From: Burkholderiales bacterium
Lineage (GTDB): Bacteria > Pseudomonadota > Gammaproteobacteria > Burkholderiales > WYBJ01
Assembly: GCA_022841915.1 (NCBI GenBank)
Contig: JALHQN010000013.1
Location: 62,001-126,000 of the forward strand
Length of the DNA: 64,000 nt
Reading direction: 5' to 3'
This document shows positions 1 to 64,000 of this stretch, piece after piece. Each line of letters opens with the position of its first letter. Within the stretch, counting starts at the first letter, position 1. The notes below the pieces were generated by a model, which worked only from the letters and a program-made list of their open reading frames with translations, was not told the DNA's origin and ran no database searches. Both the position numbers and the translations under genes were made by a program.

Positions 1-50
1 TAGCGGGCGCCGGCGATTCTGACCTTTTTTCACCCTCTCGAGACCGTCCC

Positions 51-1007
51 ATGAAAGCTGTGTCCCTGGCAACGATGCTTGCTCTAGCCGCTGCGCCCAG
101 CGCTTTCGCGCAGACCTATCCCACCAAGCCGATCCGGCTGATCGTGGGATTCACCCCGGGCGGCGGCGTCGACATCAACGCACGCATGCTCGCACCCAAG
201 CTCACCGAGTATCTCGGCCAGCAGGTGATCGTCGAGAATCGTCCCGGCGCCGGTACCAATATCGCCAACGAACTGGTGGCCAAGTCCGCGCCCGATGGCT
301 ATACCTTGCTCATCAATACCGCGGCGCTGGTCATCAACATGTCGCTGTATCCCAAGCTCAACTACGACGCCACCCGGGACTTGGCGGGGCTGTCGACCTT
401 CTCTCGCAGCCCCAATATCCTGGTGGTGCACTCCTCGGTGCCGGTGAAGACGATCAAGGAGTTCGTAGCCTTGGCGCGTTCTAGGCCCGGCGGGCTGAAC
501 TACTCGTCGTCGGGCTCCGGAACGACTCAGCACCTGAGCGGCGAACTTTTCAACGTGCGCAACAAGGTGAAGATGGTCCACGTGCCTTACCGGGGCACGG
601 CGCCGTCGCTCACCGCGCTGATCGGCGGCGAGGTGGACATGAGCTTCGCTAACATTCCCGCCATTCATGCGCACGTCGTGTCCGGGCGGTTACGCCCGCT
701 CGCGAACACCGGTCCGCAGCGGGCCGAGCGTTTGCCGAACGTGCCGACGATGAAGGAGTCGGGCATCGACATGGAAGTCGTGGTCTGGTACGGGCTGTTC
801 GCGCCCAAGGCCACGCCGCGTGAAATCGTCACCACGCTCTCCGAGGCGATCAACCGGGCCTCTCAGGCGCCGGATGTCCGTCAGCGATTGATCGAAATGG
901 GCGGCGAACCGGCCGGCATGGCGCCGGAGGCCTTCGACAAATTCGTTCTGGCCGAGCGCGCTCAGTGGGCGGAAGTCGTGCGCCTCTCGGGTGCCAAGGC
1001 CGAGTAG
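51..1007 (+). CDS. Bug/TctC-family tripartite tricarboxylate transporter substrate-binding protein
   Basis: Signal peptide, then YPTKPIRLIVGFTPGGGVDINARMLAPKL and IVENRPGAGTNIANE, typical of Bug receptors. Confidence 0.93.
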   Translation: MKAVSLATMLALAAAPSAFAQTYPTKPIRLIVGFTPGGGVDINARMLAPKLTEYLGQQVIVENRPGAGTNIANELVAKSAPDGYTLLINTAALVINMSLYPKLNYDATRDLAGLSTFSRSPNILVVHSSVPVKTIKEFVALARSRPGGLNYSSSGSGTTQHLSGELFNVRNKVKMVHVPYRGTAPSLTALIGGEVDMSFANIPAIHAHVVSGRLRPLANTGPQRAERLPNVPTMKESGIDMEVVVWYGLFAPKATPREIVTTLSEAINRASQAPDVRQRLIEMGGEPAGMAPEAFDKFVLAERAQWAEVVRLSGAKAE

Positions 1008-1033
1008 CGACGCCGTCGCGGGCTGGGCGCCGC

Positions 1034-2242
1034 TCAGTCCGTTCGACGCATGACCCGCTGACGCCTGTGCGCTTGCAGATACAAGCCTAGCGCGGCCATG
1101 CAGGCAGTCAGCGATACACCGCACACAGCGAGCCAACCGAAGTGTGCGAACGCTTGACTGGCCAGAAACGCGCCGGCAGCGTTGCCGGCCCAGACATGCG
1201 TGCCGAATACCGTGTTGGCTCGTGCACGCGATTCCGGGGCGATGGTGTTGACCAAGGTCTGGTTGGAAACCATGGCGGCCCTGAGTGCGCAATCGAGCAG
1301 GATCACGCCGATCACGACGGCAACGATGGTCCAGCTCGCCAGACCGAGCACGCACCAGGCGACGATCATCGCCCCGACGGCGGTGGCCACGACCGGCATG
1401 ATGCCCGAGCGATCCATCCAGCGACCCGCAGGCCGTGCGACGAGAATGCCGGCCGCACCCGGAATGCCGAGCAGCCCGATCTGCGCCGGTGCGAGGCGAT
1501 GCAAGGCGACCATCATGGGCGACACGACGGCCCAGAAACCTCCGTAACACACGCACAGCATGAACTGGATCGCAGCCGCTCGGCGAATGTCGGCGTTCGC
1601 ACGCAGCAGACTCAGCACCGAGTACAACAGGGCGCCATAGCCGGCGTCCGTCGACGGCCGCGTTCGCGGCAGGCGCGCGAGCAGCAGGGGGACGAGCGCG
1701 AGCAGCATCGCGGCCGAAAGCATGTAGCCGGAACGCCAGCCGAAGTGACTGGCCATCACGCCGCCCATGATGCGGGCAAACAGGATGCCGACGAAGAGTC
1801 CGGTGAACAGCGTGCCCACGGCGCGTCCGCGTTGATCGGGGCGGGCACGCTCGGCGACGATGCCGATCATGCTTTGCACCAGCGAGGACGAAACGCCGGT
1901 CATGAAACTCGCCAGCGCGAGCACCTCGATGGAAGGGGCTGCTGCCATGGAGATCTGCGCTGCACATAAGACGGCGAGCTTCGTCAGGATCAGCCGGCGC
2001 TTGTCGATGCGATCACCGAGCGGGACGAGCAGCGCGACACCGACGAACATGCCGCCGAACGATAGCGTCGGTATCCAGCCCATTTCAGTCTGGTCCGCCC
2101 CGAGATCGGCCGCGATCGCAGCCAGCATCGGCGTCTGATAGTGCATGCCCCCAGAGACGACGAAGGCCGTAAGCGTCAACAGCACCAACAAGCTGTCGTG
2201 CGTGCCGCTGGGCCGAGCCGAGTCGGGGTATGCAGAGCTCAT
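1034..2242 (-). CDS. MFS transporter
   Basis: About 12 hydrophobic segments; PLGDRIDKRR and RARPDQRGRAVGTLFTG MFS loop motifs. Confidence 0.85.
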   Translation of the reverse strand: MSSAYPDSARPSGTHDSLLVLLTLTAFVVSGGMHYQTPMLAAIAADLGADQTEMGWIPTLSFGGMFVGVALLVPLGDRIDKRRLILTKLAVLCAAQISMAAAPSIEVLALASFMTGVSSSLVQSMIGIVAERARPDQRGRAVGTLFTGLFVGILFARIMGGVMASHFGWRSGYMLSAAMLLALVPLLLARLPRTRPSTDAGYGALLYSVLSLLRANADIRRAAAIQFMLCVCYGGFWAVVSPMMVALHRLAPAQIGLLGIPGAAGILVARPAGRWMDRSGIMPVVATAVGAMIVAWCVLGLASWTIVAVVIGVILLDCALRAAMVSNQTLVNTIAPESRARANTVFGTHVWAGNAAGAFLASQAFAHFGWLAVCGVSLTACMAALGLYLQAHRRQRVMRRTD

Positions 2243-2281
2243 GCGGGCATGCCGGATGCAAGACGGCGGCGGGGGGTGACC

Positions 2282-3076
2282 ATGGTCGCGAAGCGAAAGC
2301 AGGACAGCAGCGAGCGCAGGGGAACGGACGCATCGAAGAATGCGCAGCGGCGTACCCTCGTCGTGGACATCGGCGGCACCAAGATCAAGCTCTTGGGCAG
2401 CGGCGAGACCGACCCGCGGCGCATTGCTTCGGGCAAGCGCATGACGCCTGCGGTGATGGTCGCGGAGATCAAGAAAATCACGAAGGATTGGCGGTACGAC
2501 GTGGTGTCCATCGGGTATCCAGGTGCGGTCGGCAGTCAGGGCCCCTGCTCAGAGCCGGGAAATTTGGGCTCTGGCTGGGTGGGATTCGACTTTGCCGCTG
2601 CATTCGATTGTCCTGTGCGAATTGTCAATGATGCTGCCATGCAGGCTCTGGGCAGCTACGAAGGCGGTCGCATGTTGTTCTTGGGCTTGGGTACAGGTCT
2701 CGGGTCGGCCATTATCGCCGAGAGCGTGATCGTTCCGCTGGAGCTTGGCAAAGTGTCCTACCGGGACGACAAGACGCTCGGGCAACTGCTCGGGCGGCGT
2801 GGGCTGAAGTCTCTCGGCAAAACGGCCTGGCGTGAAATCCTCGACAAGGTCGTTGACTCGTTCGCCGACGCCTTCATGGTCGATTACATCGTTCTGGGCG
2901 GGGGTAATGCCAAGCTGGTGAAGAATCCCCCGACCGGGGTTCGCCTGGGCCATAACCTGACCGCTTTTCGGGGCGGGCTGCGGCTCTGGGAATTGAAGAA
3001 CCTGCATACGCAATCGGCAGGGGCATCGGCGGCGCCGGTGAAGGTCAAGTCGTCGGGCGAATGGCGCATCATTTGA
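2282..3076 (+). CDS. ROK-family / polyphosphate-glucokinase-like sugar kinase
   Basis: TLVVDIGGTKIKLLGSG phosphate-binding motif; NDAAMQALGSYEGGRMLFLGLGTGLGSAII; ATG at 2282 preferred over the ORF-track start. Confidence 0.8.
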   Translation: MVAKRKQDSSERRGTDASKNAQRRTLVVDIGGTKIKLLGSGETDPRRIASGKRMTPAVMVAEIKKITKDWRYDVVSIGYPGAVGSQGPCSEPGNLGSGWVGFDFAAAFDCPVRIVNDAAMQALGSYEGGRMLFLGLGTGLGSAIIAESVIVPLELGKVSYRDDKTLGQLLGRRGLKSLGKTAWREILDKVVDSFADAFMVDYIVLGGGNAKLVKNPPTGVRLGHNLTAFRGGLRLWELKNLHTQSAGASAAPVKVKSSGEWRII

Positions 3077-3144
3077 GCGCCGGGCATTTGGGTTGCGCCG
3101 CTCCAACGGGGCTGCCGTACGCGCAGCCGACTTTGGAGACGATC

Positions 3145-3363
3145 ATGGACAGCAGCAGCCAACAGAACCCGAACGATCCGACCGATTTGCCGGATCCGGG
3201 CCCCGGCAAACAAGATCCGGAGGAACTCGACAAGCAACTCGATCGGGCGCTCGAAGACAGCATGGATGCAAGCGACCCGCCGGCGACTATCATGCCCGAA
3301 GTGCATCACCGCGACGAGGGCGCTGCTGACGATGCAAAGCGCATAGCACCCGAGAAGCGCTAG
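3145..3363 (+). CDS. small acidic hypothetical protein
   Basis: 73-codon ORF from ATG 3145 (MDSSSQQNPNDPTDLPDPG); no family recognised. Confidence 0.5.
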   Translation: MDSSSQQNPNDPTDLPDPGPGKQDPEELDKQLDRALEDSMDASDPPATIMPEVHHRDEGAADDAKRIAPEKR

Positions 3364-3502
3364 CCGCTGATGGGCGGCGGTGAGCCACCCGCCTTCGCCC
3401 CGCCGTTGCTCGTACGGGGTGCCATCGGTTGACATGGCACCGTATCCCCACGCAGGATGCGGTGCTGTAGCGACGGACGCAACTCAAATGGGAGGGGTCG
3501 AA

Positions 3503-4477
3503 ATGAGAATTCATGGTGTTCTTCACGGGGCTGTCGCCTTGGCGGCGATAGTGGGCGTGGCTTCGGTGCACGCTCAGCAATGGCCGGCGGAAAAACCGGT
3601 GCGCATGATCGTGCCCTTCGCACCCGGTGGCGGGACGGATATTCAGGCACGCTTGCTGACAGCCGCTTTGCAGCGTAGCACGGGCCAGACCTTCCTCGTC
3701 GACAACCGCACCGGCGCAAGCGGGTTGATCGGGGCACAACTGGCAGTCGACGCCGCGCCCGATGGTTATACGATCTTCTTCACCTCAGGCAGCCTTTCCG
3801 TGGTGACGACGCTTTACGCGAAAAGAATGAAATTCGATCCGCTCGCCGATCTGGCGCCGGTGAGCTGGCTTTCCTCGACGCCGCTGGTGCTTTCAGTGCA
3901 TCCTAGCGTCCCCGTCAAGACAGTCAGACAGTTCGTGGCGCTTGCGAAGTCGAAGCCCGGGGTTCTGACCGCAGGCGGGAACACCGTGGGCAGCACGGCG
4001 CATCTGTCGGCGGAGATGTTCAACCAAGCGACGGGCGCGAAGGCAACCGTCGTGACCTATCGAGGTGGCGGTCCTGCCACCGTTGCGCTTATATCCGGGG
4101 AGACCGATTTCATCTTCGCGACGGCGCCGTCCGTGATACCGCACTTGCGTACCGGAAAGGCGAGAGCGATCGCCGTGACGACAGCGAAGCCTTCTGCCTT
4201 CTTTCCCGATCTACCCACGATGAACAGCGTTTATCCGGGCTTCGAGACGGATAACTGGTACGGTGCGTTCTATCCCAAGAATACGCCCCGGGCCATCATC
4301 GACCGTATGAACGCCGAGCTGGCCAAGGCGCAGGCGACGCCGGAGGTGAAGAAGTTCATGGAACGCGAAGCGCTCGAAGCGGTGAGCAGCAACCCCGAGG
4401 CGTTGACCGACAAGTTCAAGCGCGACATCGCCAAGTACGCCAAGGTGATCGCCGACGCCAACATTCGGGCGGACTGA
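3503..4477 (+). CDS. Bug/TctC-family substrate-binding protein
   Basis: MRIHGVLHGAVALAAIVGVASVHAQQWPAEKPVRMIVPFAPGGGTDIQARLL; ATG 3503 begins at the signal peptide. Confidence 0.92.
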   Translation: MRIHGVLHGAVALAAIVGVASVHAQQWPAEKPVRMIVPFAPGGGTDIQARLLTAALQRSTGQTFLVDNRTGASGLIGAQLAVDAAPDGYTIFFTSGSLSVVTTLYAKRMKFDPLADLAPVSWLSSTPLVLSVHPSVPVKTVRQFVALAKSKPGVLTAGGNTVGSTAHLSAEMFNQATGAKATVVTYRGGGPATVALISGETDFIFATAPSVIPHLRTGKARAIAVTTAKPSAFFPDLPTMNSVYPGFETDNWYGAFYPKNTPRAIIDRMNAELAKAQATPEVKKFMEREALEAVSSNPEALTDKFKRDIAKYAKVIADANIRAD

Positions 4478-4487
4478 GCCTGCAACC

Positions 4488-4518
4488 GCATGCCGGATTG
4501 TGCCGCCCTCCGGCATGC
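4488..4518 (+). terminator. hairpin downstream of the Bug gene, possible terminator
   Basis: gcatgccgga/tccggcatgc perfect 10-bp inverted repeat; no T-tract follows. Confidence 0.4.
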
Positions 4519-4773
4519 GCGTTCGCCGGCCAGCTCGGCCGCGAGTTCGTGCTGCTGGCCGGACACCGAGGCTCGGGCGGGCTGCCGGGGCAAGCCTGCG
4601 CCACCGAAAACCTTCTTCCGGGCATGGCGAAACGGCTGGGACGCTCCGCTCTGCTCGGGTCGTAAAGGGCAGTGATCGTCCGGGTGCTCCGGGCTTTGGC
4701 GAGATGGGTGCGTGCTAACATCGCCCCTCCGAGTCGGCCTCGGCTCCCTTGAGTTTTCATTGCCCTCGCATCC

Positions 4774-7700
4774 ATGACCTCGTCCCGAATCGATCTTCTT
4801 CCCGAGTCCCTAGAACGCCGCATTCTCATCATCGACGGCGCAATGGGCACCATGATCCAGACGTACAGCCTGTCCGAGGCAGATTATCGTGGGGAGCGCT
4901 TCGCCACGCATAGCGACGAGGTCAAGGGCAACAACGATCTGCTGACGCTCACGCAGCCGCACATCATTCGCGACATCCACGCTTCATACCTGGAAGCGGG
5001 CGCAGACATCATCGAGACCAACACGTTCAACTCGAACGCGCCCTCGATGGCCGACTACAAGATGGAGTCCCTGGTCGAGGAACTGAACTTGACTGCAGCT
5101 CGTTTGGCTCGTCAGGTGGCCGACGAGTTCGAGCGCAAGGATTCGAGCCGGCCGCGCTACGTGGCGGGTGTGCTCGGCCCGACCAACCGCACGGCGACGA
5201 TATCGCCGGACGTGAACGACCCGGGTTTTCGCAACATCACCTTCGATCAACTGGTCGATACCTATTCAGTGGCGGCCCGGGCCTTGGTGGAAGGCGGGGC
5301 GGACATCCTGCTGATCGAAACCATCTTCGATACGCTCAACGCAAAGGCGGCGATCTTTGCCGTGGAGACCTTGTTCGAACAACTCGGGCATCGGCTGCCG
5401 GTGATGATTTCGGGCACGATCACCGATCAGTCGGGCCGCACGTTGACCGGGCAGACGCCCGAAGCGTTCTGGAATTCTGTCCGGCACGCGAGGCCGCTCT
5501 CCATCGGGCTCAACTGCGCGCTGGGCGCAAAGATGATGCGCCCGTACATCGAGGAGCTGGCGCAGCTCTCCGATACGTTCGTGAGCGCGTATCCGAATGC
5601 AGGCTTGCCCAACCCGTTGGCGCCCACCGGCTACGACGAGTTGCCGGCCGACACCGCGGCATTGCTGCGCGATTTCGCCGATTCGGGCTTCGTCAACATC
5701 GTCGGGGGCTGCTGCGGGACGACACCCGCTCACATCAAGGCGATCGCGCAGACCGTGCGCGATCTGCCGGTGCGCCGGCGCCCGGCGATAGAGCGCAAGA
5801 CCCGCCTCTCCGGTCTGGAGCCGTTCAACATCGGCGACGATTCCTTGTTCGCCAACATCGGCGAGCGCACCAACGTCACCGGCTCCCGTGCATTCGCGCG
5901 CATGATCCTCGCCGGGGATTATGCCGAGGGCTTGTCGGTGGCGCGCCAGCAGGTCGAGAACGGCGCCCAGATGATCGACGTCAACATGGACGAGGCCATG
6001 CTCGACTCGGTCAAGGCCATGACCACCTTCCTCAACCTCATCGCATCCGAACCGGACATCTCCAAGGTGCCGCTCGTGATCGACTCGTCGAAGTGGAGCG
6101 TCATCGAGGCCGGGTTGAAGTGCGTGCAGGGCAAGGGCATCGTCAATTCGATCAGTCTGAAGGAAGGCAAGGACGAGTTCGTGCGGCAGGCGAATCTCGC
6201 GCGCAAGTACGGCGCCGCGGTCATCGTCATGGCCTTCGATGAAGACGGTCAGGCCGACACCCTGGAGCGCCGCATCGCGATCTGCAAGCGCTGCTATCAC
6301 ATCCTGGTCGACGAGGTCGGCTTTCCCCCCGAGGACGTCATTTTCGATCCCAACATCTTCGCCATCGCCACCGGGATCGAAGAGCACAACAACTACGCCA
6401 AGGATTTCATCGAGGCCACCCGCATCATCCGCCAGATCCTGCCCTACGCGAAGATCAGCGGCGGCGTCTCGAACGTGTCGTTCTCCTTCCGGGGCAACGA
6501 TCCGGTGCGCGAAGCCATCCACACGGCCTTCCTGTATCACGCCATCAAGGCGGGCATGACGATGGGCATCGTCAACGCCGGTCAGGTCGGCGTGTACGAC
6601 GACATCCCGAAAGACCTCCTGGAGCATGTCGAGGACATCATCTTCAACCGCCGACCCGACGCGGCCGAGCGCATGGTGACTTTCGCTTCGACGCTCAAGG
6701 GCGAGAAGAAGACCGAAGCGCAGGAACTGGCATGGCGCAGTGGCACCGTGGAAGAGCGCCTCACGCACGCCCTGGTGCACGGCATCGCGACCCACATCGT
6801 GCCCGATACCGAAGAGATCCGCGAGAAGCTGGGCAGTCCGCTCAAGGTGATCGAAGGGCCGCTGATGGACGGCATGAACGTCGTCGGCGATCTGTTCGGC
6901 GCCGGCAAGATGTTTCTGCCGCAGGTCGTGAAGTCGGCTCGCGTGATGAAGCAGGCAGTCGCTTACCTCGAGCCCTATCTCGCCGAGGAGAAATTGCGTT
7001 CCGGCGACAACAAGCCCAAGGGCAAGATGGTCATCGCCACCGTGAAAGGCGACGTTCACGACATCGGCAAGAACATCGTCTCGGTGGTGCTCCAGTGCAA
7101 CAACTACGAGGTGGTGAACCTCGGCGTGATGGTGCCTGCGCAGAAGATCCTGCAGGTGGCGCGCGAGGAGAAATGCGATGCCATCGGGCTGTCGGGGCTG
7201 ATCACGCCTTCGCTCGAAGAAATGGCGCATGTGGCGCGCGAGATGGAGCGCGAGGGCTTCGACATTCCGCTGCTGATCGGCGGCGCGACCACGTCGCGCG
7301 TGCATACGGCAGTGAAGATCGCGCCGCACTATCATGGGCCGGTCGTGTGGGTGCCGGACGCTTCGCGCAGCGTCGGGGTGTGCTCGAACCTGCTGTCCAG
7401 GGACTTGCGGGCCCCGTATCTGGCCGAGCTGAAGTCCGACTACGAGCGCATCCGCGAACAACACGCGCGCAAGCAGGGCCCGGGTCCGTTGCGCACCTTG
7501 GCCGAGGCACGCCATCACGGCTACAAGACGGACTGGAGCGATTATGTGCCGCCGCAGCCCGCGTTCGTGGGGCGGCGCGAACTGCGCGACTACGACCTGC
7601 GCGAACTTGCGCGCTACATCGACTGGGGCCCCTTCTTCCAGACCTGGGAGTTGTCGGGGCCGTATCCCAAGATCCTCGACGACGCGATCGTGGGCACGCA

Positions 7701-8472
7701 TGCCCGCGAAGTGCTCGCCGAAGGGCAGGCCATGCTGGAGCGGATCATCACGGAGAAGTGGCTCACGGCCAACGGCGTGGTGGCCATCTATCCGGCGAAC
7801 AGCGTCAACGGCGGCGACGACATCGAGATCTATGCCGACGAGCGCCGCGAGCAGCCGATCATGACCTGGCACAACTTGCGCCAGCAGACCGTGAAGGCAC
7901 CGGATCGCTTCAACTGGTGTTTGGGCGACTTCATCGCGCCCAAGGGCTCGGGCGTCAAGGATTACGTCGGCGCCTTCGCCGTCACGGCGGGACTCGGCAT
8001 CGACGAGCGGGTGCTCGCGTTCGAGCAGGCGCACGACGATTACAACTCGATCATGCTGAAGGCGCTGGCCGATCGGCTGGCCGAGGCGTTCGCCGAAGCC
8101 CTGCACGAGCGGGTGCGCAAGGAATTCTGGGGCTACGCCAAGGATGAAGCAATGAGCGTGGAGGAACTGGTGCGCGAGGGTTATCGCGGCATCCGTCCTG
8201 CGCCCGGCTACCCGGCCTGCCCGGACCACACGGAGAAGGGTCCCTTGTTCGACATGCTGGATGCGCCCGCGCTCGGGATCACCTTGACCGAATCCTTCGC
8301 CATGTGGCCTGCATCCTCGGTAAGCGGCTTCTATTTCTCGCATCCGCAATCGACTTATTTCGCCGTCGGTCGGGTCGGCAAGGACCAGATCGAGGACTAT
8401 GCGACGCGCAAAGGCATGACGGTGGAAGAAGTCGAGCGTTGGCTGGCCGCCCATCTGGCATACCAGGGCTGA
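4774..8472 (+). CDS. metH: cobalamin-dependent methionine synthase
   Basis: Full-length 1232 aa; [12 protein letters not shown] zinc site, [11 protein letters not shown] pterin domain, [11 protein letters not shown]12-binding motif, C-terminal activation domain. Confidence 0.98.
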
Positions 8473-8956
8473 CGCAGGCGCGGTATCGCTTGGCCGCGAG
8501 GGCAGCGCCCTTGTAAGCGCTGCGCTTGGCGCTTTAGGGCGAGCTTCGGCGCGCGAAGCGAGCGCCGGATGCGGCCTGCGCAGTCTCTTTCCCGACAGAA
8601 TTCATCACCGGTCGGTCAGCCGATTGCTGGCCGCCGCGCAGATTCTCTTGTCATCGTGGTCCTCATCCATTCGATGGGGAGACAACCATGATCGAAGTGT
8701 TTCGTCGGCTCGCGCACGCTTTGCGCTCCTTTTGCAACCAGCACGCGGGCTTGGTTCGCATGCGTGGTGCATCGTCGGCGCGCGGCGCGCCCGAGCGTAC
8801 ATTGGGTCGGCGTGGTTCCAGTGCGGTAGTCGATCTTTCCTCGGCGAGGCGCCTGCGCTGCTTGTCGGTGCCTTGTGCCAATACGAGACTGGCGATCGCG
8901 ATGCTGCGTGCCGAACGGCGTGACGGCGCTCGGGCGCGGCGATCAGGTGCGGTTCG

Positions 8957-10294
8957 ATGAACAGGGCGCTGGTTTGGAAGCTCGTCGCCATCATGGCGCT
9001 GACCTTGGGGCTGGTCGTGCCGCTGCAGATGACCGAAAGCTTGATCGAGGAGCGGCGAGCGGTGCGCAACCAGGTGATGCAGGATATCGCGCAAAGCGGC
9101 ACTGCGGCTCAGCGCATCGACGGGCTGGTGCTGGTGCTGCCTTGCACCGATCGATACGAGGAGACGGAAACGCTCGACAACGGACGCAGCATCCTGCGCG
9201 TGCGCATGCGCCCCTGCGATGTTCACGTGCTGCCCAAGAAGCTGCGCATCGAAGCCGAGCTGACGACCGACGTGCGGCATCGGGGAATCTACCAGGCGCT
9301 CGTGTATCGCAGCGCTTCGGATCTCGATGCGGTCTTCGACGTGCCGGCGCATCCGACACCGGCCTCGGTGCAGCGCACGTGGGGGGCGCCCCGACTGGTG
9401 CTGGGTATCGGCGATCTGCGCGGCATTCGCAACACCCCGACGGCAACCTGGAACGGCTCCAGCGTAGCGTTCGAAGCGGGCACCGGTCAGGCGCCCTGGG
9501 CTCGGGGCATACAGGCGGGCGTGCCGATCGAGCCGCGGATCGGCGGCGTGGCGAGGCTCGCCATGAAGCTCGATCTCGCCGGCATGGACCGCCTGGAGAT
9601 CGTCCCCGCAGCGAACGAAGTCGAGGTGAAGATGCGCTCGGCCTGGCCGCACCCGAGCTTCATCGGCCGCTTTTCACCCGATACCCGGGCCGTCGATGCC
9701 AGCGGCTTCGAAGCGACCTGGCGCACGACGGGCCTGGCCACCAATATTCAGGATGCCTTTCAACGCTGCGCCGGGGGCAAGTGCGAGGAATATTCCAATA
9801 GCGTGCTCGGGGTGACGCTGCTGCAGGGTGTCGATGTGTACCAGAAGGCTTACCGTGCGGTTCATTACGGCTTCTTGTTCGTCGTGCTCACCTTTGCCGT
9901 GTTCGTTCTCTTCGAGGTTCTGGCGGGCCTGCGCGTGCATCCCATCCAGTACGGGTTGGTCGGCATTGCGCTGACTGCGTTCTACGTGCTTCTCATCGCG
10001 CTGGCCGAGCATGTCGCGTTCGGTTGGGCCTATTCGCTCGCGGCCGCGGCTTGCGTGACCTTGATCGGCGCGTACTCGCGTTTCGTGCTCGGTTCGTCCC
10101 GGCGCGCAGGCTCGATGGGAGTGCTGATGAGCCTGCTGTACGGCTCGCTGTATCTCGTGCTGGGCTCGGAGGATTACGCGCTGCTGATGGGCGCCCTGCT
10201 GCTCTTCTTCATATTGGCTGCTTTCATGCTGGCGACGCGGCGGCTCGATTGGTACGCACTGCCATCGCGCGCAAACCCGGCAGCTGCAGGGTAA
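8957..10294 (+). CDS. creD: CreD-family inner membrane protein
   Basis: Characteristic long extracytoplasmic domain followed by C-terminal TM segments (FEVLAGLRVHPIQYGLVGIALTAFYVLLIALAEH). Confidence 0.9.
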   Translation: MNRALVWKLVAIMALTLGLVVPLQMTESLIEERRAVRNQVMQDIAQSGTAAQRIDGLVLVLPCTDRYEETETLDNGRSILRVRMRPCDVHVLPKKLRIEAELTTDVRHRGIYQALVYRSASDLDAVFDVPAHPTPASVQRTWGAPRLVLGIGDLRGIRNTPTATWNGSSVAFEAGTGQAPWARGIQAGVPIEPRIGGVARLAMKLDLAGMDRLEIVPAANEVEVKMRSAWPHPSFIGRFSPDTRAVDASGFEATWRTTGLATNIQDAFQRCAGGKCEEYSNSVLGVTLLQGVDVYQKAYRAVHYGFLFVVLTFAVFVLFEVLAGLRVHPIQYGLVGIALTAFYVLLIALAEHVAFGWAYSLAAAACVTLIGAYSRFVLGSSRRAGSMGVLMSLLYGSLYLVLGSEDYALLMGALLLFFILAAFMLATRRLDWYALPSRANPAAAG

Positions 10295-10394
10295 CGAGCC
10301 TTTTGCTCCCGGTTCGATCGGCTGCGATGGAGGCTATACTCGCAGCCGAATCGATCCTGATCGGGAGGCTGACCATGCATGGGCAAGCGCTGCG

Positions 10395-11195
10395 ATGAAC
10401 GAGCATGCGGGCGCGATGCCGTCTCGGATGGCCGATCTGTTGCGGGCGCTGGTTGCCCCGAGGTCGGGCGAAGCGAGCTGCGAGGGTCTGTCCGAACTGC
10501 TGTCTGATGCGGCGACGCGACGCACGTACGACGCGATTCATGGCGCTGTGCCGTTTGCGGGCAGTGTCAGCGTCGGCAGTCTTCCGGCCGACGTGCGCAC
10601 CCTGGCTCGCTCCCGACGCAGCGACCTTGTCGGCATCGCCTCGGCGCTTTGGGCGCTCGCGCCGGCGGGACGCGCAGCCTTGCTGGTTCCCGAGAGCGTC
10701 CTCGACAGCACGACCCAAGCTCACCGGCATCTACGTCGCCACTTGATCGAATCAGGACGTCTGCAGGGTGTGATCCGGCTTGCGGCAGGCTGCTACAAGC
10801 CGCGCTCGGCTGCTGTCATCCTGATGCTCGGTGAAACCGGTGCGCTGTCGCTCTGGTGCTACGAGATGAGCGAAGCCCGCGAACTGCAGCCTGCGGTCGA
10901 TGTTTCCGCCGTCGGGGGCTCTGTGTCCGTCGCCACCGTGCCCGAAGTCGTCGCGCGTTGGCACGACCGCGCCGATAGTGGCCTGCTCGCTCAGCCGCAC
11001 GTCGCCAAGGTCTTCCGCGTGCCGTGGACCGAGGTGGTCGCGGCCGGATTCGATCTGGCGTTCGATCGCTACCGGCCCTCGGAGCCCGTGCCGGCGCAGC
11101 CCGTGCCGCGACCGCACGAAATCCTGGCGGAACTGGCGGGGATGGAAGCCGAGATTCTCCAAGGCCTTCGCGATCTTGCAGGCTTGCTCAAGTGA
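10395..11195 (+). CDS. truncated HsdM-like (N-6 DNA methylase) C-terminal protein without catalytic motif
   Basis: GRAALLVPESVL...LIESGRLQGVIRLAAGCYKPRSAAVILML and AAGFDLAFDRYRP...HEILAELAGMEAEILQGL resemble the HsdM C-terminal half; no NPPY/NPPF and no SAM-binding motif I. Confidence 0.65.
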   Translation: MNEHAGAMPSRMADLLRALVAPRSGEASCEGLSELLSDAATRRTYDAIHGAVPFAGSVSVGSLPADVRTLARSRRSDLVGIASALWALAPAGRAALLVPESVLDSTTQAHRHLRRHLIESGRLQGVIRLAAGCYKPRSAAVILMLGETGALSLWCYEMSEARELQPAVDVSAVGGSVSVATVPEVVARWHDRADSGLLAQPHVAKVFRVPWTEVVAAGFDLAFDRYRPSEPVPAQPVPRPHEILAELAGMEAEILQGLRDLAGLLK

Positions 11196-12364
11196 TGCTG
11201 TCCGCAGTGGACGCTGGGGCGCGCGTGTCGCTCGCCGGTCTGATCGCCGCGCCGCCGGTCTTCGCAGCGGGCGGGGCGGAGGTCGTCGACAGCTACGACA
11301 TGAAGGCCTTCGAGTGCGGCGTGCCCAGCCTCCGTGCCGCGATCGAGCTGGGTGAGGTCAGGCAGCTCGAACCCGGGGATATCTTGCTGTCGCGGTCGGC
11401 GAAGGTTCCTCGCCGTGCCTGGGTGGTCGGCGAAAACAAGGGAAGACCCCAAGTTGCGTCGAAGGACTGGCTGATCGTGCGCAGCGAGGGTTTCGAGCCC
11501 GCGTATCTGCGCCATCTGCTCGTCAGCAACGACTTTCATCAGCAGGCGCGGCGGCTGGCACCCAACGCCGGGCGGGCGCAGGGATCGGGTACAGCGGCCT
11601 GGTCGAGCATCACGGTGCCGCAGCCGGTGCGCGAACAACAACGTCGGATCGCCGGTGCGCTCGACACGGCGGATGCGCTGCGCGCCAAGCGAGCGAGCAG
11701 CTTGTCCAGGTACCGAGCACTGCCGCACTCGCTGCTGAACGATGTCTTCGGCGCGACGCCGCAGACCGCATTTCCCCGGGTGCCGCTCGCGGAACTGTCC
11801 GCCGAGCCGGTGCGCAGAGGAATCGACCTCGCACTGCTGGACAGCGGACGCTTCCCCGTCGTGCGGGCGGGCGATGTTCTGGACGATACGGTGGATCCCG
11901 CACACTGTCGGTATGTGGCGCACTCCGACGAGGCACTGGCGCGGAGCGCATTGTCCGACGGCGACATCGTGCTCGCTCGTGATCCTGGCGGTTCGGGCAA
12001 GGTGGGCGCCGCAATCGTCTATCCGGGGAACGCAGTTTGGTTCCTCCATGCTCGCGTCTATCGGCTGCGCATCGACGGGCTGCTTGCCTGCCCGGAGTAT
12101 GTGCGTGCGATCCTGGCGACGGCATGGGGGCAGCAGGGCCTCTTGCAAGCGTGGCGAGAAGCCGATCCGCGCACGCGCGTCGATCGACGTATCGAGGCGC
12201 TTGCCATACCGCTGCCTGCGCTGTCGCTGCAGCAGGTGTTCGTGGAGCGTGTGCTGGCGGCCCGGCGGCTGCAAGCGCGCATGCTCGCTTCATCCGAGCG
12301 ACTCGACGTGCTGTTGAACACGCTGCGCAATCTCGCCTTTCGAGGGGAATTGCCCCCCGGTTGA
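11195..12364 (+). CDS. type I restriction-modification specificity subunit (HsdS-like)
   Basis: Two halves with GDILLSRS / GDIVLARDPGGSG TRD-type motifs, PQPVREQQRRIAGALDTADALRAKR coiled-coil spacer; ATG 11195 overlaps the upstream stop (TGATG). Confidence 0.8.
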   Translation: MLSAVDAGARVSLAGLIAAPPVFAAGGAEVVDSYDMKAFECGVPSLRAAIELGEVRQLEPGDILLSRSAKVPRRAWVVGENKGRPQVASKDWLIVRSEGFEPAYLRHLLVSNDFHQQARRLAPNAGRAQGSGTAAWSSITVPQPVREQQRRIAGALDTADALRAKRASSLSRYRALPHSLLNDVFGATPQTAFPRVPLAELSAEPVRRGIDLALLDSGRFPVVRAGDVLDDTVDPAHCRYVAHSDEALARSALSDGDIVLARDPGGSGKVGAAIVYPGNAVWFLHARVYRLRIDGLLACPEYVRAILATAWGQQGLLQAWREADPRTRVDRRIEALAIPLPALSLQQVFVERVLAARRLQARMLASSERLDVLLNTLRNLAFRGELPPG

Positions 12365-12376
12365 CGAGTCGGCGCC

Positions 12377-14548
12377 TCAACCGGGGTCGCTGACCAAGCG
12401 AGGCAGGTGGACGACGACTTCGACCCCCTCGACGTCGGTGCGGTCGTGCGCCGCCACCTTGCCATGATGAAAATCGACGATCAGCTGCACGATGTACAGA
12501 CCCAGGCCCAAGTGAGGTTCATCGCCCGCCGTCGGAGGGCGCACCGACGCCATCGATTGGAACAGTCGCGCCTTCATCTCGGGCGGCAGCCCGGGGCCGA
12601 CGTTGCGCACGGTCAACACCGCATGCTGCGACCCGGCCTGCAGCTCGACTTCGATCGGCTGGTCGCCGCGGGTGAAGTCCACGGCGTTGGAGATGAGCTT
12701 GTCGAGCATCTGCGCGATGAGATCGGGCACGCCGCTGAGCATCACCGGCGGGTCCTGCGCGACGAGCTCGAAGCGCTTGGGTGCATAAGCGATGCGGTAG
12801 CCTTCGACGCAACCGCTCACCACTGCCCGCAGGTCGAATCGCTCGCGTTCGACGTCTCGCATCATGCGCTCCAGACGCGTCGCTTCCGTCATGCGCGTAA
12901 TGATGGTCGCGAGTCGCGCGAGCCCCTGCTCAGCGCGCGTGACATACACGTCCGCCTCCGAGGGCAGCGCGCTCAACTTCAGATTCTCCAGCGATGAGCG
13001 GACCACGGTGATCGGCGTGCGCAGTTCGTGAGAGAGCCGGGTCGCGAGGCTTTCGAGATACTGCGTGTATTGGGCCAGGCGATCGAGCGCACTGGAAAAA
13101 CTGCGCGACAAGTCCCCGAGTTCGTCGCGCGCCGAGGAGCTTGCGGTGACCGCGCGCAACCGGCCCGCCGAGTCGATCGCCTGCTCGGCTTCGTCGCGCA
13201 GACGGCGGATGCGGCTCGCGAGGCGGGTGGCGAACACGAACAGCGCGATCCCGACGAGAAGGAAGGAGCCCAGCGCGAGGGAGAGCAGCCGCTCGATCAG
13301 ACGCTGGCGCACGGCCAGCACGCCCTGGGTGGTCTCCTCGACGATGACCGCGCCGATGACGCGCTCGTCCGCCCACACCGGATGCGCGCTGGTGAGAATC
13401 TCGATGGGCGTGTCGTCGATGTGCCGGCGGGCCCCGGCCACCCGCCCGGACAAGGCGACATCGGCCTCTGCGCCGCGATACAGGGATACGTACGATTCTG
13501 GCTCGACGCTCAGTGTGGGGGCGGGCGGAATGACATAGTGGTAAAGCGGTCGCAGCCATGCTTCGGCGCGGCCGAGAAGGCTCTGCGAGTCGCCCGCTTC
13601 GTTGGGTTGCGGGGATTCTGCCGTGCTGCGCAGGCTGCCGCTCCGAGTCACCAGACGGCGGTCGGCAGCGATGATCCAAACCCGCGTACCCGGCCGAGCC
13701 AGCGAGCGCACGATCTGTACGGCTTCCGGAGGCGGCACCATTGCCGTACCCAGGCTCTCGCGACCTTCGGGACCGATGGAGCCGACGATGGAGCGAATGC
13801 TGCGGCTTTCCCGGTCGTCGACATCGGCATAGGCGAATCCCAGACGCGGGCCGACCATGGCGCGCGGCAGCCGAAGTTCGAGGTTGAAGCCAGAGTCTGT
13901 CTCGCGCCAGAAGCCCTGGATGCGCGGCTCCGGGTGTGCTCGTGCAGGGCTCGTGGCGTCGGTCGGCACCTGAAACGCGGCGACCGGTCCCGCCGAGCGC
14001 GCCGAAACGATGTAACGGCGCAGTTCGCCCCAGGGAGTATGCAAGCCGATGCGCACATGATCTGCGGCATCGACGCGTGGGTTGTCCGGATCTCGATAGA
14101 CGAGGTCTTCGTCGATGACTTCGAATACTGCATAGACCTGGTTGTCGTAGACCCCCAGCGCGTGCCAGAGCGTAATGGGGGCAACCTCGATATCCGCGGC
14201 TTGCTCCACCACATGTTCGCGCCCGAGCGCTCTGAGTTCCACGCCTTGCTGCATCCAGTCGTCGAGGTCGCCGTCGAGTTCGATCGGCCGGGACAACTTG
14301 TAGGCGACGATCGCATTCGATGCATCCGCGTGCGGGTCGCGGCTCGGTGCATGGAACAGGCTCGGGCGATCGTTCAGCGCGGTGGCAATGGCGCGTGCGG
14401 TATTGAGCACGGCGGCCTCCTGGTTCTCGCGCAGGATGCTCTCCAATTCGCCGGCGTAGAGGTATGCGATCCAAGGAATGGCGAGCAGCACGCACGAAAC
14501 GAGCAGCATCTTCGCCCGGATGCTCAAGCCCAGGCGCAGTCGCTTCAA
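12377..14548 (-). CDS. sensor histidine kinase with CBM9-like extracytoplasmic domain, Pds (proteobacterial dedicated sortase system)-type
   Basis: LSHELRTPITVVRSSLENLKL H-box, HAMP-like region, ATPase domain; IELDGDLDDWMQQG...YAVFEVIDED extracytoplasmic domain; TTG start at 14548 overlaps the regulator stop (TTGA). Confidence 0.82.
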   Translation of the reverse strand: MKRLRLGLSIRAKMLLVSCVLLAIPWIAYLYAGELESILRENQEAAVLNTARAIATALNDRPSLFHAPSRDPHADASNAIVAYKLSRPIELDGDLDDWMQQGVELRALGREHVVEQAADIEVAPITLWHALGVYDNQVYAVFEVIDEDLVYRDPDNPRVDAADHVRIGLHTPWGELRRYIVSARSAGPVAAFQVPTDATSPARAHPEPRIQGFWRETDSGFNLELRLPRAMVGPRLGFAYADVDDRESRSIRSIVGSIGPEGRESLGTAMVPPPEAVQIVRSLARPGTRVWIIAADRRLVTRSGSLRSTAESPQPNEAGDSQSLLGRAEAWLRPLYHYVIPPAPTLSVEPESYVSLYRGAEADVALSGRVAGARRHIDDTPIEILTSAHPVWADERVIGAVIVEETTQGVLAVRQRLIERLLSLALGSFLLVGIALFVFATRLASRIRRLRDEAEQAIDSAGRLRAVTASSSARDELGDLSRSFSSALDRLAQYTQYLESLATRLSHELRTPITVVRSSLENLKLSALPSEADVYVTRAEQGLARLATIITRMTEATRLERMMRDVERERFDLRAVVSGCVEGYRIAYAPKRFELVAQDPPVMLSGVPDLIAQMLDKLISNAVDFTRGDQPIEVELQAGSQHAVLTVRNVGPGLPPEMKARLFQSMASVRPPTAGDEPHLGLGLYIVQLIVDFHHGKVAAHDRTDVEGVEVVVHLPRLVSDPG

Positions 14549-15237
14549 CTGGACTTCCAGCGGTAGCCCATGCCGTACACCGTCTCGATGCAGTCGAAGG
14601 CGGGGTCGTGCTCGAGAAACTTGCGGCGGATCCGCTTGATGTGGGAGGTGACGGTCGTGTCGTCGACCACCATCCGGGCGTCGCGCATCAACTGATCGCG
14701 ATGCTTCACATGGCCCGGATGGCGGGCGAGCGCATGCACGATCCATAGCTCGGTGACGGTCAAGTCGACGGGCGTGTCGTTCCAGCCCACGCGCATTCTG
14801 CTCAGGTCGACTCTGAGCTTGCCCCGTTCGAGCACATCGTCGCCGGTGGCCGGGCCTTGCGTGGCGTCCAGGCGTCTGAACAGTGCCGCGATGCGAGCCG
14901 ACAGGTGCGGCAGGCTGATGTCCTTGGTGAGGTAGTCGTCCGCACCCATGCGCAAGCCCGACACCGTATCGATGTCGCTGTCGCGTGCGGTCAGAAAGAT
15001 GATCGGGATGGTGGCGGACATCGCCCGCAGCGACCGACACAACTCGAAGCCGCCGTCGATTTCATCCGCGAGTCCGATGTCGATGATGGCGAGGTTGGGC
15101 AGACGGCTCTCGAACGCGCGCATGGCTTCATGGCGCGTGCCGTAACCGGTTACTTGATACCCTTGCCTGCGTAGCGCGTCTGCGTAGTTCTCACGGATGG
15201 ACGGGTCGTCCTCGACGATAGCGATCCAGCGACTCAC
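14545..15237 (-). CDS. response regulator, OmpR-type, Pds-type partner
   Basis: IAIVEDDPSIRENYADALRRQGY, LTARDSDIDTVSGLRMGADDYLTKD, winged-helix C-terminus VTSHIKRIRRKF...VYGMGYRW. Confidence 0.9.
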   Translation of the reverse strand: MSRWIAIVEDDPSIRENYADALRRQGYQVTGYGTRHEAMRAFESRLPNLAIIDIGLADEIDGGFELCRSLRAMSATIPIIFLTARDSDIDTVSGLRMGADDYLTKDISLPHLSARIAALFRRLDATQGPATGDDVLERGKLRVDLSRMRVGWNDTPVDLTVTELWIVHALARHPGHVKHRDQLMRDARMVVDDTTVTSHIKRIRRKFLEHDPAFDCIETVYGMGYRWKSS

Positions 15238-15490
15238 GTGCCTGCCCCGTCATTGAAAATAATTGTGTCGAATACTACATCCCCACGATAGTTGCGCAAT
15301 AATCCCGACCCTCTCGCCATTTTGCTGCCCGAATTGATCCGGCGCCGGCCACATTGCGGGCGGCAACGCGCCTGGCGCGGCAGGCTTAATGATCCTGCGC
15401 GCCGCAGATCCCCGTGGTTCGATGCTCATCACGGGTCCGGAGCCTGGTGCTCCGGACGGTGCGTCAGATCATGTCATGACGAGGAATACG

Positions 15491-15673
15491 ATGTCGGTCG
15501 CAGCAAAGCTTCACTCGCCGCCGGAGGCGGACGATGCACGGGTCAGCGCAAGTGTGTTCGGGGTGGCCAATCGACGGGTCGTGCGCGACTTCGCCGTTCT
15601 GCTCGGCGTGGCGCTCACCATCGGCCTGACCGCAGGCGTGGGCATGATGCTCGCCGTGCTCCTGCTTGCCTGA
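15491..15673 (+). CDS. small single-TM hypothetical protein
   Basis: 60 aa MSVAAKLHS...FAVLLGVALTIGLTAGVGMMLAVLLLA; no family recognised. Confidence 0.45.
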   Translation: MSVAAKLHSPPEADDARVSASVFGVANRRVVRDFAVLLGVALTIGLTAGVGMMLAVLLLA

Positions 15674-15763
15674 GAGCGGCGCAAGCCAGACGGGCGAAGC
15701 CAGGCTTGCGCGCATGCGGGAACGCGTCGGCCGCGTGGGGATTAACGCCCGCCCCGAGTGCGA

Positions 15764-16981
15764 TCAGTAGCTGCGAGGAGGCGGGACGGTGTGTGGAATT
15801 CCGCCCGCGGCGGCATCCCACGGATGTGCGCGCACCACCTCTTCATCGATTTCGACACCCCAGCCCGGCCCGGACGGCACGGTGATGTAGCCGCCTTCGA
15901 TCTCGGGTGTCACGCCGTAGACCAGATCGTCCTTCCAGGGCACGTCGTCGACATCGATCTCCATGATCCGCACGTTGGGCAGCACCGCGCATAGCTGGGC
16001 TGCAATCGCGCCGGACAAATGGCTGTAGTGATTGTGCGGGGCGACGTTGAGCTTGAACGCTTCGGCCAGATTGCCCACTTTCTTGGCTTGAGCAAAGCCG
16101 TTCCAGGGAATGTCGATCATGAAGACGTCCGCCGCTTGGCGCTGCAGGTAGGGCAGGTACTGATCCATGTGGATCAGCGTCTCTCCGGTGCAGATGCGAG
16201 TGGACGTGGAGCGCTTGACCTCCAGCACCGCTTGCGGATCGTGGCAGTCGAATTCGAGCCAGTGCAGGTTGAACGGTTCGAGTGCCTTGGCGATGCGCTT
16301 GACGGCTTCAGGCTTGAAGTGAAAGTTCAGGTCGAGATTGATGTCGAAGTCCGGGCCGACGGCATCGCGAAAGGTGCCGATCAGCTTCTCGGCATGCGCC
16401 ACCAGCCAGTTCGGCACCCACTCGTCGTTCTGACCGAGTGAGCCGTCGAAGCCGCTGTGCCAAGTGCCGCCCTTGCCGGGCATCACCAGGTTGGTCTTGA
16501 GCGCGGTGTAGCCCCGGGCCACCACTTCCTTGCCCAGGGAGGCGATGTCTTCCCACCCCTCGATGGGCGGTGTGCCGAGAAGTTTGCTGTGCCGCACGCG
16601 CGTCGAGCCGCAGTGGGACCAGTAGAGCCGCACCTGATCTCGGATGGGGCCGCCGAAGAGTTCGGCCACAGAAATGCCCAGCGCCTTGGCCTTGATGTCG
16701 AGCAGCGCGAGTTCGACGCCTGCGGTGGCCTTGGCGGCGATGCCTCCCGGACTCGAGCGCGTGAGGCGGACCATGTCGGCGAAGCGCGCTTCGAAGGCGC
16801 GCGGGTCCTGGCCCAGCAATATGGCTTTCAGATCGGCCACCGCGCCGATGATCCCGAGCGGCGTGCGCGCATCGCTGCATTCGCCCCAGCCCGTGAGGCC
16901 TGCGTCGGTTTCGACCTTGACGAAGATCCAGGGTCGCCAACCGGCGTCGACCACCATCGCTTCCGCGTTCGTGATTTTCAT
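15764..16981 (-). CDS. mandelate racemase/muconate lactonizing enzyme family (enolase superfamily)
   Basis: MKITNAEAMVVDAGWRPWIFVKVETDAGLTGWGECSD; NLDLNFHF, LEFDCHD, TGETL active-site series. Confidence 0.9.
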   Translation of the reverse strand: MKITNAEAMVVDAGWRPWIFVKVETDAGLTGWGECSDARTPLGIIGAVADLKAILLGQDPRAFEARFADMVRLTRSSPGGIAAKATAGVELALLDIKAKALGISVAELFGGPIRDQVRLYWSHCGSTRVRHSKLLGTPPIEGWEDIASLGKEVVARGYTALKTNLVMPGKGGTWHSGFDGSLGQNDEWVPNWLVAHAEKLIGTFRDAVGPDFDINLDLNFHFKPEAVKRIAKALEPFNLHWLEFDCHDPQAVLEVKRSTSTRICTGETLIHMDQYLPYLQRQAADVFMIDIPWNGFAQAKKVGNLAEAFKLNVAPHNHYSHLSGAIAAQLCAVLPNVRIMEIDVDDVPWKDDLVYGVTPEIEGGYITVPSGPGWGVEIDEEVVRAHPWDAAAGGIPHTVPPPRSY

Positions 16982-17068
16982 GCGCCTCCTCCTTGGTTTT
17001 TCGCTCCGGTGCACGAAGGCCGCCGGCGCCTGCGGCTGCCTGGCGGCTCGCCATGACGCAACACGTTA

Positions 17069-17962
17069 TCAGCTCCGGCGATCGAGCGCGAGCCGTTGCC
17101 TGCCCGTCCCGACGCCGGTCGCAAGCGCCGTTGCGAACATGACGAGCGTGCCGCCGATCAGCAATGCCGGGGTCACCGGCTCGCCGAGGAACACGGCACC
17201 CCACAGCACGCCGAACACGGGGATGAGATAGGCGACGGTGAGGGCCGACATGGGACCCACATCGCGGATGAGCTTGAAGTACAGCAGGTAGGCGATGCCT
17301 GTGCAGACGACGCCCAGCGTCGCCGCCGCGGCGACCGCCTCGGATGACAGCGGCCCGGGCGCCGGAAAGTGCAGCGTTGCGGGCAGGATCAAAAGCGTCG
17401 CAACCCATAGGCTGCCATGCGCCGAATTGAAGGGGTCCAGCGTATCGGCATGGCGGCGCGCGTAGTTGCTGGAGAAGCCGTAGCACAAGGCCGTGCACAA
17501 CACGGCGATCACCGGGATGGCGCTTGGAACATCGCTGTTCGCCAAGTCGCTCCATACCAGCACCGCAACCCCTGCGATCCCGAGCATCAGCCCGATCGAT
17601 GCTCGCAGGGAAAGCGCCTGCTTGAGCCAGATCGCACCCACGATCGCGCCGAACACGGGGGCCGTGGCGTTGAGTACCGATAGCACGGAGGCGTTCAGGC
17701 TCTGGGCCGCGTAGGTCAGGAGAAAGAACGGAAGCGCGGTGTTGAGCGCGCCGAGCATGGCGATTTGCCGCCACTGGCGCTGCAGGCGCAGAGGGCGCGC
17801 CGTGATCCACGCAACCCAGGCGAGCATGATGGCCGCCATGGCGATGCGCAGTTCCACCAGCCAGACCGGTCCGAACACCGGGACGCTATAGCGCGTCAGC
17901 GTGTGGGCGCCGCCCCAGATCGCGCCTAGAAGAACGAGTTGAGCGAGACTGGCCGCGGTCAT
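17069..17962 (-). CDS. EamA/DMT-family transporter
   Basis: Ten hydrophobic segments in two repeats; PVFGVLWGAVFLGEPVTPALLIGGTLV. Confidence 0.88.
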   Translation of the reverse strand: MTAASLAQLVLLGAIWGGAHTLTRYSVPVFGPVWLVELRIAMAAIMLAWVAWITARPLRLQRQWRQIAMLGALNTALPFFLLTYAAQSLNASVLSVLNATAPVFGAIVGAIWLKQALSLRASIGLMLGIAGVAVLVWSDLANSDVPSAIPVIAVLCTALCYGFSSNYARRHADTLDPFNSAHGSLWVATLLILPATLHFPAPGPLSSEAVAAAATLGVVCTGIAYLLYFKLIRDVGPMSALTVAYLIPVFGVLWGAVFLGEPVTPALLIGGTLVMFATALATGVGTGRQRLALDRRS

Positions 17963-18074
17963 GGTGCGCAGGCGTGTCGTCGGGGGTCGAAGGTAAGCAA
18001 GGGCGCTGCGGCACGCGGAGGGCCGCCGAGTTCTTCAGCGCGTCGCATGACCTGATCGAGCCATCACGGCAGGA

Positions 18075-19238
18075 TCAGGCGGCAAGATCGCGCAACGCGC
18101 GATAGAAATTCGCCTTGCCTTCGAAGCCCAGCCCGGGCAGTTGCGGCAACCCGACGTAACCTTCGGCGATTTTCAATCCGTCGGTGAATCCGCCCATCGG
18201 CTGGTGCGTGCGCGGGTAGGCTTCCGTGCCGCCCAGGCCCAGACCGGCCGTGATGTGCAGCGAAAGGAGGTGGCCGCCGTGGGGATAGATGCGCGTGCGC
18301 GACCAACCGTGCTTCTCGACCAGCTCGATCGTACGGATGTATTCGCAAATGCCGTAGCTCAACGCGCAGTCGAACTGCAGATAGTCGATGTCCGGGCGCA
18401 TGCCGCCGTAGCGAAGCAGATTGAGCGCATCCCACGAGGAGAGCAGGTTCTCGCCCGTGGCGAGCGGACCGGCATACTCGCGAGCGACGGCCGCTTGAAG
18501 TTCGAAGTCCAACGGGTAGCCCGGCTCCTCGTACCAGCGCAGTCCCAGGGGCGCCATCGCTCGGCCGTAGTCGAGCGCGGTCGCGACATCGAATCGTCCG
18601 TTCGCATCGACGGCGAGATCGTCGGCCGACACCACTTGGAGCACAGCCTCGATGCGCCGCATATCCTCCGGGAGCGGCGCGCCGCCGATCTTCATCTTGA
18701 CGACCGTGAAGCCGTCGTCGAGATGGCCGCGAATCTCGTCTTGCAAGGCATCGATTCCGCGCCCCGGCGCGTAATAGCCGCCGCCGACGTAGACCGGGAC
18801 CCGCGTCGGTACGCGGCCGCCCCAGTGCCTTTCGGCCAGAAAGCGATACAGCGGCACTCCGGCGATCTTGGCGCAGGCATCCCAGACCGCCATGTCGAGC
18901 GTGGCGGCGGCGACGGCACGATCGCCGTGCCCGCCAGGCTTCTCCTTGCGCATCATGCAGTCCCAGACCTTGAAGGGATCCAGATTGGCGCCGCCGTCGT
19001 CGAGCAGGCTCTCGGGGGCGGCACTGAGCAGCCGTGGGATCATGCGCTCGCGCAGGATCGCGTTCTGGCTGTAGCGGCCCGTGCCGCTGAAGCCGTAGCC
19101 GATCACCGGCTTCCCATCGCGCACGATATCCGTGACCACGGCGACCAGTCCCGTCGTCATGTCGCTGAAGTCCATGACGGCGTTGCTGCGCGCTTCGGCG
19201 GTGCTGATGGTGGTTTCGCGGATGGCTGCGATGCGCAT
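18075..19238 (-). CDS. mandelate racemase/muconate lactonizing enzyme family (enolase superfamily)
   Basis: VVKMKIGGAPLPEDMRRIEAV, AVDANGRFD, RWYEEPGYP, ATGENLLSS. Confidence 0.9.
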   Translation of the reverse strand: MRIAAIRETTISTAEARSNAVMDFSDMTTGLVAVVTDIVRDGKPVIGYGFSGTGRYSQNAILRERMIPRLLSAAPESLLDDGGANLDPFKVWDCMMRKEKPGGHGDRAVAAATLDMAVWDACAKIAGVPLYRFLAERHWGGRVPTRVPVYVGGGYYAPGRGIDALQDEIRGHLDDGFTVVKMKIGGAPLPEDMRRIEAVLQVVSADDLAVDANGRFDVATALDYGRAMAPLGLRWYEEPGYPLDFELQAAVAREYAGPLATGENLLSSWDALNLLRYGGMRPDIDYLQFDCALSYGICEYIRTIELVEKHGWSRTRIYPHGGHLLSLHITAGLGLGGTEAYPRTHQPMGGFTDGLKIAEGYVGLPQLPGLGFEGKANFYRALRDLAA

Positions 19239-19360
19239 GCGGATGTCCTGGAGGCTCGATGGCGATGAGGCGAGAAAAAGGCCAGGTCCGTGTGCGCGGG
19301 AGCCTGGCCGTGGTGCTTCGCAGCCGCGGGTCGAGGTGAACCGACCCGCGTGCCTGTGGA

Positions 19361-20248
19361 TCAGGCGCTGGGGCGAGATCCTCGGATCTGGGTGCGCAGC
19401 ATGTAGCGGCGCTCGTTCGGATCGAAGGCGTTGCGCCGGTGCATGGCACAGCGGTTGTCCCACATCAGCAGATCGCCCACCTTCCACACCTGATACCAGG
19501 CCAGATGCGGCTGCGTCGAGTGCGCCCACAGACGATCGAGCAGCGCTTCGCTTTCGGCCAGCGGCATGCCCATGATGTAGCCATTCGGGCGGCGGCCGAG
19601 GAAGAGTGCCTTGCGACCGGTGACCGGGTGGCGAATGACGGCGGGGTGGATGGCGCCGGGTGCCTTGCTCGGATCGGTGACGGGCTCGAAGCCTTTGCGC
19701 AGATCGCCGGCGCTGTTGTAGCTTGCGTCGTGCTTGATCATCTTGCCCTCGACGGCTGCCTTGAGGTCGGCCGGCAGGGTGTCGTACACCTGATACATGC
19801 TCAGGAATCCGGTCTCGCCCCCCTCCTTTGTCACTTCGATGCCGTAGAGCAGGGCGCCCGTCGGCGTGACTTCTTGGTACGACATGTCGGTATGCCAGAC
19901 CGCTTCGCCATAGCCCAGTCCGCCGATGGGGGCGCCGTCGACCTTGATGTTCGACATGACCGTGATATCGGGGTAGCCGTCGATCCAGGGCTTGCCCAGG
20001 GTATTGATCGGCGCCTTGTCGAGGTCACCGAAACGGCGGCTGAACTCGAGCAAGTGGTCCTTGGTCAGGGTCTGACCGCGGAAGCGCAGCACCAGATGCT
20101 GCATCCAGGCGTCGTGGATGATGCGGATGGCCTCGTCGCTGACGGGCTGAGACAGATCGACGCCGACGATATCGGCGCCGACCGCGGCGCCCGTCGGAAT
20201 GACTTGAACGTTGATTGCGGACTGCAATACGGGGGCCGTGGCCGACAT
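19361..20248 (-). CDS. TauD/TfdA-family Fe(II)/2-oxoglutarate dioxygenase
   Basis: AVWHTDMSYQEVTPTGALLYG (HxD) and WDNRCAMHRRNAFDPNERRYMLRTQIRG; N-terminal extension in ORF track is spurious. Confidence 0.92.
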   Translation of the reverse strand: MSATAPVLQSAINVQVIPTGAAVGADIVGVDLSQPVSDEAIRIIHDAWMQHLVLRFRGQTLTKDHLLEFSRRFGDLDKAPINTLGKPWIDGYPDITVMSNIKVDGAPIGGLGYGEAVWHTDMSYQEVTPTGALLYGIEVTKEGGETGFLSMYQVYDTLPADLKAAVEGKMIKHDASYNSAGDLRKGFEPVTDPSKAPGAIHPAVIRHPVTGRKALFLGRRPNGYIMGMPLAESEALLDRLWAHSTQPHLAWYQVWKVGDLLMWDNRCAMHRRNAFDPNERRYMLRTQIRGSRPSA

Positions 20249-20689
20249 GAGAGTTCTCCTGCCAAGGGTGCGGAAAATGTGCATTGTACTGGAGCCAGCG
20301 GCGCGAGGGATGCCAGCCTCGAAAAGTCGGCTGCCGCAGGGCCGGGGAGCGTTCAACCGCTCAGGCCCAAGGAGCGCATGAACTTCAGCAGGCCGGCCGC
20401 GATTACCCGAGGCTGCGATACCCGCCAACGCGCTTCCAACGCCGCGAGGTGACTCGCCAGCCCGATCGCCAGCGCCGGGAACACGATGTGAGAGGGATCG
20501 TGAACCCATCATTGGATGCGGGCGACCTGCAGCGCATCGAGATCGAGCATGGCAAGGCTGTCGACAGGCGAGCGGCGGGCCGAGGCTCGCAAACCGTGGG
20601 CCTGCGCTCGTGCGATCCCCACGGGCGGCGGCTTCTTGTACAGTCGCACTCAGCGTTATTTTGCGGACCCTTTGCGCGGAGCAATCAGC

Positions 20690-21520
20690 ATGACCCAACT
20701 TTCGATCGCTTCGGCGGTGCACATGAACGACGGCACTCGCATGCCGATGCTTGGATTCGGCACCTACCAGATCGCCAACGGAGGCAGCTGCTACCGGGCG
20801 GTGCTGCGCGCGCTGGAACTGGGATATCGGCACATCGACACCGCTGCCTTCTACGCGAACGAGGACGACGTCGGACGTGCGGTGCGCGATTCGGGCATTG
20901 CGCGCGCCGACATTTTCGTGACCACCAAACTGTGGAATTCCGACCAAGGCTACGACACCGCGTTGCGCGCCTTCGAGCGCAGCCTCGAGCGCCTGGGCCT
21001 GGACTACGTCGATCTCTACCTCATCCACTGGCCCGAACCCGGAAAGCGTGCAGAGTCGTGGCGGGCATTGCAGGAGATCCGTCGTCGCGGCAACTGCCGC
21101 TCCATAGGGGTGAGCAACTACACCGTCGCTCATCTGGAAGAGCTGCTGCGAGGTTCGGACACCGTGCCGGCCAATAATCAAGTCGAGTTCAGTCCCTTCC
21201 TCTACCAGAAAAAGTTGCTCGACTACTGCGCAGCCGGGGGGATTTCGCTGACGGCGTATTGTCCGCTGACGCACGGGGACAAGCTGCATCATCGCGCTGT
21301 CGTGGCGATCGCACGAAAGCATGGCAAGACAGGCGCGCAAGTGCTGTTGCGCTGGGCGTTGCAGCACAACGTGGTCGTCATCCCGAAATCGGCGCGTCCG
21401 CAGCGCATCGAGGAGAACGCGGCAGTGTTCGACTTCGAGCTCGATCAGGCCGACATGGCGAACCTCGACGCGCTCGACGAGGGCTATCGCACATCCTGGG
21501 ATCCGACGAGGATTCGTTGA
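20690..21520 (+). CDS. aldo/keto reductase
   Basis: MPMLGFGTYQ, GYRHIDTAAFYANEDDVGRA, VDLYLIHWP, IPKSARPQRIEEN. Confidence 0.95.
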   Translation: MTQLSIASAVHMNDGTRMPMLGFGTYQIANGGSCYRAVLRALELGYRHIDTAAFYANEDDVGRAVRDSGIARADIFVTTKLWNSDQGYDTALRAFERSLERLGLDYVDLYLIHWPEPGKRAESWRALQEIRRRGNCRSIGVSNYTVAHLEELLRGSDTVPANNQVEFSPFLYQKKLLDYCAAGGISLTAYCPLTHGDKLHHRAVVAIARKHGKTGAQVLLRWALQHNVVVIPKSARPQRIEENAAVFDFELDQADMANLDALDEGYRTSWDPTRIR

Positions 21521-21624
21521 GCCGTGTGCATTGCAACCGCGGCGCGTCTGGACCCGGTTGAACGGATGGGCTGCGTGCGGCCTCGTATAAGATCGCAGGC
21601 AACAAATAACAGAGCGGGGGGCGC

Positions 21625-22008
21625 ATGAATCTGGAAAAAGTGGTGTTCGGTTTTTTCATCGTGCTGGCGGCCACGCTGAATTTCGGCTTCGTCTACGGCG
21701 ACATCGACAACCCCAGCCACCATGAGGTGTGGGAGCTGTTCGCGGCAATCATCGTCAACTCGATCGCCACGGTGCTCAAGCTCGGCGACCGCACTCAGAT
21801 CGGCGCGGTGCATCTGGCGACGAGCTTGGTCGCTATGCTGCAGCTCGTCGCCGCGGCGCTGTTCTGGTTCTTCGCGGCGCCGGAAGCAGGCAGTGCGGCC
21901 GATGCCGGGTACATCGCCTCGGTGGTTTCGCTCGCGGCGGGTGCGCTGTTCGCCAATGTCGTGTCGGTGATCTTGCTGGTGACGGAAACGGTGATGCTGC
22001 GCCGATGA
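21625..22008 (+). CDS. DUF6394-like small membrane protein
   Basis: MNLEKVVFGFFIVLAATLNFGFVYGDIDNPSHHEVWELFAAIIVN; overlaps the start of the downstream channel gene. Confidence 0.7.
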   Translation: MNLEKVVFGFFIVLAATLNFGFVYGDIDNPSHHEVWELFAAIIVNSIATVLKLGDRTQIGAVHLATSLVAMLQLVAAALFWFFAAPEAGSAADAGYIASVVSLAAGALFANVVSVILLVTETVMLRR

Positions 22009-23786
22009 ACGGCAACAGCATCTTCATCCTTGCACTGCGACGCCTGCGGGCGCCGCTGCTGCTGCTGATTTCCGTCTACGCGATCGGGATCGTCGGGCTG
22101 GTGCTGATCCCGGGGGTGGACGATGCGGGGCGTCCGGTGCGGATGGGTTTCTTCCACGCGTTCTACTTCCTGACGTACACGGCGAGCACCATCGGCTTCG
22201 GCGAGATTCCCTATGCATTCACGGATACTCAGCGTCTTTGGGTCTCCTTCGTCATCGTCTTGTCCGTCGTGGGATGGGCGTACACGCTCACGGGCTTCCT
22301 CGCGCTCGGGCGGGATCGCGGGTTCCGTCTGGCGGTCACGATGACGGTGTTTCGCCGCCAGGTGCGTGCCATCGGCGAGCCCTTTTATGTCGTATGCGGC
22401 TACGGCGAGACGGGAAGCCTGGTGTGCAAAGGGCTGGAGGAGCTGTGCATCCGCTTCGTGGTGCTCGACATCGAGCCCGCGCGGATCGACGAGCTGGAAC
22501 TGCAGTCGTTTCGCAGCGACGTGCCGGCGATGGTGTGCGATGCGCGGTTGCCCGAGAACCTGATCCGGGCCGGGGTCACCCGGAAGAACTGCCTGGGCAC
22601 CCTCGCGCTGACCAACGACGACGAGGTCAACCTCGCCGTGGCCATCACGATGAAGCTGCTCAACCGCCGGGTGCCGGTGCTTTGTCGCGCGACGCGCGAG
22701 ACGACCGTGGCCAACATGGAATCGTTCGCAACCGACCACATCATCAATCCGTTTCGCGCCTTCGGCGACCATTTGTGGGATTCGTTGCACGCACCTGTCA
22801 TGCATCGGCTGATGCTTCGGCTCACCGGACTGCCGGGCACGCAGGTGCTCCAACCCACGCAACCGCCGCGCGGGCACTGGGTGGTCTGCGGTTACGGACG
22901 GTTCGGGCGGGAGGTCGTCGGCTCTTTTCTGCGCGAAGGATTGAGCGTGACCATCGTCGATCCCGAACCGCCTGTGGACGCGCGCCACCGCTTCGTTCGC
23001 GGCCTCGGCACAGAGGCGCCTACGCTGATCGAAGCTGGCCTGCAGGGGGCGGTCGGCATCGTGGCCGGCACCGACGACGACATCAACAATCTCTCGATCG
23101 CCATGACGGCTCGCGCGGAGAATCCGCGGCTCTACACCGTGGTGCGGCAGAACCTGCAAGCCAACCGGGTTCTCTTCAACCGGTTCCGTGCCGACATGAC
23201 CATGGTATCGGCGGAGATCATCGCCAACGAGGCGCTCGCGCGCATCGGAGCGCCGCTGCTGGGGCGCTTCCTGCGTTTTGCCGAGGCCCAAAGCGAGATA
23301 TGGGCCGAAGTGCTCGACTCGCGCCTGGAAGAGAAGCTGGGCGACGAGGTGCCCGCCTTGTGGGAGATCTCGATCGATGCGGCGGACGCACCTGCATGGA
23401 TTCCGGCGCGGGGCGCCCGACCCGATCCCGGCGCGCTGACCCTGCTCTTGCGCGATCCGAGCGAGCGCGAGCGGCTGCTCGAGTGTGTCGCGCTGCTGCT
23501 CGTTCGGGGCAGCCAGGAGGTCGCCCTGCCCGATGCCGAGTTCGCCCTCTTGCCCGGGGACACGATCCTGTTCGCCGGTCGACCGAGCGCGCGCGCCGCG
23601 CAAACGCTCGTCGCCCGAAATGCGAATGTACGCAACTACGTGGCGACCGGCACCCAGGCGCCCGGAGGCTATATCTGGCAATGGTTGCATCGCCATCACG
23701 CGGCGACGGGAGCGCAGGCGGGGGGCGATGCAACCAGCGGCGCCCTTACCACGAGGGCCGATTTGCCGCAGAATCACCCCCGATGA
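22005..23786 (+). CDS. potassium channel family protein with two TrkA-N/TrkA-C modules
   Basis: Pore-like TYTASTIGFGEIPY; two Rossmann repeats (YVVCGYGETGSLVCKGL, WVVCGYGRFGREVVGSFL); ATG 22005 overlaps upstream TGA. Confidence 0.88.
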   Translation: MNGNSIFILALRRLRAPLLLLISVYAIGIVGLVLIPGVDDAGRPVRMGFFHAFYFLTYTASTIGFGEIPYAFTDTQRLWVSFVIVLSVVGWAYTLTGFLALGRDRGFRLAVTMTVFRRQVRAIGEPFYVVCGYGETGSLVCKGLEELCIRFVVLDIEPARIDELELQSFRSDVPAMVCDARLPENLIRAGVTRKNCLGTLALTNDDEVNLAVAITMKLLNRRVPVLCRATRETTVANMESFATDHIINPFRAFGDHLWDSLHAPVMHRLMLRLTGLPGTQVLQPTQPPRGHWVVCGYGRFGREVVGSFLREGLSVTIVDPEPPVDARHRFVRGLGTEAPTLIEAGLQGAVGIVAGTDDDINNLSIAMTARAENPRLYTVVRQNLQANRVLFNRFRADMTMVSAEIIANEALARIGAPLLGRFLRFAEAQSEIWAEVLDSRLEEKLGDEVPALWEISIDAADAPAWIPARGARPDPGALTLLLRDPSERERLLECVALLLVRGSQEVALPDAEFALLPGDTILFAGRPSARAAQTLVARNANVRNYVATGTQAPGGYIWQWLHRHHAATGAQAGGDATSGALTTRADLPQNHPR

Positions 23787-23861
23787 GTATTTCGGCGATT
23801 GCGTCGTGACGGCGCAATCGCGCCAATCAGCCGAGCGATCGAAAGCGACAAGGAGAGAGGG

Positions 23862-24398
23862 ATGGGAAAGCTGACATTGGTGGTGCCCGAGGCGCCCGTG
23901 CAGGCGGCAGCGGCCGCGGCGATGCAACGCGCCATTGCGGGCAAGGGCTTGCGGCTGGGCACGTTGGACAACAGCAAGAGCAATGCGGATCATCTGCTGA
24001 CGATGTTGGTGGCTGGCATACAGTCGCAAATGAAGGTGGAGTCGGTGGTGTCGCTGCGCAAGCCGACGCCGAGTCTGCCTGCCGCGCCCGAAGTGCTCGA
24101 TCAGTTGGCGGCGCAGGCGGACGTGGTCGTCAGCGCGATGGCCGATTGAGGCTCGTGCACGTCGTGGAGTGTCCACGACATGGCCGAGTTGCGTAAGCGC
24201 GGATTGATCACCGCCGTCGTCTGTTCCGATCCGTTTCTCAAGCTCGGGCAAGCCCAGGCGCGCACGTTCGGCGTGCCGGATCTGCCGCTGCTGCTCATTC
24301 CGCATCCGCTGGGCGGTATCGATCTGCAGCAGGTGAAGATCCGCGTCGATGCCGCACTGCCGGCGCTGCTCGAACTCGTCAAGGAGCATGCTCAATGA
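23862..24398 (+). CDS. UGSC-family selenoprotein; in-frame TGA at 24147-24149 read as Sec (residue 96)
   Basis: Two ORF-track fragments (23799-24149 and 24180-24398) are in the same frame; reading through gives ...VVVSAMAD-U-GSCTSWSVHDMAELRKRGL...; perfect hairpin just downstream of the TGA. Confidence 0.88.
24161..24179 (+). promoter_or_regulatory. putative bacterial SECIS hairpin of UGSC gene
   Basis: gtcgtgg-agtgt-ccacgac, perfect 7-bp stem, loop begins 18 nt after the TGA. Confidence 0.7.
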
Positions 24399-25516
24399 GC
24401 GATCTCACGGATCTGTTGCAAGCGCCGGGGGCGGCGGTCGAAGCGGATGACGACTTCGACGCGGTGAATGCCTTGTTCCGGGACAAGGGCTGGAGTGACG
24501 GGCTGCCGATCGTGCCGCCCACGATCGAGCGGGTGGAGCAGATGCTCGCCTACTGCGATCGGCCCTGGAACGAACCCGTGGGCAAGATGGCGCCGCGTTA
24601 TGGCGAAGCCACGCCGGTACGCCTGGCCGCGAATGCGGTGATGGCGGGCTGCCGTCCGGAGTACTTTCCCCTAATTCTGCTCACCATCGAAGCGCTGTGC
24701 GACGAGCAGTTCAATCTCTACGGCATTCAGGCCACGACGCACCAGTGCGCGCCGCTCATGATCGTCAACGGGCCGATCGTCAAGGAGTTGGGCATCAACG
24801 GCGGGCACAACGCGTTCGGCCCCGGCGTCCAGGCCAATGCCACCCTGGGCCGGGCGATTCGGCTGGCGCTCGTCAACATCGGCGGCGCGATTCCGGGGTT
24901 GGGCGACATGTCCACCTTCGGCGCTCCTCAGAAGTACACCTACTGCGTCGCAGAGAACGAAGAGGCCAGTCCATGGGAGCCGCTGCACGTCGAACGTGGC
25001 TTTCCCCGCGAAGCGAGCACGGTGACGGTGGTAGGCGCCGAGGGGCCGCACAACGTGAACGATCACGAGAGCCACACGGCCGAAGGCATCTGCACCACGA
25101 TCGCCGGCACCCTCTCCACCACGGGCAACAACGATCTTTACTACGACGCCGAGCCTTTGATCGTGTTCGGGCCGGAACACGCCCGCACGGTCGCTGAGCA
25201 GGGCTGGTCGAAAGCCGATGCGCGGCGATTCATCTACGAGCAGGCGCAGATTCCGATGGGGCGCTTTTCGAAGGAGAACATCGAGCGCCGGTTCCGGGTG
25301 GCACCCTTGTTCGAGGGGCGTTATGCGCAGGCCGGCTACGAAGCGCTCGTGCCCATGGTGCGGCGGCCGGAAGCGATCATGATCGCCGTGATCGGCGGCG
25401 CGGGCAAGCATTCCGCCGTCATTCCCACGTTTGGGGCAACCCACGCCGTCACGCGCGCACTCAAGACGCGGGACGGCACGCTGGCGCGGTCTGTGGAAGC
25501 GTTTCGCCGACGCTAG
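24395..25516 (+). CDS. conserved protein of unknown function, UGSC-gene partner; paralog of 39949-41007
   Basis: Start overlaps UGSC stop (ATGA); DGLPIVPPT, NAVMAGCRPEY, ANATLGRAIRL, YCVAENEEASPWEPLHVERGF shared with the paralog. Confidence 0.8.
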   Translation: MSDLTDLLQAPGAAVEADDDFDAVNALFRDKGWSDGLPIVPPTIERVEQMLAYCDRPWNEPVGKMAPRYGEATPVRLAANAVMAGCRPEYFPLILLTIEALCDEQFNLYGIQATTHQCAPLMIVNGPIVKELGINGGHNAFGPGVQANATLGRAIRLALVNIGGAIPGLGDMSTFGAPQKYTYCVAENEEASPWEPLHVERGFPREASTVTVVGAEGPHNVNDHESHTAEGICTTIAGTLSTTGNNDLYYDAEPLIVFGPEHARTVAEQGWSKADARRFIYEQAQIPMGRFSKENIERRFRVAPLFEGRYAQAGYEALVPMVRRPEAIMIAVIGGAGKHSAVIPTFGATHAVTRALKTRDGTLARSVEAFRRR

Positions 25517-25715
25517 CAGACGTCGGTCGATACTCGATGCCGGTTTGCCGTTCGCTCGTGCCAGCGGCAAACCGGTTCAACTCGGCCACACGATCGGGGT
25601 GACCTGCAGCCGGGTTGGAAATCGGCGCCGTGGCCGAGTGGCCGCGCCGCCTACTTGCCAAGGTGGCCCGCGCGCCGAGGTTGCTGGGGAGGAGGCGTCC
25701 GTCCGAGTCGGGCGC

Positions 25716-26531
25716 TCAACCGCGCGTAGCTTTCCATTCGGTGGTCTTGCCGCCGGTTTTCACCGTACCTTCGATGGTGTTGCCGCTCACACGACCGCTG
25801 AACTCGGTCCCCCCTGCCGTGAACGTGATCTGGTCGCCGCGCAATCTGCCGTTCAGCGCCATGGCGCCGTTGCTCACTTTCACCGTGCCGGTGATCTTCT
25901 GGAACGACTGCTGGAGCGTCACGTCACCCTGGGAGGATTTCCAGGTGCCTTCGACTTTCGCCGGCACGATCCACAACAGCGCGGTGCGGTAGTAGCCCGA
26001 GCCCTCCGACACGGTGCTCGTCTCGTCGGCCTCCCATTCGCCCATGGTGAAGGTGTTCGACACCACGCGCGTGCCCGGCTTCATGTCCAGAATCTTCGGA
26101 CGCAGACGCAAGTTGATGTCGGGCAACAGGAACATCGTGATGACGGTCGCCTGGCTGAAATCGGTTTCGAACAGATCGGCTTTCTTGAACTCGGCGCGTG
26201 CGGCCATGCCTTCCTTCTCGGCGTTGCGCTTCGAGAGTTCGACCATGTCGGGGTTGTATTCGATGCCGGTCGCGCGTATGCCGCGCTTGGCAGCCGTGAT
26301 GACGGTGCGGCCGTCGCCCGAGCCCAAGTCCATCAGGTAATCCTTGGGCGTCACCTTGGCCATGTCGAGCATGCGATCGACCAGCGCCTGGGGCGTGGGT
26401 ACCCAGACGACATCCTTGCCTTCCTGGCCGACCTGCGGCTCGTATTTCGGCTGGGCCTGGGCGAGAGCGCCGGATGCGGCAGCGAACAGGGCGGCAAACG
26501 CGAAGCTGCAGAGGGTAGCGGTACGGGTCAT
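25716..26531 (-). CDS. exported protein with class I SAM-dependent methyltransferase domain
   Basis: Signal peptide MTRTATLCSFAFAALFAAASGALAQAQ; DYLMDLGSGDGRTVITAAKRGIRATGIEYNPDMV motif I; beta-rich C-terminus. Confidence 0.85.
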   Translation of the reverse strand: MTRTATLCSFAFAALFAAASGALAQAQPKYEPQVGQEGKDVVWVPTPQALVDRMLDMAKVTPKDYLMDLGSGDGRTVITAAKRGIRATGIEYNPDMVELSKRNAEKEGMAARAEFKKADLFETDFSQATVITMFLLPDINLRLRPKILDMKPGTRVVSNTFTMGEWEADETSTVSEGSGYYRTALLWIVPAKVEGTWKSSQGDVTLQQSFQKITGTVKVSNGAMALNGRLRGDQITFTAGGTEFSGRVSGNTIEGTVKTGGKTTEWKATRG

Positions 26532-26634
26532 CGGTCCGATCCTAAAGTGTGAAGTTGTGAACGCAGGCCCTCGCGGACTGCGCGTACGTGTGCTCATCAT
26601 AACCGAGGCTGGGGCATGCGAGCGCGGGTCAAGG

Positions 26635-27615
26635 TCAACCGCCGCGCTTCTCCCGAGCCTTGGCGATCTTGGCCGCGCGTGCCCAGCGTGCCATGTCCGA
26701 TTTCATCAAGGCGTAGAGCTCCGCGGGTGTGCTGGTGCCTGGTTCACTCCCTGCCGCGATCAGCATGTCGCGCAGGTCGGGACTCGCTATCGCCTGCCGA
26801 ATCGCCGAGTTGAGTTTCTCGACCACCGGCGCGGGCAGGTTGGCGGGGCCGACGATACAGTACCAGCCGATCAGATTGAGTTCCTTGTAGCCGGCTTCGA
26901 TCAGCGTACCCACGTCTGGCAGTTGCGGCACGCGCTTGGCGCCGGTCGTGGCTATGGCGCGCACCCGGCCGTTCTTGATGAACGGCATCATGGTGTTCGG
27001 CTGGCTGATCTGGAGTTCGATCTCGCCGCCCAGAAGCGCGGTTAGCGCGGGCGCACCTCCTTTGTAAGGCACATGGACGATGTCGATGCCCGCGGCATCG
27101 GCGAGCAGTTCGCCCGTCAGGTGATTCGAGGTCCCGGGGCCGGCGCTGCCGTAGCTCAGTCGTCCCGGCTGACGCTTCGCCATGGCGACCAATTCCTTGA
27201 GGTTCCTCACCGGCAGCGAGGGGTGGGCGACGATGATCAGCGGCTGCTGGACTACCAGGGAAATGGGGGTGAAGTCGCGCAAGGTGTCGTAGCCTACCTT
27301 GTCGAAGTAAGCCGGATTGATGGCGAGCGGACTGGTGGAGCCAAAGAAGATCGTGTAGCCGTCCGGCGCGCTCCTGGCGGTGGCTTCGGCGGCAATGCTG
27401 CCGCCGGCGCCTGGCCGGTTCTCCACCACCACCGGTTGGCCAAGCAGATCGTGCATCTTGCGGGCCGTCGGGCGCGCCATGAGATCGATGGCTCCGCCGG
27501 CGGCGAACGGCACCAGCATGCGGATCGGCCGGTTCGGATAAGGGTCGGCGGCCTGCGCGGATGCAGTCAGCAGCAGGGCGGCGGCGCCCAGGGCGACACG
27601 TATCTGGTTGGACAT
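26635..27615 (-). CDS. Bug/TctC-family substrate-binding protein
   Basis: YPNRPIRMLVPFAAGGAIDLMARPTA, VVENRPGAGGSIAAE. Confidence 0.93.
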   Translation of the reverse strand: MSNQIRVALGAAALLLTASAQAADPYPNRPIRMLVPFAAGGAIDLMARPTARKMHDLLGQPVVVENRPGAGGSIAAEATARSAPDGYTIFFGSTSPLAINPAYFDKVGYDTLRDFTPISLVVQQPLIIVAHPSLPVRNLKELVAMAKRQPGRLSYGSAGPGTSNHLTGELLADAAGIDIVHVPYKGGAPALTALLGGEIELQISQPNTMMPFIKNGRVRAIATTGAKRVPQLPDVGTLIEAGYKELNLIGWYCIVGPANLPAPVVEKLNSAIRQAIASPDLRDMLIAAGSEPGTSTPAELYALMKSDMARWARAAKIAKAREKRGG

Positions 27616-27767
27616 AAAGTTCTCCTTGCGTGAGTCCCACATCGATTCGGTTTCTTCTATACTGCCCAGGGAACGCGTGCTTTTCAACGCATGCACCATC
27701 CACGAGCGCACGTGCATCGGAACGTGGCGACCTGTGGTCTTCTCATCTCGGATAGCGAGCCTCGATC

Positions 27768-29384
27768 ATGTACGAAAAAGAAAGCTTCAGGGAGTACTTG
27801 GACCGGCTGCGCGACAAGAACCAGCTCGCGGACATCCGAGAGCCGGTCGATAGTCGCCATATTGCGACGCTGGTCGATCAGAGCGACAAGGCGCTCATGT
27901 TCCACCAAGTGCTGGGCTACGACATGCCCGTGGTGTCCGGACTGATCCGGTCGAGCGAGCGCATGGCGATCGGCATGGGCGTCGAGCGCTACGCCGACAT
28001 CGAGCACCGTTTGACGAACGCGCTCGCAAAGCCGATTCAGCCCAAGTATGTGGAAACCAGTCGCGCCCGCGAAGTGACGCGAGTGGGCGACGACGTCGAT
28101 CTCTTCGATCTGCCGGTGCCGATGTCTTCGGTGCTCGACGGCGGTCCGATGATCACCGCGGGTATCACGATTGCGCGCGATGGCCAGGGCGGCCTCAATG
28201 CGGGCATTTACCGCTACATCTTGAAAGAGCGCAACCTCACGGGCATCGATATCGTCACGCCCAACAACATGCGCGCGCTCGCCTGGAAGGCGTACGAGGA
28301 GCAGCGTCCGCTGCCGATTTCGATCTCCATCGGCACGCACCCCTTCGAGTTCATGGCCTCGGGCTATCGGGCGCCCGCGGGCGTGGACGAGATCTGCATC
28401 GCGGGCGGGCTGCGCGGGGCGCCGACCGAACTGGCCATGTGCGAGACCATCGACGTGCCCCATATCGCCGACGCCGAGATCGTGATCGAAGCCGAGATCC
28501 TGCCGACGGGCTGGACCTGGCCCGAGGGCCGCTTCGGCGAGTTCACCTGGCTCATGGGTGCGCTGCACTGGAATCCGCTGGTGCGCGTGAAGGCGATCTC
28601 GCATCGGAAGAATCCGATCTACTACAACCTTCACATGCCGTGGGAAGTCGCGTGGCTGATGATACCCACGCGCTGGTCGCAGTTGCGTACCGCGCTCAAG
28701 GCGGCCGGCATTCAGGTGAAGGACATCAACGTCACGCTGGGCGGCATCGGCGCCTGGCACGTCATCATCTCGATCAAGAAGTCGGCCGGCGAAGGCAAGA
28801 ACGCGCTGCTGGCCGCCCTCTCGGTGAGCGACATCAAGCATGCCGTCGTGGTCGACGATGACATCGATGTCTACAACCCGATCGACGTCGAGTGGGCCAT
28901 TGCGACTCGGGTGCAGGGCGACCGCGATGTCTTCGTCATTTCCGGTGCCCGCACCAAGCCGCTCGATCCCAGCCTGCCGGTGATGCCCGCGGGTGTCGTG
29001 CCCACCGGCGCCAAGGTCGGCATCGATGCCACCATCCCGGAGAATATCCCGCGCGAGCGCTACGAGCGGATCAGCTATGCGTATGCCGACAAAGTGAAGC
29101 TCGCGAACTACAAGCTCCAGGAGGCGGCGGTGCAGGCCGGCGGGCGCAGGCCCCAGCCCGATCAGGTGGCTGCCCTGGCAGAGCGCATCCTCAAGATGAT
29201 CGGCGAGAAGCCTCTCTACTACGCGCAGGTGATCGACGCTTTCCCGGATGAGCCGCTGCAGGCGATCACGCGTGCGTTCGGCAAGCTGCACGCCGACGAA
29301 AAGCTCTGGCAGGACAAGGAAGGCCGCATGTGCGTGCGCGGTTCGAAGTTTGCCGCCATCCCGCCGGGTCAGGGCGGGCGCTGA
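27768..29384 (+). CDS. UbiD-family decarboxylase
   Basis: FREYLDRLRDKNQLADIREPVDSRHIATLVDQ; GIYRYILKERNLTGIDI; PEGRFGEFTWL. Confidence 0.92.
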   Translation: MYEKESFREYLDRLRDKNQLADIREPVDSRHIATLVDQSDKALMFHQVLGYDMPVVSGLIRSSERMAIGMGVERYADIEHRLTNALAKPIQPKYVETSRAREVTRVGDDVDLFDLPVPMSSVLDGGPMITAGITIARDGQGGLNAGIYRYILKERNLTGIDIVTPNNMRALAWKAYEEQRPLPISISIGTHPFEFMASGYRAPAGVDEICIAGGLRGAPTELAMCETIDVPHIADAEIVIEAEILPTGWTWPEGRFGEFTWLMGALHWNPLVRVKAISHRKNPIYYNLHMPWEVAWLMIPTRWSQLRTALKAAGIQVKDINVTLGGIGAWHVIISIKKSAGEGKNALLAALSVSDIKHAVVVDDDIDVYNPIDVEWAIATRVQGDRDVFVISGARTKPLDPSLPVMPAGVVPTGAKVGIDATIPENIPRERYERISYAYADKVKLANYKLQEAAVQAGGRRPQPDQVAALAERILKMIGEKPLYYAQVIDAFPDEPLQAITRAFGKLHADEKLWQDKEGRMCVRGSKFAAIPPGQGGR

Positions 29385-29392
29385 TTGTGCGC

Positions 29393-29422
29393 AAGGCAAG
29401 GGGGGAGGACCGCCCTTGCCTT
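29393..29422. terminator. intergenic hairpin terminator between convergent genes
   Basis: aaggcaaggg/cccttgcctt perfect 10-bp inverted repeat followed by ttctgtc. Confidence 0.65.
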
Positions 29423-29435
29423 TCTGTCGGGGTGG

Positions 29436-30461
29436 TCAACCGAAGCGTCTGCGCATCTCGCGGGCGCCCTCGACCATCGCGCGCATCTTGCCGAAGGCGA
29501 TTTCACGCGGCAGGTACTTCATGCCGCAGTCGGGTGCGACGATGATGTCCTCGGCGGCGACGTAGGGCAGTGCGGCCTCGATGCGTTGAACCACCGTCTC
29601 GGGCGACTCGATCGTCATGGCGCTCAGATCGATCACCCCGAGCAGGATCTTCTTGCCAGTCAGGCCCCTCAAGGTCGAGCAGTCCAGCCGCGGCTGCGCC
29701 GTCTCGAGCGAGACCTGGCGGCACGTGCAGTCGCGCAGGTCGTCCAGGAATGCGTACCGGTTCGGCTTGTTCGAGCCGACCATCGCGGCGTACCCGAAGC
29801 ACATGTGGACCACGGTGGTGCCCTCGATGCCCGCCAGCGCACGATTGAGCGCTTTGACCGCATAGCGGCGGGCCTTGTCCGGCTGGGCTTGCATGTACGG
29901 TTCGTCGATCTGCACGATGTCGGCGCCCGCGGCGAATAGATCGCGGATCTCCTCGTTCACCGCCTCGGCATAGGCCATGGCGACCTGCTCCTCGTCGCCG
30001 TAGTAGTCGTCTTGCGCCAGTTGGGTCATCGTGAAGGGGCCAGGCAGGGTGATCTTCGCCAACCGTCGGGTGTGCGCCCGCAGGAACGCCATGTCTTCGA
30101 CTTCGACCGGGCGGCGTCGGGTGATGGGGCCCACGATCCTGGGCACGGACACCGGCCGACCGCCGCGGCTCAGGGTCGTGCCCGCCTGCTCGATGTCGAT
30201 GCCGTCGAGCGCGGTGGCGAAGCGGTTGAAGTAGCTCTCGCGCCGGATCTCTCCGTCGGTGATGATGTCGAGGCCCGCTTCTTCCTGCGCGCGGATGGCC
30301 AGCAAGGTGGCGTCACGCTGCGCTTCGGCGAGATAGGCCTCGGGGATGCGCCAGAGATGCTTCGCGCGCACCCGCGGCACCGTATGACCGGCAAGCTGCG
30401 CTCGGTCGATCAGCCAATCCGGCTGAGGGTAGCTGCCTACCAGTGATACCGGAAAAAGCAT
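29436..30461 (-). CDS. MetE C-terminal-like (cobalamin-independent methionine synthase II family) protein
   Basis: LVGSYPQPDWLIDRAQL; DIITDGEIRRESYFNRF; IVQIDEPYMQ; HMCFGYAA; IIVAPDCGMKYLPREIAFGKM. Confidence 0.9.
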   Translation of the reverse strand: MLFPVSLVGSYPQPDWLIDRAQLAGHTVPRVRAKHLWRIPEAYLAEAQRDATLLAIRAQEEAGLDIITDGEIRRESYFNRFATALDGIDIEQAGTTLSRGGRPVSVPRIVGPITRRRPVEVEDMAFLRAHTRRLAKITLPGPFTMTQLAQDDYYGDEEQVAMAYAEAVNEEIRDLFAAGADIVQIDEPYMQAQPDKARRYAVKALNRALAGIEGTTVVHMCFGYAAMVGSNKPNRYAFLDDLRDCTCRQVSLETAQPRLDCSTLRGLTGKKILLGVIDLSAMTIESPETVVQRIEAALPYVAAEDIIVAPDCGMKYLPREIAFGKMRAMVEGAREMRRRFG

Positions 30462-30533
30462 GGCGTGTTCCTGTGCGGACGATGAGACGTCCGGCATCGC
30501 GCAGCCGTCTCGATCGCTGCGCAGTGAGATCGG

Positions 30534-31505
30534 TTAGAGGCTGATGCCGATTTCCTTGAAGACCTTGGTCCACATCGCCTGTTCCTTCTGGATGAAGGCG
30601 CCGAATTCCTTCGGCGTATTGGTCGAGGGCTCCAGGCCGCGAGTCTTGAGCTGATCGGCGAACGTCGCGTCCCGGTGCATCTCCACGACGGCAGTGTTCC
30701 AGCGCTGGATGATGGGGGCGGGCGTTTTCGCGGGTGCCAGCAGGCCGAACCATTGAATGACCTCGAACCCGGGGAAGCCCGATTCGGCCACGGTCGGCAC
30801 CTCCGGGATGGCGCTCGAACGTTGCAGGCCCGTGACGGCAACGCCGCGGATCTTGCCTGCCCGCATGTGGGGCAGCGAAGTCGATATCGCCCCGATCAGG
30901 AATTGCACATGCCCGCCGACGACGTCGGTGATGGCCGGCCCGGCACCCTTGTAAGGCACGTGTATCCATTCGAAGCCGGCGCGATGGCGCAGCAATTCAC
31001 CGGCGATGTGCGAGGCCGTTGCCGTGCCGTTCGAGGCATACGAAAGCTGTTTCGGCCTGCTCTTCGCGTAATCGATCAACTCCTTGACCGTACGCACCGG
31101 CACGGCGCCATGAGCGACGATGATGTTGGGGATGAGTGTCGTGAGCGTGATCGGCGCGAAATCCCGCTGGGGGTGATAGGGCAGGTTCTTCTGCAGCACG
31201 GGGCCAGTGGCGAAGGTGCTCGAACTGCCGAACAGGACGGTGTAGCCGTCCGGCGCCCCGCGCGAAGCGATCTCCGTACCGATCACGCCGCCTGCGCCTG
31301 AACGGTTGTCGACGATCACCTGTTGGCGCCATTGCTCGGTCAGGCGCTGTGCGATCTGGCGAGCGACCAAGTCGGCGGCGCCGCCTGACGGAAAGGCCAC
31401 CACCAAACGAACCGGCTTTTCCGGGTAGGATTGCGCCTGCACGATGGCTGGTTGAAGAACGAGGGCCAGCACAGCTGCGCCGACGAGGGTCGATTGCTTG
31501 GACAT
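30534..31505 (-). CDS. Bug/TctC-family substrate-binding protein
   Basis: YPEKPVRLVVAFPSGGAADLVARQIA, IVDNRSGAGGVIGTE. Confidence 0.93.
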   Translation of the reverse strand: MSKQSTLVGAAVLALVLQPAIVQAQSYPEKPVRLVVAFPSGGAADLVARQIAQRLTEQWRQQVIVDNRSGAGGVIGTEIASRGAPDGYTVLFGSSSTFATGPVLQKNLPYHPQRDFAPITLTTLIPNIIVAHGAVPVRTVKELIDYAKSRPKQLSYASNGTATASHIAGELLRHRAGFEWIHVPYKGAGPAITDVVGGHVQFLIGAISTSLPHMRAGKIRGVAVTGLQRSSAIPEVPTVAESGFPGFEVIQWFGLLAPAKTPAPIIQRWNTAVVEMHRDATFADQLKTRGLEPSTNTPKEFGAFIQKEQAMWTKVFKEIGISL

Positions 31506-31807
31506 AGGTCGTGCTTTCGTAACGAACTAAAGACGCTCGATTGTAGCCTCAAGCCCCGCCTGCGTGAGACACGGGTAGAGGGGGAGGAGCGCGGCGAGCC
31601 CCATGCGAGCGACGGTCAGGTTGGCAACGAACTGTGCGCTGCGTTGCCTGTCACCCGAATCGTGAACATGTGCTTCATGCCGGCCTCGAATGCGCCGTAC
31701 ACGGCGCACCATCGAGCGACGGCGACCTATACAATAATCAGGCCGTCGACGCAGCCGTCGGCGGCTCTATGCCCTCATCCGTACATCGCCGAACCGAAGG
31801 TCGTCTC

Positions 31808-32191
31808 ATGAACGAGTCCGTGCTGGAAGAGAAAAACGTCTTGGGCGGTCCTTTGCTCGCTTGCAGTTACGCACCGCTCACCGGGTATTTTCGCGACGGG
31901 TGCTGCAGCACACAAGGCGAAGCGGGTGTGGCTCACTTGGTCTGCGTGAAAGTGACTGCCGAGTTCCTGCAGTTTTCATTCGAGCGCGGCAACGACCTCG
32001 GCACACCGCGACCCGAGTTACGCTTTCGCGGACTGAAGCCTGGCGACCGCTGGTGCCTGCACGTGCTGCGCTTCGTCGAAGCCCTCGAAGCCGACAAGGC
32101 GCCGCGGGTGGTGCTCGCATCCACGCATGCCGAGGTGTTGAAGTACGTTGCGCTGGAAGACCTCAAGCGCTGTGCCCTCGACATGCAGTGA
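31808..32191 (+). CDS. DUF2237-family protein
   Basis: NVLGGPLLACSYAPLTGYFRDGCCST...VKVTAEFLQFSFERGNDLGTPRPELRFRGLKPGDRWCL. Confidence 0.88.
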   Translation: MNESVLEEKNVLGGPLLACSYAPLTGYFRDGCCSTQGEAGVAHLVCVKVTAEFLQFSFERGNDLGTPRPELRFRGLKPGDRWCLHVLRFVEALEADKAPRVVLASTHAEVLKYVALEDLKRCALDMQ

Positions 32192-32227
32192 CCGCTGGCG
32201 CCGCGAGCGGCGCTCGGAGGGGCGCGC

Positions 32228-33019
32228 TCAGCTTCGCAGGGCGAGCGTACGTGCAATGTTCTGCAGCAGGCAGGCCTCTTCGTCCGGCGTCAAAACGAAC
32301 GCGTAGAACGACTTGTTCGACGGGATTCTGCAGCCGCCGAGATGCCGCACTTCCTCGGCGCATACCGCGAGATCTTTGTGCAGCAGAACGGCCGGAGCGC
32401 AGACACGAGGGCAGGTCCGCTCCTCGCCGATCGCGTGGAAGCCGAGCTTTCTGCGGTAGAAGAGCGCATGACGCGGATTGACTTCGATGAACAGGTCGCT
32501 GGCCTGGAAAACTCGAAATGCGAAGGCGAAGCCGACGTGAAACAGCGACGCCAGCGCCTCCTTGCTGCTCCCGTCGCCGTCCATCGCGAGTCGCGTGAAT
32601 TCGCACACTCGCGCGCCGCCGCGGCGATAGGGGCCGATCTCGCTGGCATAGAGTTCCTCGGCATTGAGGCCGCGGTGGTCGCCCACATTGACGGTCAGCG
32701 TGCCGATTGTCCGGCCGTTGCGCAGAGCTTCGAGCGTCACGCAGCTTCGCTGCTGCGCGGGGCTATCGCGGCCGGCACTCGTGGTGACGTATCCGCGCTG
32801 GTGATACATGCGAGTCACCAGCATTTGGACTTCATCCACACGCCGCTCGTCGGTCAGGCGGATCACGAAGTCGTTTTTTTTGAGGAGGGTCTGCGCCGTG
32901 GGATCGGTTACCAGACGCAGTCGTCTGAGCGCCGGTCCGATCGAGCCGACCATTGCAGGGTGGAGAGGCGCGCGGGTACTGTACTGTGATCCCGCCGCAG
33001 GCATTGGGGTGAGAGGCAT
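32228..33019 (-). CDS. FeeM-like (N-acyl amino acid synthase / GNAT-fold) protein
   Basis: FVIRLTDERRVDEVQMLVTRMYHQRGY...VCEFTRLAMDGDGSSKEALASLFHVGFAFAFRVFQASDLFIEVNPRHALFYRRKLGF. Confidence 0.7.
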   Translation of the reverse strand: MPLTPMPAAGSQYSTRAPLHPAMVGSIGPALRRLRLVTDPTAQTLLKKNDFVIRLTDERRVDEVQMLVTRMYHQRGYVTTSAGRDSPAQQRSCVTLEALRNGRTIGTLTVNVGDHRGLNAEELYASEIGPYRRGGARVCEFTRLAMDGDGSSKEALASLFHVGFAFAFRVFQASDLFIEVNPRHALFYRRKLGFHAIGEERTCPRVCAPAVLLHKDLAVCAEEVRHLGGCRIPSNKSFYAFVLTPDEEACLLQNIARTLALRS

Positions 33020-33231
33020 GGACAGACTCCTAGGTAGCGATGTCGACCACTCTCTGTAACGCGCGTGGCGATGAACCCGCGCCCGGAGCGGTTCGTGGGG
33101 GATGGAGCGCGTCGAATGCTACGCCCCGGTGCGCGCAAGATCTGTCCATCGCGCGCTGACTCGCTTGTAGGAATGCGCCTACATGAAGGAGACCGCGGTT
33201 GTCGAGAGGCTCTGCGGTGAGTCGCCGCCCG

Positions 33232-33582
33232 CTACTTGCGTTTGCACGCCGCGAACTCGCGGCTGCCGCCCGAGTCGAGAGAAACGCCGTCGACCTCGGC
33301 GATCAGGGTGCTGACACCGTTGCTGTAACGCTCGCCGGGCCCGGCCGCGAGCCGATCCAGGCGAAATTCCCTGTCCGGGTAGATGACCCAGACCGATTTG
33401 TTGTCGGGGGCGTAACGCAGCAACAGTTGCTTGCCCTGAGCGCAGGCATGCTCCACCGCTCCTTCGGGCAAACGTCGGGGCTGCTCCCCGTCCGAGCGGG
33501 CGAACGGCCACCAGCCGCCTCCGCAGCCAGTCATCACCGCGCTCATCGCGACTACGATCGTAAGGGTCCATCCGGATTTCAT
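33232..33582 (-). CDS. small lipoprotein, unknown function
   Basis: MKSGWTLTIVVAMSAVMTGCGGG lipobox-like signal. Confidence 0.65.
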   Translation of the reverse strand: MKSGWTLTIVVAMSAVMTGCGGGWWPFARSDGEQPRRLPEGAVEHACAQGKQLLLRYAPDNKSVWVIYPDREFRLDRLAAGPGERYSNGVSTLIAEVDGVSLDSGGSREFAACKRK

Positions 33583-33611
33583 CGTTTTCTCCAGCAAGTC
33601 GGCGCCGCGCG

Positions 33612-34934
33612 TCAGTTGCGGCCTATGGCAAAGTATTCGAAGCCCAGCTCACGCATCCGCTTCGGATCGTAGAGGTTGCGTCCGTCGAAGACCACGGGTG
33701 CCTTGAGAAGTCGTCGCATCGCGTCGAAATCGGGGCTGCGGAATTCCTTCCACTCGGTAATGATGACCAATGCATCGGCACCCTCGAGTCCACCCAGGGT
33801 CGAAGCGGCAAAGGAGACTCTCGCGTCGTCACGGTAGAGCGCTTGCGCCTGTCCGATCGCAGCCGGATCGTAGGCGATCACCTCGGCGCCCCGCGCGAGC
33901 AGGCCGCTGATGAGCACACGGCTGGGTGCTTCTCGCATGTCGTCCGTGCCGGGCTTGAAAGCAAGCCCCCATAAGGCGAATTTGAGTCCGTCCAACTGCT
34001 CCCCGAAGCGGCTGCGCACCTTATCGAGTATACGTTGCTTCTGCAGCCGATTGACCTTGTCGGCGGCATCGACGATCGTGAGCTGAGCGCCGTATTCGCC
34101 GGCGGTATGCGCCAGCGCCTGGATGTCTTTCGGGAAGCAGGAGCCGCCATAACCGGCGCCCGCATAGAGGAAGTGGGAGCCGATACGACGGTCGGCGCCC
34201 ATGCCATGGCGCACCGATTCGATGTCCGCACCGAGCTTCTCGGCCAGATTGGCAAGCTCGTTCATGAACGAGATGCGGGTCGCGAGCATCGCGTTGGCGG
34301 CGTACTTGGTGAGCTCGGCCGAGCGGGTATCCATGACCAGCATGCGATCGCGATTCCTCAGCACCGCTTCGTAGAGCTCGCGCATCACCTGGGTCGCCCG
34401 CGGATCGGAGCTGCCGACGATGATGCGGTCGGGGCGCATGAAGTCATCGATGGCAGCGCCTTGCTTGAGGAACTCCGGTTTCGAGACCACGGAGAAGGGG
34501 ATATCGCAGTTTCGCAGTCGCAGTTCCTGCTCGATGGTTGCCCGGACGCGCTCGCTGGTTCCGACCGGCACGGTCGACTTGTTCACGACGACCCGATAGG
34601 CGCTCATGTGCCGGCCGATGTCGCGGGCCGCAGCCAGAACGCTTCGCATGTCGGCCGAACCATCGGAACTCGGGGGCGTGCCGACGGCGAGAATCTGAAC
34701 ACTGCCGTGCGCCACGCTTTGCCGCGCATCCGTCGTGAACCGCAGTCGCCGCGAGGCCGCGTTGTGCCGGATCAACTGCTCGAGCCCGGGTTCGTGGAGC
34801 GGTATCCGGCCTTCGTTGAGCATGTCTATGCGCTGTGCATCGGTGTCCAGGCACAGCACATCGTTGCCGTGATCGGCGAAGCAGGCGGCACAGACCAGTC
34901 CGACGTATCCCGTGCCGACGATGGAGATCTTCAA
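33612..34934 (-). CDS. ugd: UDP-glucose 6-dehydrogenase
   Basis: MKISIVGTGYVGLVCAACFADHGNDVLCLD; GSHFLYAGAGYGGSCFPKDIQAL; FKPGTDDMREAPS. Confidence 0.96.
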   Translation of the reverse strand: MKISIVGTGYVGLVCAACFADHGNDVLCLDTDAQRIDMLNEGRIPLHEPGLEQLIRHNAASRRLRFTTDARQSVAHGSVQILAVGTPPSSDGSADMRSVLAAARDIGRHMSAYRVVVNKSTVPVGTSERVRATIEQELRLRNCDIPFSVVSKPEFLKQGAAIDDFMRPDRIIVGSSDPRATQVMRELYEAVLRNRDRMLVMDTRSAELTKYAANAMLATRISFMNELANLAEKLGADIESVRHGMGADRRIGSHFLYAGAGYGGSCFPKDIQALAHTAGEYGAQLTIVDAADKVNRLQKQRILDKVRSRFGEQLDGLKFALWGLAFKPGTDDMREAPSRVLISGLLARGAEVIAYDPAAIGQAQALYRDDARVSFAASTLGGLEGADALVIITEWKEFRSPDFDAMRRLLKAPVVFDGRNLYDPKRMRELGFEYFAIGRN

Positions 34935-35057
34935 TTGACGTTCCTAAAGCGCAGCCGTGCGCCGCTGTTGTGCCGCTGCACCGAAAGCAGTTCTCGATCC
35001 TGGTGATGATGCTCGACGCGCAGACGCCACCGTGCACGGCACCCGCAGCGCCGCCGA

Positions 35058-37916
35058 TCAGGCCGGCTGCGTGCCGCGCCGCTTGTCCACCAGCACGGAG
35101 CTGTCGAGCGCCGGCTCTTCCCCCAGCGCCAGCATCGCTGCGCGAGCCTCGTCGCGCAGGCGGACGGCGGCCTGCCAGCCCGACCTTTGCGGAAAAATGG
35201 GGGCGCCGATGCGTATGGTCACACGCCCGCGAGACGGCATCCAAGTTCTGTCGCGAAGGATTTCGCGCGCACCGATGATGGCGGTCGGCACGACGGGAAG
35301 CCCGGCGTCGGCCGCGATCACGAAAGCGCCCATCAGAAACGGCCGCAAGCCGCTTTGGCGAGTGAACGTGCCTTCCGGAAAGATGGCCAGCCGCTCGCCG
35401 CGCCGGGCATGCTCGGTGAAGCGGCGTACGTCTTCGACGCCGCGGGCGGCATCGAACCGCTCGACGAATTCAGAGCCGATAGCGCTTAGGAACAGGCGCG
35501 GAACGGCATAGTCGACGAACTCGCGCTTGGCGATGAAGGCATGTTGCCGCTCCAGAGCGCCCACCAGCATTATGCCATCCAAATAGCTGCCGTGATTGGC
35601 GAGCAGCACGTAGGGTGTCGTCGTCGGCAGATGCTCCAGGCCTTCGACGACGAGCGGGATCCCGGCGAGGCGGAAGAACGCTTTGGCGATCCGCCGGCTG
35701 ATCCACCAGGCCCGGTCGGGCCGGCCCGCCGCCACCGCGGCGGGCCAGGCCACCGGCGCGAGCAGAGCGAAGGCCAACCAGGCGCGCAGGCCGTAGGCCC
35801 AGGCGCCTGCCCGCCGCAGGCCCCTGACCACACCCGCTTGTGCGCTCTTCAGTGCCATCCGCGCAAGCTGCCATCGGAAACCCGCGCGGCGCTCTCCGAT
35901 GGCACCGCTCGTATAGACGTCTCGGGTGGCGGCGCGGCGAATCTTGCCGCTCGATGTCTTCAGCACCGTGTTGGGCGGAGCGAATACGATCGCGTCCGGA
36001 GGCGCTCCCAGCAGATCGATGCCGAGCGCGTTCACCTGGTTGCGCAAGCTCTCGGTATCCGCCGTTTGCTTGTCGCGAATCTCGGCGATCGCCACCACCC
36101 GCTCGGTGCCGGTGGCCGGATCGAGAACGCCAACCACGGCCACGCAGCCCTTGCGAATGCCGGGCAGGTTGCCGATGGCCTCTTCCAGTTCATACGGATA
36201 GAGATTGCGACCGCCGCGGATGATCACATCCTTGGTGCGGCTGGTGAGGTAGAGATCAGCTCCGGCCATGTACGCGATGTCGCCCGAGTTGAGCCACGTG
36301 CCATCGAACAGCTTGCGGGTCTCCTCCGGATTGCGGTAGTAGCCGCTGGTTGCCGAGGGGCCGCGAAACTGCAGCCTGCCCAGCATGCGCTCCCCCACTT
36401 CTCGCCCAGCGTCGTCGACGATGCGAATCTCGTGTCCGGGCAGCGGGCGACCGCAAGCGACGTAGCGCAGCGCCGTCGGGTCGTTCTCCGCGGCGGGCAC
36501 CGCGCGTTGCGAATCGATCAGAGCCGCGCGCTCGATGCGGTCGATCACCGTGCCGCGATTCATGGGCGGAATGGCCAGTCCGACCGTGCATTCGGCCAGC
36601 CCATAAACCGGAGCGAGCGCCTCGGGCCGGAACTTGCTGCGCTGAAAGCGCTCCGCGAAGCGGAGCATCGTGTCGGCACTGACAGGTTCCGCGCCGTTGG
36701 CGGCCAACCGCCATGAACTCAGATCCAGTTCATCGAGCAAGGCGTCCGGGATGCGCCGCAGACACAGCTCGAATGCGAAATTCGGTGCGGCCGTCACTGT
36801 GCCGCGGTGACGATGAATGGCCTGCAGCCAGCGTTCCGGACGAGCCAGGAAGTCCAGCGGCGACATCAGCACCAGCAATCCGCCGTGATAGAGGCTGCCC
36901 ATCCAGGCGCCGATCAGACCCATGTCGTGATAGAGCGGCAACCAGCTGACGCACACGTCCTGCGGCGTCAATTCGACGGCTTTGCCCCAGGCGCGGATGT
37001 TGGCCAGCAGGTTCGCGTGCGTCAGGGTCACGCCCTTCGGCGTGCCGGTGCTGCCGGAGGTGTATTGAATGAAGGCGATGTCACCGGGCGCCACTTCGGG
37101 CAGCGTCACTTGCATCTGCGCGTCGCGCAGCTCGGCCACGGTCGCGACATCCTTCAAGGACGCGACTTCGGCGCGCAAAAACTGCGCGAGCAATCTTGCC
37201 TCGGGCACCGTGACCAGCACCACGGCTCCGGCGCTTTGCAGGATGGCGGACTGGCGGCGCAGGTGGTCCTCGAGCTGCGAGAGACGTGCGGGCGGATAGA
37301 TCGGCACCGGGATGCCGCCCGCCAGCAGGATGCCGTAGAAGGTATAGAAGAATTCCAGGCTGGTGGGCAGCATGATGGCGACCGCCTGCTGGCGTTCGAC
37401 ACCGCGTTCGATCAGGCCGGCCGCCACCTCGCGGGCGCGCTGCGCGAGCGTTGCATAGTCGAGCTCCTCGACGAGGTCGGCTGTCTGGTAGAACAGCACG
37501 TGCCGTCGCCGGGGCGCGCCTGTCGCGTACCAGTCGAGCATCTCCAGGAGCGTGCGGGCTTGGTCGGGCGTCCCGATGTCCGACGACGCCTCGTCGCGGA
37601 TGATCGCCTGAGGCGCGGCGAACTCCAGCGGCGGCGCGCCGCTCGCCGTCCTGAGAGCGGCAAGAAGCTCGCGCGGCGTTTCGATCTCGAGCAATGTCTT
37701 TTCGTCGAGACGCAGGCGAAAGGCATCTTCTACGCGATGGATGAGCTCGACCCGCGCCAGACTGTCCAGGCCGAGGTCCACGTCTAGCCGGCTCTCGGCG
37801 CCGACCCGGCGCACGGCGCCCGGGTGCGTCTGCCGTACCAGTTCGGTGACGATGGTGATGACCTCGGTCAGCGCCTGCTGGGCGTCCTCGGGCAGTCGTG
37901 GGGGGATTTCGGTCAC
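35058..37916 (-). CDS. fused ACP - fatty acyl-AMP ligase - 1-acylglycerol-3-phosphate acyltransferase
   Basis: N-terminal ACP motif DVDLGLDSLARVELIH; YTSGSTGTPKGVTLTHANLL; LPLAT motifs NHGSYLDG and FPEGTFTR; GTG start at 37916 overlaps upstream stop (GTGA). Confidence 0.9.
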   Translation of the reverse strand: MTEIPPRLPEDAQQALTEVITIVTELVRQTHPGAVRRVGAESRLDVDLGLDSLARVELIHRVEDAFRLRLDEKTLLEIETPRELLAALRTASGAPPLEFAAPQAIIRDEASSDIGTPDQARTLLEMLDWYATGAPRRRHVLFYQTADLVEELDYATLAQRAREVAAGLIERGVERQQAVAIMLPTSLEFFYTFYGILLAGGIPVPIYPPARLSQLEDHLRRQSAILQSAGAVVLVTVPEARLLAQFLRAEVASLKDVATVAELRDAQMQVTLPEVAPGDIAFIQYTSGSTGTPKGVTLTHANLLANIRAWGKAVELTPQDVCVSWLPLYHDMGLIGAWMGSLYHGGLLVLMSPLDFLARPERWLQAIHRHRGTVTAAPNFAFELCLRRIPDALLDELDLSSWRLAANGAEPVSADTMLRFAERFQRSKFRPEALAPVYGLAECTVGLAIPPMNRGTVIDRIERAALIDSQRAVPAAENDPTALRYVACGRPLPGHEIRIVDDAGREVGERMLGRLQFRGPSATSGYYRNPEETRKLFDGTWLNSGDIAYMAGADLYLTSRTKDVIIRGGRNLYPYELEEAIGNLPGIRKGCVAVVGVLDPATGTERVVAIAEIRDKQTADTESLRNQVNALGIDLLGAPPDAIVFAPPNTVLKTSSGKIRRAATRDVYTSGAIGERRAGFRWQLARMALKSAQAGVVRGLRRAGAWAYGLRAWLAFALLAPVAWPAAVAAGRPDRAWWISRRIAKAFFRLAGIPLVVEGLEHLPTTTPYVLLANHGSYLDGIMLVGALERQHAFIAKREFVDYAVPRLFLSAIGSEFVERFDAARGVEDVRRFTEHARRGERLAIFPEGTFTRQSGLRPFLMGAFVIAADAGLPVVPTAIIGAREILRDRTWMPSRGRVTIRIGAPIFPQRSGWQAAVRLRDEARAAMLALGEEPALDSSVLVDKRRGTQPA

Positions 37917-39106
37917 TTGGGCGGGGTGCTCGTGAGGGCGGATTTGCGGCCGGGAGGCGGTGGGTCCTGCAGGATCCATTTTCCGCCCTGAACCCGGAAT
38001 ACCGACAGTTGCCCATGCTGCAACGCGCCGGCGTTGTCGAAGGAAATTTCGGCGGTGATGCCGGCATGGCGAATGTTGCGCAGCACCGGCAGGAGCTTGG
38101 CGGGCTTGATGGTGCCGGCCTGGGTCATCGCGGCCGCAATCACCATCACGCTATCGTAAAAGTACGGTGCGTACAGGCCGATCTCCTGTTTGAATCGCTC
38201 GCGATAGCGCTGGGCGAACTGTTTGCCGGCAGGGCGGCTCTCCAGCGCCGCGCCCGGGGTAGACGCAATATGGCCTTCCGCCGCCGGACCGGCCAGCTGC
38301 AGGAACTTGGCTGTGTTCATCGTCTCTCCGCCCAACAACGGGATGTCGAGCCCCAGCTCCTTCATTTGCCGTGCCATGGGGCCGGCTTGGGTGTCGTAGC
38401 CGCCGAAGAAGATGGCTTCGGGGCGCTCCTTGCGAATCGAAGTGAGGATATTGCGGAAGTCGACGGCTTTGTCGTTGGTGAATTCGCGCTTCACGACCTG
38501 GGCCTTGGCAGCGCGTATGGTGAGGGTGAACGCATCTGCAAGGCCCTGGCCGTAGGCCGTCCGATCGTCGATCACGGCGAAGCGCTTGAGCATGAGCGCC
38601 TGCGTCGCGTAGTGGCCGAGCGCGTTGCCTTGCTTGTCGTCGTCGGCCATGACGCGAAAGGTCGTCTTGAATTTCTGTCGCGTGTAGTGGACGTTGGTCG
38701 ATACCGACAACTGAGGAATCGAGGCGTCCGCATAAATCTTCGATGCCGGAATGGTGACGCCCGAGTTGAAGTGCCCCACCATGGCCTTGATGCCGGCATC
38801 CACCAGCTTCTGAGCGACGACCACGCCGATCTTAGGATCTGCCTGATCGTCTTCCGCGACCAGTTCCCACCTCACCAGTGCGCCCCCAAGTCGTACACCC
38901 CTTGCGTTCAGATCGTCGATCGCCATCTGCGCGCCGTTCTGGTTGTCTTTGCCGTAATGCGCCTGGGGGCCGGTGAGCGGCGAGGCGAACCCGATCTTGA
39001 TCACTTCGCTCGCCTGGGCCCGCGCCGGCGGCGGGCCACACCAAAACAGCAGGGCGCCCTTGGCAAGCGTAGCAAGCAACGCCCTTCTTCCGGCGCCTGT
39101 TTCCAT
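37913..39106 (-). CDS. branched-chain amino acid-type ABC transporter substrate-binding protein
   Basis: IKIGFASPLTGPQAHYGKDNQNGAQMAIDDLNARG. Confidence 0.93.
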   Translation of the reverse strand: METGAGRRALLATLAKGALLFWCGPPPARAQASEVIKIGFASPLTGPQAHYGKDNQNGAQMAIDDLNARGVRLGGALVRWELVAEDDQADPKIGVVVAQKLVDAGIKAMVGHFNSGVTIPASKIYADASIPQLSVSTNVHYTRQKFKTTFRVMADDDKQGNALGHYATQALMLKRFAVIDDRTAYGQGLADAFTLTIRAAKAQVVKREFTNDKAVDFRNILTSIRKERPEAIFFGGYDTQAGPMARQMKELGLDIPLLGGETMNTAKFLQLAGPAAEGHIASTPGAALESRPAGKQFAQRYRERFKQEIGLYAPYFYDSVMVIAAAMTQAGTIKPAKLLPVLRNIRHAGITAEISFDNAGALQHGQLSVFRVQGGKWILQDPPPPGRKSALTSTPPK

Positions 39107-39462
39107 CGTTCCGTTCCTTTGCGTCGGCTCTCGTCGTCCCGAGCCGGCCTCTAGGAGGGCGCTTTGCGGACGCATGAGCGCAACGTCCCTCTAGGATGGC
39201 GACGAATCGATGGATGCGGACCGTTCGTCCATCTCGGCGCTCGTGGGTGCCGAAGGCGAAATGATCCTATAGGTGGGGGTGGGTGCTGTCAAACGCGCCG
39301 AAAGCAGGCGCCGAAAGCAGGGCGGCTGCGGCGCTCGGTAGCGACGCCGTGGAGGGCTTGCTGCACGGGCCCGCAGCCTTGGGTGCTCGCCCAAGTCGGC
39401 TGTGCCGATCCTGCGCGGGAAGCGAGGCGCAAGCCCGCTCCCCGGCTGTCAGGCTATGCTGC

Positions 39463-39801
39463 CTAGCGTACTGAGAAGACGAAGGGCGGGACGTCCACCT
39501 GCACGACCACCCCGGCATGGCGCGGAGGCGCGTAGTAGTACACAGGGGCGGGCGGCACGTAGACGGGCCGATGGATCACGACACGTTCACGCACGACATA
39601 GCGCGGCTCGTAGTAGTGGCCGCCGTATACCCTGTGGTCGAAGCGGCGATGATGACCGCGATCGTAGTGACGCTCGTGATGGTGCTTGTGCCAGTGCTTG
39701 GAGTGGCCGTGCCCGTGGCGGTCGTGCGCGAGGGCGGATGCGCTCAATCCCATACCGATCGCCGCGAGGGCAGTGAGCAGTGCCTTGTTCGAGGTGTTCA
39801 T
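39463..39801 (-). CDS. secreted His/Tyr-rich hypothetical protein
   Basis: Signal peptide then HDRHGHGHSKHWHKHHHERHYDRGHHRRFDHR. Confidence 0.7.
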   Translation of the reverse strand: MNTSNKALLTALAAIGMGLSASALAHDRHGHGHSKHWHKHHHERHYDRGHHRRFDHRVYGGHYYEPRYVVRERVVIHRPVYVPPAPVYYYAPPRHAGVVVQVDVPPFVFSVR

Positions 39802-39948
39802 GTCGGTCTCCGAGTGAACTCGATCGATCGGGATCTCGATCGAGCATGGAGGCATCGTAGAGCCGATCCGGCGGGAAAGCTGTAAAGCTTCGTAAACGAA
39901 TGTAACGGGTATTCGCGCGGCTTAGAATACCCCCGACCAGACACTTCT

Positions 39949-41007
39949 ATGGAAACCAACATGCAGCTTTGGCCCGGACGCAGCGACGAGCAGTGGGAGC
40001 GAGCGCAGGAGGAGATGATCGCCACCGGGGCCGGCGACGGGTTGCCCATCGTGCCGCCTACTGCGGACCGGGTCGAGCGCATGCTGGGGGCACATGCAGG
40101 CCACGCCGATGCCGTGATCTGCCAGCTTGCGCCGTTGTTCGCTCCGGTGACTTGGCGCGATTTGGCCATCAACGCGGTGATGGCGGGATGCAAGCCCGAA
40201 TACCTGGGTTTCGTCGCCGCGGCCGTAGAGGGCCTCGCCGACGGAGATTTCAATCTCGTCGGCATTTCGACCACCACCGGTTCGGCGGCGACCCTGGTGA
40301 TCGTGAACGGTCCCGGTGCGATTCGCATCGGGATGAATCCGCAAGCGAACGCCTTGGGGCCGGGCAACCGGGCCAATGCCACCATCGGCCGGGCCGTGCG
40401 TCTCGTGCTCCAGAACGTCGGCGGAGCGAAGCCGGGCGAGATCGACATGGCCACCCTCGGCCAGCCGGCCAAGTACTCGTTCTGTCTCGCCGAGAACGAA
40501 TCGGCCTCCCCCTGGGATCCGTTGCACGTGGAGCGTGGTTTCGCACGCACCGACGATGTCGTGACGGTGGTCGGCACCTCGGGCATCGTCGAGGTCGTCG
40601 ATTCGTGCAGCCGCTCCGTGGGCGAGTTGGCCCAGACGTTCGCGCAATCGATGCTCATTGCCGGCACGGTGGGAGGCGCGGGGCTGCTGGGCGGCGGCGA
40701 GCCGCTCGTCGTCCTGCCGCCCGAGCAGGCGAATTTTCTCCATCAAGCCGGCTGCAGCAAGGCGCAATTCAAGCAGGCGATCTGGGAGCGGGCCGCATTG
40801 CCCCTCGAGAGCCTCTCGACCTCGGTTCGCGAACACCTCGCCGGGCGTGCGAGCGGCGTCCCCGGCGTCGATCCCGGCGCGCCGCTGCGCGTGGCACAGC
40901 GGGCCGAGGACATCATGATCGTGGTCGCGGGTGGGGTCGGCATCAAGGCCGCCTACATTCCCACCTGGGGCGGCTCGACCCGGGCCTCGAGCCGCAAACT
41001 GAGCTGA
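39949..41007 (+). CDS. conserved protein of unknown function; paralog of the UGSC partner at 24395
   Basis: GDGLPIVPPT, NAVMAGCKPEY, ANATIGRAVRL, YSFCLAENESASPWDPLHVERGF. Confidence 0.8.
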   Translation: METNMQLWPGRSDEQWERAQEEMIATGAGDGLPIVPPTADRVERMLGAHAGHADAVICQLAPLFAPVTWRDLAINAVMAGCKPEYLGFVAAAVEGLADGDFNLVGISTTTGSAATLVIVNGPGAIRIGMNPQANALGPGNRANATIGRAVRLVLQNVGGAKPGEIDMATLGQPAKYSFCLAENESASPWDPLHVERGFARTDDVVTVVGTSGIVEVVDSCSRSVGELAQTFAQSMLIAGTVGGAGLLGGGEPLVVLPPEQANFLHQAGCSKAQFKQAIWERAALPLESLSTSVREHLAGRASGVPGVDPGAPLRVAQRAEDIMIVVAGGVGIKAAYIPTWGGSTRASSRKLS

Positions 41008-41205
41008 TCAAGTATGTGCCTGCGGCGTCGTTAGACCGCTCTTGCCGGGCGGCATCGGCCCGGATGTCGAGTCTGCCGCCCTCGGTTCCGCGGCTTGCGG
41101 CGCGTCGGCGTGCTGTCGCTCAAGCAGGCGGGCTGCGCGTCCGTTATCGCCTGGTGTGGCGCGAGCAAAGTCTGCTGCGCGCAGCAAACATCAGAAGGCG
41201 AGCCG

Positions 41206-41694
41206 ATGTATCCGTATGAGAACCCCCTGAAGATCCCGAAGGTCGAGAAGGCGGTGGCGCTGTGGACGCACCCGGACGGTCAGGTGCTGGGCTCGATCTA
41301 CCTGCATATGGGCGAGCCCGACCGGTCGAGCGGCGAGGATCCGTGGTCGGTCATGAACGGCCCGGAAGATTTCCTCGTGGTGCGTTGCCAGGAGCCGGAA
41401 GAGTTGCGCTTCTACAACAAGGCATCGCTCATCCGCGTGGAGTATGGCGAGGCCGAGCTGAATCTCGCCGAGAGCGGCAAGAATCTGCCTTGCAGGGTGC
41501 ACTTGATGGACGGATCGATCATCGACGGCGCCATGCGCAAGTCGTTGCCGCCCGAGCGCTCCCGGTTGTACGACTACATGAATACGGACAACCCGCGGTT
41601 CCTCAAGCTGTACGTCGGGCCGGCATCGGTGTGCCTCATCAACAAATCCTACGTGGGCTACATCATGACGCGTGAGGATTCACCGGACGCCTGA
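41206..41694 (+). CDS. conserved hypothetical protein upstream of kinase cluster
   Basis: 163 codons from ATG 41206 (MYPYENPLKIPKVEKAVALWTHPDGQVLGSIYLHMGE); no family recognised. Confidence 0.65.
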   Translation: MYPYENPLKIPKVEKAVALWTHPDGQVLGSIYLHMGEPDRSSGEDPWSVMNGPEDFLVVRCQEPEELRFYNKASLIRVEYGEAELNLAESGKNLPCRVHLMDGSIIDGAMRKSLPPERSRLYDYMNTDNPRFLKLYVGPASVCLINKSYVGYIMTREDSPDA

Positions 41695-41701
41695 CACCAT
41701 C

Positions 41702-44152
41702 ATGGGGTTGTTCGACACATTCCATGTCTCCCGCTCGATTGCGACCGTGCTGGCGGGCCGCAACTCGAGCGCCGAGGTCGTGAGTGCCGTGTCGCGGCTA
41801 CGCGGAGTCGGTCGCCGTGCCATGCCGAAGATCATCCCCGCGCTCCCGGACGATCCTCCCGGCGATCCGCTCACGAACCTGTTCGCAGAAATGATCACCA
41901 CGGCTACGCTGCCCCTGGTGGTCGAACAAGGCCTGTTGAATCAGGATCCTCAGGTCGTCGCTCGAGTGCGTGCGGCCCTGATGCGGTCCGGCAAGTACGA
42001 CCTCAATCGCCTGGTGGAACTGTACTCTGCGGCAGGCGGTGCGCTGGTCAATCTCGTGGAAGTGATTCTTGCGCGCAAGGACGGCGTGACGCCGAAGACG
42101 GTGCTGCGCATCCTGGATTGTGCGCACCAGGACAATCAGCCGAGCCTGTTCAAGCTGGTGACTCAGCTCGCGACCGAGTCGATGGTGTCGCACCTGATCG
42201 CTTTCAGCCGCAATGCCGAGTGGGAAGGTCGATACTGCATCGCCCAGACTATCGCCAATTTCTCCTCCGAGCCGGTGCGAGACACCTTGCTTCGGCTGCT
42301 CAAGGATCCCCACAAGCAGGTGCGGCAGGCGGCTGTCGAAGGCTTGGCCCGGCTGACCATTCCCGTGCCCGCCGGCCCGATCGCAGCGCTGCTGCGCGAT
42401 TCCGATCTGCTGGTGCAGACGCGCGCGATCGAGGCGATGATCAAGCTGAACGATCCGAAATCCGTGCGTGAGCTGCTCGATGTGCTGCAGGACGAATCCG
42501 AGCACGCCCGGCGGGCCGCCGTCGAGGTGCTCAACGCCATCGGCGATGCCAGCGCCATCAAGGACCTGCTGCACGCGATGAAGGATCAGGATTGGTGGGT
42601 CCGCGTGCGTGCCGCCGACGCCCTGGGAGCCATCGGCGGCCCCAAGGTGATCGACGCGGTGCTGACACTGCTCGACGACTCGGACGAGTTCATGCGCCGC
42701 TGCGCGGTCGAAATTCTGAATACCGCCAAGGATCCTCGTGCGTTCGATCGCCTGGTTGCCGCGCTCGACGACCCGGACTGGTGGGTGTGCGAGCGCGCGC
42801 TGGACGCGCTGGCGAACATGCGCGATCCGCGCGCGGTCCCGGCGATTCTCCGGTTCCTCGACGTCGACAACGAGGCGACCCCGGTGGCGATCAGAGCCTT
42901 GGCCGCCATAGGCGACACCCGGGCCGCAGGGCCGATCGCCATGAAGCTTCACAGCGACGACGAAATGATTCTGCGCGAGGCCGTCACCGCGCTGGAAGCC
43001 TTGACTGATGCGAAGAGTGCCGAGACCGTCCTGGCCAGTCTGCTGCAATTGAGCAGGCGCGATATCGTTGCCGACATCGTGCAGGCGGCGAACCGCGCAC
43101 ATGCCGCCATCTCGACCCGGGTGCGGGGACGCGCGGCCGCGAGCGATGCGAATCAGCGCGCCGCCTTGCCGCTGCAGTCGGGCAGGACGCGGATGATGCA
43201 GGCGGTGACCAAGCCCGCCGCCGATGCGCCCGTGGAGCCCGTCGAGCAGCCGGCGTCAAAGGCCGTGCGCGCCGCTGCGGCCACGCCCGTGTCGGAGCAA
43301 ATAGAAATCAACAAGCTCGTGGCCGACCAGGTAATCGGCGGCCGCTATCGAATCAAGCGGGAACTCGGGCGCGGCGGTTTCGGCGTGGTGATGCTGGTCG
43401 AGGATCTGATGGTCCACGAAGAGATCGCCCTGAAGCTGATCAGTCCGCATCTGACCGAGGACGAGGTGGCGATCACCCGCATGGTCCACGAGGTGCGCTA
43501 CGCGCGCAAGATCACCCATGAGAACGTGATCCGCATACACGATTTCATCAGCATAGGCAGGACTTACGCCATGTCGATGGAGTACTTCGCCAGCGTTCCC
43601 CTGACACGCAAGATCAGGCGTGGCCGGCACTTGCCCAAGCAGGAGGCGTTCGGCATGGTCCGGGATATCCTGCGCGGTACCGCCGTCGCTCATGCGGCGG
43701 GCATCGTGCACCGAGACCTCAAGCCGGCGAACATCCTCATCAACGACGACGGGGTGCTCAAGATCGTGGACTTCGGCCTCGCGGCGGCCATGAGTCACAG
43801 CAACTCCCGAGTGACCAAGACGGGGCATCTGGTCGGCACGCCGACCTACATGGCGCCCGAGCAGGTGCGCGGATTGCCCATCGACCAACGCACCGATCTG
43901 TACGCGCTCGGCGTCATCATGTACGAGATGTTCACCGGCGTGCCGCCTTATGTTGCCGACAACCCCATGGGCGTGCTGTACCAGCATCTCGAAGGCAAGA
44001 AGGTTCCCCCGCGGGATCATAATCCGGCGGTTTCGCCCGCCCTCGAGGCCGTGATCATGAAGGCAATGGCGGTGAACGTGGAGGAGCGTTACCAGAGCGC
44101 AGCACAGATGCTCGCCGATATTGAATCACTGATGATGCTGGAGGCAGCGTGA
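41702..44152 (+). CDS. HEAT-repeat / Ser-Thr protein kinase fusion
   Basis: HEAT-like repeats (DQDWWVRVRAADALGAIGGPKVIDAVLTLLDD), then GRGGFGVVMLVED, HRDLKPANILI, DFGLA, GTPTYMAPEQ. Confidence 0.93.
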   Translation: MGLFDTFHVSRSIATVLAGRNSSAEVVSAVSRLRGVGRRAMPKIIPALPDDPPGDPLTNLFAEMITTATLPLVVEQGLLNQDPQVVARVRAALMRSGKYDLNRLVELYSAAGGALVNLVEVILARKDGVTPKTVLRILDCAHQDNQPSLFKLVTQLATESMVSHLIAFSRNAEWEGRYCIAQTIANFSSEPVRDTLLRLLKDPHKQVRQAAVEGLARLTIPVPAGPIAALLRDSDLLVQTRAIEAMIKLNDPKSVRELLDVLQDESEHARRAAVEVLNAIGDASAIKDLLHAMKDQDWWVRVRAADALGAIGGPKVIDAVLTLLDDSDEFMRRCAVEILNTAKDPRAFDRLVAALDDPDWWVCERALDALANMRDPRAVPAILRFLDVDNEATPVAIRALAAIGDTRAAGPIAMKLHSDDEMILREAVTALEALTDAKSAETVLASLLQLSRRDIVADIVQAANRAHAAISTRVRGRAAASDANQRAALPLQSGRTRMMQAVTKPAADAPVEPVEQPASKAVRAAAATPVSEQIEINKLVADQVIGGRYRIKRELGRGGFGVVMLVEDLMVHEEIALKLISPHLTEDEVAITRMVHEVRYARKITHENVIRIHDFISIGRTYAMSMEYFASVPLTRKIRRGRHLPKQEAFGMVRDILRGTAVAHAAGIVHRDLKPANILINDDGVLKIVDFGLAAAMSHSNSRVTKTGHLVGTPTYMAPEQVRGLPIDQRTDLYALGVIMYEMFTGVPPYVADNPMGVLYQHLEGKKVPPRDHNPAVSPALEAVIMKAMAVNVEERYQSAAQMLADIESLMMLEAA

Positions 44153-44198
44153 TACACGCAGAACCGAAGTCGCTCGCTTTGCGCGCAGGACGCTTGGC

Positions 44199-45302
44199 AT
44201 GAGCGGTTCCGCACGCATCGATGCGTTCCTGCAGCTCGGCCGCGAGCAGAGCGCGTCGGACATCCATTTTGCCGTCGGCATGCCGCCCATGCTGCGCTTG
44301 CATGGGGATATCCAGCCGGTGCGTTACCGCGACCTCACTGCCGACGAATGTCGCAGCCTGATCTTCGAGATCCTCAACGACGAACAGAAGAAGCAGTTCG
44401 GTCAGGGTGTCGACCTCGATTTCTCCTATTCGCCCGCGCCGGGCGAGCGCTATCGATTCAACGTCTTTCGCAAGATCGGCGGCATCGCCGCCGTGGTTCG
44501 GATCGTTCCGACCACGTGCAGCACGCTCGAGCAACTGGGGCTGCCGCCGGTGGTGAAGAAACTGGCGCAGGCGCACCAGGGGCTGCTCTTGGTGACCGGG
44601 GCAACGGGCTCGGGGAAGTCCACCACGCTCGGGGCTATCATCGATCACCTGAATTCGACCCGCAAGCTCAACATCATCACGCTGGAAGATCCGGTCGAGT
44701 TCGTGCACCAGAGCAAGTCCTCGCTGGTGGTCCAGCGCGAGGTCGGCAGCTCGGTGGGCAGCTTCGCCGAAGGTTTGCGCGCAGCCCTGCGTGAGGATCC
44801 GGACGTCATCCTGGTGGGAGAGTTGAGAGACGCCGAGACGATCTCGATGGCCATGATGGCGGCCGAGACCGGACATCTGGTGCTGGGCACATTGCACACG
44901 ACCAGTGCCGCCAAGACGCTCGACCGCATCATCGATTCGCTCCCTGCCGAGCAGAAGGCCCAAGGGCTGCTGTTTCTTTCGCAGAACCTGCGCGGCGTGA
45001 TCAGCCAGGTGCTGGTGAAGAAGGCGGACGGGCGCGGGCGCAAGGCGATCGTGGAGGTGATGGTGCTCACCCCCGCAATCTCGAATCTCTTGCTCACCGG
45101 GAAGCAGTTTCAGATCCCCGCAGTCATGCAGACAGGCAAGGACACGGGCATGCGCCTGCTCGATCAGGCGCTGCTCGAGGCGATCCAGAACAAGGAAGTC
45201 GATCCGGACGACGCCTACCTGCAATCGCACGACAAGAAGCAATTCCAGCGCTTCGTGACCGATCGGCGCCTGGTGCCCCAGGTTGCCCTGGTAGGTCGCT
45301 GA
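44199..45302 (+). CDS. PilT/PilU-type twitching motility ATPase
   Basis: GATGSGKSTTLGAIIDHLN Walker A, ALREDPDVILVGELRD, GTLHTTSAAKTLDRIID. Confidence 0.93.
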   Translation: MSGSARIDAFLQLGREQSASDIHFAVGMPPMLRLHGDIQPVRYRDLTADECRSLIFEILNDEQKKQFGQGVDLDFSYSPAPGERYRFNVFRKIGGIAAVVRIVPTTCSTLEQLGLPPVVKKLAQAHQGLLLVTGATGSGKSTTLGAIIDHLNSTRKLNIITLEDPVEFVHQSKSSLVVQREVGSSVGSFAEGLRAALREDPDVILVGELRDAETISMAMMAAETGHLVLGTLHTTSAAKTLDRIIDSLPAEQKAQGLLFLSQNLRGVISQVLVKKADGRGRKAIVEVMVLTPAISNLLLTGKQFQIPAVMQTGKDTGMRLLDQALLEAIQNKEVDPDDAYLQSHDKKQFQRFVTDRRLVPQVALVGR

Positions 45303-45318
45303 CGGAAATGGACGCCGA

Positions 45319-46389
45319 ATGAGCCGAATCGATACCTTTCTCGACCTCCTGGTGAAGCAGGACGGCTCGGACCTGCACCTGGTGTCCGGCAATCCGCCCA
45401 GGATCCGTCTGCACGGCGAACTCGTCGGGGTCAAGTACCGCGAGCTGAGCTCCGGCGAGACGATGGGACTGCTGAACGAGATCATGCCCGCTTCCGCGCG
45501 CGAGGCGTTCGAGCAACGCAGCTCCATCGACTTCGCCTATGCGATACCCGATCTCGCCCGGTTCCGGGTCAATGTCTACCGCCATGTCCATGGCGTAGGC
45601 GCCGTCTTTCGCGTGATTCCCACGGTCATCAAGTCGATGGAGCAGCTGTCTCTGCCCAACGTGCTCCAGACCTTCTGCCAGCAGCGCAAGGGCCTCGTGC
45701 TATGCACGGGTCCGACCGGCTCCGGCAAGTCTACCACGCTTGCCGCTCTCATCGATCACGTCAACACGACGCGCAAGGGCCACATCCTCACGATCGAGGA
45801 TCCGATCGAGTTCGTGCATCCGAACAAGTCTTGCCTGATGAGCCAGAGAGAGGTGGGCTTCGACACGCTCAGCTTCTCGGCGGCGCTGCATTCTGCGTTG
45901 CGGGAGGATCCCAACGTCATTCTCGTCGGCGAGATGCGCGACCTGGAGACGATCTCGCTCGCCGTGACCGCGGCTGAAACCGGTATCCTGGTCTTCGGCA
46001 CTCTGCATACCAACGGGGCGGCTGCGACCGTGGACCGGATCGTCAACGTCTTTGCGCCAGGCGACCAGATGCGCATCCGCAGCATGCTCTCGACGTCGCT
46101 GCTCGGTGTGGTTTCCCAGCAGCTCGTCCGCAGATCCGACGGCAAGGGCCGGGTGGCCGCGATGGAGATCCTCGTGAACAATCCTGCCGTGTCGAACATA
46201 CTGCGCGACGGCAAGACCGAGCAGATCGCCACGGCCATACAGAGCGGCAGCTTGCAGGGGATGCAGAGCATGGACACGGCGCTGCGACGATTGATGGACG
46301 CGAAGCTGATCACCGGCAAGGATGCCTATCGCAAGGCGATCAACAAGCGCGAGTTCGACATGTTCGCGGAGCCTGAACTTGCCGCCTGA
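45319..46389 (+). CDS. PilT/PilU-type twitching motility ATPase (second paralog)
   Basis: GPTGSGKSTTLAALIDHVN, ALREDPNVILVGEMRDLETI, GTLHTNGAAATVDRIVN. Confidence 0.93.
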   Translation: MSRIDTFLDLLVKQDGSDLHLVSGNPPRIRLHGELVGVKYRELSSGETMGLLNEIMPASAREAFEQRSSIDFAYAIPDLARFRVNVYRHVHGVGAVFRVIPTVIKSMEQLSLPNVLQTFCQQRKGLVLCTGPTGSGKSTTLAALIDHVNTTRKGHILTIEDPIEFVHPNKSCLMSQREVGFDTLSFSAALHSALREDPNVILVGEMRDLETISLAVTAAETGILVFGTLHTNGAAATVDRIVNVFAPGDQMRIRSMLSTSLLGVVSQQLVRRSDGKGRVAAMEILVNNPAVSNILRDGKTEQIATAIQSGSLQGMQSMDTALRRLMDAKLITGKDAYRKAINKREFDMFAEPELAA

Positions 46390-46390
46390 A

Positions 46391-47212
46391 GTGAAGGACA
46401 AGTCCGAGGTCGGGGAGCAGCAGCCAAGCGCCTTGTTCATGCCAGCCGTCGAGATCGCCGGCGTGACCGATGTGGGTCGGCTGCGCAAGCGCAACGAGGA
46501 TGCGATCGATTGGGATGTGCGTCTTGGCCTTGCCATGGTCGCCGACGGCATGGGCGGCAGTCAGGGCGGAGATGTCGCGAGCCGGACGGCGCTACAGAGC
46601 ATCAAGGACGATCTGCGCCGGGCGCTCGCCGATGCCACCCGGCCCGGCTCACGCGCACATACGCAGGAGGTGCGCGGTGCTCTGGTGGTCGAACTGGTTC
46701 GTCGGGCCAATCAAGGCGTTCGCAAGAGCGCGGCGCGCGACAATCGGCTCCAGGGCATGGGCACTACGCTGGTCATGGCGCTCGTCGGGCCGGGCTTTCT
46801 GACCGTGGCGCATGTAGGCGATTCGAGACTCTACCGCGTGCGTGAGGCAGCCGTCGAGCGACTCACCGACGATCACAGCATGGTGCAGGAGATGGTGGAT
46901 CGAGGACAAATGAATGCGAGCCAAGCCGCGCGGTCCCGACATCGCAACGTGATCACGCGCGCGATCGGCAAGTCGCAGGATGTGACGGTCGACGTGGCGC
47001 ATCACCCGATTGCCCCGGGTGACGTCTTCATGCTTTGTTCCGACGGATTGACCAACATGTTGAGCGACAGAGCGCTTGCGGCTGCACTGGCCGAGCACAC
47101 GCGCGATCTGGATGCGGCAGCCAGGAATGCGGTTCGAACGGCGAATGAGTGCGGCGGACGCGACAACGTTTCCATCGTTTTGATTCGAGTACTGGAAGAA
47201 CATCATGAGTGA
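46391..47212 (+). CDS. PP2C-family Ser/Thr phosphatase
   Basis: VGRLRKRNEDAIDWD, VADGMGGSQGGDVAS, LCSDGLTNM, GGRDNVSIVL; start could be GTG 46391 or ATG 46439. Confidence 0.92.
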   Translation: MKDKSEVGEQQPSALFMPAVEIAGVTDVGRLRKRNEDAIDWDVRLGLAMVADGMGGSQGGDVASRTALQSIKDDLRRALADATRPGSRAHTQEVRGALVVELVRRANQGVRKSAARDNRLQGMGTTLVMALVGPGFLTVAHVGDSRLYRVREAAVERLTDDHSMVQEMVDRGQMNASQAARSRHRNVITRAIGKSQDVTVDVAHHPIAPGDVFMLCSDGLTNMLSDRALAAALAEHTRDLDAAARNAVRTANECGGRDNVSIVLIRVLEEHHE

Positions 47213-48170
47213 AGCAGGCGCGCCCAGGCTCGCGACCTTGTTCGCGGATGTGGCAGGCAGCACCCGACTCTACGAGCGTTTCGGCGACGTCGCCGCCTAT
47301 GCGGCCATCGAAAGATGTCTGCAGGCCCTCAAGCGAGTGACCGAGGATTTCGGCGGACGGACCATCAAGACGATCGGCGACGAGGTGATGGCCGTGTTTC
47401 CCACTGCGGAGGCAGTGTGCGACGCGGCGATCGAGATGCAATGGCGCGTGCTGGACTTGCCGCCGCTCGAGGACGAACGCATCAGCATCCGGATCGGCCT
47501 GCACTACGGCGCGGCCGTGGAGAAGGACGGCGACGTCTTCGGAGATTCCGTCAACGTGGCATCGCGTCTGACGGAGGTCGCGAATCCGGGTCAGATCATT
47601 ACCAGCGCGTACGTGGTTGCATCCCTTCCTGAACGCCTGACGACCGGGGCGCGTCGGCTCTGGCCCGTGAGCGTGAAGGGCAAAGCCGAACCCGTGGATG
47701 TTTTCGAAGTGATGTGGGACGGCGGGGAAGGGGCGACGATCACGCTGACTGCTCCGTTCGAACTGCCCAAGGTGCCGCAGCGCATGCGCTTGTTGTATCG
47801 AGGCAGCCAGGTCGCTGTGGATTCGGATCGGCCCGTCGTGTCGATCGGCCGCGACACTAGCAACGAATTGGTCGTGGACGCTCGCAATGCGTCGAGAGTG
47901 CATGCTCGGCTGGAGTGGCGGCGCGACAAGTTCGTGCTGATCGATTTGAGCACCAACGGCACCTACGTGCTCGACGACCAGCAGCAGGAAATCCGCCTGC
48001 GCCGGGAGGAGTACATCCTCGACGGCGACGGCGTCATTTCATTCGGTCGCTCCCATCATGCGGGCGCAGGCGACTGCGTGGAGTTCTACTGCGAGTATGC
48101 GCCCTCGCTGCTGCGCGCAGCGCTGCACGAGGCCGCTGTTGCCGATACGCAGCGAGCCGAGGGGCCCTGA
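47205..48170 (+). CDS. class III adenylate/guanylate cyclase domain plus FHA domain
   Basis: LFADVAGSTRLYERFGD, KTIGDEVMAVFPTA, then FHA GRDTSNELVVDARNASRVHARLEWRRDKFVLIDLSTNGTYV. Confidence 0.93.
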   Translation: MSEAGAPRLATLFADVAGSTRLYERFGDVAAYAAIERCLQALKRVTEDFGGRTIKTIGDEVMAVFPTAEAVCDAAIEMQWRVLDLPPLEDERISIRIGLHYGAAVEKDGDVFGDSVNVASRLTEVANPGQIITSAYVVASLPERLTTGARRLWPVSVKGKAEPVDVFEVMWDGGEGATITLTAPFELPKVPQRMRLLYRGSQVAVDSDRPVVSIGRDTSNELVVDARNASRVHARLEWRRDKFVLIDLSTNGTYVLDDQQQEIRLRREEYILDGDGVISFGRSHHAGAGDCVEFYCEYAPSLLRAALHEAAVADTQRAEGP

Positions 48171-48272
48171 GGGCCCGTCGGGCCGGCCGCCAGGCTCCCC
48201 GCCTGCGGGATTCGGATTAGCTCCGAGGTTCGCCGCGGGGCTGGGCGCACGCGCCGACGCAAGAATTGCGCG

Positions 48273-49064
48273 CTAGATCAAGCCCCGCGCAATGCCGCCG
48301 TCGACCAGAATCGACTGGCAGGTCACGTAACTTGTCTTGTGCGAGGCGAGAAAGACCACCATCGAGGCGATTTCCTCGGGCTGGCCGAAGCGCTGCATGG
48401 GGATCTCGGCCGAGAATTCGCGAATGATCTCTTCGAAGCCCACGCCCCGCTCGCGCGACATTTTCTCTGCGCGCTGCTGCCACAGCGGTGTCAGCGTGCG
48501 ACCGGGCGATACCGAATTGACCCGTATGCCGTAGGGTTGAAGCTCCGCGCCGAGTGTCTTCACCAACGCGATCAGGCCGGCCTTGCTGACGTTGGAGACG
48601 ACCTGATGCGGGTAAGGCATGCGCGCGCCCGCCGCCCCGAGGATGACGACGCGCGCGTTGCCCGCCTGCTTGAGCAGATCGAGATGGCTGCGAACGACCC
48701 GCACGGCCCCCAGTACGTTGAATTCGAAGCTCCCGAGCCAGGCGGCATCATCGAGTTCTTCGAACAGGGCGCGGTGGCTACCGCCGACCGCGTTCACCAG
48801 GATGGGTAGGGACGAGGTGCGTGCGCCGACCCAGTCACGCAGACGCAGGACGTCTTGAGCGTTGGTGATGTCGGCGCAGAACCACGGCACTGCGACCCCC
48901 GTGGCACGCTCGAGCGAGGCGGCGGCAGCGGCGAGTTTCTGTTCGCTGCGCGAACAGATCATCACCTGAGCGCCTTCTTCCAGCAGCCCCTTCGCACACT
49001 CGTAGCCGATGCCCTCGCTCGCCCCCACCACGAGGGCGTGCTCGCCGCGTATTCCTAGATCCAT
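48273..49064 (-). CDS. SDR-family oxidoreductase
   Basis: HALVVGASEGIGYECAKGLLEEGA; YPHQVVSNVSKAGLIALVKTL. Confidence 0.88.
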   Translation of the reverse strand: MDLGIRGEHALVVGASEGIGYECAKGLLEEGAQVMICSRSEQKLAAAAASLERATGVAVPWFCADITNAQDVLRLRDWVGARTSSLPILVNAVGGSHRALFEELDDAAWLGSFEFNVLGAVRVVRSHLDLLKQAGNARVVILGAAGARMPYPHQVVSNVSKAGLIALVKTLGAELQPYGIRVNSVSPGRTLTPLWQQRAEKMSRERGVGFEEIIREFSAEIPMQRFGQPEEIASMVVFLASHKTSYVTCQSILVDGGIARGLI

Positions 49065-49088
49065 CCTGTTTCCTTTACACAAAAACGA

Positions 49089-50070
49089 TTAATCGATGCG
49101 CGCGCCGGTTTCCTTGATCAGCCGGCCGTACTTGTCATAGTCCGATTTCAGCCGTTTGGCAAATGCTGCGGGCGTCATCGGCATCGGATCGAACGTTTGG
49201 CCGCTCAGCTTCTCTGCCACGCCCGGATCCGACAGCGCCTTCGCTGGTTCGGCATTGAGCTTGTCGACGATCGTGGCCGGCGTGCGAGCCGGCGCGAACG
49301 CGCCTATCCAGGCCGTGAATTCGTAACCCGGCACGCCGGCTTCTGCAATAGTGGGAAGCTTGGGGAGTTGCTTCACGCGCTCGTCCGAGGCGACTGCGAG
49401 CGGTCGCAGTTTCTTTGCGTCGATCTGCGTCATGACCGAGCCGATGGTGGCGAGCATGGCTTGGGTTTCTCCCGAAACGATGGAGATCGAGGCAGGGCCG
49501 CCGCCTTCGTAGGGAACGTGGGTCATCTTCAGATTGGCCATCGAAGCGACGAGGGCCATTGCCAGATGGACGTAGCTGCCGTTGCCCGAGGAGGCGTAGA
49601 CGATCTGGTCGGATCGGATCGGGTCGGGCGCGTGCGAGCGCGAGGAATTCCTCGAGGGAATTCACGGGCAGCGACGGATGCACGACCAGCACGCCCACCT
49701 GCCGGGCCAGCGGCGTGATGCCGATGAAGTCGTTTAGCGTGTCCTAGGGAAGCTTCTTGAACAGATGCGCGTTGCCGACATGCGTCGCCGAATGGATCAT
49801 GATGGTGTAGCCGTCGGGCTCGGTCTTGGCGAAAACCTCCGCGCCTATGGTGCCGGATGCGCCGTCGCGATTGTCGACGATGAATTGCTGCCCCGTGTTC
49901 TCGGACAGTTTTTGCGCGATCAGTCGTGCGACGATGTCGTTCGAGCCACCCGGCAGCCAGGGCACGAGCACGCGGACCGATTTCGCGGGATAGTCCTGAG
50001 CGCGAGCCAGCGGTGCGGTCAGTAAACAGATGCAGACAACCATCGCCAAGCGCGCACTGAACATCATCAT
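49089..50070 (-). pseudogene. Bug/TctC-family substrate-binding protein, disrupted
   Basis: N-terminal part (YPAKSVRVLVPWLPGGSNDIVARLIAQKL) ends at in-frame TAG 49744-49746; homology continues in frame (DTLNDFIGITPLARQVGVLVVHPSLPV), then shifts frame near 49610-49640. Confidence 0.85.
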
Positions 50071-50428
50071 GGCATTTCCTCCAGGGTCGATTGATCCAGC
50101 TCGTGCCGCCCTGCCTGGCATCGACGTCTTGGCGCGCCGTATTCGTGGCTGGGTCATCATACGCTGGCACAAATGCGGGATGGGCTCGCGATGCGGCGTC
50201 CGTGGCGGCCGCGTCCGGCATGCGCCTCGCATCGGCGGAGCGGGCTCGCGCAAGTCCGTGAGTCGGAGATGGGCTGCTGAACCGCCGATCGGGACGAGCG
50301 GCCTTGTCGTTCGCGACAAGGCAGGCCTCGACGTCAGACCGATCCTCCGGCTCGGCGCCGCGAGCACGGGTGGCGCTCCATCCTGGCAGGTGTCGTAAGG
50401 CGAATCGCCGACGCACCCCCTTCGCGAC

Positions 50429-51001
50429 TTACTTGAACTTGTCTGCGATCTGCAGCAGTTCTTCGGTCGGTACCAGGCCGCGCGGATCGCCGACCTGTGC
50501 ATGGCGGACGACCCCGGACTTGTCGACGATGAACCAGGCGCGCTTAGAGCGCAGGTAGGAGGCGATGCGCTTGGGATCGTCCGCGGCGGTGGCGTCGTCG
50601 TTGAGCACGCCGTAGGCGCGGCTCACGATTCGGCGTGTATCTGCCAACAGCGGGTATTTCAGGCCGAGCTTCTCGGCCCATGCTTGATTGGCTGCATTGA
50701 AATCGACACTGATGCCCAGGACCTGGACATTCGCGGCTTCGAACTTTGGGAGATCCAGTTGAAAGCCGAGCGCCTCCTGCGTTCAAGCGTTGGTGAATGC
50801 GCCGATGTAGAAGAAGATCACCACTGCTTTCTTGCCGGCGAAGTCGGCGAGTTTCATTTCCTTGCCGGTCGAGGAAGGCAAGGCGAAGGACGGCGCCTTG
50901 TCGCCGACGTTCAGCGCATGGGCCGAGCCGATTTGCAGGCAGGTCAGAGCGGCGAACACTGCTGCGACCCATACGGAAGATCTTCGATTGCCTGTTGCCA
51001 T
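50429..51001 (-). CDS. exported peroxiredoxin selenoprotein; in-frame TGA at 50783-50785 read as Sec (residue 73, peroxidatic position)
   Basis: ORF-track fragments 50783-51016 and 50429-50647 are in one frame; read-through gives AVVIFFYIGAFTNA-U-TQEALGFQLDLPKFEAANVQVLGISVDF, aligning U with the AFTxxC peroxidatic Cys; signal peptide. Confidence 0.88.
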
Positions 51002-51085
51002 GTCGCTTCCTTTCACTCGAGGGACGGATGAACCACAACAGCCTGAACCGTCGGCGTCGCGCTGCCCGCCGACGACCTTGAGGGT

Positions 51086-51664
51086 TTACGGCCGGCGTCC
51101 AGCCAGCGCCTTCACGTAATCCCGAAACTGGGACGCATCGAAATCCACCGGCCCGTAGCCTTGCGCGACGACCACGCCCTTGCGGTCGACGATGTAGGTC
51201 ATGGGCACGCCGCGCACCCCGAATTGGCGCGCGACGCTCATCGATTGATCGATCGGCGCGGGGAAGCTGAACTTGCCTTCTTCCATGACCGGCCTGGCCG
51301 CCTGTGCGCCAGTGCCGTCGATCGAGATCGCGAGCACGACGACGCCATCGCTCTTCAACGCTTCATGTGCCCTCTGCACGGAGGGCATCTCGCCGCGGCA
51401 GGTCGTTCACCACGAAGCCCAGAATCGGATCACGGTCACTTGGCCGCGCAGCGATTCCGAGCGCAAGGTTCCGCCGGCTGTGAGGGGCAGATCGAAGGCT
51501 GGCATGGGGGCCGGCTTGGCGGGCGCGTTCAAGCCGGTCGGCAGGGCGGGCTCGGCCGAAAAGGCAGGTGCCTGCCACAGGGCCAGCGCCGAGGCCAGTG
51601 CGCAGAGCGCGGCTCGACGGCGCACCCCATGCGATCTTGTCGTGCGGAAATCGGCAGGCGCCAT
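51086..51664 (-). CDS. exported TlpA/ResA-like thioredoxin-fold selenoprotein; in-frame TGA at 51407-51409 read as Sec (residue 86)
   Basis: Read-through gives VTVIRFWASW-U-TTCRGEMPSVQRAHEALKSDG, i.e. WCxxC motif as WUxxC; cis-Pro GVRGVPMTYIVD; signal peptide; hairpin after TGA. Confidence 0.9.
51368..51387 (-). promoter_or_regulatory. putative bacterial SECIS hairpin of TlpA-like selenoprotein
   Basis: On minus strand tgccctc-cgtgca-gagggca, perfect 7-bp stem; loop begins 26 nt after the TGA. Confidence 0.72.
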
Positions 51665-51756
51665 GGTCTTGCTCCTATGACGGGGATGTTCGTTTCGATT
51701 GTCGCCGATCGCAGCGCCGATGCATACGATGCGTGCATCGCGTCCGGCGCAGGTGA

Positions 51757-52257
51757 TCAGCCGAGCAGCGCAGGGTTGAGTCGCCAGGTCGTGAAGTTGA
51801 GCACGGCAGCGAAGCTCACCCAGGCAAGATACGGCAGCAAGAGCGCGCCGGCGAGCGGTCGGACGCGCCAGAAGACCAAGGTGGTCGCCAAGATCAGCGC
51901 CAGCAGTGCCAGGATGTCCACGAACGACCACAGCCCTTGCCGCCAGGCGAAATAGAGCCAACTCCAGAGCGCATTCAATGCGAGTTGCGCCAGGAACAGC
52001 GTCAGCGCGCCCCTTGCGTGATGCGCTCCGCGTTCCCGCCACACGAGCCAAGCCGCGATCGCCATCATCAGGTAGAGCGCCGTCCAGACAGGCCCGAAAA
52101 GCCAGCCGGGTGGCGCCCAATCGGGACGCGTCAGTTCAAGATAGAACTCCGGGGCCTGAACGGAAGCGATGCTGCCCAAGGCAGCGGCAACGCCCACGAT
52201 AACGAGCCATACGAGAAGACCTACGATCTGTCTGGGCAGGGAAAGACGGGATGGCAC
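51757..52257 (-). CDS. TspO/MBR-family protein
   Basis: LTRPDWAPPGWLFGPVWTALYLMMAIAAWLVWRE; LNALWSWLYFA; GTG start at 52257. Confidence 0.9.
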   Translation of the reverse strand: MPSRLSLPRQIVGLLVWLVIVGVAAALGSIASVQAPEFYLELTRPDWAPPGWLFGPVWTALYLMMAIAAWLVWRERGAHHARGALTLFLAQLALNALWSWLYFAWRQGLWSFVDILALLALILATTLVFWRVRPLAGALLLPYLAWVSFAAVLNFTTWRLNPALLG

Positions 52258-52454
52258 AGGAGGCTCCGGAAAAGTACGCGAACAGGCGATTGAACTGCGA
52301 CGACCTCGCGAGTCCTGCAACGACAGCGCCCGGGGAAATCCCAGCCTGCGCGCGATGCGCCGCATCGTAACACCATCGCGACGGTCGCTTCGTTCGCTGT
52401 CAGGCGCGAATCGGCTATGCTCGCCGCTCACGACCGAGGAGGAGGTAGCACCAC

Positions 52455-53228
52455 ATGGCGACGACGAACACGAAGTTGGAGTCGGGCAAAGAACTGGCCG
52501 GCAAGGTGGCATTGGTGACCGGCGGCGCGCGCAACATCGGTGCGGCGATCTCGCTCGCATTGGCGCAGGGCGGGGCGTCCGTCGCCATCAACACGCGCGC
52601 GTCGCGCGAGGACGGCGAGCGCGTGGTGCAGGAGATTCGCGCGGCGGGCGGGCAGGCCGAACTCTACCTGGCAGACGTCGCCGATGCCGATGCCGTCAAG
52701 CGCATGACCGATGCCGTCCTGCAGCGCTTCGGCAGGATAGACATGCTCGTGTTGAATGCGTCGGTGCGCAAGGAGACGCCGTTTCTGGAGATCAGTTTCG
52801 AGGAGTGGCGCGGCATCATGGGAATCTCCCTCGACGGCTCGTTTCGCCTGTGCCAGGCCTGCCTGCCGTCGATGGTCGCGAACGGCGGCGGCAGCATCGT
52901 CACCCTGGGCGGCATGCAGGCGTTGTCCGGGGCCAAGAAGCGGGTCCACGGCTCGGTGGCCAAGCACGGCATGGTAGGTCTCACCCGGGCGCTCGCTCGC
53001 GAGTTTGCCGAGCATGGGGTGCGCGCGAATTGCGTCGCTCCCGGGCAGATGGACACTGTCCGTGCGGCCGGCCGTGCACCGCGCGCGGATCCCAAGGCGG
53101 CCATTCCGCTGGGGCGTCTGGGCGATGCCCGCGAAATTGCGGACACCGTGCGGTTTTTATGCGGGCCGGGCGCGAGCTATATCACCGGCCAGACGATACA
53201 CGTCAATGGCGGCGTGATGATGTTCTGA
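52455..53228 (+). CDS. SDR-family oxidoreductase
   Basis: KVALVTGGARNIGAAISLALAQGGASVAIN; C-terminal GPGASYITGQTIHVNGGVMMF. Confidence 0.93.
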   Translation: MATTNTKLESGKELAGKVALVTGGARNIGAAISLALAQGGASVAINTRASREDGERVVQEIRAAGGQAELYLADVADADAVKRMTDAVLQRFGRIDMLVLNASVRKETPFLEISFEEWRGIMGISLDGSFRLCQACLPSMVANGGGSIVTLGGMQALSGAKKRVHGSVAKHGMVGLTRALAREFAEHGVRANCVAPGQMDTVRAAGRAPRADPKAAIPLGRLGDAREIADTVRFLCGPGASYITGQTIHVNGGVMMF

Positions 53229-53345
53229 GCGGGGAAAAATGCCAGTGCACAACCGGTGTGCAGCCAGTGCACCGGGAAACGAGCGCAGTCCGGGCGGGCT
53301 GCGCTCGAAGTCGGCTCCGTTTGCGGGCCGAGGTCGTACTGCTGC

Positions 53346-53377
53346 GCAGGGAGGTCGCCGCGCAGCGACCTCCCTGC
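53346..53377. terminator. bidirectional hairpin terminator between convergent genes
   Basis: gcagggaggtcgc-cgcgca-gcgacctccctgc perfect 13-bp stem between SDR (+) and DUF35 (-). Confidence 0.75.
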
Positions 53378-53392
53378 CTGTCTTCTTGCGGG

Positions 53393-53794
53393 TCAGACAG
53401 GTGCGAACATGGGGATCTGAGTGCCGTTCGCGGTGGCCTTGAAGGTGAGCTTCACCTTTTGTCCGCAGCGGATGGCGTCGAGATCGCAATCGACGATGTT
53501 CGTCATCATGTTCACGCCTTCGTCGAGCGTCACGTAGGCGATGCAATACGGAATGGGACCGGCGCGGCGCGTGATGCTGTAGGTGTAAATGGTGCCGGTG
53601 CCCTTGGCTTCCACCCAGTCGACGTTGGTGCTGAAGCAGTAGGGGCAGATGCCGCGCGGATAGTAGTGATACTCGCCGCAATCCTTGCATTTCTTGAGCA
53701 GCAGCTTGCCCTGCGCCGTCGCTTCGAAAAAGGGCTCGTCGCCGACGTTCAGGTTCGGGTCGTTGAGCTTGCGGTCCTGATACGGTGTGGCCAT
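53393..53794 (-). CDS. DUF35 / Zn-ribbon OB-fold protein (thiolase partner)
   Basis: LLKKCKDCGEYHYYPRGICPYCFSTNVDWVEAKGTGTIYTYSI four-Cys rubredoxin-like site. Confidence 0.93.
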   Translation of the reverse strand: MATPYQDRKLNDPNLNVGDEPFFEATAQGKLLLKKCKDCGEYHYYPRGICPYCFSTNVDWVEAKGTGTIYTYSITRRAGPIPYCIAYVTLDEGVNMMTNIVDCDLDAIRCGQKVKLTFKATANGTQIPMFAPV

Positions 53795-53799
53795 CGTCG

Positions 53800-54966
53800 T
53801 TACTCCCTTTCCATGATCACGGTGGCACTGCCGTGCCGGTGTCCCAGCGAGCCGCCGGTGCCGTGCGCGAGCGCGATGCCGCAGTTCTTGACCTGCACGG
53901 CGGGGTGCGCTTCACCGCGCAGTTGCCGCACGGCCTCGATGACCTTCGTCATGCCGCCGCGGTTGGCCGGGTGGTTGTTGCACAGGCCGCCGCCGTCGGT
54001 ATTGAAGGGGAACTTGCCGGTCCCGGCGATCAGGTTGCCGTCGGCGACGAACTTGCCGCCCTGGCCTTTTTCGCAGAAGCCCAGATCCTCGATCTGCATC
54101 ACCACGGTGATGGTGAAGCTGTCGTAGATCGAGGCGTACTTGATATCGGCATGCTTGACGCCGGCTTCCTCGAAGCAGCGCGGGCCGGTCCAGGCCGCGC
54201 CGGAGAAGGTGAGGTCGAACTTGCCGCCCATCGTGTGTTTGGGCGCTTCGGCCGCGCCGAGCAGCTTCACCAGCGGACGCTTGAGGCTTTTCGCGATCTC
54301 GGGACGCGCCATGATCAGGGCGCCGCCGCCATCGCTCACCACGCAACAGTCCAGACGGTGCAGGGGATCGGAGACCATGGGCGAATCGAGCACGTCCTGC
54401 ACCGTCACCACGTCGCGCAGCATCGCGTTCGGATTGTATTGCGCATGATGCGATGCCGCGACCTTGACCCAGGCGAGCTGCTCGGCCGTCGTGCCGTACT
54501 GATGCATGTGACGCATCGCCGCCATCGCGTACATGTTCACCGTCACCGGGCCGTAGGGCAGCTCGAAAGGCTCTTCCGGCACACCGGTGCCGCGGCTGCG
54601 CACCTGGGTGCCCGACGAGCCCTCCGACCGCGGCCGGCCGGCCAGCGTGATCAGCGCGACGTTGCACTTGCCGGTAGCGATCGCTTGCGCGGCGTGGCCC
54701 ACGTGCACGAGGTAGGAGGAGCCGCCCGTGTCGGTGGAGTCGATGTGCTTCAAGCGCAGGCCCATGTAGTTGGCCATGCCGATGCCGCCCATGCCGGGCG
54801 CGTCGCCGGCGCAGAAATAGCCGTCGATGTCGTTCTTGGTGAGTCCGGCGTCTTCGAGGGCGCCTTTTGCGCATTCAGCATGAAGCTGGGCGACGGATTT
54901 GTCCGTCGCCTTGCGCGTGGGGTGCTCGAATGCGCCCACGAGATAGGACTTGCCTTTGATGCTCAT
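53800..54966 (-). CDS. thiolase-family acetyl-CoA acetyltransferase / lipid-transfer-like protein
   Basis: GALEDAGLTKNDIDGYFCAGDAPG; LLGAAEAPKHTMGG; TDGGGLCNNHPANRGGMTKVIEAVRQLRGEA. Confidence 0.92.
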   Translation of the reverse strand: MSIKGKSYLVGAFEHPTRKATDKSVAQLHAECAKGALEDAGLTKNDIDGYFCAGDAPGMGGIGMANYMGLRLKHIDSTDTGGSSYLVHVGHAAQAIATGKCNVALITLAGRPRSEGSSGTQVRSRGTGVPEEPFELPYGPVTVNMYAMAAMRHMHQYGTTAEQLAWVKVAASHHAQYNPNAMLRDVVTVQDVLDSPMVSDPLHRLDCCVVSDGGGALIMARPEIAKSLKRPLVKLLGAAEAPKHTMGGKFDLTFSGAAWTGPRCFEEAGVKHADIKYASIYDSFTITVVMQIEDLGFCEKGQGGKFVADGNLIAGTGKFPFNTDGGGLCNNHPANRGGMTKVIEAVRQLRGEAHPAVQVKNCGIALAHGTGGSLGHRHGSATVIMERE

Positions 54967-55109
54967 TGAGAGTGCTCCTCCATGGGGTGCGATACCAGAG
55001 CCGATTCTACTCGCGCAGGCGCTTTGCCGGGAGCAATCCTTGTCTCGGGCCGACGCCGCGCGGGCGTAAGTCCGTAATCTGGACGGCGGCCCGCGAGTCT
55101 GCCTGAGTT

Positions 55110-56099
55110 CTACGGATGTGCGACCTCGAGCACGATCTTGCCGATGTGCGCACTGGATTCCATACGGGCATGACTTTGGGCCGCCTGCTCCAGAGGAAAG
55201 ACGCTATCGATCACCGCATCGATGCGGCTGCCCAGATGCGGCCAGACGCGTTCGAGCAGATCGTCGGTCACCGCGCGTTTCTTCTCCAGAGGCAGGGGCC
55301 GCATTTGCGAGGCCGTCACGATCGCGCGCTTGGCGGCGACTGCCGACAAAGGCACCGAAAACTCGCTGCTCGAGGCGATATGGACCAGCCGACCGTCGTT
55401 CGCGATCGCTTCGAGATTGCGTTTGGCGTATTGCCCGCCCACCATGTCGAGTATGACGTCGACACCTCGACCGCCGGTTGCCTGCTTCACCTCGGCAACG
55501 AAATCGGCCGCCTTGTAATTGATGGCATGCTGGGCGCCGAGTTTCAGGCAGGCGTCGCACTTCGCAGCCGAGCCCGCCGTCGTGATGACCTTGGCACCGG
55601 CCAGCCGGCCGAGCTGGATGGCGATGGCGCCGACGCCGCTCGACCCGCCATGCACCAGCAGCCACTCTCCCGAGACGAGCCGGCCGAGATGAAAGATGTT
55701 GAACCAGGCCGTGAACATGGCCTCGGGCAGGCTGGCGGCCTGCTTGAGGTCGTAACCCGCCGGAATCGGCAGCAGCAGGGATTCGAGCGCGAGGCAGTAT
55801 TGTGCGTAGCCGCCGCCGCTCACCAGCACGCAGGCGCGGTCGCCGACTTTCCAGCGCGCCACGTCCGCGCCGACGGCGACGATTTCGCCTGCGACCTCGA
55901 GACCGGGAATGTCGGTGGCGCCTTTCGGTCCGAAGCCGCGCTTGCGCTGGCTGCAATCGTGGCGGTTGATGCCGGCGTATGCCACCTTGATCAGCACTTC
56001 GCCGGCACGGGGCTGAGGTACCGGGCGCAACTCGGGCTTGAGCACTTCCGGTCCGCCCGCGCCCGTGATTGAAATGGCAGTCATCGTCGCAGGTAACAT
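55110..56099 (-). CDS. NAD(P)H-quinone oxidoreductase, zinc-type alcohol dehydrogenase-like (MDR)
   Basis: PGLEVAGEIVAVGADVARWKVGDRACVL; LLVHGGSSGVGAIAIQLGRLAGAKVITTAGS. Confidence 0.94.
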   Translation of the reverse strand: MLPATMTAISITGAGGPEVLKPELRPVPQPRAGEVLIKVAYAGINRHDCSQRKRGFGPKGATDIPGLEVAGEIVAVGADVARWKVGDRACVLVSGGGYAQYCLALESLLLPIPAGYDLKQAASLPEAMFTAWFNIFHLGRLVSGEWLLVHGGSSGVGAIAIQLGRLAGAKVITTAGSAAKCDACLKLGAQHAINYKAADFVAEVKQATGGRGVDVILDMVGGQYAKRNLEAIANDGRLVHIASSSEFSVPLSAVAAKRAIVTASQMRPLPLEKKRAVTDDLLERVWPHLGSRIDAVIDSVFPLEQAAQSHARMESSAHIGKIVLEVAHP

Positions 56100-56254
56100 C
56101 GGAGATCTCCTCGTGGGGTGGGGCGCAGTCGCGTGGTCGGGCAGGCGGTCGATTCTACTGCGCGAGCGGCGACCGAGTGCGGCGAGGATTTCAGGGTTTA
56201 TCATCTGCACCCGCGCAGCCGCGGCAATCGTTGCATTCTAGAGGACCGTCCGAC

Positions 56255-56875
56255 GTGGAGCAGTGGGCAGCCGAAGTCGTCGCTTTCATTTCGTCGAGCC
56301 AGGGGTGGGCCGGCCCGCTCATCGCGACGCTGGCATTCGCCGAGTCGATGGCTTTCCTGTCTCTGCTGGTTCCGTTCACCGCGATGATCGTCGCCTCCGG
56401 GGCCTTGCTGGCAAGCGGAACGCTCGATCCCTGGGTCATCATTCCCTGGGGCATTCTGGGCGCATGTCTGGGCGATGCGGTGTCCTACTGGATCGGTCGC
56501 TACTTCGGTCGGCGCGTGCACCATGTCTGGCCGTTCAAGAACGATCCGGCACTGCTCGATCAAGGCCACCGTTTCTTCGCTCGCTGGGGCGTGCTGAGCG
56601 TGTTCCTGGGGCGCTTCTTCGGTCCGCTTCGAGCCGTGGTGCCGCTGGTGGCGGGCGTGATGGAGATGCCGCAGGGGCGATTTCAGGTGGCCAATGTCAC
56701 CTCGGCGATCGTCTGGTTGCCGCTGTTGATGCTGCCCGGTGCGGTGGCCGGAACGCTGTTTCAGCACGTCACCGGCTTCGGCGAGAAGGCGTTCGTCTAT
56801 GTCTTCATCGCCTTCGTGGCTTTTCCGCTCGTGATCGGCTTGATCGTCTGGCTGCGCAAGCGGGCGCGGCCATGA
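56255..56875 (+). CDS. DedA-family membrane protein
   Basis: GDAVSYWIGRYFGRR; FGRFFGPLRAVVPLVAGVMEMPQGRFQ; GTG start 56255. Confidence 0.9.
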   Translation: MEQWAAEVVAFISSSQGWAGPLIATLAFAESMAFLSLLVPFTAMIVASGALLASGTLDPWVIIPWGILGACLGDAVSYWIGRYFGRRVHHVWPFKNDPALLDQGHRFFARWGVLSVFLGRFFGPLRAVVPLVAGVMEMPQGRFQVANVTSAIVWLPLLMLPGAVAGTLFQHVTGFGEKAFVYVFIAFVAFPLVIGLIVWLRKRARP

Positions 56876-56921
56876 ATCCGAACGACGCAGGCCGGGGAGC
56901 GTCCCCGGGGCCGGACGCCCC

Positions 56922-58829
56922 CTAACTGCCGATCTCTTTGCCATCCTCCCTGGAGATGGCAATCACCGCCGGTCGCGGTGGCAGGTCGGATCGGAAATCC
57001 GGCCAGCGGGTCGACGGACGAGCATAGTCGGAACCGCGCTCGTCCCCTGGATGCTGAACGGCGAGGAACAGGGTCGAACCGTTTGCCGCGAAGCAGGGGC
57101 CGCACACCTCGGCGCCCCGGGGCGCATTGAAGAACAGGCGGGTGATGCCCCGACCAGGGCCGCTCGTATCGGCGGCGTAAAGACTGTCGGCGAATCCCGC
57201 CGCATGATCCTGACCGTCGGTTGCGATCCAGATCCGGCCGCGCGGGTCGAAGGCGACGTTGTCGGGGCAGGCGAGCCAGCCGGTGGCGCTCACCGGCCCG
57301 GCATAGCGGGCACTTTGCAGTGCGTCCGAGGGGTCGCCTGCGAGCAGGAAAAACTCCCATGCGCACTCGGTGGCGGTATGGTCCGGTGCGCCGTTCACGC
57401 GCGGCGGGACGATCTCGATGATGTGGCCCCAGCGGTTGTTCGCCCGCGGATTGGCCGCGTTGATCTGCGCCCCGGTACGCGCGTTGTTGTTGGTGAGCAC
57501 GACGTACACCGCGCCCGTTTCGGGATGCGCCTCGACGTCTTCCGGGCGGTCCATGCTGGTCGCGCCCAGCAGATCGGCGGCGCGGCGCGCTTCGATCACG
57601 ACATCGGCCTGGCTGTGGAAGCCGTTGGCCTGCGTCAGCGGACCCTCGCCGTAGACCAGCGGCAGCCAGTGCATGCGGGCATCGGCGTCGAAGCGGGCGA
57701 CATAGAGCGTGCCCCGATCCAGCAGGTCGCGATTGGCCTCGGGAGCCTGCGGCTGCCAGCGCGCTTGCGTGACGAATTTGTACAAGTACTCGAAGCGCTC
57801 GTCGTCGCCCATGTAGATCGCGACGCGGCCATCGTGGCTCACGGCCGACGTGGCGCCTTCGTGCTTGAAGCGTCCGAGCGCCGTGCGCTTGACCGGTGTC
57901 GATCGCGGCGCGTAGGGATCGATCTCCACCACCCAGCCGAAACGATTGGGTTCGTTCGGCGTGCGCCGCAGATCGAAGCGTTCGAAGTGCCGTCCCCAGA
58001 CATAGAGGCCGCGCCCATGCACTCGGTAGCGTTTGCGCGCGGCCGCCTCCGCATGGCCCTCGGGCTCGCCGCTGAAGTACAGATGCAGATTCTCCTCGCA
58101 GGTCAGCAGGGTGCCCCAGGGGGTGACGCCGCCGGCGCAGTTGTTGAGCGTGCCGATGACGCGCCGGCCCTCCGGATCCTGGGCGGTGCGCATGCGCGGG
58201 TGTCCCGCCGCCGGGCCGCTCAAGGCGATCGGCGTGCTGCGCAGGGTGATGCGCCGGTTGTACGGGCTGTCGAGCACGGTGCGCCAGCGTCCGTGCTCCA
58301 TGCGAAGCTCGACCACGCTGACGCCATGCGAGGCCATCTCATGCGCGCAGTGTGCCGCTGTCATGCGCTCGCGGTCGCTGCGCTCGGTCATGCCCGGCCA
58401 CATCAACTGTGCCGTGCAGCGTTCGTGATTGGCGCACAGCAAGCCTCGAAGCGATGCCTCGCCCGAAGCCGGCAAGGGAAAGAAGGCGAGAAAATCGTTG
58501 TCGTAGCCGAACTGCTGCTCCTGCGCATCTGCATCCGGGTGCCCGGGCACGAACGCGGGTGCGTCGGCGAACAGCGGGTCGCCCCAGCGCAGCACGACTT
58601 GCGCCACGTAGCCGGGCGGCAGATGATGGCGCTCGTCGAGGCCGCGCGCGATCTCGGCGAAGCCAAGCGTTGAGCCAGCGCCGGCCGGCATGGCCTGCAG
58701 CGCGCTGGGGGCGAGGGCGCCGGCCATGCCGGCAAGGGCGGCCTTGAGGACGTCGCGCCGCGAGACGCGGGCCTCGATCGCTCGCGCCAAGGCCGTATCG
58801 GAGGTGTCGGGGCCCGAATCTGCGCTCAT
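56922..58829 (-). CDS. PhoX-family phosphatase (Tat-exported)
   Basis: RRDVLKAALAGMAGALAPSALQA; GTLNNCAGGVTPWGTLLTCEEN; GRVAIYMGDDERFEYLYKFV. Confidence 0.92.
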   Translation of the reverse strand: MSADSGPDTSDTALARAIEARVSRRDVLKAALAGMAGALAPSALQAMPAGAGSTLGFAEIARGLDERHHLPPGYVAQVVLRWGDPLFADAPAFVPGHPDADAQEQQFGYDNDFLAFFPLPASGEASLRGLLCANHERCTAQLMWPGMTERSDRERMTAAHCAHEMASHGVSVVELRMEHGRWRTVLDSPYNRRITLRSTPIALSGPAAGHPRMRTAQDPEGRRVIGTLNNCAGGVTPWGTLLTCEENLHLYFSGEPEGHAEAAARKRYRVHGRGLYVWGRHFERFDLRRTPNEPNRFGWVVEIDPYAPRSTPVKRTALGRFKHEGATSAVSHDGRVAIYMGDDERFEYLYKFVTQARWQPQAPEANRDLLDRGTLYVARFDADARMHWLPLVYGEGPLTQANGFHSQADVVIEARRAADLLGATSMDRPEDVEAHPETGAVYVVLTNNNARTGAQINAANPRANNRWGHIIEIVPPRVNGAPDHTATECAWEFFLLAGDPSDALQSARYAGPVSATGWLACPDNVAFDPRGRIWIATDGQDHAAGFADSLYAADTSGPGRGITRLFFNAPRGAEVCGPCFAANGSTLFLAVQHPGDERGSDYARPSTRWPDFRSDLPPRPAVIAISREDGKEIGS

Positions 58830-58945
58830 CGTCTCTGCTCCTGGCTGGTCGCTTCGATCGTACACCGAGTGCGCGCATCGTCCGACCGAAAGAAGCGTCC
58901 GGGCCTCTGGTATTCTCGCGCTCGATTCGAAGAGGGCATTGCGCC

Positions 58946-60301
58946 ATGCATCTGCACATACTCGGCATCTGCGGCACCTTCATGGGCGGCATTGCGGCCA
59001 TCGCGCGCGAAGCCGGCCATCGCGTCACCGGCTGCGATGCCAACGTCTATCCGCCGATGAGCACTCAACTGCAGGCGCAGGGGATAGACCTCATCGAAGG
59101 CTATGGCGCCGATCAGCTTGCCCTCGGGGCCGACGTCTACGTCATCGGCAACGTCGTCACCCGCGGAAACGCGCTCATGGAAGAGATCCTCGACCGGGGC
59201 CTGCCCTACATCTCGGGCCCGCAGTGGCTCGCGGAGAACATCCTGCACACGCGTCGCGTCGCGGCGATCGCCGGCACGCACGGCAAGACGACGACCACCG
59301 CGATGCTGGCGTGGATCCTGGAAAGCGCAGGGCTCGCCCCCGGTTTTCTGATCGGAGGTGCGCCGCTCAACTTCGACGTCTCCGCGCGGCTCGGCGACGC
59401 GAGCGCCCCGTTCGTCATCGAAGCCGACGAGTACGACACGGCGTTCTTCGACAAGCGCTCGAAGTTCGTCCACTACCGGCCGCGGGTGGCGGTCTTGAAC
59501 AACCTCGAGTTCGACCATGCCGACATCTTCGCGGATCTGGGCGCCATTCAGACCCAGTTCCACCACCTCGTGCGCACGGTGCCGCGAGTCGGCCTGCTCG
59601 TGGTCAACGGAACGGACGCGAATCTCGCGCGGGTGCTCGAGCGCGGCTGCTATACGCCGGTCGAGCGCTTCGGCGTCGACGACGGCTGGCAAGCCGCCGC
59701 GATGGCGCCCGATGGTGCATTTCAGGTCCGCCTTGCCGGCGCGGATCTCGGTCGGCTCGCCTGGGATCTGCTCGGGCGTCACAACCAGTCGAATGCACTG
59801 GCGGCGATCGCCGCGGCGCGCTACTTCGGCGTGCCGCCTGATCGTGCCCTGACCGCCCTCGGAAAGTTTCGCAACGTCAAGCGACGTCTGGAGATCGTCG
59901 GCGAGATCGCCGGTGTCACGGTGTACGACGACTTCGCGCATCATCCGAGCGCCATCGAGACCACGCTCGCCGGTTTGCGACGCAAGGTGGGCGCGGCGCG
60001 GATCATCGCCGTGCTCGAGCCGCGCTCGAACACGATGAAGCTCGGGATCTGGAAGGACGCTCTGGCGATGAGCCTCGATGCGGCCGACAGCGTGTTCTGC
60101 TATGGAAACGGCATGGGCTGGGACGTGCAGGGTGCGATGTCGGCGCTCGGCGCCAAAGCCTGTGTCGTCGAAGCGTTCGACGATTTGGTGGAACGCATCG
60201 CCGCCGACGCGCGGCCGGGCGACCATGTGCTGGTGATGAGCAACGGCGGCTTCAACGGACTGCATCGCAAGCTCGTGGAACGTCTGGAAAAAAAATCCTG
60301 A
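58946..60301 (+). CDS. mpl: UDP-N-acetylmuramate:L-alanyl-gamma-D-glutamyl-meso-diaminopimelate ligase
   Basis: MHLHILGICGTFMGGIAAIAREAGHRVTGCDANVYPPMSTQL; GTHGKTTTTAMLAWILE; DDFAHHPSAIETTL. Confidence 0.96.
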   Translation: MHLHILGICGTFMGGIAAIAREAGHRVTGCDANVYPPMSTQLQAQGIDLIEGYGADQLALGADVYVIGNVVTRGNALMEEILDRGLPYISGPQWLAENILHTRRVAAIAGTHGKTTTTAMLAWILESAGLAPGFLIGGAPLNFDVSARLGDASAPFVIEADEYDTAFFDKRSKFVHYRPRVAVLNNLEFDHADIFADLGAIQTQFHHLVRTVPRVGLLVVNGTDANLARVLERGCYTPVERFGVDDGWQAAAMAPDGAFQVRLAGADLGRLAWDLLGRHNQSNALAAIAAARYFGVPPDRALTALGKFRNVKRRLEIVGEIAGVTVYDDFAHHPSAIETTLAGLRRKVGAARIIAVLEPRSNTMKLGIWKDALAMSLDAADSVFCYGNGMGWDVQGAMSALGAKACVVEAFDDLVERIAADARPGDHVLVMSNGGFNGLHRKLVERLEKKS

Positions 60302-60410
60302 TATTGCGGAACTGCGGGTGAGGGGGGGTCTCTAAACTGCCCTTAGGTGAAAACGTGGCTGCACGACGAGCGCTTTGCTAGATGCCTCGACGTGAAGCCC
60401 GCGAGCTCGG

Positions 60411-60433
60411 GGGGCTACCGATCAAGTAGCCCC
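60411..60433 (+). terminator. hairpin with T-rich tail between mpl and arginase gene
   Basis: ggggctac-cgatcaa-gtagcccc 8-bp stem followed by ttcttctt. Confidence 0.65.
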
Positions 60434-60521
60434 TTCTTCTTGGGTGAACCGGCGCCGAGATCCGGAACACCTGGACGTGACGCCACCGGCCACAAGCCGG
60501 CGAGTGCATGGAGACAATGCA

Positions 60522-61466
60522 ATGACCCGATCTGCAGCAAGCCGCGTTCGTAACGAGCGCATACGCCTCATGGGTGTCCGCAGCGGCATCGGCGGGCGCG
60601 ATCCTGGCGCCTCGGGCGCCGCGGATGACCTCAAAGCCGCTGGGCTCGCATGCCGCTTGTCCGCGGGCGGACTCGATGCGCAGTGGGGCGAGGTATTCCA
60701 GGCACCGCACAAGACGGCGAGCGATCCGACAGCAGCGATGATCCAGCTCAATCCGCTCGTCGCCGCGGCGGTATGCGCAGCAGGTAGCTCGGGCGCCACG
60801 CCGTTCGTGATCGGCGGTGATCATTCGTGCGCGGTCGGCACCTGGAGCGGGGTATATGCGGCGAATCGGACGCGCGGACCGCTGGGCCTGCTGTGGATCG
60901 ATGCGCATCTGGACAGTCATACCCCCGAGACGTCCCACACTGGACTGATCTACGGCATGCCCCTGGCTGCCTTGCTGGGGCATGGCGATGTGCCCTTCAC
61001 GGACTGCCTGGTGCCCGGCCCCAAGCTGCTGCCGGAGCACGTCTGCGTGTTCGGTGCCCGCAGCTACGAACCCGAAGAGCGGGCGCTGCTCGACCGCATC
61101 GGCGTGCGTGTGATCGGTATGGCGGAAATCCAGCAGCGCGGGGTCGTCGAGTCGCTCGATGAAGCGCTGCGCATCGTGCGTCGTGCGCAGGGTGGCTACG
61201 GCATCACCATCGACATGGACGCGCTCGATCCGCGCGACGCACCGGGCGTGGGTACGCCAGCAGCCGGTGGTTTGCGGGCTGCGGAGCTGGTGCCCGCATT
61301 GCAAGTCGTCGGCGAAGACGATGCGCTGCGCGGTCTCGAGATTGCCGAGTACAACCCACGGCGGGATCGCCGAGGGGTCACTCGCCAGCACGTCATGTCG
61401 CTGGCAGCGAGTGTGCTGGGTGCGCGGGTCGGGCACGCCACGGGGCGGTCGAGCAGGGTCGCATGA
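60522..61466 (+). CDS. arginase/ureohydrolase-family protein
   Basis: IGGDHSCAVGTWSG, WIDAHLDSHTPETSHTG, TIDMDALDPRDAPGVGTP metal-binding motifs. Confidence 0.93.
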   Translation: MTRSAASRVRNERIRLMGVRSGIGGRDPGASGAADDLKAAGLACRLSAGGLDAQWGEVFQAPHKTASDPTAAMIQLNPLVAAAVCAAGSSGATPFVIGGDHSCAVGTWSGVYAANRTRGPLGLLWIDAHLDSHTPETSHTGLIYGMPLAALLGHGDVPFTDCLVPGPKLLPEHVCVFGARSYEPEERALLDRIGVRVIGMAEIQQRGVVESLDEALRIVRRAQGGYGITIDMDALDPRDAPGVGTPAAGGLRAAELVPALQVVGEDDALRGLEIAEYNPRRDRRGVTRQHVMSLAASVLGARVGHATGRSSRVA

Positions 61467-61490
61467 TGCGACGGGCTTGAACAGCGCGCA

Positions 61491-62690
61491 TCAGAGGTGC
61501 AATCGGCCTCGGCGCGCGTAGGCCAGCACGGCCATGCCGACGACGAAGGCGATGCCGACGTTCCAGAGCGCGCAGCCTGCGGTCACCAGAGCGACGAACC
61601 GCTCGGCCTTGTTCTCGCCCAGATCGCCGGCGCCCAGCGCGAGCTGCGCGCCGGTCAGAAAGAGAATCACGCCGAGGAGCGCCGTCGGGAACACCTGCAG
61701 CAGTACGTGCACCGAATCGGCACCGAACAAGGCGAGCAAAACAAGCACAGTGCCGAGGATGATGGCCGCACCTCCGGTGCGCGCCCCGAAGCGAATGTGG
61801 CCCGCCATGCCGCCTGCGCCGTGGCACATCGGCACGCCGCCTACCGTGGCACCCAGCAGATTCATCCAGCCGGTGCTCATCGCAACGCCCCGCTCGCTTA
61901 CCGGGCGATCCGGAAACAGCCGGTTGTTTTCGTCCGTGATGGCAATCACGGCGTTGCCGAGCGTAAGCGGCATCTGCGGCAGGGCGAGGAAGAAGAGCCC
62001 GACCATCCAGTCGTTCCAGCTCAGTGTGTCCAGCGCAAATGTCGGCGGTCGGAACCCGGTCGACACCGAGAGCAACTGCGCAATGAGCGCGGGCTCGCGC
62101 GCAATGCCCCAGATCGCGCCGAAGGCGAGCAGGGCGAACATGGCCGGAAAGGTTCGATACGACAGCAGGAAGATCGTTCCGCCCAGCGCGATAGCGCCGA
62201 GCCACCAGTCCTCGGACATCATGCGCATGCCTTGCAGCATGAAGCCTAGCCCCAAGCCGAGCACGATTCCCGTAACCACCGGCGCACCGATCAAACGGCA
62301 TATCTTCTGCACCGCGCCGGTCATGGCGAGCACCAGCCACAGGATTCCGGTCACCACGCCTGCGGCGTAGACGGCATTGGGGGTGATCAGCAGGGTTTGC
62401 GCGGCCTGCGTGGTGGCGACGGCACCGATGGCCTTCATGGGCTGCACGGGAAACGGCGTGCGATAGATCAGTCCGCACGCGATCGCGGCGACGCCGAACG
62501 CGAACAGCATGCCGTGCGGATCGATGCCGAGTACGCTGATATAGGCCACCACGAACGGGATCAGCGTGCCGAGGTCGCCGAACGCTCCGGCCCACTCCAT
62601 GCGGTCGAAGCGATTGGCTGGCGGGCTCGACGACTCCTTGGCTGCACCCTCAGTGGACTGTGAGGTCTTGTTCATCGTCGGGTCAGTCAA
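61491..62690 (-). CDS. putative sulfate/molybdate transporter (MOT1-like)
   Basis: GAFGDLGTLIPFVVAYI; PFPVQPMKAIGAVA; NLLGATVGGVPMCHGAGGMAGHIRFGARTG. Confidence 0.9.
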   Translation of the reverse strand: MTDPTMNKTSQSTEGAAKESSSPPANRFDRMEWAGAFGDLGTLIPFVVAYISVLGIDPHGMLFAFGVAAIACGLIYRTPFPVQPMKAIGAVATTQAAQTLLITPNAVYAAGVVTGILWLVLAMTGAVQKICRLIGAPVVTGIVLGLGLGFMLQGMRMMSEDWWLGAIALGGTIFLLSYRTFPAMFALLAFGAIWGIAREPALIAQLLSVSTGFRPPTFALDTLSWNDWMVGLFFLALPQMPLTLGNAVIAITDENNRLFPDRPVSERGVAMSTGWMNLLGATVGGVPMCHGAGGMAGHIRFGARTGGAAIILGTVLVLLALFGADSVHVLLQVFPTALLGVILFLTGAQLALGAGDLGENKAERFVALVTAGCALWNVGIAFVVGMAVLAYARRGRLHL

Positions 62691-62711
62691 GCACGCGCCG
62701 TGCCGCTTGCA

Positions 62712-63179
62712 TCAGGGTTGAAGTTCCGTCAGACGAGCCTCGATCCGGCCATTGGTCACGAGCAAGTGCGCGACCGAGATCGGTAACCGGAACCGTCGCG
62801 GGCCGGCGCTGCCCGGATTGACGTACAAGATGCCGTCCCGGTGTTCGACCAGCGGCCGGTGCGAGTGGCCGAAGACCACGACGTCGGCGCCGCAACGGGC
62901 CGGGTCGAGCGCAAGCGTCGCAAGATCGTGCACGACCAGGATGCTCACGTGCTCGACCTGCAGCAGCGTCGAGTGAGGCAGCGTTCGCGCCCATTCGCCC
63001 GCGTCGTTGTTGCCGCGGACGGCCGTCACGGGTGCGATGCCTTGCAGCTCGGCCAGCACGTGCGGTCCGCACACGTCGCCCGCGTGGACGATGTGCGTGC
63101 TTCCGTGCATCGCAAGTGCTGCCTGCGCGCGCAGCAGATCGTGCGTGTCGGAGATGAGGCCGACGCGCAGGGCGGTCAT
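62712..63179 (-). CDS. YfcE-like metallophosphoesterase
   Basis: MTALRVGLISDTHDLLR; VHAGDVCG; AVRGNNDAGEW; VVFGHSHRPLVE; YVNPGSAGPRR. Confidence 0.93.
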   Translation of the reverse strand: MTALRVGLISDTHDLLRAQAALAMHGSTHIVHAGDVCGPHVLAELQGIAPVTAVRGNNDAGEWARTLPHSTLLQVEHVSILVVHDLATLALDPARCGADVVVFGHSHRPLVEHRDGILYVNPGSAGPRRFRLPISVAHLLVTNGRIEARLTELQP

Positions 63180-63237
63180 GCGCCCGGCTGCTGCCGATCG
63201 AGGACGAGCCCATCGGGCCCTGCCGCGGACAGATCGC

Positions 63238-64000
63238 TCATGCGTGCCGCTCGATGAAGATGGCCACGGCCGCATTGAAGGCTTCGGGCTGTTCGGCATT
63301 CGACAGGTGCGCGGCGCGCGGGAGAATGGTCAGTTCCGATCCAGGCATGTGCTCGTGTATCTCTCGCGCCATTTGCGGCGGTGTGCCCGGATCGTGCTCG
63401 CCGACGATGACGAGCGTGGGGCATTCGATCTCGTGCAGCCGCTGCGTGAGGTTGATCTGCGGGATCGCATGACAGCAGCCGATGAAGCCGGCCACGGGTG
63501 TGGAGCGGATCGCCTCGGCAATGTCGTTCACGATGGGGGCGCCGCTCCTGCGGAAGGGCTCGGTGAACCAGCGCTCCAGCATGGCCGGGACGATCGGCTC
63601 CATGCCCGCCGCGGTGGCGAGTTCGATGCGGGTCTGCCAGGGGGGCAGGGCTTCGGCGGGATAGCGGCTGGTCGTGTCGGCCAGGGTCAGCGTCTGGAAG
63701 ATACCCGGGTACTTGAGCGCGAAGGTCTGCCCGATCATGCCGCCCATGGACAAGCCGACCCAATGACAGCCTTCGATGCCAAGCGCCTCGAAGAGCGCCT
63801 TGGCGTCGTCGGCCAGTCCGTCGAGTGTGTAAGGCCCCGGGGGCGCGCTGCTCGCACCGTGTCCGCGCGTATCGTAGCAAAGCACCTTGTAGTGTTTCGA
63901 GAATGCGGCGATTTGCGGCGCCCACATGCGTGTGTCGCACGCGAGCGAGTGGCTGAACACGAGCCAGGGGCCCTCGCCGTGGATCGTGTAGTGGGTGTCG
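63238..64000 (-). CDS. alpha/beta hydrolase, 3-oxoadipate enol-lactonase-like; 5' end beyond window
   Basis: GCHWVGLSMGGMIGQTFALKYP nucleophile elbow; frame is open to the window edge (DTHYTIHGEGPWLVFSHSLACD). Confidence 0.9.
   Translation of the reverse strand, partial: DTHYTIHGEGPWLVFSHSLACDTRMWAPQIAAFSKHYKVLCYDTRGHGASSAPPGPYTLDGLADDAKALFEALGIEGCHWVGLSMGGMIGQTFALKYPGIFQTLTLADTTSRYPAEALPPWQTRIELATAAGMEPIVPAMLERWFTEPFRRSGAPIVNDIAEAIRSTPVAGFIGCCHAIPQINLTQRLHEIECPTLVIVGEHDPGTPPQMAREIHEHMPGSELTILPRAAHLSNAEQPEAFNAAVAIFIERHA

Follow-up and report, generated by a model that had tools for sequence, protein, structure and literature searches.

A truncated HsdM kept with its HsdS in one genus of Burkholderiales: a possible sequence-specific DNA-binding pair

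A truncated HsdM coupled to a specificity subunit

The window (the whole stretch of 64 000 nucleotides analysed here) carries on its forward strand two overlapping genes related to type I restriction–modification (RM) systems. The first, M′ (10395..11195, + strand, 266 amino acids in length), is a C-terminal part of HsdM from which the catalytic motifs have been lost, and the second, S (11195..12364, + strand, 389 amino acids in length), is an HsdS-like specificity subunit; the start codon of S overlaps the stop codon of M′ (TGATG) and both frames are open, their extents being those given in the first-pass annotation of this DNA. Its reading of the first frame as only the C-terminal part of HsdM agrees with the profile searches, in which PF02384 matched M′ at profile positions 123–229 of 311 only (E 3.9e-6) and the PADLOC model MTase_I PDLC03021 covered it at positions 261–489 of 491 (E 3e-27). 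Aligned to an HMM of full-length HsdM relatives, M′ corresponds to model positions 268–512 of 512 (i.e. the C-terminal ~245 residues), so that the N-terminal HsdM domain is missing and SAM-binding motif I, located upstream of position 268, has no counterpart, as had been claimed. The accompanying claim that the NPPY/F motif is absent is right as to the loss of the catalytic residues, but motif IV can still be recognized in a degenerate form (10545..10556, + strand), with AVPF replacing NPPF and the 'LANPPFAGSL' of the relatives lying opposite 'IHGAVPFAGSV' in the window M′ (GAVPFAG versus ANPPFAG). All four M′ copies detected in this study (see below) carry [AS]VPF in place of the canonical [ND]PP[FY], whereas NPPF is intact in nearly all full-length HsdM relatives. 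That M′ would be non-catalytic and unable to methylate DNA is well supported by these alignments.

The AlphaFold2 model of M′ (mean pLDDT 80, pTM 0.75) found its best structural matches in the HsdM subunits of known type I enzymes; profiles, tree and model all indicate that the C-terminal core of M′ shares descent and fold with HsdM and the N6-adenine DNA methyltransferases. The C-terminal helix (residues 240–265; 11112..11189, + strand), a putative M–S assembly helix, is the best conserved segment of the protein, with 11 of the last 16 M′ residues invariant across the four species and pLDDT values of 94–98. At the other end, the first ~45 residues may represent a worn motif X/motif I region. 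The evidence is suggestive only: a stretch that may derive from the helix of motif X and the strand of motif I (residues 9–31; 10419..10487, + strand) was placed identically in two M′ sequences, with equally good placements in 8/500 and 5/500 shuffles and an hhalign E of 0.11, and the model shows a helix (10–20) and a strand (26–29) at the corresponding positions.

The PADLOC Specificity_I profile spans nearly the whole of S (E 4e-44), for which EcoKI S was also a match, and the AlphaFold2 model (pLDDT 85; match to PacII S with a TM of 0.71) displays two TRDs and two long helices. From the N-terminus these are TRD1 (residues ~8–142; 11216..11620), a central conserved helix (residues 146–185; 11630..11749), TRD2 (residues ~189–340; 11759..12214) and a C-terminal conserved helix (residues 343–382; 12221..12340), all on the + strand, with both helices defined from alignment and model. 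The two-TRD HsdS of the first-pass annotation therefore stands for the window species (PADLOC, model) but not for the other three (G001, G002 and G003), where S is 232–242 amino acids in length and consists of TRD1 and both conserved helices, TRD2 being gone; the alternation of two TRDs with two long conserved helices that characterizes HsdS is thus present in the window S and lacking in its relatives, even though the helices themselves are retained.

TRD1 is present in all four species and diverges no faster than the helices (39–50% versus 39–53% between the more distant species). For comparison, complete systems with HsdM proteins 76–87% identical have S subunits only 29–46% identical. A TRD1 that keeps pace with the rest of S, and that shows no swapping, fits what would be expected of a fixed target. 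A pattern search for phage relatives of S returned none. Among the loci compared, the full-length S nearest to that of the window lies on the viral contig IMGVR_UViG_3300004643_000074 (L071, 834–1997; phmmer 141 bits), where it adjoins an HsdM.

Genomic setting

The window pair is flanked by CreD and a two-component system, confirming the earlier reading. In all four genomes M′–S is located between metH and a histidine kinase–response regulator pair. The flank towards metH holds creD or a TctC-type gene, and the interval between S and the kinase contains a PIN-domain ORF in G001 and other genes in G003. In the G001 locus (L029), the PIN-domain-like ORF lies at 7579–8079, and the only part of creD listed beside M′ is a 149-amino acid C-terminal piece (9739–10188). 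The neighbouring two-component system of the window (12377–15237) matches the kinase and regulator of the 'proteobacterial dedicated sortase system' (TIGR03785, TIGR03787); no sortase (PF04203) was detected in any of the four genomes.

The HsdR that type I RM systems encode together with M and S is lacking at this locus, in line with the first-pass annotation: no HSDR_N domain was found on the window contig, and the five in the window genome lie on other contigs. No N-terminal HsdM remnant was detected in the window or in the 16–20 kb flanks of the relatives. Since the defining features looked for were not found, neither 'type I RM system' nor 'methyltransferase' is, as far as its sequence tells, an appropriate label for the pair. 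Its mode of action may well resemble that of the DNA-recognition core of such a system.

Distribution and origin

The family of the window genome was sampled by four genomes, all of one genus and all draft, including at least two MAGs. M′ was detected in all four (384–420 bits), and the pair, which the first-pass annotation had proposed to look for next to creD in other genomes, occupies one position in each of them. Across 396 further genomes from the order, the best match scored 163 bits, and nearly all matches there are full-length HsdM proteins of ~480–650 amino acids. Among ~780 further genomes from the order and class, no M′-clade fragment was found; besides full-length HsdM, the searches returned only a few weak matches that were short or interrupted. 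Plasmids and phages yielded, among the matches listed, only methylases at ~33% identity or less. In the open-access literature we found no account of a truncated HsdM that is conserved, catalytically dead and paired with HsdS.

The tree places the four M′ sequences in one clade (100/100 support), the long stem of which arises within one HsdM subfamily, and this points to a single origin of the truncation. The parent family, PDLC03021, comprises full-length neighbours (L011–L013, L046) with 28–36% identity to M′ that are complete proteins of ~510–550 amino acids with NPPF intact. Between most of the species M′ and S are 41–50% identical, compared with 83–89% for MetH. The constraint on the pair is real but loose, and looser than on its neighbours, as both proteins evolve fast relative to MetH.

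Selection on the pair

Between the two closest species (G001 and G002), identity is 72% for M′ and 65% for S, with dN/dS values of 0.25 (95% CI 0.18–0.36) and 0.36 (0.25–0.51) respectively. Among the neighbouring genes used as controls, the response regulator gave 0.10, the histidine kinase 0.16 and MetH 0.15. Of the five non-coding frames, four had a dN/dS above 1 and every one contained stops; the remaining antisense frame gave 0.36 and 0.47, as expected where third positions coincide. Purifying selection on M′ covers both the core and the C-terminus. Retention of the pair under selection is well supported, and this selection postdates the loss of catalysis, since the truncated architecture is common to all four copies.

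These values bear directly on whether M′–S is an old RM system in slow decay, its frames still open because GC-rich genes gain stops slowly. The fast divergence of the pair and the loss of TRD2 in the relatives would be compatible with such a process, and a neutral simulation yielded only ~3 stops per gene at the G001–G002 divergence, a number that carries little weight in GC-rich DNA, so that the argument rests on dN/dS. Being frame-specific and well below 1 for both genes, dN/dS argues against decay, as do the architecture shared by four species, the absence of N-terminal remnants and the state of the other HsdM genes of G002, which are visibly partial or interrupted alongside an intact M′–S. 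We therefore disfavour simple decay and consider it very improbable. Neither HsdM remnants upstream nor frameshifts in the relatives, which the first-pass annotation had named as signs of decay, turned up, and its view that the intact frames reflect repurposing is strengthened by the single origin, the one locus in four of four genomes and the purifying, frame-specific selection.

Proposed function

Sequence-specific DNA binding is, by prediction, the most likely function of M′–S. The reading that we favour, with a probability of about 0.58, is that the pair forms a domesticated, non-catalytic complex that binds DNA sequence-specifically. M′–S would derive from a type I DNA methyltransferase and be catalytically dead, M′ having retained the latter half of the Rossmann core together with the C-terminal helices through which it docks on S, and having lost the N-terminal domain, SAM-binding motif I and the catalytic motif IV Asn-Pro. 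M′ would be translated in step with S and assemble with it, probably as M2S in the window species and as M2(half-S)2 in the relatives, and the complex would bind a fixed bipartite DNA target, acting as a regulator or as an occluder of sites. That this natural, vertically inherited dead methyltransferase has become a dedicated regulator that binds DNA sequence-specifically by TRD-based recognition within one bacterial lineage is put forward tentatively, at a little under even odds.

We infer complex formation from the conserved interface helices and from the literature. The M–S interface appears preserved, because no segment of M′ is better conserved than its C-terminal helix and the helices of S have been kept despite the loss of TRD2; deletion of the HsdM C-terminus has been reported to block assembly with HsdS (PMC6158711). 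Translational coupling across a 1-nt overlap is likewise found between the M and S genes of EcoKI (PMC3510504). The type I M2S enzymes (EcoKI, EcoR124I, PacII M1M2S, 5YBB) share with M′–S the HsdS fold, the C-terminal HsdM core and helices, the hsdM–hsdS order and this 1-nt overlap, but differ in having SAM motif I, NPPF, the N-terminal domain and an HsdR at the locus. The N-terminal domain of HsdM contributes to holding the DNA in known M2S enzymes. As this domain is missing in M′, the affinity of M′–S for DNA may be low; this, the loose constraint on a fast-evolving pair and the failure to find a target motif weigh against the favoured reading. The single-TRD S proteins of the other three species would have to dimerize to read DNA, and natural and engineered half-S subunits, which homodimerize and recognize symmetric targets (PMC3874165, PMC2877798), offer a possible model for this putative dimerization. 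The half-S methyltransferases (NgoAV, EcoR124I-NT, EcoDXXI truncations, AhdI) resemble the S of G001–G003 in having one TRD plus helices, but work with a full catalytic HsdM.

A single TRD in three species is also what might be expected if the pair had a role other than DNA binding, in which the HsdS coiled coil would form the basis of a protein scaffold or adaptor. Esub1 (PDB 8vsq/8vsr), known here by entry title, provides a precedent, a half-HsdS-like fold solved bound to the protein Prx (8vsr) with no methylase in the crystal. The retention of a globular and constrained TRD1 speaks against such a role, which we regard as quite improbable.

The main rival to sequence-specific binding by a self-sufficient complex is a dominant-negative effect, in which M′–S swaps subunits with resident HsdM, HsdS and HsdR, producing dead complexes that damp restriction or methylation, or that shield sites. 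Elsewhere in the window genome there are at least five HsdR genes accompanied by full HsdM and HsdS, so subunit exchange is possible there; G001 also encodes a full-length HsdM of the subfamily that gave rise to M′, and the preserved interface would permit such exchange. On the other hand, the other HsdM proteins of the window genome are distant from M′, the locus has housekeeping surroundings with no adjoining RM genes, and in G002, the genome of which is 87% complete, the pair is retained although no HSDR_N was found and the other HsdM genes are partial or broken, which counts for a complex that needs no partner. We consider this alternative unlikely. Improbable, in turn, is that a full-length HsdM encoded elsewhere uses S as an additional specificity subunit, M′ being a translational lead-in or chaperone and the pair still directing methylation. 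The fold and helices of S are intact and S is normally tied to M by coupled translation, as this would require, but no intact full-length HsdM was found in G002, and a mere lead-in would not need purifying selection on the M′ core and C-terminus.

The usual picture of RM genes is one of gain, exchange and loss. In this lineage the M and S subunits have both outlived catalysis, at one locus and under selection, a pattern pointing to a recognition module that has been domesticated. Should M′–S bind DNA, the TRD/HsdS fold would have acquired a transcription factor-like role, and the pair would be the natural equivalent of a dead methylase engineered for modular specificity. A scan for HsdM–HsdS pairs with a degenerate motif IV and lacking HsdR is suggested.

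Sequences upstream of M′

No target motif for M′–S was found. A 10-bp perfect inverted repeat with a 12-nt spacer (TCGGCTGCGA-N12-TCGCAGCCGA; 10318..10349, 5′ of M′) surrounds a TATACT box and is the sole copy in the window genome; inverted repeats of this length occur in 1.4% of random 100-bp segments of the window. It was dropped as a candidate target, being unique in the genome and missing upstream of the M′ genes of the relatives, and is at best a weak candidate for an operator or promoter. A sigma-70 scan detected no promoter upstream of M′; in G001 and G002, too, TATACT lies just 5′ of the M′ start. Downstream of the repeat, a mini-ORF (MHGQALR, 10375–10398) follows a GGGAGG sequence, and its stop codon overlaps the start codon of M′ (ATGA); it is a possible coupled leader for M′.
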